Virus record (IMG/VR): IMGVR_UViG_3300005663_000124
Location: 1 to 37,314 of that record
Source: a virus
Length of the DNA stretch: 37,314 bases
Direction: 5' to 3' (one strand)
Under the pieces are notes generated by a model. It did not search any database. It had not been told where the DNA came from and saw only the letters and a program-made list of their open reading frames with translations. Both the position numbers and the translations under genes were made by a program. Positions 1 through 37,314 of this stretch are shown one piece after another. How positions within the stretch are numbered: the first letter of the stretch is position 1; the number at the start of each line of letters is the position of its first letter.

Positions 1-63
1 TTTGTAATTAATCTAGCAGATTGTTGTGCAAAACATATTGAAAAACTGGAGAGTGAGAAGTGA
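1..63 (+). CDS. 3' end of a truncated small early protein
   Basis: Frame 1 is open from the window edge to a TGA at 61-63 and gives 20 residues ending in KLESEK. The next gene starts inside the stop (GTGA overlap), as in the neighbouring early genes, which supports it as coding. The start lies outside the window. A 2-base overlap of the window ends would fuse it in frame with the partial gene at 37196-37314. Function unknown. Confidence 0.55.
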   Translation, partial: FVINLADCCAKHIEKLESEK

Positions 64-302
64 CCAAGGAAGAAATATTAGAAAAATACAAAGAACTAAA
101 ATTTCAGTTCGATAGTTGGCATAAAAACTGTTTTAATTATACTTCTAAATATGAAGGAAAAAGTATAGCAATAACAGCGCCCATGTATGATTACAGATCA
201 TCTTTTGAAAAAGAAATGAGCATCAAAGAATTATTAAATGAATCAGATTTTAGCCTTATTAGTATATTTATAAACATGAAAAAAGTGGAGAGTGAGAAGT
301 GA
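60..302 (+). CDS. Small hypothetical early protein (80 aa)
   Basis: GTG start at 60 overlapping the previous stop (GTGA), with a GGAGAG Shine-Dalgarno about 8 bases upstream. The product is Lys/Glu-rich, mostly predicted helical, with no recognisable domain. Its last codons (VESEK) and the GTGA junction repeat the junction at 48-63 almost exactly, so the two gene ends share a duplicated 16-base segment. It belongs to a tightly coupled cluster of small early genes. Function unknown. Confidence 0.6.
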   Translation: MTKEEILEKYKELKFQFDSWHKNCFNYTSKYEGKSIAITAPMYDYRSSFEKEMSIKELLNESDFSLISIFINMKKVESEK

Positions 303-451
303 GTACAGAATACGAGGAAGACTTGAATTTCAAAGAGCATGTTCATTTTAGAAAGACTATACATAATCTTATGCTGCGAATTGATTCTCTTGAAAAAGAC
401 AGGCACAGAATGGAGACAAAAATAGAAGACATTTTGGAGAGATTAGAATGA
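299..451 (+). CDS. Small coiled-coil-like protein (50 aa)
   Basis: GTG start at 299 overlaps the stop of the upstream gene (GTGA), and the stop at 449-451 overlaps the ATG of the next gene (ATGA). This end-to-end coupling is the main support. The second half (residues about 22-50) is charged and heptad-like (LMLRIDSLEK...METKIEDILERLE), suggesting a short coiled coil. No known family recognised. Confidence 0.6.
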   Translation: MSTEYEEDLNFKEHVHFRKTIHNLMLRIDSLEKDRHRMETKIEDILERLE

Positions 452-795
452 CGACCATTAAATTAATCGATCAATTGAAAAAAATAACGGATGAATGGCA
501 TGATAGATTTCCAGAAAAAACAGATGAAAATAAAAAAGTCTTAAAGTTGCTTAAAGAGTTTCCATTTCAAAAAATGATCATGGCGTGCACTGAGAGAGTA
601 TCTTCTCGCGTTAAATTGCAAGTTCTCGAACAGCCCAAACAAGACATGTTAAAAAATGTTAAGAAAATTAAAGACCTTCAAACAGAAATAATACTTCGCC
701 AATCATCTTTATTTTCTCAAATGGGTTCGATGGAGATAATAATTTCTCAGCTCAGAGAGAAGTTGAAAAAACTAAAAAAGGAAAGCAATAAATGA
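448..795 (+). CDS. Hypothetical coiled-coil protein (115 aa)
   Basis: ATG overlaps the previous stop, and its own stop (793-795) overlaps the ATG of the next gene. The product is strongly helical and Lys/Glu/Leu-rich. The C-terminal third (about 75-115) shows heptad spacing ending in a basic KLKKLKKE tail. No catalytic motif, signal peptide or membrane segment. Function unknown; probably an early accessory protein. Confidence 0.7.
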   Translation: MTTIKLIDQLKKITDEWHDRFPEKTDENKKVLKLLKEFPFQKMIMACTERVSSRVKLQVLEQPKQDMLKNVKKIKDLQTEIILRQSSLFSQMGSMEIIISQLREKLKKLKKESNK

Positions 796-1103
796 CCGGC
801 ACAATTAGTAAAATGGAAAGACTTAATAAAGAGCTAATTCTACGCTACGGCAAAAACGTGATTGAGCATTATGCGGGTGCTAATTCTGATGAAACACATA
901 TTTTATATACCTATCCATCAAAAAAACGCTGGTGGCTAAATCCATCTTTACATCAACACAAAAGAAAAATCGTTGTTAATAAAACCGACTTTCTGTTTGA
1001 AAATATTAAACACATAAACAGCTTTAAAAATAACATATTCTTTGAAAACAAGCCCCTATATTCTTCTAAATTGCGCTTAGCATTTAGTATAAATACACAA
1101 TAG
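792..1103 (+). CDS. Hypothetical basic protein (103 aa)
   Basis: ATGA overlap with the upstream gene. The protein is basic and aromatic (KKRWW near residues 45-50, many Phe/Tyr). No motif recognised. It is the last gene of the first cluster: 178 bases follow before the next gene, and they hold a new promoter. Function unknown. Confidence 0.65.
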   Translation: MTGTISKMERLNKELILRYGKNVIEHYAGANSDETHILYTYPSKKRWWLNPSLHQHKRKIVVNKTDFLFENIKHINSFKNNIFFENKPLYSSKLRLAFSINTQ

Positions 1104-1136
1104 AAACAACTGATTTTAAAGTTTCTCAAAATATAT

Positions 1137-1152
1137 GTCAATATTTCTTGAC
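1137..1152. promoter_or_regulatory. 16-bp palindromic operator, copy 1
   Basis: GTCAATATTTCTTGAC: GTCAA and TTGAC arms separated by 6 bases. It overlaps the -35 box of the promoter at 1148-1175. Related 16-mers lie over promoters at 5619-5634 and 33326-33341, with a one-mismatch copy at 5300-5315. The position suggests a repressor site; the cognate protein is not identified (candidate: the 85-aa protein at 5357-5614). Confidence 0.6.
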
Positions 1153-1175
1153 AAACCAAATCTATGCGCTATACT
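1148..1175 (+). promoter_or_regulatory. Sigma-70-type promoter of the second early operon
   Basis: TTGACA (1148-1153), 16-base spacer, TATACT (1170-1175); predicted transcription start near 1182. It drives the genes from 1282 onward. The -35 box lies in a palindromic operator. Confidence 0.75.
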
Positions 1176-1180
1176 GTAGT

Positions 1181-1254
1181 TGTGAGCTGATAAACATTTA
1201 ATAAGAAAACAAAATGTTACTAGAACAATAACAGTCCTCCCTTGTCAGCTCACA
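1181..1254 (+). ncRNA. Structured 5' leader with nested stems
   Basis: A 10-base inverted repeat, TGTGAGCTGA (1181-1190) with TCAGCTCACA (1245-1254), encloses a second stem, AACATTT (1193-1199) with AAATGTT (1212-1218). The predicted transcript starts at about the first base of the outer stem, so the mRNA would carry a 5'-terminal hairpin ending about 15 bases before the AAGGAG of the first gene. Likely role: mRNA stabilisation or control of translation (inference). Confidence 0.45.
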
Positions 1255-1281
1255 CATTATTAATCAGTTAAGGAGAACGAC

Positions 1282-1518
1282 ATGCCAAAAGAAACCAAAA
1301 TTAAAAACAAAATTAAAAAGACAATGAGACTAATAGCGCTAACACAAAATAACAATATGTTAAGTAATCGGGCAGAACAAACAGCAACGCAAGCAATTAA
1401 AACGCTGCAATGCGTGCTAGCTCATAATGACTTTGATAACTATGAAAATTCTCAAGTCAGCATGCTAGTGCCGGTTTGGAACAAAACAGCAATAAAATTA
1501 TTGGGGGCAAAATCATGA
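1282..1518 (+). CDS. Hypothetical early protein (78 aa)
   Basis: First gene behind the 1148 promoter; start set by AAGGAGAACGAC just before the ATG, a start cassette repeated at three other genes. Basic N-terminus (KIKNKIKKTMR) followed by a neutral helical region. No family recognised. The stop overlaps the start of the next gene (ATGA). Confidence 0.7.
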   Translation: MPKETKIKNKIKKTMRLIALTQNNNMLSNRAEQTATQAIKTLQCVLAHNDFDNYENSQVSMLVPVWNKTAIKLLGAKS

Positions 1519-1667
1519 GCAGCGAAGATTTGAAAGAATTAGACGAAAAACTTATTGAAATGAACAGAGATATAATTAGGCTAACAGATACAATAATTAA
1601 CAGCATAGAGCCTAGGTTAGAACGTCTTGAAAGAAACGTTCAGCCCGCCATATCTTACATGAGTTGA
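1515..1667 (+). CDS. Small coiled-coil protein (50 aa)
   Basis: ATG at 1515 overlaps the upstream stop (ATGA), making it preferable to an in-frame ATG at 1476 that would overlap more. The product is acidic and heptad-like (LKELDEKLIEMNRDIIRLTDTI). It resembles the small coiled-coil proteins common in phage early regions; function unknown. Confidence 0.65.
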   Translation: MSSEDLKELDEKLIEMNRDIIRLTDTIINSIEPRLERLERNVQPAISYMS

Positions 1668-1692
1668 ATTTTAAACAGATAAGGAGAACGAC

Positions 1693-1884
1693 ATGGGAAT
1701 TAATTATGAAAAAAATATCAGAACATTAAGAAAAATAATAAAAGAAGGGATCACCATCCTCAAACAATACCACGAAGATTATTACGAATTAAATATCGAG
1801 ATAAATTTTGAAATGATTTCTAACCAAAATAATTATTTACTAGGATTAAAGGTTGCATTAGAAACCATATTAGAAGGAGTGTGA
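1693..1884 (+). CDS. Hypothetical early protein (63 aa)
   Basis: Same AAGGAGAACGAC-ATG start cassette as the gene at 1282. Mostly helical with a basic N-terminal half and acidic centre. No motif. The next gene's start is 3 bases after its stop. Confidence 0.65.
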   Translation: MGINYEKNIRTLRKIIKEGITILKQYHEDYYELNIEINFEMISNQNNYLLGLKVALETILEGV

Positions 1885-1886
1885 TC

Positions 1887-2075
1887 ATGAAAACTAAGAA
1901 AAGTAAGTTACAAAGAGAGATCAGAAAACATGGGCCAGCACTGTTTGAGAAATATTCAAACTATTTCACGCCTAATAGTGAGCAAGCTTTATCACAAATT
2001 TGGGTAAAGAACTATAACGCTCGAAAAGAAGCTGAATCAAATAAATCACATACATTGAAGTTTTTTAAGAAATAA
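1887..2075 (+). CDS. Hypothetical basic protein (62 aa)
   Basis: ATG at 1887 chosen because GAAGGAG sits 8 bases upstream; an in-frame GTG at 1881 lies inside that spacer. N-terminus MKTKKSKLQREIRK is highly basic, which could suit nucleic-acid binding (inference only). No family recognised. Confidence 0.65.
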   Translation: MKTKKSKLQREIRKHGPALFEKYSNYFTPNSEQALSQIWVKNYNARKEAESNKSHTLKFFKK

Positions 2076-2087
2076 GGATACATTAAT

Positions 2088-2273
2088 ATGAAAAATTGTG
2101 CCAACAATATTAACGTGCTAAAAAGATGGATTAAAATTCGAGAAGAATCATTTGAGAAAATAAAAAAAGACCCCTCCGCCAGTCTTCATGAAAAACTAAT
2201 GTATGAGTTTAGCATAGATGGCTTAACCGACGCATTAAGTATTATTGAGACCGGAGCAATTAAGGAGATTTAA
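2088..2273 (+). CDS. Hypothetical early protein (61 aa)
   Basis: ATG preceded by AAGGA (12 bases upstream). Helical, mixed charge, no membrane segment or motif. It sits in the continuous early operon: the next gene follows after 2 bases. Confidence 0.6.
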   Translation: MKNCANNINVLKRWIKIREESFEKIKKDPSASLHEKLMYEFSIDGLTDALSIIETGAIKEI

Positions 2274-2275
2274 TC

Positions 2276-2617
2276 ATGAATAAAACAAACAAAACTACTG
2301 TTGATGTATTATTAAGGTTAATAATTCAAGTGCGCGAAAAGCATAATCGCTATAGCACAATAGAAATTAATGAAGATGGATTTAAATCTTATATCTGTGA
2401 CGATCCTTTTTTAGAATATGGACATCAGAATCATAAAACACTCGAGGAAGTTATAGAAAGATTTCATAAATTTATCGATTGTGATGATTTGTTGAAACAT
2501 TCAGAAGAGAAGATAGAGAAAAAAATAACAGAGATAGAGGAAAATATGGAGAATGAAGCAACAGACCTAATAAGACTAAAAGAAAATCTTGTAAACCTAA
2601 AGAGAAAGGAGATTTAA
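2276..2617 (+). CDS. Hypothetical protein with C-terminal coiled coil (113 aa)
   Basis: Start defined by AAGGAGATTTAATC-ATG, a 24-base segment repeated almost perfectly before the next gene. Residues about 75-113 (EEKIEKKITEIEENMENEATDLIRL...) are heptad-like. The N-terminal part (VREKHNRYSTIEINEDGF) resembles a small alpha/beta fold but matches no family I recognise. Confidence 0.65.
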   Translation: MNKTNKTTVDVLLRLIIQVREKHNRYSTIEINEDGFKSYICDDPFLEYGHQNHKTLEEVIERFHKFIDCDDLLKHSEEKIEKKITEIEENMENEATDLIRLKENLVNLKRKEI

Positions 2618-2619
2618 TC

Positions 2620-2886
2620 ATGAATAAAATACTATTAAGACTCAAAGAAATGTACGACTGGCGCTATACAGAGCTAAGCAGAAGAGAGGCTTGTTTGCTA
2701 AAAGAAGCGTTTAAGCAAAATATGTTTGGCAAGGATCGATACAAATTTGTAAACGATAGATTAGACAAAGTAAAAAAGTGTATGGACTATCCCAAAATCA
2801 ATTGTAACTATGCGATTCATCTAGAAATCGAAGCGTTTAAACAAGGCATAAGTGTGTTTGACTTACTACAAAACCTTAAGGGCTGA
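2620..2886 (+). CDS. Hypothetical early protein (88 aa)
   Basis: Starts MNK with the same start cassette as the gene at 2276. Basic, with several aromatic and scattered Cys residues but no CxxC pair. No domain recognised. Three bases separate its stop from the next ATG. Confidence 0.65.
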   Translation: MNKILLRLKEMYDWRYTELSRREACLLKEAFKQNMFGKDRYKFVNDRLDKVKKCMDYPKINCNYAIHLEIEAFKQGISVFDLLQNLKG

Positions 2887-2889
2887 GCG

Positions 2890-3117
2890 ATGGATGAGAA
2901 GTGCAAGAATTGCAAATTTATGATAGAATGGGAGAGCTGCCAATATCAAGGGCATGGAAAATGCAGACGATTTCCTCCTCATATAAATTTAGAAACAAGT
3001 GAGTCTGGCGAAAAATTAGTGGCAATTTATCCAAAAGTTTTTAATGGCGGCTGGTGTGGAGAACATAAATGGAAATCTAATTCTGATAAGTATGTCGCAA
3101 CATTCCATAAGGAGTGA
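2890..3117 (+). CDS. Small Cys-rich, probably zinc-binding protein (75 aa)
   Basis: Cysteines in the pattern CKNC-KF...C...GKCRRFPP...GGWCGEH, spaced as in a compact zinc-binding fold common among small phage and prophage proteins. I infer four or more metal ligands; the role is unknown. It is the first of five consecutive genes that begin ATGGATGAG/A (MDE), following a stop codon 3 bases upstream. Confidence 0.75.
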   Translation: MDEKCKNCKFMIEWESCQYQGHGKCRRFPPHINLETSESGEKLVAIYPKVFNGGWCGEHKWKSNSDKYVATFHKE

Positions 3118-3120
3118 GCT

Positions 3121-3309
3121 ATGGATGAGAAAGAGAGCGAAGAAATGTGGCGTCTTCAAAATCGCCTTTCTAAATGTGAATTATGTAATAAATATTTTGC
3201 AAGACAGTTTGTTTTTATCCATCAGCTTGGAGATTTAACAAAAGGTAAACCAGCAGATATTATAAAAACATTATCAACATGCATTAAGTGTGTACCTAAA
3301 AAGGACTGA
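3121..3309 (+). CDS. Small zinc-ribbon-like protein (62 aa)
   Basis: CELC (residues 19-22) and CIKC (residues 54-57) form two CxxC knuckles about 32 residues apart, as in zinc ribbons. It starts with the MDE cassette and has GGAG 8 bases upstream of ATG. Possibly a nucleic-acid or protein-binding accessory factor; function not assignable. Confidence 0.7.
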   Translation: MDEKESEEMWRLQNRLSKCELCNKYFARQFVFIHQLGDLTKGKPADIIKTLSTCIKCVPKKD

Positions 3310-3312
3310 ACT

Positions 3313-3483
3313 ATGGATGAACGGTGCGAGATGCTAACTGCATTGCTAAAAGAAAGTAGTGATTGTTCTTCTGATATGATTGTTAGCGATTTATGTGAAA
3401 TTCGTAAAGCAATTAGTTTTGACAGATGTTTAACACAAGAAGAGATAGCAGTATTAGAAAACCATTTTATGAAAGAGGACTGA
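3313..3483 (+). CDS. Small hypothetical protein (56 aa)
   Basis: ATG at 3313 in the MDE start cassette (MDERCEML), GGA 7-9 bases upstream, stop 3 bases before the next cassette. Acidic, four Cys without CxxC spacing, C-terminal half predicted helical. No family recognised. Support comes from its fit in the regular array of cassettes. Confidence 0.65.
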   Translation: MDERCEMLTALLKESSDCSSDMIVSDLCEIRKAISFDRCLTQEEIAVLENHFMKED

Positions 3484-3486
3484 GCG

Positions 3487-3645
3487 ATGGATGAGAAAAA
3501 AGACTTAGAATTAGAATTAATTGTTATAAATAAACGACTTATAATTGCGAAAAAAACAACAATAGAAAATTTTGAATTACAGATAACAAAGGAGCAAGAC
3601 AAAATTAAAAAATTAAAAAGTGAAATATTAGACTGGAAGAAATAA
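3487..3645 (+). CDS. Small coiled-coil protein (52 aa)
   Basis: Starts MDEKKDLELEL in the repeated start cassette and ends 3 bases before the next one. Almost the whole sequence has Leu/Ile heptads with many Lys/Glu (TKEQDKIKKLKSEILDW), so it should form a coiled coil. Function unknown. Confidence 0.65.
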   Translation: MDEKKDLELELIVINKRLIIAKKTTIENFELQITKEQDKIKKLKSEILDWKK

Positions 3646-3652
3646 GCTATGG

Positions 3653-4069
3653 ATGAGAAGCCAACTAACCGGAGGGGTGATTAAAGTTGAATTTGAAACC
3701 CAATCACATATAATTTTTTCTTTAGCTAAAGAAAATGAAATGTTACGTGATAAAGTTAAATTTTTAGAAGAGATGAAAATACCACGCATCATTAATCATA
3801 AGAAGGGCGAAACAATTGAGCTACCTTCAGTTTTTCCTGAGATGAGATTGCCTTTCGGGTCTACTGCGGAATTAAAATATCGCGAAGAATATGATGATGC
3901 TGTTTTAGAAGCAAAAATAGGAAACATTAAAAAAACAAAACAATTATGTTATGCCGCTTATTTTTCAAGACCGCGAAACTGGAATGATGTTAGAAGATTA
4001 ACAGAACATATAGATAAACTAAAAGATGAATTTATTCAGGTATTTTTCAAAGAAAACCTAGACAACTAA
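3653..4069 (+). CDS. Hypothetical protein with N-terminal coiled coil (138 aa)
   Basis: The frame is open from ATG 3653, which is the second ATG of an ATGGATGAG cassette; the first ATG (3649) starts an 11-codon ORF ending at 3684. An alternative GTG start lies at 3677. Residues about 20-42 (LAKENEMLRDKVKFLEEM) form a short leucine-zipper-like stretch; the rest is mixed alpha/beta with a basic RPRNWNDVRRL segment. No family recognised. The true start is uncertain. Confidence 0.6.
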   Translation: MRSQLTGGVIKVEFETQSHIIFSLAKENEMLRDKVKFLEEMKIPRIINHKKGETIELPSVFPEMRLPFGSTAELKYREEYDDAVLEAKIGNIKKTKQLCYAAYFSRPRNWNDVRRLTEHIDKLKDEFIQVFFKENLDN

Positions 4070-4082
4070 CCGAAGCTACACA

Positions 4083-4385
4083 ATGAAAGACATATTCGAT
4101 TTAGACGATATCTCAGATTGTCCCGAAGATCTGCAAGAAGCGATCCGACCTCGGCGACAATATAGAGAAAATACGCAGTATAAGTATGTGTACGCGCTTT
4201 TTTTAAAAAAACACACATTAACCCTCGATGAGCTTCAAGTCGGCTTCTATCGCGAATATGGCACGTTCGTCAGTCGATATTCATTGGTTGGATCAATTAA
4301 TTTACTAAGAAACAAAGGATCGATTATAAATGTGCGCCAGGGCGTGTATAGGCGAATTGGGGCAAACATGGGTGCGAAGAAATAA
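4083..4385 (+). CDS. Possible winged-helix DNA-binding protein (100 aa)
   Basis: Acidic N-terminus followed by residues 35-95 with a helix-helix-strand pattern (LTLDELQVGFYREYG...SINLLRNKGSIINVRQGVYRR) in which a recognition-helix-like stretch precedes a basic wing. That is compatible with a small winged-helix fold, but I cannot assign a family. It is the last gene of the early operon before a promoter/terminator region. Confidence 0.55.
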   Translation: MKDIFDLDDISDCPEDLQEAIRPRRQYRENTQYKYVYALFLKKHTLTLDELQVGFYREYGTFVSRYSLVGSINLLRNKGSIINVRQGVYRRIGANMGAKK

Positions 4386-4405
4386 AGCAAAAATTCAGAA
4401 ATTAA

Positions 4406-4434
4406 TTGACAGCATTCAAGATAAATTATATTAT
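4406..4434 (+). promoter_or_regulatory. Strong sigma-70-type promoter facing a short unit
   Basis: TTGACA (4406-4411), 17-base spacer, TATTAT (4429-4434). Predicted start near 4441. No plus-strand gene follows before the oppositely oriented tRNA; the only downstream signal is a hairpin with a T-run ending at 4493. Confidence 0.55.
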
Positions 4435-4448
4435 TGAACATAACCATG

Positions 4449-4493
4449 CCCTGCACGCCACTAAACTATGCGCACCAAGCGGGGTTTTCTTTT
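4449..4493 (+). terminator. Candidate Rho-independent terminator of a roughly 50-nt transcript
   Basis: CCCTGC (4449-4454) can pair with GCGGGG (4479-4484), followed directly by TTTTCTTTT (4485-4493). The loop is large (24 bases), so the stem is imperfect as a terminator. With the promoter at 4406 this defines a possible small RNA from about 4441 to 4493. It may equally terminate the early operon ending at 4385. Confidence 0.4.
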
Positions 4494-4510
4494 GTTACGT
4501 TTACCGTAAC
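4494..4510. repeat. Perfect inverted repeat near tRNA-Tyr 3' end
   Basis: GTTACG-TTTAC-CGTAAC, a 6-base perfect dyad with a 5-base centre, followed at 4514-4529 by a second dyad (ATACT-TTATAT-AGTAT). It lies between the converging small unit and the tRNA gene. Either a protein site or the hairpin that ends the tRNA transcript; no T-run in either direction. Confidence 0.35.
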
Positions 4511-4548
4511 ACCTATACTTTATATAGTATGGGCATTTGTTTTATACT

Positions 4549-4633
4549 TGGTGGATGAGGTTGGATTCGAACCAACTCAGCCGAAGCGCGAAATTTACAG
4601 TCTCGTGTGCCTCACCGTCTGCACCGCTCATCC
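4549..4633 (-). tRNA. tRNA-Tyr (anticodon GUA)
   Basis: Full cloverleaf on the minus strand: acceptor stem GGATGAG/CTCATCC, D stem GTGC/GCAC, anticodon stem CGAGA/TTTCG with loop CTGTAAA (GTA anticodon), long variable arm typical of class II tRNAs, T arm GTTGG-TTCGAAT-CCAAC, discriminator A, and encoded CCA. The 85-nt length fits bacterial tRNA-Tyr. It has its own promoter 6-40 bases upstream. Confidence 0.92.
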
Positions 4634-4645
4634 TTTTAAAACTAG

Positions 4646-4674
4646 ATAATATTTAAGAAATCTTGACAATTCAA
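4646..4674 (-). promoter_or_regulatory. Promoter of tRNA-Tyr
   Basis: On the minus strand: TTGAAT (4674-4669), 17-base spacer, TATTAT (4651-4646); predicted start near 4639, a few bases before the mature tRNA. The spacer contains a TTGAC half-site like those of the palindromic operators. It overlaps the 3' end of the nuclease gene. Confidence 0.6.
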
Positions 4675-5060
4675 GAAACATTGAACAAAGAAGTATAACA
4701 AGTCTTTAATGTAGCAATAACTTCATCAATCGAATAGCAGACAAAACATAAAAAACCGTCCTCAGTTAATATATCAAACCATTTTTGCTGTTCAGGGGTA
4801 AGTTTGTTTTTACCAATTTTTAGTTCAATTGCGACACCTTTGTATTTTAACTTATCATCTGCCGTGTAAATATTAGGTGATTTTGTAATAATATTATCCA
4901 GAACCCCTGGCTTTACACCTTTCCTTTTTAATCGATAGCCTTGAGAAGGAGTGCATTTTCTTTCATTCGCAACATGAAACCAATGATCTCTTAATTCCGT
5001 TGAATCAAGAAGCTCTTTAAATGCCATTTGTAGGTCATCTTCAAGATGTTTATTCGTCAT
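4671..5060 (-). CDS. VRR-NUC domain nuclease (129 aa)
   Basis: Small stand-alone PD-(D/E)xK nuclease of the VRR-NUC type. The diagnostic core is visible: GVKPGVLDN (D55), then YKGVAIELKIGKNKLTPEQQKWFDIL (ELK at 79-81) and a C-terminal strand GFLCFVCYS. Length matches phage stand-alone VRR-NUC proteins. Such enzymes are linked to Holliday-junction or structure-specific cleavage and recombination/repair; here it probably works with the Sak4-like ATPase and SSB-like protein at 6544-7619 (inference). It overlaps the upstream zinc-ribbon gene by 11 bases and shares its transcript. Confidence 0.85.
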   Translation of the reverse strand: MTNKHLEDDLQMAFKELLDSTELRDHWFHVANERKCTPSQGYRLKRKGVKPGVLDNIITKSPNIYTADDKLKYKGVAIELKIGKNKLTPEQQKWFDILTEDGFLCFVCYSIDEVIATLKTCYTSLFNVS

Positions 5061-5283
5061 TTATTTTTTCCGAATTAATTTGATAATCCTGCTGAGTAAA
5101 TATGTCAAACATCTCAACAGGACTCGTTTTACGAGCATATTTAATCTTTGAAACAACTTTTTTAGTGCGCGCAACACATTTGTTGCACAGTCTTTTATAC
5201 TTTTTATCATGAAAATCCTCTGTTTTAAAATGTTTACTACAAAGTCCGCATCTGGATTTACCGTAATGATGAAACCAAATCAT
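5050..5283 (-). CDS. Small zinc-ribbon protein (77 aa)
   Basis: CGLC (residues 12-15) and CNKC (residues 33-36) form two CxxC knuckles separated by a Lys-rich stretch, followed by basic RTKKVV. This resembles small zinc-ribbon/HNH-accessory proteins of phages, but the HNH residues are absent. First gene of the minus-strand pair with the VRR-NUC nuclease and divergent from the regulator at 5357. Confidence 0.7.
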   Translation of the reverse strand: MIWFHHYGKSRCGLCSKHFKTEDFHDKKYKRLCNKCVARTKKVVSKIKYARKTSPVEMFDIFTQQDYQINSEKINDE

Positions 5284-5299
5284 TTAATTTCCTTGACTT

Positions 5300-5315
5300 T
5301 TCAATAAATATTGAC
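5300..5315. promoter_or_regulatory. Palindromic operator, degenerate copy
   Basis: TTCAATAAATATTGAC matches GTCAA-N6-TTGAC with one arm mismatch. It lies between the divergent genes at 5283 and 5357, where autoregulation of the 85-aa protein is plausible. Another TTGAC half-site is at 5293-5297. Confidence 0.45.
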
Positions 5316-5337
5316 TAAACTTCTCAGCAATTATACA
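5311..5337 (+). promoter_or_regulatory. Possible promoter of the 85-aa regulator
   Basis: TTGACT (5311-5316) and TATACA (5332-5337) with a short 15-base spacer. Spacing is suboptimal, so expression would be weak or activator-dependent. The -35 box overlaps the operator-like site. Confidence 0.4.
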
Positions 5338-5356
5338 CTATTAAAGGAATTGTCGC

Positions 5357-5614
5357 ATGACAAACCAACAAGATAATGCAAGAAAATTAGTGAAACAGAT
5401 AGCTTTGTACGCCGGATCAATGGAAATGCTCGTTGCTGAAATCAAATCAAAATGCAAAGTTACAGTATCGGATGGCACTCTTTATAATTTTCTCTCAAAT
5501 TTTGATGAAAGATTGTCTGAAAAAAGCGCTACAGCGTTGTTACTTTATTGCCAAAAACATAGAATAAAAATTACGATGCGAGAATTAAGGCCTCACGCAA
5601 CATATTTTGAATAA
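5357..5614 (+). CDS. Putative Cro/CII-like HTH regulator (85 aa)
   Basis: Small basic protein with a helix-turn-helix-like stretch at about residues 18-48 (SMEMLVAEIKSK...SDGTLYNFLSN), in which GTLYNFLSN has the look of a recognition helix. Length and position (divergent from a minus-strand unit, alone between two operator-like palindromes, upstream of a strong early promoter) fit a phage transcriptional regulator. It is the best candidate to bind the GTCAA-N6-TTGAC palindromes, but this is inference; the HTH match is by eye only. Confidence 0.6.
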   Translation: MTNQQDNARKLVKQIALYAGSMEMLVAEIKSKCKVTVSDGTLYNFLSNFDERLSEKSATALLLYCQKHRIKITMRELRPHATYFE

Positions 5615-5618
5615 ATAC

Positions 5619-5634
5619 GTCAAAGTTTCTTGAC
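5619..5634. promoter_or_regulatory. 16-bp palindromic operator, copy 2 with extra half-site
   Basis: GTCAAAGTTTCTTGAC overlaps the -35 box of the strongest promoter in the window; a second GTTTCTTGAC half-site at 5643-5652 abuts the -10 box. Two sites on one promoter would allow cooperative repression. Confidence 0.6.
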
Positions 5635-5658
5635 AAACCAATGTTTCTTGACTATAAT
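5630..5658 (+). promoter_or_regulatory. Consensus sigma-70 promoter of the recombination operon
   Basis: TTGACA (5630-5635), 17-base spacer, TATAAT (5653-5658): a perfect consensus. Predicted start near 5665; the first gene starts at 5691 behind AAGGAG. Confidence 0.85.
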
Positions 5659-5690
5659 GACTGTAGATCAAAAACTAAAGGAGAGTGGAA

Positions 5691-5879
5691 ATGTATGATT
5701 ATGATATTGAAAAAGAACTTAAGTCTATAACTATTAATTATAGACGTGACATAGGATTATCTGATCTTGAATATGACGATGAAAAGTATGACGATGAACC
5801 GCAAGCTACATCAAATTATTACGAAGAAGAGAAAATGATTGACGACCAAGAGCGCGCTCGTGACATGAACAGTGCATAA
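5691..5879 (+). CDS. Small acidic protein (62 aa)
   Basis: ATG 5691 chosen over an in-frame GTG at 5685 because AAGGAG ends 8 bases upstream of the ATG. Very rich in Asp/Glu/Tyr (YDDEKYDDE, YYEEEK), so it may mimic DNA or bind a basic partner; highly expressed first gene of the operon. Function unknown. Acidic phage early proteins often inhibit host DNA-binding proteins, but nothing specific is visible. Confidence 0.7.
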   Translation: MYDYDIEKELKSITINYRRDIGLSDLEYDDEKYDDEPQATSNYYEEEKMIDDQERARDMNSA

Positions 5880-5896
5880 CATAACAGGAGAAAATT

Positions 5897-6547
5897 ATGC
5901 GATCAGAGAAATTAAAACAGTTGATTAAAGATAAAGTAGATTTGAAGTTTAGAATTAAGGATGAGAAAGAGCTTATTGAATTGCTAGATTTTGCATTCAC
6001 TTTAAATCTTAATTGGGTTGAGCCAGACGCTTCTCCTTTTTTAAGTAAAGTTAAATTTATTTACTTCGAGCATTTTAACAATATCTATTCAATAAGATAT
6101 GACGATGAACACTCCAGAGAAAAATTTTTGTTATACGAAAACAAAGAATTCTCGATAGATAACGACCGTTTAATCGAAGAATGTAAGTGGCCTAATCTTA
6201 AGAAGCTGGTTGAGAATAAAGTGTCATTGAAATTTTACATTAGAGACAGAAATCAATATAAGGATTTAATAGAATTTTTTAAAACTTTAGGAGTGGACTT
6301 TGCATGCGACTTTAAACGCCAATGTTGCAAATATATTGTATCTAAGAGCACCGGATTTTTTGATAGATACACTGCTTTTTCTTATGGCGACTATCCTATA
6401 TATCATTCAATTAAAGCACAAGAATTTGATTTTGAGAACGATTGCTTGGTTGAGGAAAAAATTATAAAAATAACATGGACAGATTTAGAGAGATTATTTG
6501 ATATTAAATTTGAAGATTTTAAAAAATCAATTAAGGAAAATTTATGA
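5897..6547 (+). CDS. Hypothetical protein with internal duplication (216 aa)
   Basis: AGGAG upstream of ATG; stop overlaps the next ATG (ATGA). Residues about 5-39 (KLKQLIKDKVDLKFRIKDEKELIELL...) and about 99-135 (NLKKLVENKVSLKFYIRDRNQYKDLIEFF...) align, so the protein is two copies of a roughly 95-residue alpha/beta unit. The N-terminal strand of each unit contains a KVxLKFxIxD signature. No known family recognised. It is translationally coupled to the Sak4-like ATPase, which suggests a role in recombination or its regulation (inference). Confidence 0.75.
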   Translation: MRSEKLKQLIKDKVDLKFRIKDEKELIELLDFAFTLNLNWVEPDASPFLSKVKFIYFEHFNNIYSIRYDDEHSREKFLLYENKEFSIDNDRLIEECKWPNLKKLVENKVSLKFYIRDRNQYKDLIEFFKTLGVDFACDFKRQCCKYIVSKSTGFFDRYTAFSYGDYPIYHSIKAQEFDFENDCLVEEKIIKITWTDLERLFDIKFEDFKKSIKENL

Positions 6548-7215
6548 GTACACCAGTGTTAATCATGGGAGAAAGCGGTTCAGGAAAGTCAACCAGCATT
6601 CGATCTCTTGACCCAAAAGAAACATTTATCATTAATGTACTAAACAAGCCGTTGCCATTCAAGGGATGGAAAAAACTTTATAAAGAAAAAACAGAAGAAG
6701 AAGGATCTATTTGTAATCTTTATAATACTGATAAAGCCTCTACAATTATAGCGTCTTTAAACAGAATAAACGAACTTACACATATTAAAAATGTTGTCAT
6801 AGATGATTTTCAGTATGTCATGGCAAATGAATTTATGAATCGCGCTCTTGAGCGTGGATATGATAAATTTACTGAAATAGCTAAAAATAGCTGGTCAATC
6901 ATTAATACAGCAATTAACTGTAGACCTGATTTAATCATTTATTTCTTAACGCATTCAGACATTGATATACGAGGAAAAACAAAGTGCAAGACTATTGGTA
7001 AACTGCTAGATGAAAAAATAACTATTGAGGGAATGTTTACTATTGTTTTAAACTCAATTGTAACAGATGATTGTTATTATTTTCAAACGCAATCAACTGA
7101 TAAATATTGCTCTAAATCTCCAATGGAGATGTTTGATAGTAAAACTATTCAAAATGATTTACAATTCGTCTCCGATAAGATAAACGAATATTTTAACGAA
7201 GATATAACACAATAA
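6544..7215 (+). CDS. Sak4-like RecA-fold ATPase (223 aa)
   Basis: P-loop ATPase with Walker A GESGSGKS (residues 9-16), Walker B NVVIDDFQYV (D87-D88) and a later strand LIIYFLTHSD (about residues 133-142) as in the AAA_24/Sak4 family of phage single-strand annealing/recombination ATPases. Length fits. Sak4 proteins act as RecA-like recombination mediators with a dedicated phage SSB, and exactly such a gene follows 12 bases downstream. Alternative: a generic phage nucleotide-binding protein without recombination activity. Confidence 0.8.
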   Translation: MSTPVLIMGESGSGKSTSIRSLDPKETFIINVLNKPLPFKGWKKLYKEKTEEEGSICNLYNTDKASTIIASLNRINELTHIKNVVIDDFQYVMANEFMNRALERGYDKFTEIAKNSWSIINTAINCRPDLIIYFLTHSDIDIRGKTKCKTIGKLLDEKITIEGMFTIVLNSIVTDDCYYFQTQSTDKYCSKSPMEMFDSKTIQNDLQFVSDKINEYFNEDITQ

Positions 7216-7226
7216 GGAACTTAACT

Positions 7227-7619
7227 ATGACAATCGTACCATTCAAAATGCCATCCCAAATGGAAGATGGAAAAGCAGTATTTGTTACTGAGAGTGCAAT
7301 CTCTAAGAAATCAGGAACAGGAAATGATATGCTAGAACTCGATGGCATCATCCATCAAAATGATTTAACTAGAAAAACTAGAACATGGTTGATGCTAGAT
7401 GGCCCGATGTTTTTTAGAACAAAACATTATTTTAAGTCTATTCAAAAATTCGATCAATTAGAGAATGGAAAGATTGATACAACATCTTTAATTGGCGCAA
7501 GAACAGCATGTCTTATTGAAATTGAAGCTAACATGAAATATGGGGAACGTTCTATTATTTTAGATTTTGAAGAAGACCAAGATCAAGACCCGTTTAAAGA
7601 TGATAAGATTAACTTTTAA
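7227..7619 (+). CDS. Phage SSB-like protein paired with Sak4 (130 aa)
   Basis: Mostly beta-strand sequence compatible with an OB fold (about residues 10-115: AVFVTESAISKKSG...TWLMLDGPMFF...CLIEIEA) with an acidic, flexible C-terminal tail DPFKDDKINF that mimics the tail of bacterial SSB proteins. Position directly downstream of the Sak4-like ATPase is the classical arrangement for a single-strand-annealing module. Family assignment is by context and tail rather than by a strict signature. Confidence 0.7.
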   Translation: MTIVPFKMPSQMEDGKAVFVTESAISKKSGTGNDMLELDGIIHQNDLTRKTRTWLMLDGPMFFRTKHYFKSIQKFDQLENGKIDTTSLIGARTACLIEIEANMKYGERSIILDFEEDQDQDPFKDDKINF

Positions 7620-7636
7620 CAGATAAGGACTGAGCT

Positions 7637-7708
7637 ATGATAATACATCAATCGGGGGGTTTTTATGTATTTTTCCTTGTTATGTTTCTTATTTTTTGTA
7701 CAGGTTGA
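7637..7708 (+). CDS. 23-aa membrane micropeptide
   Basis: ATG 7637 with AAGGA 7 bases upstream and a stop 3 bases before the next gene. The peptide is one hydrophobic helix (FYVFFLVMFLIFC) ending in CTG, enough to span a membrane. It could be a tiny membrane effector or just a leader; its start signal matches neighbouring genes. Confidence 0.45.
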   Translation: MIIHQSGGFYVFFLVMFLIFCTG

Positions 7709-7711
7709 ACT

Positions 7712-7897
7712 ATGAAACAAACAACCTTAACATGTAACTATTGCAATAAAGAGTTTGAATATGAAATAGAAATAGGCGATGGATATAAAGAGGAAGATGG
7801 CACAACGCATATCTGCGCAAACCCTGAATGTACGGTTTATGCATTATACCAAGTTCCGATGGAAGGAATGCCAAAAAAAAATAAAACCATCAGATAA
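7712..7897 (+). CDS. Small zinc-finger-like protein (61 aa)
   Basis: CNYC (residues 6-9) and a later CANPEC form a four-Cys metal site around an acidic loop (EIEIGDGYKEEDG). Last gene of the plus-strand operon; it ends 3 bases before the converging late operon, and no clear terminator hairpin is visible at the junction. Confidence 0.65.
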   Translation: MKQTTLTCNYCNKEFEYEIEIGDGYKEEDGTTHICANPECTVYALYQVPMEGMPKKNKTIR

Positions 7898-7900
7898 TTT

Positions 7901-8158
7901 TTATTTATTTTTTACTTTTAAACTAAACTCCGCAATCTGACTAAGCATGTCTTTGATTGATTCTATGTCAGATTTCATCATTGATAGGTGTCTCTCTATT
8001 TCTTCTTCAATCAAATCTTTTGTCTCAGACCTTGATAGCGTATTTGCTATTTTCTCTTCTAGTTTTGCCTGCTTTACCATGCTCATGCGATAAGATGTGG
8101 CAATAACAAGTATTAAAACAGCATCAGCACCTACGTTAATTAAATCTAAACTTACCAT
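7901..8158 (-). CDS. N-terminal TM plus coiled-coil protein, candidate inner-membrane spanin (85 aa)
   Basis: Start at 8158 set by GGAGG 7 bases upstream; an in-frame start at 8233 would overlap the terminase. Residues about 8-25 (VGADAVLILVIATSYRMS) are hydrophobic, then 55 residues of charged coiled coil (KLEEKIANTLSRSETKDLIEEEIERHL...). That topology and the position next to the large terminase resemble Rz-type i-spanins (T7 gp18.5 sits beside gp19). No partner o-spanin lipoprotein was found, so the role is tentative. Last gene of the late operon. Confidence 0.5.
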   Translation of the reverse strand: MVSLDLINVGADAVLILVIATSYRMSMVKQAKLEEKIANTLSRSETKDLIEEEIERHLSMMKSDIESIKDMLSQIAEFSLKVKNK

Positions 8159-8186
8159 ATCAATTCCTCCTTTTCCATTTAATCCC

Positions 8187-10463
8187 TCACCTAAAGAGGT
8201 TTTGCTGATTAACACTATTATTATGTACACCAAGCGATTTATCTTTCGTGTTTAAGTGAAACCATTGCGCTAACTGCATAAAGGCGTCTGCGGCGTGTGA
8301 GTTACTAGTAACAACGCCCGACTCAGACAGTACGTATGCGTGGTGATGTTCGACTTCTATATCATATACAGTTTCTGCTGGCTGTCTTTTCACGCTTAAT
8401 ACGCGCGGCAAGATTACTTGCTTCTCTGAGTTGTTTCTTATTTGCTTCGCTTCCCCCCCACAGATTCGTTTTTCCGTGATGCTTAGCATGGTCTGATGGG
8501 GTAAGTAACTCAAGATTTTCGACAGCATTGTTAGCTTTATTATGATCGATATGATGAATGACGAGACCTTCGGGTATATTGCCGTTATGATACTCCCATA
8601 CGTACCTGTGCATATACTGCGTTGTGCCTGTAGACTTTGATGCGTAGTACCATGTTTTGGGTATGCAGCGAAACATAATCCCGTTGAACCGTTGTCCATC
8701 ATGTATGGCCTCAAACTCTCTGCCATTCTTAGCATGCAGCCTGCAAATCCAGTTATCCTCCGAAAAATCATCCCAATCTCCGTTAACAGGTACAACTGCG
8801 TACGCTGAAGGGATCTCCGCATTTCTGCTCTCCCACAGAACCCTATGGAGCATCTTGAACTTTCCTCCAATCTGACTGACGTACATCCCTCTATTTTTCC
8901 AGAATCGGTATCTAACTCCTCGAAACTCTCTATAAATGCCCTTCTTATCCCTCTGCTGTCTGCTGACCATTTTACTGCCTCTTCGTTTGTGAATAAGACC
9001 ATTCCTGGCGTCACATTACATGCTTCGACAAGACCGTCAGACGTAAAGATCTTGTGCCTTAAACTACACCTAACAATAACACGATTGGGCAGTTGCAACA
9101 AGATTATATCTTGTTTACCAACAGATTGCGCCCTGACAACTTTCGGGGTTAGTCCTCCTATTGACACTCTATCTCCAGCGGAGAATTTATCAACAGCTTT
9201 GGGGCCATTTGGTGTATCTATTAATGTGCCCTTGGGAAGACAAGCCCAGTCATGTACGGGAGCACTATAAGTTTGACTTCTTTCATTATATTCAGCATGA
9301 TATTGTTGTAGACAAGTAATACCATATTCACAATTTGCTGCATGGAAATAACAACGACTAAAAACAAATCTTGCTTGCTCAATTGCATTTTGTTTATGAT
9401 CAATCTTGGGAACAATTTTAAATCGAAGTCCTAACTCAAAAGCTAATTGTTGTACGCTTTTTTTAAGCTTAACATCTTCATTCGCACCATCATGGGGTGC
9501 CCAATGTTCACCGTAAACAATTCCATTCTTATCTCGAAAGTCTTTTACATGATTAACAAAATGTGAAATTTCAATATTTGAGTTTTCATAAAAAGAAATC
9601 AATCTGATTTGATTACCACAAAATTGTACAAACCAAATTGAAGTTGCGTCTAACCCTAAATCCCAATAAGTACTCACCGGAAGTGAAGTGTCAATTGGAA
9701 AATCTAAAATACGTTTTTGATCATAGGCAACTTTTAGTTGACGTGCAAAATAAGCGCCAGGAACAGCGGCCAGGAAAGAGCAATTATATTCTTGGTCGAT
9801 CATATTGTCTGACATTCCGCTATTTCTATCCTCCTCAATTTCTTGGGGCGATATAAGTGGTTTACCATCATGATCAAAAGTATCTTTTACAGTCAAAATT
9901 CTGGAAAACCACTTAGGATTATTAATATTTTTTTTATAAAGCTGATAAAAATGATTCTGACCAAAGGGAGTGGAAATAAATGCCGCACTGCCGTTATTCT
10001 TGGTTAAAATCGGACGTACAATATCCCATGTTCGGGGGTTTTGTTGAGAATATTCTGAAAAGGTAACATGTACCGGATTTAATCCGCGAAAATTTCCGTA
10101 CTTATCCGCTCCCATTAATTGGAAAACTGACCCATTCTTAAAATTAATTCTCATTTCGGTATTGTTGGGTGTCCCATCGATTAAATGGGGTGGGAAATAA
10201 TCCAGATATGGTTTACCCTCTTCATCCATTCCATTCCATATGACTTTACGTGCATTGGTTAGTGTGGGAAGGGTGTGCAGATAAGTTCCTATCCTTGATT
10301 GAGAGCCCGCAATGGCCAACGTTAACCAATTGATATCTTTTCCAGCTCGGCGATGCTGTATTTCTATAAAACGTTTGGTATTTTCTAGGAAATATTTTTT
10401 CCACACGACCATCTGGAATGGATAGGGATTAAAATCATAAGGATATAACGTTTTTACGAGCAT
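8187..10463 (-). CDS. terL: Terminase large subunit interrupted by an intein (758 aa precursor)
   Basis: DNA-packaging motor. N-terminal ATPase: Walker A-like HRRAGKD (residues 37-43), Walker B VHVTFSEYSQ (131-140), coupling motif region AAFISTPFG. C-terminal RNase H-fold nuclease: YWDLGLD (D268), APHDGANED, and the terminal SHAADAF (D726). The intein (residues 408-721) is inserted exactly between HDWA and SHAADAF; the spliced protein would be 444 residues, somewhat short compared with T7 gp19. Splicing is needed for activity because the catalytic motif is interrupted. ATG at 10463 has AAGGA 6 bases upstream. It follows the holin gene after 9 bases, at the distal end of the late operon. Confidence 0.93.
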   Translation of the reverse strand: MLVKTLYPYDFNPYPFQMVVWKKYFLENTKRFIEIQHRRAGKDINWLTLAIAGSQSRIGTYLHTLPTLTNARKVIWNGMDEEGKPYLDYFPPHLIDGTPNNTEMRINFKNGSVFQLMGADKYGNFRGLNPVHVTFSEYSQQNPRTWDIVRPILTKNNGSAAFISTPFGQNHFYQLYKKNINNPKWFSRILTVKDTFDHDGKPLISPQEIEEDRNSGMSDNMIDQEYNCSFLAAVPGAYFARQLKVAYDQKRILDFPIDTSLPVSTYWDLGLDATSIWFVQFCGNQIRLISFYENSNIEISHFVNHVKDFRDKNGIVYGEHWAPHDGANEDVKLKKSVQQLAFELGLRFKIVPKIDHKQNAIEQARFVFSRCYFHAANCEYGITCLQQYHAEYNERSQTYSAPVHDWACLPKGTLIDTPNGPKAVDKFSAGDRVSIGGLTPKVVRAQSVGKQDIILLQLPNRVIVRCSLRHKIFTSDGLVEACNVTPGMVLFTNEEAVKWSADSRGIRRAFIESFEELDTDSGKIEGCTSVRLEESSRCSIGFCGRAEMRRSLQRTQLYLLTEIGMIFRRITGFAGCMLRMAESLRPYMMDNGSTGLCFAAYPKHGTTHQSLQAQRSICTGTYGSIITAIYPKVSSFIISIIIKLTMLSKILSYLPHQTMLSITEKRICGGEAKQIRNNSEKQVILPRVLSVKRQPAETVYDIEVEHHHAYVLSESGVVTSNSHAADAFMQLAQWFHLNTKDKSLGVHNNSVNQQNLFR
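8301..9242 (-). mobile_element. Intein in terL (314 aa) with out-of-frame HNH gene inside
   Basis: In the terminase frame the intein runs from Cys408 (block A: CLPKGTLIDTPNGPKAVDKF) through block B (VRCSLRHKIFTSDG, His470) to block F (VYDIEVEHHHAYVLSESG) and the terminal Asn721, followed by Ser722 as the +1 nucleophile. The penultimate residue is Ser instead of the usual His. The 190 or so residues between blocks B and F (about 498-690) look like no endonuclease in this frame; the same DNA encodes an HNH enzyme in another frame. GC is visibly higher than outside: 58 of 120 bases at 8701-8820 against 23 of 60 at 10021-10080. Confidence 0.92.
8362..8970 (-). CDS. HNH homing endonuclease encoded out of frame inside the intein (202 aa)
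   Basis: The HNH core is GLVIHHIDHNKANNAVENLELLTPSDHAKHHG in two parts: HH at 139-140, N152, H161/H164-165; a C-terminal NUMOD-like helix region (GGSEANKKQLREASN) follows. The N-terminal half (residues about 16-85) repeats the architecture of the second half but with the HH replaced by VP, so it is a tandem with one decayed copy. ATG 8970 has GAGG 7 bases upstream. The frame is shifted by two bases (-1) relative to terL, and the gene spans exactly the gap between splicing blocks B and F. Presumably it cuts intein-less terL alleles to spread the element. Confidence 0.88.
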   Translation of the reverse strand: MVSRQQRDKKGIYREFRGVRYRFWKNRGMYVSQIGGKFKMLHRVLWESRNAEIPSAYAVVPVNGDWDDFSEDNWICRLHAKNGREFEAIHDGQRFNGIMFRCIPKTWYYASKSTGTTQYMHRYVWEYHNGNIPEGLVIHHIDHNKANNAVENLELLTPSDHAKHHGKTNLWGGSEANKKQLREASNLAARIKREKTASRNCI

Positions 10464-10472
10464 TAAAAATCC

Positions 10473-10991
10473 TTATTTCAATTTATCTTTTTGTCGGGAA
10501 CCAAATGAAGAACCTAAATAATATCCCCAGGCAGCGGATGCTCCGCCACCAAGAAAACCGATCATAATATCTAAAATTGATACCGCATCTTTTTGAATAG
10601 GTATAAATGCGACCAATAATAAAACAGTTAAAAATCCTACAGTAAGTAAATAAGCCAATATTTTCGGTGTATTATCTTCTTTACCGGTTAATGCTATTCT
10701 CTTGATTTCTCGATTTCTAGCATTTTTTTTATCAGTAACTTCCATTTCAAAGTTTAACCTTGCAGTTTTGGCAATTTCTATGCGTTCATTCGATTGTATT
10801 TCTAAAAGCTTCATAGCAACTTCAGGATCGCCTTTCATTTTATTGTAGATATCCTGAGGGTCATCAGGATTTGCGCCAAATACAGCCGCCAGAGTGCCTC
10901 CTAAAGCTGCGCCAGCAGGCCCACCAACCACCCCGCCTAAAATAGGCGCGCCAAATTTAATAATATTCTTTCCAAGTTCGGACCAATCCAT
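10473..10991 (-). CDS. Holin of the 3-TM (GTA holin) type (172 aa)
   Basis: Inner-membrane pore former for lysis. Gly/Ala-rich hydrophobic stretch at residues 12-38 (FGAPILGGVVGGPAGAALGG), a cytoplasmic charged central part (DPQDIYNKMKGDPEVAMKLLEIQ), then two hydrophobic segments at about 110-131 and 138-163. This matches the GTA_holin_3TM family closely in layout and length. It lies between the endolysin and terL in the late operon, as expected for a lysis cassette. Confidence 0.82.
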   Translation of the reverse strand: MDWSELGKNIIKFGAPILGGVVGGPAGAALGGTLAAVFGANPDDPQDIYNKMKGDPEVAMKLLEIQSNERIEIAKTARLNFEMEVTDKKNARNREIKRIALTGKEDNTPKILAYLLTVGFLTVLLLVAFIPIQKDAVSILDIMIGFLGGGASAAWGYYLGSSFGSRQKDKLK

Positions 10992-11027
10992 AATTTCCCC
11001 CTATGTTCCACGTAGAACCTTAACTAA

Positions 11028-11447
11028 TTAATTCAAAGATAAAATTTCAAAATGACCGGGATCCCAGGAAGCTTTTACATCTTTGTCTTTAAGCTCATCT
11101 TTGAAATCACCACCCCATCGTAACCTATGACTCATCATACCTGATTCATATAATTGACGTGCGATTTGCATTATCGTTGCTCCAAAGATGAGGAATCTTT
11201 CACGATTATCAAAATTGATTGGATAAGGAGCAATATCAACGGCCATTGAAGGCTCTCCATTGTGTAAACTGTAAGGATAATGTTTTTGGGATCTGTTTTC
11301 CCTATAAGCCTGCTCTTGTGCTTCTTCTGATCGTGTCCCACATATAATCGAACAATCCATCGTTTTAATAAACTCCCTGAACAAAACAACTAAATCGTTA
11401 TGGCATGTACCCAAACGATCCAATGATCTTTCGCTAAAATATGGCAT
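11028..11447 (-). CDS. M15-family peptidoglycan peptidase, endolysin (139 aa)
   Basis: Zinc peptidase of the VanY/L-alanyl-D-glutamate endopeptidase type. Visible ligands: SLHNGEPSMAVDI (H62, D71) and SWDPGHFEI (H132, with D129/E134 nearby), plus the typical CGTRSEEAQEQAY substrate region. The length matches small phage M15 endolysins. No signal peptide, so export depends on the holin just downstream. ATG at 11447 has GGGGGA 7 bases upstream, and the first 26 bases or so are duplicated at 28687-28712 with the same start, which supports this choice over 11462. Confidence 0.88.
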   Translation of the reverse strand: MPYFSERSLDRLGTCHNDLVVLFREFIKTMDCSIICGTRSEEAQEQAYRENRSQKHYPYSLHNGEPSMAVDIAPYPINFDNRERFLIFGATIMQIARQLYESGMMSHRLRWGGDFKDELKDKDVKASWDPGHFEILSLN

Positions 11448-11496
11448 TTTTAAATCCCCCATCTAATTGTTCAATGTTTATTCCCATGAATTTTTT

Positions 11497-12813
11497 CTAG
11501 ATATATTCTGTAATAACAATAGTTGAAGCAGATACACCGCCAAATAATTGAACACCAGCCCGACCGTTAAAATCAACTCTTCCAGCACCTGCATTTTTCC
11601 CAAGTCTAACCCTAAATGTAGTTGCCGATGTTGAACCACTTGTCACTGTCTGAGATAACGTTGAAATCATTGTTGTATCAGTAGTTGCCCCAGACTCATC
11701 AGCAATAGCACCAACGGCATCCACAACCGCATCACGGAAAAGAGCCATACTTACAATACCCGTTGCTACCGCCATAGAATAATTAGCAATGACATCAATA
11801 CGAATATTAGAATCAGCTCGCTTTGGTATAATGACTAATGTCATATATTCATCGCCTTCGGTAATTTGAGGGATCGTATTATCTAATGGAATCACAGTCG
11901 TTCCCGTTGCCAATGTACTATTAGATACACTCACTATTTGAAGTATAACGGTTGACCCATCATGCAATGATTTTGGCGTCAAGAATGTATTATCATTTGT
12001 ACCTGCAATAACAGCTGATTGTGACGCCGGTGTTAAATTAATATCTTTATCCGGCATTGTTAAAACTCGTATAGTAGATGCTGTTATTGCCCCTACATCA
12101 ATCCTCATTTGTTTTGTGTCGTCAACCGGATCAGCAACCAAACTAACATTATCAGCCATAGGCGATGTATAAGTCTGTATCCAACTTGTTAAGGTTTGAC
12201 CTGTGTTGGTTCGAGGATTATAAACCCCTATTAAATCAGTACCTGGCGCAGCCAATAATTGTGATATGAGTTGTGAACGTAAAGTTGAGGTATCTGGATT
12301 TTCTACATCCGTTACATTTTGAATATTACCCAATGCATTAGCTTTCCAAATTTGATTTGCGCCCAACTTAGGAATAGTCGTTTGACCCACTCCTAATACT
12401 TCACCAATCTGATAGGTTAACCCAGTATCTTCTATAAGTGATTGCACTTGATCTAGCAAAATAGTTAATTTATCAAAGGCATTCTCAACACTTTGACCTG
12501 TAAAAGTACCATCTACACTATAATCTGTTTCTTGTGTTTCAGGAACTGCACGATTAATGGTAATAATATCATTAACGGCAGCCCCCACTAATAAGGTAAC
12601 ATTTCCGCCATTATTATTACCAACGTTTGAAACTGTATAGTCAGTTCCTTCGGTCAATAAATCAGCCGTTGGATCAAAAGCATTCCCCGCCAATGTTTGG
12701 TAAACATTTAGATCGGTCGCTACAAATATCTTAGACTTATACGGAAAAACGGTTTCACCTGGTATAACAACAGTATATTGTCTTCTATTTGGATTATCGG
12801 GTGTTACTGTCAT
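11497..12813 (-). CDS. Tail fibre with T7 gp17-type N-terminal anchor (438 aa)
   Basis: Residues about 5-150 match the T7 tail-fibre N-terminal domain: TVVIPGETVFPYKSKIFV, then a GTDYTV strand, GGNVTL, INRAVPETQETDY and an ENAFDKLTILLDQVQSL helix. This domain attaches the fibre to the tail nozzle. The remaining 290 residues are beta-rich and would carry the receptor-binding tip; no hydrolase motif or chaperone-like autocleavage domain is visible. Located after the gp16-like genes, as gp17 follows gp16 in T7. Confidence 0.85.
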   Translation of the reverse strand: MTVTPDNPNRRQYTVVIPGETVFPYKSKIFVATDLNVYQTLAGNAFDPTADLLTEGTDYTVSNVGNNNGGNVTLLVGAAVNDIITINRAVPETQETDYSVDGTFTGQSVENAFDKLTILLDQVQSLIEDTGLTYQIGEVLGVGQTTIPKLGANQIWKANALGNIQNVTDVENPDTSTLRSQLISQLLAAPGTDLIGVYNPRTNTGQTLTSWIQTYTSPMADNVSLVADPVDDTKQMRIDVGAITASTIRVLTMPDKDINLTPASQSAVIAGTNDNTFLTPKSLHDGSTVILQIVSVSNSTLATGTTVIPLDNTIPQITEGDEYMTLVIIPKRADSNIRIDVIANYSMAVATGIVSMALFRDAVVDAVGAIADESGATTDTTMISTLSQTVTSGSTSATTFRVRLGKNAGAGRVDFNGRAGVQLFGGVSASTIVITEYI

Positions 12814-12842
12814 TTTATTATTCCTTCTGTTGCTATTTCAAA

Positions 12843-15461
12843 TTATTGAAATAATTTTTGAACCCAAATCGTTTGACCAGTTCCTGATTTCAATCGACTA
12901 TTAGCACGTGCCGTAGAACCTGGATCAAGTGACTCCGCAAATTTACTATACAACACATTTTTGAAAAGTGCATGCATAAACCATAAATTTGGCGTTAAAT
13001 CTCGTCCAATTTTTAATGCACTTAATCCTGGTTTTGAGAAATTGATATCCTTTCCTATTTGATCAAATTTTGATGCAACAGGCCCTTTTAAAAAATCCAT
13101 GATTGAATGACCATACGAAAAATAATTTCCCATGAAAAAATCACCGTATAAACCAAATGCGGGTGCCAACAAACGTTTAATATTTTCTTCTTTTGTAAAG
13201 TCAGGAACTGTTTCACCTTTTAATAAAGCTGCTGCTGATAATCCAATCCCTGAAAAAATAGAGACACCTACCATCAGCTCAGCCATTCCACCTAATACAT
13301 TAAACGGCGTACGATTAACCCCTCCAATTAATTCACGTTTAATGACTCGATCAACAAAGGCAAAAGGAAAAGTTTTAAATTGAAAGAAAAATCTTGATAA
13401 TTCTCCTGGAATGGTTCCTTTGGGACCTCCCGAAGCGGCTAATGCTCGTTCTTTTAGACCAGGAAAAGGAACAACATGTTGTTCAGCATTAAAAAAATGT
13501 TTTGTAACCAAATCTTCAAGATCAATTTTAGCAAGATTAATAGCAGATTTGGATGCCTTTGGATTATTAATATAATCTTTAATGACACTATCAGGCAATT
13601 CTCTTACTGAATCAGCTAAAATATAAAGTTTCTTATCAGCCAATCGTTTGCCACTTTGACGGATTGCATCCCACTCTCTTTCACCAATTGCACTATCAGC
13701 CAACGATTTTTGTAAATCAATATTTAATTTTCCATAAGGTATATTACGATTAAGCGCTAATCGTCTACCTAATTCTGCTGAAATGCCACCCATTCTCTCC
13801 CAATCCCATGGATGCTGACCATTCAAATTAAAATATTGAGATTGTAATCGTGAATAACCGGCGCCGACAAGAGATTGATCGGGCGTATATCTTGATGCAA
13901 TCGCACCCGTTAAAGATTTTGTTGAAACGACCATTGAATCAAGTACTTGTCGTCGTTCTTTTGAAGGAAAAATAGCAATAAAGTTTTTTACACCTGTTGC
14001 CCAACGATCTCCAAATGTTACACCATTATATTTTAAAGTTGCTATTTCATTAGCAACATCTGAAAAAGAATGGAGAGTAGAGAATCCTAGGGTCTCCATA
14101 CGTGCAAAATCTCTCAAATTCTGACCTATTTTTGCCATTCTTGTATTTACCACTCTACTTGAACTTCCATCCATTACAGTAATTAAGCGTTTAGAACTAA
14201 AAGCATAAAGTTTTGCTGATTGTGTTTTTTCTTTTGATGCCTCTTCCTTAATACGTTTTTCTAAATATCTTAATCCTGTTGGACCCGTTTCTTGTAATAA
14301 AGCCAAATCATTTGATGTTTGATGTAATTCACGATCTAATGTTTGAGCTAATGTTGCGCGTCCCATTTTATATTGATAAGCTATCCAATCTTTTCCATCA
14401 TTAAAATGGTAAGTACGATGACGTGAATTAATTTTTTTCTCAAGTGCTGCGCGTTGTGTATAAGCGACCTCTGAATCAATTCCAGTAACATGTGATAAAT
14501 CATTTTTCGTCTCATGCAAACCTGAAACGAATGATTTATAATCTTCCCACATCTGTTCTTTAATTGCCGATGCTTCTGGTTTTATTTCAGTAAAGGTCCT
14601 CTCAATATTAAGTTTAGGATGAATAAAATCATGCCATCGATTAAAGGATTTCCTTAAGAATTTATCATTCACTTCTTCAACTGCTTCTTGACCACCTCTT
14701 AACCAAGCTGCCCCTCTTTCTAATCGATATAGATTTCGCGTTAACTGATCTTTAAAAAACGAATCATCATACTTACTTAATTCGTAAGGATCATGAATTG
14801 TCATGGATATACGATCTTCTAACGGTTTTATATCAGCACCAAATCGATTTAATATTTTTCGCTGAAATTCTTGATTGTGCGAAATAATTCTAGCGACTTC
14901 TTTAGCACGAGGATCTCCCGTATCAACTCCTTCTTTTTCAGAGATAATTTTTTCTTCATTGTTAAGATTTAACAAATATGATCGTAAATCCTCACCTAAT
15001 TCATTTTTTCCTTGCAACATAGTTAACAATCCATCGGGTGAACTTAATAAACGTCGATAAGTCGCGCCAAATTGAGCGTTAATTGAATTGCCGACTCCAA
15101 ACTCTGGCCCTTCCCCGCCTGCAATCTTATTAAATATTCCTCTTGATTTTGATTTAAACTGACCTACGTGAGATTCAAACTTTGCACGAGCAAATGCATC
15201 TAATTTAGCTTGTTGTTGCCTTTTTTTAGAGAGATTATCATATTCTCTTTGAATTTGTTCAGAAGCCATCCTAGAAGCTTCTGAATCAGTCATATTGTTT
15301 TTTATTTTTAATTTGCGTGCGCGATTTCGAATACGTTCAGTCACCTCATCAATTAATGATTTGTTAAAAGGAAGATCCTCACCAAAAATAGTTTTGGCAA
15401 GTTCTAAACCTAAATTCGCACATGCATCTCTAACCAATTCGCACCCCCACACAATCTGCAA
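12843..15461 (-). CDS. Internal virion protein, C-terminal part of a gp16-like protein (up to 872 aa)
   Basis: Large mixed alpha/beta protein with long helical stretches (RIRNRARKLKIKNNMTDSEA, MASEQIQREYDNL) and a hydrophobic segment near residue 715 (MAELMVGVSIFSGIGLSAAALL). It lies where T7 encodes gp16, the ejection protein that forms the trans-envelope channel. Nothing like a ribosome-binding site precedes the TTG at 15461, and this frame overlaps the end of the 450-aa ORF by 32 bases. A one-base shift at a G5 run (15444-15448) would fuse the two to 1312 aa, close to T7 gp16 (about 1318). It is probably the C-terminal part of a single protein, joined by programmed frameshift or separated by a mutation or sequencing error. 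Confidence 0.75.
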   Translation of the reverse strand: MQIVWGCELVRDACANLGLELAKTIFGEDLPFNKSLIDEVTERIRNRARKLKIKNNMTDSEASRMASEQIQREYDNLSKKRQQQAKLDAFARAKFESHVGQFKSKSRGIFNKIAGGEGPEFGVGNSINAQFGATYRRLLSSPDGLLTMLQGKNELGEDLRSYLLNLNNEEKIISEKEGVDTGDPRAKEVARIISHNQEFQRKILNRFGADIKPLEDRISMTIHDPYELSKYDDSFFKDQLTRNLYRLERGAAWLRGGQEAVEEVNDKFLRKSFNRWHDFIHPKLNIERTFTEIKPEASAIKEQMWEDYKSFVSGLHETKNDLSHVTGIDSEVAYTQRAALEKKINSRHRTYHFNDGKDWIAYQYKMGRATLAQTLDRELHQTSNDLALLQETGPTGLRYLEKRIKEEASKEKTQSAKLYAFSSKRLITVMDGSSSRVVNTRMAKIGQNLRDFARMETLGFSTLHSFSDVANEIATLKYNGVTFGDRWATGVKNFIAIFPSKERRQVLDSMVVSTKSLTGAIASRYTPDQSLVGAGYSRLQSQYFNLNGQHPWDWERMGGISAELGRRLALNRNIPYGKLNIDLQKSLADSAIGEREWDAIRQSGKRLADKKLYILADSVRELPDSVIKDYINNPKASKSAINLAKIDLEDLVTKHFFNAEQHVVPFPGLKERALAASGGPKGTIPGELSRFFFQFKTFPFAFVDRVIKRELIGGVNRTPFNVLGGMAELMVGVSIFSGIGLSAAALLKGETVPDFTKEENIKRLLAPAFGLYGDFFMGNYFSYGHSIMDFLKGPVASKFDQIGKDINFSKPGLSALKIGRDLTPNLWFMHALFKNVLYSKFAESLDPGSTARANSRLKSGTGQTIWVQKLFQ
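15430..15461 (-). other. Overlap with G5 run where two gp16-like frames could join
   Basis: On the minus strand the shared segment contains TGTGGGGGTGCG. The upstream frame reads GTG GGG GTG CGA ATT GGT TAG; skipping one G gives GTG GGG TGC GAA, which continues in the downstream frame as CVGCELVRDACANLG. No Shine-Dalgarno is present for an independent start. Confidence 0.6.
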
Positions 15462-16782
15462 TTCTTGTGATTATACGTTGAAATTTCGGTAATGCTTTAG
15501 CGAAATCATTTGTTTTCTTAATATTATCTACAGTTTCATCGTCCAGTAATCCCTGATCATTCGCTTGTTGAATAAAGCCTTCAGCATTTGCGGGTAATTC
15601 AAAATCGTCATCATCGGGAAGTTCATTGATGTCAGTGGCGAGTGGTCGTTCATTTGGATTTTGAAAGAATGAATTATCAGGTGATACCTGGCGCGCTTCC
15701 CAGGCATCTTGTTCTTGTGGTGAAATTGGAATAGGGTCTTGACTTACAATATCTTTTGCACTTTGATTGGCAACAAGAATTTTTTGTGTTACACGCTTTT
15801 CATTGTTCAAATCGGTTAACTCATCTTGAGCTATTTGGGTTGGCAAAACATCCACTTCTCTTTGTTTATCTGCAATTTGACTATCTAAATTTGTGATATG
15901 ACCATTTAATGTATCAACATTATCACTAATATCTTGTAGTGAAGGGTCAACACCCGCTGCTCGCTGCGCATTAAAAGCACGTTTTGCCTGTAATGAAACA
16001 TCTACTTTTTTATCATTATCAATCTGGGCAGCTGCTTGATCAAATCCTTTTCTTAATTCGCCTGGATCAGCAAACTGAACCATTCCTTTTTTTAATCCTA
16101 ATGCATTTATATTTGATTTAAGTTTACCTGCATTCGGCATCATAGTTTGAGTTAAATTTCCTCGCAAATGATGCATAAAATGTCCTATGGCTTGACCTCC
16201 AATATCAAAAGAAGATCCATACAATGAATTATAAGCTGTATCTTTCATTGCATCTAAATAATTATAATCATCTTGTATTGGGGTATTTTCATCTAATGCA
16301 GCTCTAGCAAAATTCCCAGGAGCACTCGAAATAGCAGTGGTAGCTCCTCCACGTATAACAGCCTTAATCCCCATTTGAGCGATCTTATTCGAGACTAATT
16401 TTGCTGCTATTCCTTCGCCAAGTTCACCAAGAAAAGGTCCTGTAATAGCTCCTACAGCCGCTGTGACAGGTTGTGTTGCAAACCCTCCAATATCACCAAT
16501 GCCTCGATTAAACGTCGAATACCATCCATCAGGCATCCGATGTTGAATATCTTCTAACGCATTAAAAGTTTGTTGTCTGGACTTTAAAAATTCTGCTGAT
16601 TCTGCTGGAGTTTTATCATCAAGACTGTAAGCAGTCAAAGCACTTGCAAGAGCACCATGCAAAAGAGTTTCTTCACCCGCTGCACCCATTCCCTGCAATC
16701 GAGAAGCTGGCATATTTTCCTCACCATACTTTTGAACTGCTGGATCAACATCAACAGGATCTCTGTGTACTAATATTGGCAT
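15430..16782 (-). CDS. Internal virion protein, N-terminal part of a gp16-like protein (450 aa)
   Basis: ATG 16782 follows the gp15-like gene after 4 bases. Glycine/alanine-rich amphipathic stretch at about residues 95-160 (GGFATQPVTAAVGAITGPFLGELG...), typical of ejection proteins that interact with membranes, then long helical/coiled regions with Gln and Asp (NLDSQIADKQREVDVL). A lytic transglycosylase signature, present at the N-terminus of T7 gp16, was not seen. The stop at 15430 follows a G5 run, and the next frame continues; see the frame-overlap entry. Confidence 0.75.
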   Translation of the reverse strand: MPILVHRDPVDVDPAVQKYGEENMPASRLQGMGAAGEETLLHGALASALTAYSLDDKTPAESAEFLKSRQQTFNALEDIQHRMPDGWYSTFNRGIGDIGGFATQPVTAAVGAITGPFLGELGEGIAAKLVSNKIAQMGIKAVIRGGATTAISSAPGNFARAALDENTPIQDDYNYLDAMKDTAYNSLYGSSFDIGGQAIGHFMHHLRGNLTQTMMPNAGKLKSNINALGLKKGMVQFADPGELRKGFDQAAAQIDNDKKVDVSLQAKRAFNAQRAAGVDPSLQDISDNVDTLNGHITNLDSQIADKQREVDVLPTQIAQDELTDLNNEKRVTQKILVANQSAKDIVSQDPIPISPQEQDAWEARQVSPDNSFFQNPNERPLATDINELPDDDDFELPANAEGFIQQANDQGLLDDETVDNIKKTNDFAKALPKFQRIITRIADCVGVRIG

Positions 16783-16786
16783 TTTA

Positions 16787-19093
16787 TCAATCCTTCGTTA
16801 ATGCAAAATTATCAAAACGTATTTGCAATGGTGTCGTTTCAATATTTTTTAATGTCAATGGTATTTTCTTAACCATAGGCGCGAATTTTCTTAAGAAGTT
16901 TGGGTCAGCGGCTTGTTTTGATGTAAATCCAAATAATCGATGTCCAGGTAATAAAATCGGATGACCCATTGAATCAGTCTTAATATAATTTCCCTTGTTA
17001 TCATTAATCCAATGCCCCTGATTAATAGCATTTTCACGAGTGATATTAGTTAAATATTTGTGTGATAAATTTAATGATGGATTTCCTTCTGGTTCAATCG
17101 GTGCGGTTTTTAAATAAAAATCCATATAATTCATGGTTTCTTTTACTGAATCAGGATTTTGATCATGCGGAACTACATACGACCGTCCCACATATGAAAA
17201 TAAATTTGTCACAAAAACAGTTTTTATTTGTTTGACAACTTGGTCTTGCGTCATATTAGAATTAGCATATAACCATTGACCATATTTAAACATCGTATTT
17301 TTCAATGAATCAGTTGTTGAAGAATCAGTATGTGCGCCTGCATTAATCGCAGTGAGATATTTATTAACAGAATCATCTGTAAATATTGCCTTCTTTAAAG
17401 TTGAATTAGGTTGTTTAACAGCTTGCTGTGTGCCCTTTAATACAACAAGATTTGTTAATTTTTGATCTTTTGAAGCTGTAGAATCATGTGTAAGAGCTGC
17501 CTCAACTCCTTGCAGGTAAACTGCATTCGATGGAACTTGAGCAATATTAACTAAATCAAAGTATGCCGTATCTAAACCTGCTTTAACCAATCCATTTTTA
17601 TAATAATTAAAATTATCAGGATCACGGCTTAATTTATCATTTAACATTTTAAGACCAGCTTGTAAAGATTTCTGACCCGTTGCAGGATCAACGGCATTCC
17701 TAATCGAATCAGCATCAGTAATATTTAAAGACATGGGTTGTGCTTGAATTTTATTATCAGGAATATTCATTTGCTTTTCATGTTCAACAAAATAATTAGT
17801 CATCGCTTGTGCTTTATTTTGAATAGCTGGATTATTTTCAATTGCCTGTAAATCACCTGACGAACTTTCTCGATTAAGTACAAATCGCACTGGATTATTT
17901 TCCATATTTTGAGCAACTTGTTTCAACCGAGTTGACGCTGCATTTTTAGATGCAAGAATATAAGAAGCATAAGGACTTTTTGCTTCATCACCAACCAGTC
18001 CTTCATTCTTAAGACGAATAGCGGTACTTGTAGCATCTTGTAAATTCTCACTATGAGATTGTACTATTGCATGAACATTTTTATCAATTTCAAGTTCGTG
18101 AGATAAATCAACAGCAAGCTCTGGTTTTAAACCAATAATATCCGTTAAAAGTTGAGGATTAGGCGTACCCGTCGCAATGGTTTGATCATGCAATGAATGA
18201 ATTTTCATTTGAAGATTTGCTCTGTTAATTCCATCATTTTGCGCAGCTTGAACATCAATCGCATGCATTTTTGATAAAGTAACATTCCTATCATGTGGTG
18301 AATAAATTTTATCAAATTGCGGAGAGGTTAATACAAAATTACGATATTTTGGTAACTCTGGTGCTAAAGAAGGATCTTGAGCAACTTGCTGTCTTAAGTT
18401 TTCATAATGACCCAATAGTTGTTGAGTCGTAAATTCCTGATTTGCACTTTTTTTATAAACAGCACCTTGTTCACCCGTAATCATTCTACTTGCAACACCA
18501 TCTTCTACTAATTGATTAACTTGACCATGGAATGATAAAGCACCTTGCGTTGCAGGATTTAAAGAAACTGTCCCAGGAGGGCTTTTTTTAAAAACATCAA
18601 TAAGATCATTACTATGACCTATTCTTGCGCCTTCACGTGCAAGATTTCCCATTTGATTAGAAAAAGTTGAAATACTATTTTGAAATTGAAAAGCAGTTTC
18701 ATTTCGAGCCACACTCGCAGCCTGCAATGCCAATCGATTCGTAATTAAATTTCGATGATAAGATAACATGCGTTCTGTATAAGGACGATTTGCCGGTAAA
18801 ACGGACGCCACCGTTGCAGAAGAATACTGATCATAGATTTTGTTAAAATCACCTACATTCTGTACAGAAGGTGATTTTTGCATATATTCCTGACCTAAAG
18901 CAGAACTGTGATTGATAATATCCGTTCCCACTTTATATTTTTGTGCAATCGTCGCTGATTTGATTTGAGTAATACCTACTTTCATAGCCGCTTCACCCAA
19001 TTGGCCTAATCCTTCTAACTGAGGGGATAGTGGCATTGCAGGTCCTGGTGCAACAACTGTCGCATCTTCAAATCTTGGTAATTCACCTTGCAT
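16787..19093 (-). CDS. Internal virion protein, gp15-like (768 aa)
   Basis: Length and position match T7 gp15 (747 aa), an ejection protein of the internal core. The sequence is almost entirely helical, Gln/Asn-rich, without membrane segments or catalytic motifs; the N-terminus (ATVVAPGPAMPLSPQLEGLGQLGEAA) is Pro/Gly-rich as is common in this family. Identification rests mainly on gene order (gp14-, gp15-, gp16-like, fibre). Confidence 0.7.
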   Translation of the reverse strand: MQGELPRFEDATVVAPGPAMPLSPQLEGLGQLGEAAMKVGITQIKSATIAQKYKVGTDIINHSSALGQEYMQKSPSVQNVGDFNKIYDQYSSATVASVLPANRPYTERMLSYHRNLITNRLALQAASVARNETAFQFQNSISTFSNQMGNLAREGARIGHSNDLIDVFKKSPPGTVSLNPATQGALSFHGQVNQLVEDGVASRMITGEQGAVYKKSANQEFTTQQLLGHYENLRQQVAQDPSLAPELPKYRNFVLTSPQFDKIYSPHDRNVTLSKMHAIDVQAAQNDGINRANLQMKIHSLHDQTIATGTPNPQLLTDIIGLKPELAVDLSHELEIDKNVHAIVQSHSENLQDATSTAIRLKNEGLVGDEAKSPYASYILASKNAASTRLKQVAQNMENNPVRFVLNRESSSGDLQAIENNPAIQNKAQAMTNYFVEHEKQMNIPDNKIQAQPMSLNITDADSIRNAVDPATGQKSLQAGLKMLNDKLSRDPDNFNYYKNGLVKAGLDTAYFDLVNIAQVPSNAVYLQGVEAALTHDSTASKDQKLTNLVVLKGTQQAVKQPNSTLKKAIFTDDSVNKYLTAINAGAHTDSSTTDSLKNTMFKYGQWLYANSNMTQDQVVKQIKTVFVTNLFSYVGRSYVVPHDQNPDSVKETMNYMDFYLKTAPIEPEGNPSLNLSHKYLTNITRENAINQGHWINDNKGNYIKTDSMGHPILLPGHRLFGFTSKQAADPNFLRKFAPMVKKIPLTLKNIETTPLQIRFDNFALTKD

Positions 19094-19140
19094 TTTTTAA
19101 ATCCTATTTTTAATCTCTTTTATCAAATAATTTTTAAAAA

Positions 19141-19707
19141 TTAAAATAATAAACTTCTTCTCTGTGTAGTAGCAGGATCCCCAGGCAAACGTGCTAATTC
19201 TGTTCCAGTACCTGTTTGTGCTGCTGTACCACTTGCCGATGCACCTGCTCCCCCTTTTGACATCGCTCCTCCAATGGCTGTCCCAACCGCAGAAACATTC
19301 TTGGCACCTATTAACTGTATGACAGCCAAAGGATTACCCCATGCAGCTCCAATTAATGTACGCCGTATATTATCTTCTTGTTGTTTAATGGAAGCACTTG
19401 AAAAAGCTAATTGTAATGAACGTGCCTGACGATCTTCTGAAAACTTATCAAAAGTATCCTGTTGAATCGCTGAAAAACTTGCTGAACTTGGTGAAATACC
19501 ACGTGCTGCTTCTTGAGCCGTTTGAGCAGATAAAACCTTTGATACTTGTTCATCACGCATACGATTTTGTTCAGTATTTTGTAAACGTTCTTGTGCTAAA
19601 CGTGTGCGCAACACTTCTGTTTGTTTACCCATTATCATCGCACTAGAAGCACCTTTTGCAGCAGCACCAGCCGCAGCAATGATAATTGGTACGGCAACTA
19701 CTCCCAT
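19141..19707 (-). CDS. Internal virion protein, gp14-like (188 aa)
   Basis: N-terminal hydrophobic, Gly/Ala-rich segment (VVAVPIIIAAAGAAAKGASSA, residues 3-23), then a helical coiled coil (LRTRLAQERLQNTEQNRMRDEQV) and an Ala/Gly-rich C-terminus. This is the layout of T7 gp14 (196 aa), which ejects first and forms the outer-membrane channel. It directly follows the nozzle gene, as in T7-like phages. Confidence 0.75.
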   Translation of the reverse strand: MGVVAVPIIIAAAGAAAKGASSAMIMGKQTEVLRTRLAQERLQNTEQNRMRDEQVSKVLSAQTAQEAARGISPSSASFSAIQQDTFDKFSEDRQARSLQLAFSSASIKQQEDNIRRTLIGAAWGNPLAVIQLIGAKNVSAVGTAIGGAMSKGGAGASASGTAAQTGTGTELARLPGDPATTQRRSLLF

Positions 19708-19709
19708 CT

Positions 19710-21704
19710 TTAACTCTCCTCAACTTGTTCAACAGAAACTTCATATCCTACACCCAAAATTGTCATAGGACTTGGTTTTGTTTGTGTAATTGAAATATCT
19801 TCTCTACGTTCCCAATCACTTAAATTATCAAATTCAAAAATATCTGTTTTAACTGCTGGCGGTTGATCATAAGCATCTGGTCCGAACTCACGATAAGGGA
19901 TTAAAACGCCATCAATCAAAACATCTAATGACTCATAATAATCAATAAATGCTCGTATAATTCTTTTCTTAATATAGGTAGTTGGTCCGACTTGACTATT
20001 TACCTGTACCGGCATCGGTGTTAATAAGGGATCAAACCTTAAACCAACTTCAACATTGGTAACAGTTTTATCAATCGTTATTTGATTACCCACTACCGTT
20101 TCATCACCTAACACTACTCCATCACCCCGAACTTGTACCAATTGACCTTCTAGATGATCTAACCCTGTAATAATTTGACTTGGTGGTGTTAATGTTTGAA
20201 CAGAACAACAATCCATAAATAATGTGAAGTCTAATTTCTCAAGATAAACGACAGTTGCTCCATCAATTATACGTTCAACTAAAAAATAAATTCTATTATC
20301 AACTTCTCTTATTCGTTTGAATTTCCCTGAACTATTATTGTTATTGGTTGTTTCGCTCAATGACCAAGCCTCTACATTTTCAGATTGTAGGGATTGAAAT
20401 ATTCCCAATGTCCCATCATTATTCACAATAAAGAGATAATTTGAATCTTCGGTCGTCGAACCGCTTAAGACACCGGAATCAACAGGATTAGTAATGACTT
20501 GTGGAGAAACCAATGACACTTCAATAGAATCATAAGATTGACGACCGGAATCAAAAGTAAAAGACATTACCCCTCGACCACCACGTTTAACAAAAAAAGT
20601 TTGATTGTCAAAAACAGTTGGGGCAACATCGGTAATACCAAAATTTGATTGGCGTCTAAAAGCATCATTTCCAGGTGTAATCGCCTTTCCATCTAATTGT
20701 GGAATAGTATGTTCACTTCTAGAAGTAAATATCTGTAAAGACTTATCGCCCACCACATATTTAATTTCACCGACCTTATCACCATCCAATCCTTGCTGAA
20801 TTGAATCTGATTCCTTTCCATCACCTATATCAAAATTTCGATAATCATTCACTACTGACATAAAGATCGTTTCTTTTAAGGATTTTGCTCCGCCAAAAAC
20901 CAATCGTCCTTCATAAAATGTGATGGATAAAGGCCATCCACGATCGGCGTCACTGCTCCATGCAACCTCTTGTAGACTCACATTATTTCCTTGCAATGAA
21001 ACTGCACCAAATTTTGAAGTGATTATTAATTGAACGGTAGAAGGATTAGTATAAGTTTTTATTCGGGCTGAACCAATCGGCTGATTAAGGGATGTTGGGT
21101 CACCAACCCCTTGAAACAAACCGCCCTTATGAGCTGACACAAAAATAGGCGCACTCGATGTTAATGTTGCCGCACCCAAATTAACAGTTGATAATGTAAA
21201 AGTAATAGAATCATAATCCTGTCTAAAATCCTCAGTAGGTAAATTCTTAAAAGTAATTGGTGCAATTGTCCAGATAGTTTCATCATTCACATTTCGATAA
21301 ATCTCTTGGGGTTGTGTATCTTGTTCCGCTCCCACCATGAGATTATACTTTTGATCAAAATCAACGGTGCGTGTTTCTAACATCGCCCCTGTCCACGGAG
21401 TCGTTATATCAGCAATCTTCACATCCGCACTACTATACACAGCAATATTAAGGTTTGTAAAAACAAAAAGATAACTATTGTTATCATCATAAATAAATTC
21501 ACCGAGCATATATTGATTTGCATTAGCGGTAATAGTCGTAATATATTTTGTACCAAATCGTCTTTTCGCCCCTCCTTGTGGAATCACCACCATATTACGT
21601 AATTTTTGCGCACCTTTCATATAAATAGCAAGATCAGTACGCGCCAACATTCGCGGTCCGAGTTCACCGTGCGTAAAATCATTTTGATTGACTAATACAC
21701 CCAT
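19710..21704 (-). CDS. Tail nozzle protein, tail tubular protein B (gp12-like, 664 aa)
   Basis: The N-terminus is highly diagnostic: NDFTHGELGPRMLARTDLAIY, followed by KLRNMVVIPQGGAKRRFGTKY, the signature of podovirus tail nozzle/stabilisation proteins. The rest is beta-propeller-like strands. It closes the distal end of the tail tube and carries fibres. Directly downstream of the gp11-like gene (5-base gap). Confidence 0.92.
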   Translation of the reverse strand: MGVLVNQNDFTHGELGPRMLARTDLAIYMKGAQKLRNMVVIPQGGAKRRFGTKYITTITANANQYMLGEFIYDDNNSYLFVFTNLNIAVYSSADVKIADITTPWTGAMLETRTVDFDQKYNLMVGAEQDTQPQEIYRNVNDETIWTIAPITFKNLPTEDFRQDYDSITFTLSTVNLGAATLTSSAPIFVSAHKGGLFQGVGDPTSLNQPIGSARIKTYTNPSTVQLIITSKFGAVSLQGNNVSLQEVAWSSDADRGWPLSITFYEGRLVFGGAKSLKETIFMSVVNDYRNFDIGDGKESDSIQQGLDGDKVGEIKYVVGDKSLQIFTSRSEHTIPQLDGKAITPGNDAFRRQSNFGITDVAPTVFDNQTFFVKRGGRGVMSFTFDSGRQSYDSIEVSLVSPQVITNPVDSGVLSGSTTEDSNYLFIVNNDGTLGIFQSLQSENVEAWSLSETTNNNNSSGKFKRIREVDNRIYFLVERIIDGATVVYLEKLDFTLFMDCCSVQTLTPPSQIITGLDHLEGQLVQVRGDGVVLGDETVVGNQITIDKTVTNVEVGLRFDPLLTPMPVQVNSQVGPTTYIKKRIIRAFIDYYESLDVLIDGVLIPYREFGPDAYDQPPAVKTDIFEFDNLSDWERREDISITQTKPSPMTILGVGYEVSVEQVEES

Positions 21705-21709
21705 ATATT

Positions 21710-22306
21710 TTAACCATTTCGAATATTATCTGCAAAATGCGCTCTATAAATCTCACCCGCTTTCAAGACACCATTTGGATTAACTTTTGAATCAATATAT
21801 CGGGCTTTCTTTTCCTGCAATTTTGATTCGGCTGCCCAAATTGCAACAATTCCTTTTTGCTGAGTGATCAATAACCCAATACTTGCCGCTAATTTATAAA
21901 TGACTGCTATTTCGAAATAACTCGGAAATGTTGACGCATCAGGTTGAAAAACATAATCAATCTTTAATGTCGATTGATTGGAATATATCTTATCTTCATA
22001 GATTAAATAATTGCTATCAGAATAAACTTTAACAAGCATTTTATAAGCCGGATCCGTGGGTAATTGAAAGACATTTTCCCAGTCATCAGGAGGGGCGCTT
22101 TCGGTTAGTTTCCGAAGTGTTTGAGTGGTCACTGCAAAACGCCACGGTTGTGGTCCGCTAAAAAAATCGCCGATTAAAACATCATACCAAGTACTTGCTG
22201 CTGCATGAATTGGATTACCTGTATTAAAATTGGAAACATCGGAAACAGGAGGTTTTCCCAATAAAATAAAAACATTCGAAATGATTGATACTTTTGATAC
22301 CATCAT
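21710..22306 (-). CDS. Tail tubular protein A (gp11-like gatekeeper, 198 aa)
   Basis: Length matches T7 gp11 (196 aa). The conserved features are ISNVFILLGKPPV near the start, AASTWYDVLIGDFFSGPQPWRFA (residues about 36-58), and DWENVFQLPTDPAYKML, all typical of the family that joins portal and nozzle. ATGATG at 22306-22301 with AAGGA just upstream; either ATG may be used. Confidence 0.9.
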   Translation of the reverse strand: MMVSKVSIISNVFILLGKPPVSDVSNFNTGNPIHAAASTWYDVLIGDFFSGPQPWRFAVTTQTLRKLTESAPPDDWENVFQLPTDPAYKMLVKVYSDSNYLIYEDKIYSNQSTLKIDYVFQPDASTFPSYFEIAVIYKLAASIGLLITQQKGIVAIWAAESKLQEKKARYIDSKVNPNGVLKAGEIYRAHFADNIRNG

Positions 22307-22319
22307 TTAAATCCTTATT

Positions 22320-22352
22320 AATTAGAGAGGAGTTTCACCCCTCTAATTTTTT
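22320..22352. terminator. Stem-loop between capsid and tail genes
   Basis: AATTAGAG (22320-22327) pairs with CTCTAATT (22341-22348), extended by a few inner pairs, and is followed on the plus strand by TTTTTT (22347-22352). The T-run suits termination of plus-strand (antisense) transcripts. For the late minus-strand mRNA it is a stem preceded by A6, so attenuation or RNase processing is more likely. Its place, after the capsid genes and before gp11, equals that of the T7 T-phi terminator. Confidence 0.5.
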
Positions 22353-22356
22353 AGTT

Positions 22357-23310
22357 TTAGACTACTTGGATAGCCGTCACTGATAAGATATCAGCATTAG
22401 CTAAAGCGGCTGACATGGTCACAAGAACTAAATCAGCACCAGATCTCACTGCTGTAACACAATAAGAGGCTGCACCAGCAATTGCGTTTCCTGTTACCAG
22501 GATAACATCAGTTGCAGCAACGCCAGTCAAAGTAACGGTATCAGTTGTCGCAGCTCCACCAGCCCATGTGTGCAATTTAGCAACACGGATTTTAGGAACA
22601 GCTAATGTCACCACACCGGTGTTTGCCATCGTGGCATCACCAGACATGACAGCAACCGTTGCGGTCGTACCATTACCGATCATTATACCGGTGTCAGTTT
22701 TTGCATCTAATGCAACACCAACCCCACCAGCTGATCCAATCATGATGCTACCTTCGACCAATGCAAGTTTACTCAGTACAATAGCGGCATCAGACTTGAT
22801 ATCTGCATTGATAATGACATCCGGCGAAATCGATACGACAGCACTCTCTGTTATTGTAGCATCGCCACTCATGACAGTCGAAACAAGGGCGACCCCATTT
22901 CCAACCATAACTGCGCCATCTGTTTTGGCATCTAGTAAAACGCCAGCACCACCAACACCTACAATAATATTACCACTTGTCACGGCAAATTTGCTCGGAA
23001 CAATACCCGCAGTTGCATTGACTTTTGCATTCGTAATTGAACCATCAGCAACCACGGCAACAACATATTCAGTCACTGTGACGTTTGTGGTAACACTCGT
23101 CACTTTTGCTGTCATCTCATCATCTGTACCGATCAGCTTCATGATATCACCAACAGCTAATAGTTTGATTTTAGTATTAAAAAATCCACTCGCTGTAATT
23201 GTTGCCAAAACATCCGTTACGGTATCTTTATAAGACCACTCACGAATGACATTCCCATCTGAATTTGCACCGGCAGACGTTTGTGCAAACTTAATTTCTG
23301 TATAACTCAT
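22357..23310 (-). CDS. Capsid-associated fibre/decoration protein with tandem repeats (317 aa)
   Basis: N-terminal domain (about 1-85: EWSYKDTVTDVLATITASGFFNTKIKLLAVGDIMKLIG in parts) resembles head-fibre/decoration anchors found next to phage capsid genes. Two roughly 70-residue repeats follow (about 92-162 and 167-238), each with SKxAxxxGxIxxG, LDAKTD, VMVGNG/IMIGNG and VMSGDAT. The C-terminus (240-317) is a separate beta domain. Directly downstream of the major capsid gene. Probably a minor or decorating head protein; function inferred from context. Confidence 0.7.
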   Translation of the reverse strand: MSYTEIKFAQTSAGANSDGNVIREWSYKDTVTDVLATITASGFFNTKIKLLAVGDIMKLIGTDDEMTAKVTSVTTNVTVTEYVVAVVADGSITNAKVNATAGIVPSKFAVTSGNIIVGVGGAGVLLDAKTDGAVMVGNGVALVSTVMSGDATITESAVVSISPDVIINADIKSDAAIVLSKLALVEGSIMIGSAGGVGVALDAKTDTGIMIGNGTTATVAVMSGDATMANTGVVTLAVPKIRVAKLHTWAGGAATTDTVTLTGVAATDVILVTGNAIAGAASYCVTAVRSGADLVLVTMSAALANADILSVTAIQVV

Positions 23311-23345
23311 TTTTCTATCTCCTATAATTTTTTATAAATTAATGA

Positions 23346-24176
23346 TTACTTAGTTTCATCACAGGTAATTTTAACAATACCTTTTGGTAAGACTTCATTT
23401 CCCCCTAAACTCGTTTTAGGGAAAATATTCCAGTTCTGTTCGGCAGGAACACGTTCCACGACAACCGTTGGATTCATTTTATATCCATACGCTATTGAAC
23501 CCATATGCCATGCAAAATTCAGTCTGTTATCATTTGTTTTTGGCAAACCACCTTCAATCATATTACCAAACCAGATAAATTTAAAACCATAAAAACTATC
23601 AATCTGACCCTGCACTAAAGTTTTAACGGTATTATAATCACTACTCGTAGTTTCGGTTTCATTCAAAAGACTTTTCTTTTGAGAAGCGTTAGCTGCCCAA
23701 AAACGATCTTCTGGTGGAACATTTTGAATATCAAGTAATTCCGCAGCGTCACGAATCTTATCAACAGTTAGATTAGTTGTCCCCACCGCAACAGCATTTG
23801 TCGTAGTACTTGCATTTAAAGCATTAATACCGATCTGATCCTGTTTACGATTTAAAGCACTGACTGCCAACATTGAATAAGCACTTCGTACATTTGCATT
23901 TGTCTGAAACTTTTCAAAATCATCAATCGGTAGACGAGTAATGAAATCATCAAAAGTAATAATCTTAAAAGCATTATCCGGAATTTGAGAAGCAATCACC
24001 GAGTTATAAGCCCCACGATTTTGCATCTGAATTTCTTCTAAGACAGGTATTTTAAAAGCATCCCCTTCTAATCCACGATAGTCAGTAAAAGTACCATCGA
24101 GTTTTCTTTTGGTTGCTTGATATTGAATTTTAAATTGATCTAAAAATTGTTGAATAGCAACATCAGTTAAAGACAT
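23346..24176 (-). CDS. Major capsid protein (276 aa)
   Basis: Shape and context of a HK97-fold coat protein: an N-terminal helical arm, a glycine-punctuated core, and C-terminal strands (FAWHMGSIAYGYKMNPTVV), with the RFWAANASQKKSLL segment typical of podophage capsids. Follows the scaffold gene and precedes the tail-tube genes. Strong GGAG 7 bases upstream of ATG. Shorter than T7 gp10A (345 aa), so closer to other small phage capsids. Confidence 0.82.
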   Translation of the reverse strand: MSLTDVAIQQFLDQFKIQYQATKRKLDGTFTDYRGLEGDAFKIPVLEEIQMQNRGAYNSVIASQIPDNAFKIITFDDFITRLPIDDFEKFQTNANVRSAYSMLAVSALNRKQDQIGINALNASTTTNAVAVGTTNLTVDKIRDAAELLDIQNVPPEDRFWAANASQKKSLLNETETTSSDYNTVKTLVQGQIDSFYGFKFIWFGNMIEGGLPKTNDNRLNFAWHMGSIAYGYKMNPTVVVERVPAEQNWNIFPKTSLGGNEVLPKGIVKITCDETK

Positions 24177-24360
24177 GAGTATTCTCCTTTGAAAAAATAA
24201 AAATATTAAATAGTTTTATCTCTCTATGGAGGGTAGCTCAGAATCAAAACCTCGAGGGCCACCACTAGAAAGAAATTCTAGAATCCGGGCCTTTATAGAA
24301 GGGTAGCAGAAACTTTTAATTATCCTACACCCCTAAAATGTATTTTTCAAGATCATTTTA
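24177..24360 (-). promoter_or_regulatory. 184-base structured element before the capsid gene
   Basis: The only long gap in the late operon. It holds a perfect hairpin CTAGAA-AGAAA-TTCTAG (24265-24281) enclosed by GGCC/GGCC (24257-24260, 24288-24291), flanked by direct repeats GGGTAGC (24231-24237 and 24301-24307). A promoter-like pair lies upstream at 24350-24322. Likely roles are capsid mRNA processing/stabilisation or attenuation to boost capsid expression (inference). No ORF of its own. Confidence 0.45.
24322..24350 (-). promoter_or_regulatory. Possible promoter for the capsid gene
   Basis: On the minus strand TTGAAA (24350-24345), 17-base spacer, TAGGAT (24327-24322) with GATAAT overlapping just downstream. 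Correct spacing but a weak -10, so an additional late promoter is only possible. Confidence 0.35.
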
Positions 24361-25248
24361 TCAAGTTTTTGCCTCAAACTTCTTACTGTAATAATCTTTA
24401 TAATTCTTATCAAATTCTTGAGTATATTCTGAATCACGGCCATAACGCTTATCCGCCATGCCTGTACGCAACTCTTCTTCATATTTAAAAGTATCCATAC
24501 TCGAAGAAGGTTGATATTCTGTGGCTGTCACAGAAGCATAACCCGATTTTTGCTTAATTGCTTCAAGTGCAATCACATCATTGGCGGTCTGTGCCCACCG
24601 TCCCATCGCCTCTAAAACATGTGGTTCGAAATTCTGTTGTTTTGCCCATTGACTCAAATCAGCGCGCCTTTGTTCAGAATTTTCACCTAATAATTTCTCT
24701 TGTTCTGCATAAAATTTGGTATCCTCGTCTGCACTTGCTTGATCATCTTGTGCAGTTAACATAACAAGACCATTTAATAAATCCGAAAATCCATCTTGAG
24801 ACATATTATTGTCTTTAGCAAATCGGGAAAGCGCTTTAATCACATTATTTTCAGGATCTACCTCATAATCTTTCAAACCTTCTGCTGTCACATTATATTT
24901 ATATTCTTCAGGTGCTCCTGTAAAAGCCCCTAACTTCTTCCGTAATTCTGGATGGGCGGCAGCTTGATCGGCTACGTATTTGTACTTCTCCTTATTCCAC
25001 CACGCTGGTGGTTCACCACTTCCTTCTACACCATCAGCCCAATACCATTTTGAATTATCAGGAGTGGAAGAATCGCCCTCACCTACTTCGATAGATGCTC
25101 GGTCTGGCGCTTCAAAAACAACCTGACCTTGGGATGAAGAATCGGTTTTGGTACCCGCTCCACTTCCAGATTGCGTTTCTGTGCCGTCCTGCGATGAACT
25201 TACTGTACTTGCTGCACTTTGGGAATCACTCAGTAGACTGTCTGGCAT
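24361..25248 (-). CDS. Scaffold protein (295 aa)
   Basis: Ser/Gln/Asp-rich N-terminus (about 1-60, low complexity), an aromatic PAWWNKEKYKYVADQAAAHPELRKKLG region, and a charged helical C-terminus (YGRDSEYTQEFDKNYKDYY) that could bind coat protein. Position between portal and capsid and length like T7 gp9 (307 aa) support scaffold. Overlaps the upstream small gene by 23 bases. Confidence 0.78.
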   Translation of the reverse strand: MPDSLLSDSQSAASTVSSSQDGTETQSGSGAGTKTDSSSQGQVVFEAPDRASIEVGEGDSSTPDNSKWYWADGVEGSGEPPAWWNKEKYKYVADQAAAHPELRKKLGAFTGAPEEYKYNVTAEGLKDYEVDPENNVIKALSRFAKDNNMSQDGFSDLLNGLVMLTAQDDQASADEDTKFYAEQEKLLGENSEQRRADLSQWAKQQNFEPHVLEAMGRWAQTANDVIALEAIKQKSGYASVTATEYQPSSSMDTFKYEEELRTGMADKRYGRDSEYTQEFDKNYKDYYSKKFEAKT

Positions 25249-25495
25249 TTTCTTCTCCTTTTAGATCTTCTTGATAGTTTGTTTTGTCAATGGTCTTTAA
25301 AATGTCATGAATGACTTTATTTTGACCCGCCCGATAGATTGCAGTTGATTCTGCACAATCTATCTCCCAGATAGGAGATTTTAAATAATAATCCACCCAT
25401 AAGTTTAAAAGCTCTTTTCCCGTTGGATCATTATTAAAAATCTGATAAATAAGATGGTCTATTCTTTCACGTCTTACAGTGTGTGGATTTTTCAT
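25226..25495 (-). CDS. Small hypothetical protein between portal and scaffold (89 aa)
   Basis: ATG overlaps the stop of the portal gene (ATGA-type, 4 bases) and its end overlaps the scaffold start, so it is firmly in the operon. Sequence is helical and mixed-charge (NDPTGKELLNLWVDYYLKS). Similar small ORFs between portal and scaffold occur in other podophages; function unknown. Confidence 0.7.
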   Translation of the reverse strand: MKNPHTVRRERIDHLIYQIFNNDPTGKELLNLWVDYYLKSPIWEIDCAESTAIYRAGQNKVIHDILKTIDKTNYQEDLKGEENARQSTE

Positions 25496-27147
25496 AAAAT
25501 ACTGGCGCCTCCTGTGGCAGTCGCTGGCGAACCTTGAGTTCCTGGCGGTGGTGGTTGTTGAGATGATTGATCCTTAGCGTCTTGTTGCTGTTGTGCCGCT
25601 TGGGCTATTTCCCCCAATTTTTGTTTGACAGTTTCAGGGCTATTTATTAACTTTTGATCAACATTAAATTTATCCGCAGCCCAGATTGGTATTTCAGTCA
25701 TCTTAACAGACGGTGCAACAGCAACTTCTGAAAAGTTTTGAATTAAAAATTGTAAATAAGCTTCAAACGCACCTATATCGTCTTTTTTCTGAAGATCCAA
25801 AATAGGAGATCTGTAATCTAATCGAATATTTTTATTACCCATTTCAAAAGTTAAAATGCCATTCTTATAAGTAAGATCTTTTAATATTCCCTTTTTGCGT
25901 AAGATTCGTGTAATTTTATCAACCAATTCAAATAAACTGTCGATCACTCGAATAATGGAAGCACTGCTTTTTCTTAACCATTGTTGTTCGCGCATATTTA
26001 TTTCGGTAGCACTGATATTCGGAGTTTTCGGACTGGGTGGTAGGGGATTTGCATTAAATCCGGTTCTGATTTCATCTTGCATTTTATCACTTGATATTTC
26101 TAGATTCTGAAGATTTACCTGAATAGGAAGTTGACGAATTGGATCTTTACCACCGAGTGAAGGTTCAATATCAATCACTGAACCAGCCTCTATCTTTCGA
26201 GTTGCCTCAAGATCTAATACACCCGTATTATCTCGCAACAAAATTGGAAAAGCCATCAAGTCAGCCACCCGTAATTTTGTTTCAAAATTCTTATTGAGTA
26301 CTCTGATCTTGGGTAATAAATTTCGTGCTGGCCCACGTCCATAAATCTCCCCAGGAGCTACATTTAATCTAAATCCTATAAAAGGTGAGAATGCTCTAAA
26401 TTCCTTAAAAATATCTGTTTTATTTTCTTCTAATTGAACATAGTAAAGAAACTTAGCATCGTCGCTATTTTCATAAATAAATATAGCACCTTCAATTACC
26501 ATCACTTCAGTATCAGGATTTGTTTTAATGGTATTTTGTAAAGAGTCAGAGAGAGTTGCTTTTGGCCATTTGCGTAAAATCTTTCGAGCTTTAATCTTGC
26601 GAGCAAACCAAAAATTCTCCATCTCTCCGTTTATTCCAACATCAAATACTATTTCCTTCATCGAAACTGAAACAAATTGAATCGGATTTTTATCATCCCC
26701 TTCATTAATAATAAGTACACCCGTACTCACTCCCATATCCTGAAAGGCCATATTAATCGTCGTGGATAAATTAGAATCATCAATAATTCGAAAGACTTTT
26801 TTTGTTTGTTCTTGCAGGATCTGTTTAACCTGTTGTTTTTCATCATCAGACAAATTGGGATCATCATCAATTATTTCACCAGAAACATAAGAAAACCATT
26901 CAGTATAAGGAGGCATTAATAAACGCTGAAGATTATTAGCAAAATCAACATTCGCTTCGACCGCTGTTGAATCAAATATTTTTAACTCGCCTTGGCGAGG
27001 AACAGATTCATCAAAAAAATCATCTTTATCTGGAAGTACAAATCGATAAGCCTCATCTAAATAAGGATTAACCACATCAGCTCGTTTTTTTGCTGATTCG
27101 TATTGTTCGTATCGTTCTTTCGATGAAGGTTCTTTTGGTTTAGTCAC
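25492..27147 (-). CDS. Portal protein (T7 gp8-like head-tail connector, 551 aa)
   Basis: Length matches T7 gp8 (536 aa). Recognisable segments: N-terminal KERYEQYESAKKRADVVNPYLDEAYRFVLP in part, the NLQRLLMPPYTEWFSY stretch, GRGPARNLLPKIRVLN and the TATEINMREQQWL-like ISATEINMREQQWL clip/stem region, all of the Head-tail connector family. Gln/Pro-rich C-terminus is disordered. It forms the dodecameric DNA gate and nucleates capsid assembly. Confidence 0.92.
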   Translation of the reverse strand: MTKPKEPSSKERYEQYESAKKRADVVNPYLDEAYRFVLPDKDDFFDESVPRQGELKIFDSTAVEANVDFANNLQRLLMPPYTEWFSYVSGEIIDDDPNLSDDEKQQVKQILQEQTKKVFRIIDDSNLSTTINMAFQDMGVSTGVLIINEGDDKNPIQFVSVSMKEIVFDVGINGEMENFWFARKIKARKILRKWPKATLSDSLQNTIKTNPDTEVMVIEGAIFIYENSDDAKFLYYVQLEENKTDIFKEFRAFSPFIGFRLNVAPGEIYGRGPARNLLPKIRVLNKNFETKLRVADLMAFPILLRDNTGVLDLEATRKIEAGSVIDIEPSLGGKDPIRQLPIQVNLQNLEISSDKMQDEIRTGFNANPLPPSPKTPNISATEINMREQQWLRKSSASIIRVIDSLFELVDKITRILRKKGILKDLTYKNGILTFEMGNKNIRLDYRSPILDLQKKDDIGAFEAYLQFLIQNFSEVAVAPSVKMTEIPIWAADKFNVDQKLINSPETVKQKLGEIAQAAQQQQDAKDQSSQQPPPPGTQGSPATATGGASIL

Positions 27148-27172
27148 AATATTACCTTATTCTAATCAGTGT

Positions 27173-27358
27173 TTATCCAAGTGTCTGCTGTGTACCACCA
27201 ACCCCAGGCAATAATCCACCCCCTGGACGTGCCCCGCGTCTGATCGCCATAATTCTTTGCTCTGATAATTTTTTAGCCTGCGCTTCTTCTGCTGCCTTCT
27301 GTGTTGCTTCTTCAGCTAAAGCAGCATCTTCAGCACTATCGTCGGATGATCCACCCAT
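27173..27358 (-). CDS. Small Ala/Glu/Gly-rich protein (61 aa)
   Basis: Acidic helix (SAEDAALAEEATQKAAEEAQ) followed by a Gly/Pro-rich tail (RRGARPGGGLLPGVGGTQQ). Such short proteins often precede podovirus portal genes and may be minor virion components. Start region has only GAAAG 6 bases upstream. Function unknown. Confidence 0.6.
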   Translation of the reverse strand: MGGSSDDSAEDAALAEEATQKAAEEAQAKKLSEQRIMAIRRGARPGGGLLPGVGGTQQTLG

Positions 27359-27389
27359 GTTTTTCTTTCCTCTTTTGTTAATAAATTCA

Positions 27390-27857
27390 TTAAATTACAT
27401 ATTGAATATTTAATATATTTTTCTCATAAGTACTAATTCCGTTTTTTTTCATTTTTATCAGCTTTAAAAATAACTGATACGGTGTTAATGCATTATTTTT
27501 CAATCCCACAATGTATTTAACCATTGAAACACAACTCACAACCCGTGGAAAAAATACCTTGAGTATTGCAATGTTGCCGTTTACATGTAAATTCTTCATC
27601 ATCGTTAACTTAATAATTTTATGAGTTCTAAATTTATTTAGTAAAATTCTCGGTACATTATCCTCTGGTTTAAAAGGCAGTATATCAATTTTTAATTCAG
27701 TATAAGTTGGATCAAGCAAAAACCAATTAAACTTATCTCTTGTTAATATCCCGATATGACCAAACCCTTTTTTCATAAAGAATTCAGCGAAAAAATTCTC
27801 TCCTTTGTTAAATATCAACCAAAAGTCTTGTGTTAAAGTTGTTAAATCTTGTTTCAT
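27390..27857 (-). CDS. Hypothetical virion-module protein with Cys/His pair (155 aa)
   Basis: Contains GHIGILTRDKFNWFLLDPT (H36 region) and PRVVSCVSMVKYIVGLKNN followed by LTPYQLFLKL, a pattern seen in conserved podophage proteins near the portal that resemble permuted papain-like/NlpC peptidases (His on an early strand, Cys at a helix start). Activity is speculative. Only a weak ribosome-binding site is visible, and codon use is AT-richer than in the structural genes. Confidence 0.6.
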   Translation of the reverse strand: MKQDLTTLTQDFWLIFNKGENFFAEFFMKKGFGHIGILTRDKFNWFLLDPTYTELKIDILPFKPEDNVPRILLNKFRTHKIIKLTMMKNLHVNGNIAILKVFFPRVVSCVSMVKYIVGLKNNALTPYQLFLKLIKMKKNGISTYEKNILNIQYVI

Positions 27858-27878
27858 ATTAATATGACCCAGTATACA

Positions 27879-28085
27879 TTACATACTCTGTGATACATTC
27901 TCTGAGTTGCATAAATTAACTACCTGCAAATAAATTATTTTGTTCTCAATTTCCAATCCAGTTTCTAGTTCAGCAACTTTTTTTTCTAGATCAGTTTCTG
28001 ATTCCAGAATAAGAAAATGGTATTCAGTTTTTTTACCTAAATATCTATTTTCTAAGTCTTTTACTTTTTTTAATAGTTCATTCAT
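27879..28085 (-). CDS. Small coiled-coil protein (68 aa)
   Basis: ATG 28085 (GAGAAG upstream) chosen over the TTG at 28094. Leucine heptads (LLKKVKDLENRYL, LEKKVAELETGLEIENKI) indicate a coiled coil. No family recognised; lies among fibre and portal genes in the late operon. Confidence 0.55.
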   Translation of the reverse strand: MNELLKKVKDLENRYLGKKTEYHFLILESETDLEKKVAELETGLEIENKIIYLQVVNLCNSENVSQSM

Positions 28086-28110
28086 ACTTCTCAATTAACA
28101 GTTAACAGCA

Positions 28111-28587
28111 TTATTTTACAGGTTCAATAATAAACTCTTGAATTGCAGTCATTTGAATAACGGTAATATCCGTGGGTACATCTTCAAATTTAATTTTGAA
28201 AAAAGATAATTCGCATTCTTTAGTTAAAAACTCGTTATATTCTTTTTCTTGTTGTTTGAAATTAGCAATTGCTTTACAATTTTCTGGGATTTCTTGAAGT
28301 TTTTTTAATTCAATATCAAATTCAACTTTATTATCAATTACAAATTCATTATTTTTTATTAATAGTTGATTGTTTTTATCTTTCTTGGTGTGACTTCTAC
28401 ACAATTCAATTCTTGCAGCATCATAGACTAAAAAATCTTTTTTCGGTTGAATTATCTTTTGAAATGTCGATATTTCTTCCGTAATTACACTCTGATTTTT
28501 AGCTAATCCATAAGCAAATTTAATTCCTTTCAGCTGTCCACAATCAGCGATGCCTTTTAAGATACGCGTCAAATCACTATTTTTCAT
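28111..28587 (-). CDS. Hypothetical protein (158 aa)
   Basis: Alternating Lys/Glu-rich helices and short strands; its N-terminal part (IADCGQLKGIKFAYGLAKNQSVI) and the ARIELCRSH turn recall uncharacterised phage proteins (DUF1617-like) but the match is weak. Downstream of the endolysin-like remnant in the late operon. Function unknown. Confidence 0.6.
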   Translation of the reverse strand: MKNSDLTRILKGIADCGQLKGIKFAYGLAKNQSVITEEISTFQKIIQPKKDFLVYDAARIELCRSHTKKDKNNQLLIKNNEFVIDNKVEFDIELKKLQEIPENCKAIANFKQQEKEYNEFLTKECELSFFKIKFEDVPTDITVIQMTAIQEFIIEPVK

Positions 28588-28631
28588 AAAAATACCTTAT
28601 TTTTTACAGGGTTAGTATAACAATCGTTATC

Positions 28632-28710
28632 CTAAAAGAAATTAACTAAATTATCAATCAATTTGGCGCAGTCATTAAACTTTCTTTGATCTTTCGCTAA
28701 AATATGGCAT
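28632..28710 (-). pseudogene. Remnant of an M15 endolysin 5' end
   Basis: The 26 bases at 28687-28712 are identical to the start region of the endolysin gene (11424-11449). An ATG at 28710, abutting the previous stop and served by GGAGG, opens MPYFSERSKKV and stops at 28675; in the next frame the sequence continues as FNDCAKLIDNLVNFF to 28632, which resembles the following endolysin residues (CHNDLVVLFREF). It is a decayed duplicate or recombination scar. Confidence 0.6.
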
Positions 28711-28941
28711 TTATTCCTCCGGTGTTTCAAAATAACCTTGATCAAGTGCTTCTTGATAAGTAATTTTTGGTAATTCTAAGGTGTCATATTTTCCAAATTT
28801 CCAAATATAATCGCCCGAGGTATTTGGGGGTTCAATTGCTTCTGAATATTTTTGTGAATGTTTATTTGGAATGCCTTCAGCTTTACATGCCGAAACTTCC
28901 CACCGCGTAAATTCTTCAATTGTTCCTGTATAAAAACTCAT
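28711..28941 (-). CDS. Small hypothetical protein of the fibre module (76 aa)
   Basis: ATG 28941 shares its A with the stop of the spike gene (TGATG coupling), with GGGGG 7 bases upstream. Sequence has TGTIEEFTRWEVSACKAEGIP and acidic C-terminus (ALDQGYFETPEE). Small genes directly behind a receptor-binding protein are often assembly chaperones, but no such family is recognised. Confidence 0.6.
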   Translation of the reverse strand: MSFYTGTIEEFTRWEVSACKAEGIPNKHSQKYSEAIEPPNTSGDYIWKFGKYDTLELPKITYQEALDQGYFETPEE

Positions 28942-29708
28942 CAAAGCCCCCATTTTCTTTCAATATATTGATCCATTCTTTGTCTGTTCGCCTCATTTAA
29001 CGCTGTTGGCAAAGCAAAATGTTCTGCAATAACAGCACTCGCAAAGTCAAATGTGCCGTTATAAACCGCACCTAAACAAATCCCAATTCTTGCATTAGTC
29101 GCTGTTGTTGGAAGGGTTGATACTGTGTCGACAAGAGTCCCGTTATTATAAACTTTCGTTTCATTACCATCCCAAATCAAAACTATGTAAGTGTTTGTAC
29201 TTAAAGGCCATGCTATTGATGATTCATATTTTTTTGTTGTCGATGTAATACCCATGTGCGGAAGACCGGTCGTGATCGATGTACCAATTTCATAACCATT
29301 TCGTATGAATGTGTTACCTGTATCTACAATATGCAAACGAGAACCATTTTCCGACGATCTAAAAACAAGATATACAGTGATAACGCCCGTCAACGTAGGA
29401 TCACTTACGAATGTTCCTCCCATTGCGCTATTGAATAAACTTGTAAGATTTGTTTTATCAAATGTTACGCCAGGACGCCCATTAAACGAAGTAGGACTAT
29501 AGATAGGTTGTCTTAGAGCGATGCCTTGCGTTATAGGTTTATTTAAAGTGCCTAAATCATTCCATTGACTGACATTATTTGTCGCATTCAAACCATCCCT
29601 CAAGCTCGCGAAATTTGACGCGTCGTACCAAACACCAGCATTATATGCTTTAGGTGAAAAAGAGCCTATCGTGCCGTTTCTAATTGTGCCATTTCTAATT
29701 ATACCCAT
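28941..29708 (-). CDS. Spike/fibre protein with LamG-like jelly-roll domain (255 aa)
   Basis: Starts with a repeated NGTIRNGTIG, then from about residue 22 a concanavalin A/LamG-like beta sandwich: VWYDASNFASL, WNDLG, RPGVTFD, ITVYLVFRS, TYIVLIWDGNETKVYNNGTLVDTVS, ARIGICLG. Such domains bind carbohydrates on phage tips. Follows the 720-aa fibre and probably forms part of the same adsorption apparatus. The C-terminal QRMDQYIERKWGL helix is typical of these jelly rolls. Confidence 0.75.
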   Translation of the reverse strand: MGIIRNGTIRNGTIGSFSPKAYNAGVWYDASNFASLRDGLNATNNVSQWNDLGTLNKPITQGIALRQPIYSPTSFNGRPGVTFDKTNLTSLFNSAMGGTFVSDPTLTGVITVYLVFRSSENGSRLHIVDTGNTFIRNGYEIGTSITTGLPHMGITSTTKKYESSIAWPLSTNTYIVLIWDGNETKVYNNGTLVDTVSTLPTTATNARIGICLGAVYNGTFDFASAVIAEHFALPTALNEANRQRMDQYIERKWGL

Positions 29709-29717
29709 AAAGTGCGC

Positions 29718-31880
29718 CTATGTTAATGCTGTAACTTGAAAACCAATATGTTCAAAATCATATTTCGGCCCACCCGCTGAACTCGTTATCTCAAGTCTTA
29801 AATCATCACCTGACGCCATGCTGACTGAACAACCTAAGCAAAATGAACCCGTATCATTAGTGCCCGATAAAAATCTTTTAACAATTCCCTGAGGTACATC
29901 AACCCACCCTCCACTGCCAATTTGTTTTTGAATTTTAAGTGTAATTGTTGAATTTCCGCCAGAGTTTGTCGCAACTGTGATATTACATTGAATACCAAAA
30001 TATTTCGTAATACCTGAATATGACATCTCGCCTGCGGCCGGAGAATCTATTGTCCAAACAGAATTTGCATCAAGATTTTTGGTCAATGGTGCAGCAACAG
30101 CGGCAGGCGTAGTTAACCCAGTCCCTGTTGTATATAGGGCTGTGTTATATGCAAAAATCGCACTAGGAATCAGTACTCGCTGATCGCCTGTGATATCTAC
30201 TTTTGCTAACGGAAGTTTATTACCAAAACCAATGAAACCATTACCGTCTATCCAGCTATCACCGTTTGTATCCCATCTCACTTGCTCAACGGCGGAAGCA
30301 TCTAAGGAATTTACATAACCATCTGTAGCGCTAACATTTGACGTGATATCTCCTGTGACGAGGAGATCTCTAGCAATATCTACTCTTTGCACACCTCCGC
30401 TAAAATTAATATATTGCTCAAGAGAACCTGCTTCCATCACTGATATAGTATGCGTGCTAGTTTCTGCTCCATTGACCGCTGAAACTATATTTATTCTTGT
30501 ATCGCTATAAGTAACTGCTTGCTGCGTATCACTAAGACCATCTGCTTTTAAAGTTAAAACGAGTCCGAAAGCAGAATCTTGCTGACTTGCAGCAACTATC
30601 TGAACCGAATCAAGCACAGCACTACTATAAAAATTATATTGTAATGATCTAAAATTAGAGTGTTTAGTTAAACCATTTAATTCTAAATATAGTTCTGAAG
30701 AACCCGCTTCCATCACTGATATTAAATATTGCCCTGACGCTGTACCCGATGTTTCAGCGCCAATTTTCGTATCAACTTGTGAATAAATTACTTGATTTGG
30801 TGTTCCCGCATCATCTAGACCGATATATTGATGTGTATTAACAAACTCAGTAGCAGCATTTGAAGCACTTATGGTTTTTTTCATAACCGCGTTAGATAAT
30901 GATCCTTTGTTGAAACGATATTCGCTTGCAGTAAAATCAGTGTAATCATTTCCACTTTGATGTTTCATAAAAGCCCGAGGACTTGCCGTCGCGATTGCGT
31001 ACAATGTAACGGTAGAAGTTTCAAAACCTGGCACTACATCTGTGATGACTGCTTCCAAAGATGCAAGATCAATAGTAGGATTTGCGGTGTTTCTAATTGT
31101 CAGTTTATCAGTAGTGACGAATTTTTTAGAAGATTTAACTTCTCTAAGTAAACCATCTAATCTGAAATATTCAGTTTGGACAACACCGTTTTCAGTAACA
31201 TCCATAACATGAATGCCGTCTTCGCTTCCCGCAGTATTTACACCGATGATTGCACGATCCTGATAATAAGCTACTTCTGCTGATGCCGAATTTCTACCAA
31301 AAACTTTATCAAAGAAAATTCCGCTTCCTCCTTCAGCATTAAGATTTACTTTATAGTGAAGAAGTGCAATAGTCCCAATGGTATTATCAAATATCCAATC
31401 CTCACCCGCAAAAGTTGTTGAGTTAGACGCACCAAAATACGTCATAAACGTTCTTTGTCCGCCTGCACTTAATCCTTTGAAAATCATGCTTGCATGTTCT
31501 GACGCTGGAACAGAACCAGTTAAAACTTGACTGATCTCATAACTTTTAGTGCCGCTTGTATTTGCAGGATCTACAGTATAAATATCACCTTGCAGCATAT
31601 TTAAATTATCACCAGCATTTTGTGGCTTAATGAAATTAGTGCCGGATGGGTCTCTATCCCAAATACTTTCAGCAACAATATCGGATTTTACTTCATTGAT
31701 TGCTCCAATTATTGCCTTCGAAGTTGTTGTTAATGCAGTGTATGTTTTTGTTTCAGTAATATAGGTTCCTGCTACATCAAGTGTAATTCTATTCGCAGTA
31801 GCACCACCGATATCAGTTTCTACTTGCATTATACCTACCGCTGAAGCAGCTAATGTTAAATCATTAATTTTCTTTGCCAT
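29718..31880 (-). CDS. Putative tail fibre/spike protein (720 aa)
   Basis: Beta-rich, Ser/Thr/Gly-rich sequence with weak repeats (VMEAGSSELYLELNG, VMEAGSLEQYINFSG, VMDVTENGV...EYFRLDG), typical of fibrous phage proteins. The C-terminal 110 residues (SYSGITKYFGIQCNITV...FEHIGFQVTAL) look like a globular beta domain. No catalytic motif. GGAGG 7-9 bases upstream of ATG. Placed early in the late operon, far from the gp17-like fibre, so the phage may carry two adsorption structures. Confidence 0.7.
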   Translation of the reverse strand: MAKKINDLTLAASAVGIMQVETDIGGATANRITLDVAGTYITETKTYTALTTTSKAIIGAINEVKSDIVAESIWDRDPSGTNFIKPQNAGDNLNMLQGDIYTVDPANTSGTKSYEISQVLTGSVPASEHASMIFKGLSAGGQRTFMTYFGASNSTTFAGEDWIFDNTIGTIALLHYKVNLNAEGGSGIFFDKVFGRNSASAEVAYYQDRAIIGVNTAGSEDGIHVMDVTENGVVQTEYFRLDGLLREVKSSKKFVTTDKLTIRNTANPTIDLASLEAVITDVVPGFETSTVTLYAIATASPRAFMKHQSGNDYTDFTASEYRFNKGSLSNAVMKKTISASNAATEFVNTHQYIGLDDAGTPNQVIYSQVDTKIGAETSGTASGQYLISVMEAGSSELYLELNGLTKHSNFRSLQYNFYSSAVLDSVQIVAASQQDSAFGLVLTLKADGLSDTQQAVTYSDTRINIVSAVNGAETSTHTISVMEAGSLEQYINFSGGVQRVDIARDLLVTGDITSNVSATDGYVNSLDASAVEQVRWDTNGDSWIDGNGFIGFGNKLPLAKVDITGDQRVLIPSAIFAYNTALYTTGTGLTTPAAVAAPLTKNLDANSVWTIDSPAAGEMSYSGITKYFGIQCNITVATNSGGNSTITLKIQKQIGSGGWVDVPQGIVKRFLSGTNDTGSFCLGCSVSMASGDDLRLEITSSAGGPKYDFEHIGFQVTALT

Positions 31881-31895
31881 TACATTTTCCTCCTA

Positions 31896-32087
31896 TCAAG
31901 GATAAGCTGAATCAGCTGTAATCCTTCTGTTTCCGTCTGCATCTATTCGATCATCGCCTATCGCTGTGATCCTATAAATCACAGCGCTCGGTGGAATTCC
32001 GCCCGTCTTCTGAAATTCTTCAATATACAAATCCCTATACGGATTTATATACGCCTTTAGATCTGTATATAAAAAATCATATTCCAT
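31896..32087 (-). CDS. Small hypothetical late protein (63 aa)
   Basis: Tyr/Asp-rich, C-terminal half with ITAIGDDRIDADGNRRITADSAY, which looks like two short beta strands with Asp/Gly turns. Between the 106-aa protein and the large fibre gene; probably part of the fibre/head module. No family recognised. Confidence 0.6.
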   Translation of the reverse strand: MEYDFLYTDLKAYINPYRDLYIEEFQKTGGIPPSAVIYRITAIGDDRIDADGNRRITADSAYP

Positions 32088-32095
32088 TAAATTTC

Positions 32096-32416
32096 CTATG
32101 AATAAAACATGATATATAAATCTTGAACGTTTCTTGAAATAACATGCAATGTTTCGCCAAACGTTACTTTCATCTGACTCATATCTTGCATGCCATTTGA
32201 ATCAACAAATGATCCGACTACCGCTAAAGCTACCGTAGATTTTCCGATTATGTAATGATCTGATCCTGAAATAATCACGCGCGTCGATCCTACGGGTACA
32301 ACAAAAGTTGCTTCTAAGCCAGCCACCATTAGAATTTTCTTAATTGTATCGGAGATGGGAATAATAAATGTCGGTGTCGATCTTCTATCATGATCAACTA
32401 CAAATTGAGTTGGCAT
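32096..32416 (-). CDS. Hypothetical beta-rich late protein (106 aa)
   Basis: ATG shares a base with the stop of the upstream gene (TAATG). Strand-rich sequence (TPTFIIPISDTIKKIL, ATFVVPVGSTRVIISG, STVALAVVGSFV) suggests a small beta sandwich, possibly a virion component. Function unknown. Confidence 0.65.
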   Translation of the reverse strand: MPTQFVVDHDRRSTPTFIIPISDTIKKILMVAGLEATFVVPVGSTRVIISGSDHYIIGKSTVALAVVGSFVDSNGMQDMSQMKVTFGETLHVISRNVQDLYIMFYS

Positions 32417-32619
32417 TATGATTTCCTCTTTTTAACCGCAGGTCTTAATACACGCAAATAAAAACCTGCTTGTTGTTTGGTGAGTGTCGACGCTTTGCTG
32501 CCTGCTTTTACGGCTTCTTGCGCAAACGATAAAATACTTTTCCCCGCGCTTTTAGCTTTGCGTGTTAAAGCTCCCGGTCGTTTGATTGCTTTCTGAATGA
32601 ACTTTTTATCAATTGCCAT
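32416..32619 (-). CDS. Small basic late protein (67 aa)
   Basis: Very Lys-rich (KFIQKAIKRPGALTRKAKSAGKS ... PAVKKRKS in parts). The IQKAIKxPGALTRKAK motif recurs in small proteins near phage terminase and head genes; some are thought to bind DNA. GGAG 8 bases upstream of ATG. Coupled to the next gene. Confidence 0.7.
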   Translation of the reverse strand: MAIDKKFIQKAIKRPGALTRKAKSAGKSILSFAQEAVKAGSKASTLTKQQAGFYLRVLRPAVKKRKS

Positions 32620-32622
32620 GGT

Positions 32623-33165
32623 TTACTCTCCTTTTGCAATTTTTAACTCTGCTTCTAAACGCTCGATAATCTCTCGCAATTCCGTGTTTTCTTCAATTTT
32701 GACCATCTGCGCCAGCATTGCCACGTGTTTGCCCCCTTCCTCAATGGGAATTTTTGCATTTCCGATAAGATCAATAATTAAACTCATAAGTTCTTTAATG
32801 CTTTTATCATTCGTAAAGCCCTCGATCTCACGTGCTTTTGCGTATTTTGAATAAGAATCCGGGTCAGCACTTTCGAGAATCCGCATTGCAGCTTGCCAGC
32901 TTTCTGTTTTTTCGCCAGCTTTTATAACATTTCGTACTTGACTGTGCAAAAATTCTGCACGGGCTTTATTCATCGCTGAAAACATGCGTGAATAGACCGT
33001 ATCTTCGTCAGCTTCGTCATGCTTTCTGCCTTGAGTGCGCCAATACTCGCCCACTTTGTCGGTAAAACCGCTCAAAAAGAATGCGTTTTTGAAAGGGGCG
33101 CCTTCGCGCACGAACATGCAAAGCACTGGAATAACTTTATCTGTGAGCCCCGTTGGCCTAGTCAT
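32623..33165 (-). CDS. Candidate terminase small subunit (180 aa)
   Basis: First gene of the late operon. Residues about 5-50 (LTDKVIPVLCMFVREGAPFKNAFFLSGF...YWRTQGRKH) look like a helix-turn-helix as in TerS N-terminal domains, followed by helices (ESWQAAMRILESADPDSYSKYAKAREI in part) and a C-terminal coiled coil (ELREIIERLEAELKIAKGE) that suits oligomerisation. ATG 33165 has GGGAG upstream; a GTG at 33189 is less likely. If right, TerS and TerL lie at opposite ends of the operon. Alternative: a late regulator. Confidence 0.55.
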   Translation of the reverse strand: MTRPTGLTDKVIPVLCMFVREGAPFKNAFFLSGFTDKVGEYWRTQGRKHDEADEDTVYSRMFSAMNKARAEFLHSQVRNVIKAGEKTESWQAAMRILESADPDSYSKYAKAREIEGFTNDKSIKELMSLIIDLIGNAKIPIEEGGKHVAMLAQMVKIEENTELREIIERLEAELKIAKGE

Positions 33166-33313
33166 TTTATGTACAATCTCCCTAACCACACTAAAAAAGC
33201 CTTATTAATCATAGATTTAGGAAAGGTTAATCTTTTTCTCAGAAAAATCAAGAGAAAAAACAAAAAATGATAATTACAAATACGACTCTTTAAGCAGCAC
33301 AATTTCAACAAAC

Positions 33314-33343
33314 ATTAAAATATCTGTCAAGAAACCTTGACAA
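33314..33343 (-). promoter_or_regulatory. Candidate late-operon promoter
   Basis: On the minus strand TTGTCA (33343-33338), 18-base spacer, TTTAAT (33319-33314), predicted start near 33307, about 140 bases before the TerS candidate. Both boxes match consensus in 5 of 6 positions. The -35 lies in the palindrome shared with the divergent plus-strand promoter. Confidence 0.5.
33326..33341. promoter_or_regulatory. 16-bp palindromic operator, copy 3 (best dyad)
   Basis: GTCAAGAAACCTTGAC, perfect GTCAAG/CTTGAC arms. It supplies the -35 element for the plus promoter and overlaps that of the minus (late) promoter, so one protein could control early and late transcription together. Confidence 0.65.
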
Positions 33344-33364
33344 CTTCTAAAACTAAGCTATACT
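33337..33364 (+). promoter_or_regulatory. Sigma-70-type promoter of the right early operon
   Basis: TTGACA (33337-33342), 16-base spacer, TATACT (33359-33364); start near 33371. A CTTAAGTT/AACTTAAG dyad (33363-33370 and 33382-33389) straddles the start and its right arm runs into the AAGGAG of the first gene. Confidence 0.7.
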
Positions 33365-33398
33365 TAAGTTGTAGATAAATTAACTTAAGGAGAACGAC

Positions 33399-33641
33399 AT
33401 GACATTTATAACTAAAAAAGAAGCAATAAAATATTTAGACAGCATATCAAGTATCGTAGAACAAGAAATTGAAGACGAAGAAAACTTCGACAAAAATCTT
33501 TTGAAAGATATTCAAACCGTTTTAAACAATCCAGAAAAATATTTTTATGCATACTGGCAAGGAGCGGAAAATAATCCAGAGCTGATATTTGCAGATAGTA
33601 TTAAAATTTTGATAAAAGAGAGAATGGACGGAATAATTTAA
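33399..33641 (+). CDS. Small acidic early protein (80 aa)
   Basis: AAGGAGAACGAC-ATG start cassette identical to those at 1282 and 1693. Acidic helical protein (VEQEIEDEENFDKN) with aromatic centre (YFYAYWQGAENNPEL). No family recognised. First gene behind the promoter at 33337. Confidence 0.7.
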   Translation: MTFITKKEAIKYLDSISSIVEQEIEDEENFDKNLLKDIQTVLNNPEKYFYAYWQGAENNPELIFADSIKILIKERMDGII

Positions 33642-33655
33642 TTAAGGAAAACGAC

Positions 33656-33829
33656 ATGGAAACAGTAGCAAAGTGCGCCTTATGCAGCAATAGAATAAAC
33701 ATCCAAAATGAAATTCACTATACATTTGATGATGAATATTTATGTAAAGCTCACGGCGAGTATATGCTTGCCGAATTATCAAAGCTAGAAAGAATTGTAC
33801 CCACCAAAGGAGAGCAACATGAAAATTGA
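33656..33829 (+). CDS. Small Cys-containing early protein (57 aa)
   Basis: ATG 33656 in a one-base variant of the AAGGAGAACGAC cassette. CALC (residues 7-10) plus Cys and His around residues 31-34 (LCKAHGEYM) could bind one zinc ion. Overlaps the next gene by 11 bases. Function unknown. Confidence 0.65.
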   Translation: METVAKCALCSNRINIQNEIHYTFDDEYLCKAHGEYMLAELSKLERIVPTKGEQHEN

Positions 33830-34028
33830 TTATAAAAACTTTGACCCAAAAAAACTTGACGCAATAGAAATCGAAGGTATAGATGGAAATGATTATCCAG
33901 ATTTTAGTGATGCGTATATAACAACTGCGAATTATGACGGAGTAGAATTAAGCGCCGATGAATTGATAGAGCTTTTCGAAGAATTTCCTGGTTACGAAAG
34001 TGAGCTTATTCTTGATCGCATGTATTAA
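33819..34028 (+). CDS. Small acidic early protein (69 aa)
   Basis: ATG 33819 with AAAGGAGAG 6-8 bases upstream; an upstream in-frame ATG (33795) lacks a ribosome-binding site. Asp/Glu-rich (EIEGIDGNDYPDFSDAY, ADELIELFEEFPGYE), which matches the composition of small phage proteins often found in this position (DUF-type). Last gene before the tRNA-like gene on the opposite strand. Confidence 0.65.
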   Translation: MKIDYKNFDPKKLDAIEIEGIDGNDYPDFSDAYITTANYDGVELSADELIELFEEFPGYESELILDRMY

Positions 34029-34048
34029 TCAAGAAAAACCAAACTGAC

Positions 34049-34125
34049 GACGCTAGGCTGGACTCGAACCAGCGACCTGGAAAGTGATCAGTGTTACCCG
34101 CTCTAACCAACTGAACTACTAGCGT
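34049..34125 (-). tRNA. tRNA-like gene with enlarged anticodon loop
   Basis: Minus strand: acceptor ACGCTAG/CTAGCGT (7 pairs), D stem GTTC/GAGC with AGTTGGTTA loop, T arm GCTGG-TTCGAGT-CCAGC are all perfect. The anticodon arm is abnormal: GGTAA/TTTCC with one T-T mismatch enclosing a 10-base loop CACTGATCAC instead of 7. The D and T arms resemble tRNA-Ile, and GAT occurs in the loop, but the identity is undetermined. No encoded CCA. Located at the 3' end of the replication operon. Confidence 0.6.
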
Positions 34126-34127
34126 CA

Positions 34128-34451
34128 TTATTTTTTGATATCTTCCCAAAATGGCATTTTATCAAGTTTTTGTATTCTATGGCAATTAAGACACTTACGA
34201 TAAATATTGCTATTAGTCACAGCTTCCCAAGCATGTTCAAAGCGAATGTCTTCGCAGCTCTCAAAATTTATACTATCATCAGTTTCACCAAAGCCTTCTG
34301 TTTTATATTCATGAAGAAGAAAAACTTTTTCACCATCAATTTTAATTTTCACTTTATAATTCCTTCCGTCGTTCAAACCAATCTGATTCTTTGCCGGATC
34401 AGAAAGTGTTTCTAAATATTTCTTATACTCTAACAATAAGGGGTAAAACAT
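34128..34451 (-). CDS. Hypothetical protein with CxxC (107 aa)
   Basis: GGAG 6 bases upstream of ATG. C-terminal CLNC at residues about 88-91 followed by HRIQKLD; one additional Cys (ESCEDIRFEH). Possibly a single metal knuckle. Downstream of the 41-aa paralog in the replication operon. Function unknown. Confidence 0.65.
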   Translation of the reverse strand: MFYPLLLEYKKYLETLSDPAKNQIGLNDGRNYKVKIKIDGEKVFLLHEYKTEGFGETDDSINFESCEDIRFEHAWEAVTNSNIYRKCLNCHRIQKLDKMPFWEDIKK

Positions 34452-34480
34452 AATTCTCCTGTGTTATTTCATTAAACCTA

Positions 34481-34606
34481 TCAAAACTTCCTCGTACAGC
34501 AATAATATCTTATAGCCCACTCACATGTGCTCTTTGACAATTTAAGCCGACAGAGGAAAGATTTGAACGCCTCATGGCGTTTTATACGTAACTTTAACTC
34601 ACTCAC
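34481..34606 (-). CDS. Small basic protein, paralog 2 (41 aa)
   Basis: GTG start overlapping the stop of the membrane protein (GTGA). Begins MSELKLRIKRHEAFKSFLCR and is identical at 35 of 41 positions to the 43-aa protein at 36169-36300; the DNA is also nearly identical along about 110 bases. Basic N-terminal half, aromatic C-terminus with two Cys. Function unknown; see paralog 1. Confidence 0.7.
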   Translation of the reverse strand: MSELKLRIKRHEAFKSFLCRLKLSKSTCEWAIRYYCCTRKF

Positions 34607-34962
34607 TTCTTCACCTTCAAATTCAGCTCTTGATTAACATACTGCAGCGCAAGCTTAGATAGTTTGGGTGGTAATTGCTGTATGTCTTTGTTCGAGGCGA
34701 TCTTTGGTATGAGATAGATTGCAGCCATTTGTTTTGTAGATGGAGTTAATCCCAATAAAATTAACAACAAGAAAAACGCTGGTGCAAATATTTTAAGCAA
34801 AGTCTTTGAAAATTTAATAAGCTTAGATGTGGCCTCAACGTTACCAATCAGGCTACAAATCCCAGCCATTAAAATTATGAAGATTGAGATATTCATTAAT
34901 ACACCTAGAACTATCCGAATATTATCCAACATCAAAACCCAATACACTAACCAATGACTCAT
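34603..34962 (-). CDS. Membrane protein with two or three TM segments (119 aa)
   Basis: ATG 34962 (MSHWLVYWV) has AGGAGA 7 bases upstream; an upstream in-frame ATG at 35004 lies in the previous gene. Hydrophobic segments at about 15-40 (IRIVLGVLMNISIFIILMAG) and 60-80 (IFAPAFFLLLILLGL) and a basic C-terminal tail. It could be a small holin/antiholin or a membrane anchor for the replisome; no family recognised. Confidence 0.65.
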   Translation of the reverse strand: MSHWLVYWVLMLDNIRIVLGVLMNISIFIILMAGICSLIGNVEATSKLIKFSKTLLKIFAPAFFLLLILLGLTPSTKQMAAIYLIPKIASNKDIQQLPPKLSKLALQYVNQELNLKVKK

Positions 34963-34963
34963 T

Positions 34964-35194
34964 TTAAATTCTCCTCTGTGATTTATATAAATTTTCGATT
35001 TCATCTATTCGTTCTTCTAAGTTTTCTAGACTAGCTGATAATGCCTCACCCAATTCTTTCAGTATATTTACTTGGCCTATAACAACGCATAATTGTTCAG
35101 TAAATTGTTCAGTAAACTTTTCAGCAAATTCTTTATAAGAATCATCGACGCCCTTAATAATTTGTGCTGATAACTTTTCAATATCTCCCTTCAT
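34964..35194 (-). CDS. Small coiled-coil protein (76 aa)
   Basis: ATGA overlap with the helicase stop. Heptads at residues 40-70 (LKELGEALSASLENLEERIDEIENLY) and a tandem FTEQFTEQ motif near residue 28. Ends 1 base before the membrane protein's ATG. Possible helicase accessory (context only). Confidence 0.65.
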   Translation of the reverse strand: MKGDIEKLSAQIIKGVDDSYKEFAEKFTEQFTEQLCVVIGQVNILKELGEALSASLENLEERIDEIENLYKSQRRI

Positions 35195-36165
35195 TTTTTC
35201 TTCTCCTCTGTTGTTGAAAACTCAACATATTGTTGAGGCCTCTTTCTCTCATAATCTAAATACTGAAATGATTCTTTGTTAAACCACAATGGTATTGAAC
35301 CCTCCCACTCACCATTGCGCTGTTTCGTGCAATTAAAAAAACAATCAGGTCGGCCAATATGATTTTCAGGATTTAGTTCTTTTTTCTTATTGCGCCAGAT
35401 ACTAAAACAACTATCCGCTAGATCGGTAATTGTGCCCGTTCCTTTGATGTCTAATTTGCCAGGTGACATTGATTCATCCTGAGCTTTCCTGGGATGAGCA
35501 ATCAAGTGAATATGGCAATTGAAATAGCTCTTGAAGTTACAGAGCATATCAACAAAGTCTTTTTGCTCGTTGTAATCATCTTCACGCATACCACACTTCA
35601 TCAGAGAATCAATCAGAAAATATTTAACGCCATACATTTCAACCGCTGTTTGCATAATCGATTGCAGGTAATCTTTTTTGATAGATCCCACATGATCAAG
35701 CAGAAAAAGCTTGCCGGTGTAAAAATTAGCAATCGCCTTGATATATTCTTCCGTGGGTTGTGACATACCCGAAATCTGTCGAAACAAACGATTTAATACG
35801 CGATCAAGTCGCATCTCTAGCGAGATAATCATAAACTTCTGGTCTTGGTCGATCGTATTTAACGCAATCTGGCCAAGAAACTGTGATTTACCATGGCCGT
35901 TTATACCAGACCATATCGATAATTCATCCGGCCTGAAATATATTTTGTTATTAGCTCTTGAGAACCCAGGAGATACGCCTATTTCTGCGATATCTTTCGG
36001 GTAGAACGAGTTAATGATTGGCTTTATTAATTCATCAGGCGATACAATCTCTTCTCTACGCTCCTGTCCGAGCGTTCCATCGATGGCCATCTTTGTAAAA
36101 TATTCAACACTTACACCAAGGTCTATGGCCAATGCTCGCGCTTTTTCTATTCCTTGTTCACTCAT
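35191..36165 (-). CDS. DnaB-type replicative helicase (about 324 aa)
   Basis: RecA-fold helicase: Walker A GINGHGKSQ (about residues 88-96 from the first ATG), catalytic Glu in MIISLEM (about 118), Walker B KYFLIDSLMK (about 183-191), H3/H4-like HIHLIAHPRK and a C-terminal arginine-finger region (FFNCTKQRNGEW). It lacks a primase domain, so resembles DnaB/Twinkle helicase cores and would be loaded by the upstream replication protein. Second ATG (36165) fits better to GGAGG; the first is at 36168. Confidence 0.9.
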   Translation of the reverse strand: MSEQGIEKARALAIDLGVSVEYFTKMAIDGTLGQERREEIVSPDELIKPIINSFYPKDIAEIGVSPGFSRANNKIYFRPDELSIWSGINGHGKSQFLGQIALNTIDQDQKFMIISLEMRLDRVLNRLFRQISGMSQPTEEYIKAIANFYTGKLFLLDHVGSIKKDYLQSIMQTAVEMYGVKYFLIDSLMKCGMREDDYNEQKDFVDMLCNFKSYFNCHIHLIAHPRKAQDESMSPGKLDIKGTGTITDLADSCFSIWRNKKKELNPENHIGRPDCFFNCTKQRNGEWEGSIPLWFNKESFQYLDYERKRPQQYVEFSTTEEKKK

Positions 36166-36168
36166 CAT

Positions 36169-36300
36169 TTACCTCCAAAACTTCCCCGCACAGATATAAT
36201 ATCTTACAGCCCACTCACGTGTGCTCTTTGACAATTTAAGCCGACAGAGGAAAGATTTGAACGCCTCATGGCGTTTCATACGTAACTTTAACTCACTCAT
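36169..36300 (-). CDS. Small basic protein, paralog 1 (43 aa)
   Basis: ATG 36300 with AAGGAG 8 bases upstream; stop abuts the helicase start. Sequence MSELKLRMKRHEAFKSFLCR, then LKLSKSTREWAVRYYICAG: basic, with a possible two-helix DNA-binding shape. Near-identical copy lies at 34481-34606, so the pair brackets the helicase/coiled-coil/membrane genes. No known family. Confidence 0.75.
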   Translation of the reverse strand: MSELKLRMKRHEAFKSFLCRLKLSKSTREWAVRYYICAGKFWR

Positions 36301-36311
36301 TATTTATCTCC

Positions 36312-36989
36312 TTATAAATTTGATATTCTCATTTGTTCGTCAACATAAGCAATCGACTTATCCTCTTCTTCCATACTCTTAGTTTTTTTAGGTGGATCAA
36401 ACTTTATCGCATTTCTGCACCACGTTCTGAATGCTCTGTCAAAATCCAGGAAGAGTGTACCTTTCGAGATATGAAAATCTTTGAACGCTTGTATTTCATT
36501 TCCTATCTTTAAGCTTGGGTATTTATTGGCCACTTCAACAATTAAATTATTATTTGGCTCAAAGTCTTCTGGCACCTGAGACTTACGTTTTCTTTTTTTT
36601 GGAGCCGAAGGCGGTAATAAATCAGGATCAGGATCAGGATCAGGAACACGATAAGGATCACGATCACTATCAGGAGGGTTACCAGAATAACCATCTGGGT
36701 TTTCTGGGTTATCTTGGGAACCCAAAGAACCCACTGGGTTATTAGGAGGTCTTCCTCCTTGACTCCCGTTAAGCTTGTTTCTATCACATATCTTTTGATA
36801 TTTTTCAATATTTCGTTCAATTGATTGTCGGATAGGAATAAATGCCATGTTCAATAATCTATCATCAAATGAGATTTTTTCTCCTCGAACCATGTCATAC
36901 AACCCTTTAAGTAATTTTCCTGCTTGCTCATCTGACAGCAGGTCAACGGTTTGCTCTTGTTCTAAAAAAAGGATAAAACTATCTTTCAC
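36312..36989 (-). CDS. Replication initiator/helicase-loader-like protein (225 aa)
   Basis: GTG 36989 chosen because GGAG lies 7 bases upstream; a TTG at 37016 is unlikely. Residues 1-75 (DSFILFLEQEQTVDLLSDEQAGKLLKGLYDMVRGE...) match the DUF6291-type N-terminal domain of phage replication proteins. A low-complexity linker rich in Asp-Pro repeats (DPDPDPD) and a basic KKRKRKS lead to a C-terminal domain (VANKYPSLKIGNEIQAFKDFH...FDRAFRTWCRNAIKF) with the W.R.(A/N) pattern of DnaT/replisome organisers. It probably loads the downstream helicase at the phage origin. Confidence 0.75.
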   Translation of the reverse strand: MKDSFILFLEQEQTVDLLSDEQAGKLLKGLYDMVRGEKISFDDRLLNMAFIPIRQSIERNIEKYQKICDRNKLNGSQGGRPPNNPVGSLGSQDNPENPDGYSGNPPDSDRDPYRVPDPDPDPDLLPPSAPKKRKRKSQVPEDFEPNNNLIVEVANKYPSLKIGNEIQAFKDFHISKGTLFLDFDRAFRTWCRNAIKFDPPKKTKSMEEEDKSIAYVDEQMRISNL

Positions 36990-37009
36990 TAAAAATCTCC
37001 GACTTCTGT

Positions 37010-37038
37010 TTGACAAGTAATAAAACGTAGTATATAGT
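37010..37038 (+). promoter_or_regulatory. Promoter of the RHH repressor operon
   Basis: TTGACA (37010-37015), 17-base spacer, TATAGT (37033-37038). Predicted start near 37045, only about 2 bases before the ATG at 37047, so the mRNA would be nearly leaderless. Confidence 0.75.
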
Positions 37039-37057
37039 TACCAACTATGAAATACAA
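37029..37057 (-). promoter_or_regulatory. Divergent promoter of the replication operon
   Basis: On the minus strand TTGTAT (37057-37052), 17-base spacer, TATACT (37034-37029). The start would be near 37022, about 33 bases before the GTG. The spacer contains the 15-bp operator and the -10 overlaps that of the plus promoter, so the two promoters cannot be used together. Confidence 0.55.
37034..37048. promoter_or_regulatory. 15-bp operator of the RHH protein
   Basis: ATAGTTACCAACTAT: perfect 6-base arms around ACC. It covers the -10 box of the plus promoter, the spacer of the minus promoter and the first bases of the RHH start codon. Ideal autoregulatory site. Confidence 0.6.
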
Positions 37058-37199
37058 GCCTTTTAGATTAATCAGAACACAAGTTCTTCTTGATCCAAAA
37101 ACAATCAAGAAGAGTAAAAAACAAGCAAAGAAAGCAAACCTTTCCTTGAGCGCTTACTTGCGCATATTGATTGAAAATAGGCTGGCGAATAATAAATGA
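37047..37199 (+). CDS. Ribbon-helix-helix (CopG/Arc-type) repressor candidate (50 aa)
   Basis: An N-terminal basic beta strand (FRLIRTQVLLDPKTIKKSKK) followed by helix-turn-helix KKANLSLSAYLRILIENRLA is the size and layout of RHH repressors, with the typical LSAYLRxLIE second half. It lies behind a divergent promoter with an overlapping dyad. Probably represses its own promoter and the replication operon (inference). Stop overlaps the next ATG (ATGA). Confidence 0.75.
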   Translation: MKYKPFRLIRTQVLLDPKTIKKSKKQAKKANLSLSAYLRILIENRLANNK

Positions 37200-37314
37200 C
37201 AAAATTAACCCTACAAATGAAAAAAGAAATTTCTTTACAACCAACAATTTCTGACGTAATGCGTGCTGGTTATAATTTCCTTCAAGATAAATTATACGAT
37301 CATGACGCACAATT
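37196..37314 (+). CDS. Partial small protein running off the right edge
   Basis: ATGA overlap with the RHH gene. At least 39 residues (MTKLTLQMKKEISLQPTISD...), no stop before the edge. With a 2-base overlap it continues in frame into 1-63 (giving about 59 aa). It lies in the RHH operon and may cooperate with the repressor. Function unknown. Confidence 0.6.
   Translation, partial: MTKLTLQMKKEISLQPTISDVMRAGYNFLQDKLYDHDAQ

Follow-up and report, generated by a model that had tools for sequence, protein, structure and literature searches.

We report a phage large-terminase gene (terL) interrupted, in the motif of the TerL nuclease domain, by what is very probably a mobile intein whose homing endonuclease is carried as a separate, overlapping gene. 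The window, a 37,314-bp virus record, holds terL as one minus-strand ORF of 758 codons (Table 1). In the mechanism that we propose, ribosomes translating terL would read through the HNH region as a meaningless linker of about 185 residues, around which the N- and C-terminal Hint halves would assemble to splice out the intein and leave a 444-aa TerL. A second initiation at ATG 8970, with GAGG upstream, would yield a free 202-aa I-HmuI-like HNH enzyme, whose cut in inteinless terL, close to the insertion point, would be repaired by copying the intein and the HNH gene into the recipient. Splicing, translation of the HNH and cleavage by it are inferences without experimental support, while mobility of such an element is seen in a genome comparison involving a relative. 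Because the HNH would act as a separate protein, selection is expected to fall on that protein, with the intein frame merely kept free of stops.

Table 1. Features of the interrupted terL gene and of the HNH gene nested in its intein (positions in the window)
Feature	Position	Strand	Evidence
terL (large terminase) precursor ORF, 758 aa	8187..10463	minus	Terminase_6N 5.7e-06
TerL N-extein, residues 1-407	9243..10463	minus	Terminase_6N; inteinless phage TerLs align up to residue ~407
Intein, 314 aa, Cys408 to Asn721	8301..9242	minus	Intein_splicing, Hint_2 (Pfam), intein_Cterm (NCBIfam); junction codons TGT...AAC/TCA
N-terminal splicing half (blocks A, B), intein residues 1-92	8967..9242	minus	pLDDT 90-98; gp41-1 and DnaB profiles; Foldseek
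In-frame linker, intein residues 93-277	8412..8966	minus	No recognisable domain; low-confidence structure; overlaps HNH gene
C-terminal splicing half (blocks F, G), intein residues 278-314	8301..8411	minus	pLDDT 79-98; intein_Cterm 9.8e-05
TerL C-extein (Ser722 to Arg758) and stop codon	8187..8300	minus	SHAADAF extends TerL nuclease motif
Putative HNH homing endonuclease gene, 202 aa, -1 frame relative to terL	8362..8970	minus	HNH_3 3.8e-23
HNH catalytic domain, residues 90-165 (IHHIDHNKANN...H161)	8476..8703	minus	pLDDT 87-97; I-HmuI by profile and fold
Shine-Dalgarno-like GAGG, 7 nt before HNH ATG	8978..8981	minus	Position relative to ATG 8970

A preliminary description of this locus had proposed a terL intein running from Cys408 to Asn721 and followed by Ser, within the interval 8362-9242. 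The intein is present, with splicing-family matches in both halves, and it does start at 9242, but 8362 is the stop of the HNH gene and the intein itself ends at 8301. It carries the residues expected of an intein, namely a nucleophile at residue 1, the block B His, the C-terminal Asn and Ser (TCA) at +1, and its two halves together form a Hint fold. In an alignment of 61 inteins, C1, H63 and N314 are the sole invariant positions; the penultimate residue of the window intein is Ser, where His is usual. An AlphaFold model based on this 61-row alignment is confident for residues 1-92 and about 278-314, which adopt the Hint fold, while the linker mostly scores at pLDDT 40-60, with one stretch near 80. 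Foldseek matched the model to gp41-1 (E 1.6e-5), DnaB and RecA mini-inteins, and profile searches with the N-terminal splicing half also found gp41-1 and DnaB inteins. Pfam and profile searches detected no nuclease domain in the linker, so the window does not have an intein with an in-frame endonuclease; nor does it have the two host ORFs of a split intein or fractured gene, terL being a single 758-aa ORF. A search for related loci with the complete TerL of the window gave no match, nor did blastn of its intein against phages; as far as these searches reach, the window therefore has no close relative.

The second component, an HNH gene in the -1 frame with its own ATG at 8970 and a GAGG, was also as first described. 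Its ORF ends at 8362 and belongs to an open stretch (9015..8362) that contains no start codon before this ATG. Motif and fold both place the product among HNH_3/I-HmuI-type enzymes, I-HmuI being the top structural hit in the PDB and the sole one by sequence, and its alignment with relatives has H121, H139, H140, D142, N147, N148, N152, L153 and H161 as invariant HNH residues. The closest relative reaches only 47% identity over 98 columns. The N-terminal half of the protein (8703-8929, minus strand) is a degenerate duplicate of the catalytic C-terminal half, with an alignment score of 72 against a maximum of 47 in shuffles.

The early observation that both frames stay free of stops over some 203 codons, one of them encoding a long linker without a domain, also holds (202-aa HNH ORF, linker of about 185 residues). 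When synonymous codons were permuted with the HNH protein fixed, the intein frame acquired 3.5 stops on average and none in only 0.6% of draws; with the codon usage of the phage, these values became 5.3 stops and 0.065%. In the reverse test, in which the codons of the intein frame were permuted, the HNH frame stayed open in 0.03% of cases. The two overlapping open frames of the window are thus more than a product of chance. Third-position G+C is 0.47 in the HNH gene and 0.37 in the N-intein, above the 0.23 of the other genes of the phage, suggesting that HNH and intein arrived recently from elsewhere.

The preliminary description had further predicted constraint on the HNH frame and nothing beyond stop avoidance in the linker frame, a pattern borne out by relatives. 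Across 45 sequence-disjoint pairs, we scored every substitution by its effect in both frames, a counting approach rather than a likelihood model. Omega for the HNH was 0.322 (95% interval, 0.249-0.388) for genes in the -1 frame and 0.245 (0.206-0.282) for those in +1, and for the linker 1.007 (0.861-1.125) and 1.058 (0.923-1.207), respectively. By this count, the HNH frame is under purifying selection and the linker amino acids are neutral; the result covers the class and not the window's own HNH, which is divergent and has no close relative. The intein frame contains no stop in 179 nested genes, against about 681 expected. The expectation per gene is 2.25 stops in -1 and 9.6 in +1, and the -1 frame would be the commoner one because the coding sequence of the HNH is expected to produce fewer stops there. 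In 31 non-nested HNH genes, free-standing or between split halves, stops occur in both other frames at close to the expected number, and free-standing relatives beside terL accordingly give no indication of stop avoidance.

Searches with the HNH found the same nested layout in two metagenomic contigs with different TerLs (L005 and L006), while tblastn against GenBank phages added nested cases in Tetrasphaera phage TJE1, Acinetobacter phage Highwayman, Rhodobacteraceae phage LS06-2018-MD07 and one human-gut phage. No HNH CDS is annotated in the GenBank records of TJE1, Highwayman and LS06-2018-MD07. A profile search of IMG/VR contributed 80 further HNH loci. Both intein halves are present in 67 of the 68 hosts that nest an HNH, the window included; L061, which has an open frame over its HNH and no intein, was excluded. 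N-exteins of nesting hosts belong to Terminase_6N (36/61) or Terminase_3 (22/61), and L118 has its intein at the exact site of the window's (HDWS/C...N/SHYADVF), again with a -1 HNH. A genome collection, whose contigs were scanned with a splice-junction pattern, held nested cases in an Omnitrophota MAG, in a second MAG and in Glycomyces amatae, where the N part lies off the contig.

For a sample blind to the HNH, the only criterion for picking contigs was DNA encoding the C-terminal splice junction of TerL, HN/C(x)DALRY; this gave at least 198 phage contigs, a sample and not a census. Among the matches listed, 178 of 198 contigs have an in-frame N-intein, and 166 of these carry an out-of-frame HNH (111 in -1, 55 in +1), three an in-frame one and nine none. 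Deduplication at 95% identity left 120 inteins, again among the matches listed: 107 have the HNH out of frame (75 in -1, the commonest frame, and 32 in +1), two have it in frame and 11 were scored as having none. Two of these 11, L143 and L172, were mis-delimited and do carry an out-of-frame HNH. Within this sampling, an out-of-frame HNH is the common arrangement for inteins at the TerL nuclease site, in many unrelated phages.

Side by side with these, a few rare TerL inteins hold the same HNH family in the intein frame (L211, L215, L196). Another, at the same site, lacks the HNH (L120, 413 aa) and resembles an intein with an in-frame endonuclease in size and sequence, and five (L223, L262, L287, L171, L241) contain internally shortened HNH remnants, apparently intermediates of decay. 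Neither the breadth of the class nor the occurrence of the same HNH family free-standing beside terL and between split-intein halves could be seen from the window alone.

The same parts occur in other states. Loaded inteins such as L193 can be aligned with the HNH-less mini-intein L151 apart from a single insertion of 468 bp, and L184 is the HNH-less twin of the split L214. A split TerL with the HNH between the intein halves is found in L214, L257/L305, L298, L188 and L297, and also in L317, L320 and L034. The split cases include prophages of Leuconostoc falkenbergense and Megasphaera cerevisiae, and matching signals appear in Lactobacillus phage CL2. In L230 and L198, a split TerL intein encloses a long insert, and no HNH was found between the halves on the same strand. 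All but one of 34 non-nested HNH relatives adjoin terL, 19 of the 33 without a detected intein and 14 in loci with intein signals, mostly a split TerL. In the HNH tree, free-standing genes are scattered among nested ones; well-supported branches force at least seven changes, and support at depth is weak. As to origin, we suppose that an HNH gene associated with terL, complete with start and stop, moved into a small intein lacking an endonuclease. This invasion is inferred because HNH-less twins and free-standing relatives exist, and so from distribution only, the HNH tree being weak at depth. Since an in-frame stop would truncate TerL, an HNH gene that brings its own stop would have to occupy a different frame in any intein that stays continuous; if the other frame failed to remain open, the gene would split, leaving a split intein with the HNH between its halves.

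Recent movement is visible in Highwayman. Matches to its terL N-extein, at 84-100%, occur in 42 Acinetobacter phage records, and 41 records from other phages, with terL 84-99% identical, lack the intein and its HNH; searched in phage records, the DNA of this intein is present in Highwayman alone. Compared with the inteinless Acba_21, the spliced terL has the same length, 1302 bp, and differs at 15 positions. All of these fall within -163..+12 around the insertion point, leaving the first 1050 bp identical, a clustering with an approximate chance of 1e-11. The +1 codon is TTA (Leu) in Acba_21 and TGC (Cys) in Highwayman, with the intein. Differences confined to the flanks of the insertion point to co-conversion of the kind left by homing, and we read this tract as the expected trace of a recent homing event. 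The HNH is the only endonuclease recognized in the Highwayman intein, while the enzyme responsible for the event is not shown.

Could the layout instead be an error? Sequencing or assembly frameshifts in an ordinary intein with an in-frame HNH might mimic it, and the few relatives with the HNH in frame (L211/L215 and L196) would fit. Such homologs, and frameshift errors seen on resequencing, had been named in the preliminary description as findings that would refute a nested gene; the homologs are rare (2 of 120 clusters among the matches listed), and we hold that neither refuter applies. In the window, however, two compensating indels would be needed, and the HNH begins and ends with codons of its own; the linker frame is free of stops yet neutral; and more than 100 independent contigs share the -1 layout, as do the GenBank phages TJE1, Highwayman and LS06-2018-MD07. 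At the level of the class, these comparisons have already refuted the artefact, and we give it practically no credence. It is quite unlikely, too, that the HNH ORF is an untranslated relic with both frames open by chance. Decay does occur, as a truncated or absent HNH in some relatives (L223, L262, L287) attests, and there are no RNA or protein data, but omega for the HNH is 0.25-0.32 over the 45 pairs, the window retains an intact HNH motif and start, and homing in Highwayman was recent. Our inference that the HNH is translated from its own start competes with programmed frameshifting, which would make it as an N-intein-HNH fusion with no separate start. About half of the nested genes do lack a clear Shine-Dalgarno sequence, and in most cases the HNH frame already runs open for several codons ahead of the start. 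We nevertheless consider frameshifting unlikely: Shine-Dalgarno matches of at least 4 nt occur in 48% of nested genes vs 24% of control windows, start codons are enriched as well, both the -1 and the +1 frame are in use, relatives exist as stand-alone genes, and slippery heptamers in the right frame, at 10/140 vs 10/135 in controls, give no frameshifting signal.

The remaining alternatives concern function. The position of the HNH, next to terL in 33 of 34 non-nested relatives, would suit a protein that assists the terminase in packaging, of the HK97 gp74 or GVE2 HNH type, and nucleases of the HNH kind encoded between terL and portal can indeed serve in packaging (PMC12724721; PMC10448857). 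Yet those proteins belong to a Pfam family other than the HNH_3 of the window, for which sequence searches point to a single solved relative, the homing enzyme I-HmuI; 41 Acinetobacter phage records do without intein and HNH; and the Highwayman insertion is flanked by a conversion tract. A packaging rather than a homing role is accordingly rather improbable. Still harder to credit is an insert that is never removed and that TerL tolerates, as proposed for the ShiLan methylase insertion. There are no splicing data and the penultimate residue is Ser in place of His, but the Hint fold is complete, its three key residues are invariant in 61 inteins, the insert lies across the catalytic nuclease motif of an enzyme that is essential, and in Highwayman the +1 residue became Cys on insertion. 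An intein that is spliced out and nests a separately translated homing endonuclease remains our reading.

In textbook inteins, the homing endonuclease is a domain of the intein polypeptide (e.g., PI-SceI and mycobacteriophage TerL inteins). The window likewise joins a Hint splicing domain and a homing endonuclease in one mobile element at a conserved motif, but as two overlapping genes instead of one polypeptide. Fractured genes, in which a stand-alone endonuclease lies between the halves of a split intein, were reportedly described by Dassa et al. in 2009; some of our relatives are built exactly so, with an HNH, whereas the window keeps its host frame intact, with the HNH gene overlapping it. 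The TerL inteins reported from mycobacteriophages have their sites in the ATPase domain (PMC5050341), unlike that of the window in the nuclease-domain motif. Group I introns with HNH ORFs (I-HmuI, I-TevIII) also come with an HNH_3/I-HmuI-type enzyme encoded apart from the splicing element, whereas here this element is a protein that requires translation through the endonuclease gene. By analogy, the nested HNH intein may parallel the association of introns with HEGs and collaborative homing, which involves free-standing HEGs with introns (PMC10448857), with a protein as the splicing element. The nearest published case is the ShiLan element, published in 2025, an out-of-frame HNH in a phage methylase gene (PMC11855218). 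Like the window, it places the HNH out of frame in a phage gene that is interrupted yet stays open, and its patchy distribution likewise suggests homing. ShiLan has no splicing motifs and no Shine-Dalgarno sequence, and its insert is thought to be retained in the methylase; in the window, an intein with Hint fold and splicing residues surrounds the HNH, and the host gene is essential. Our literature search found no continuous intein with an overlapping endonuclease gene; it did not cover a preprint by Gosselin et al. (2025) on inteins of non-canonical architecture in actinobacteriophages, which may hold related cases.

Inteins at the TerL nuclease site probably form a large, undescribed class whose endonuclease normally overlaps in -1 or +1, in which selection on an unrelated selfish gene would keep a neutral linker in an essential protein free of stops and in which mini, nested and split forms may interconvert through entry of the HNH. 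The usual layout at one of the most conserved phage genes would then be an overlapping gene overlooked by standard annotation. Inteinless terL, mini-intein, nested intein, split intein and free-standing HNH provide natural before-and-after states, making the association of an endonuclease gene with a splicing element directly testable. The class also offers a large natural set of overlapping genes with one frame constrained and the other neutral apart from stops, and it can be mined for new split and mini inteins. In Klebsiella phages KLPN1 and relatives (hits H60-H73), HNH matches coincide with records that carry two annotations, HNH endonuclease and head morphogenesis or minor capsid protein, which possibly marks a further overlap.
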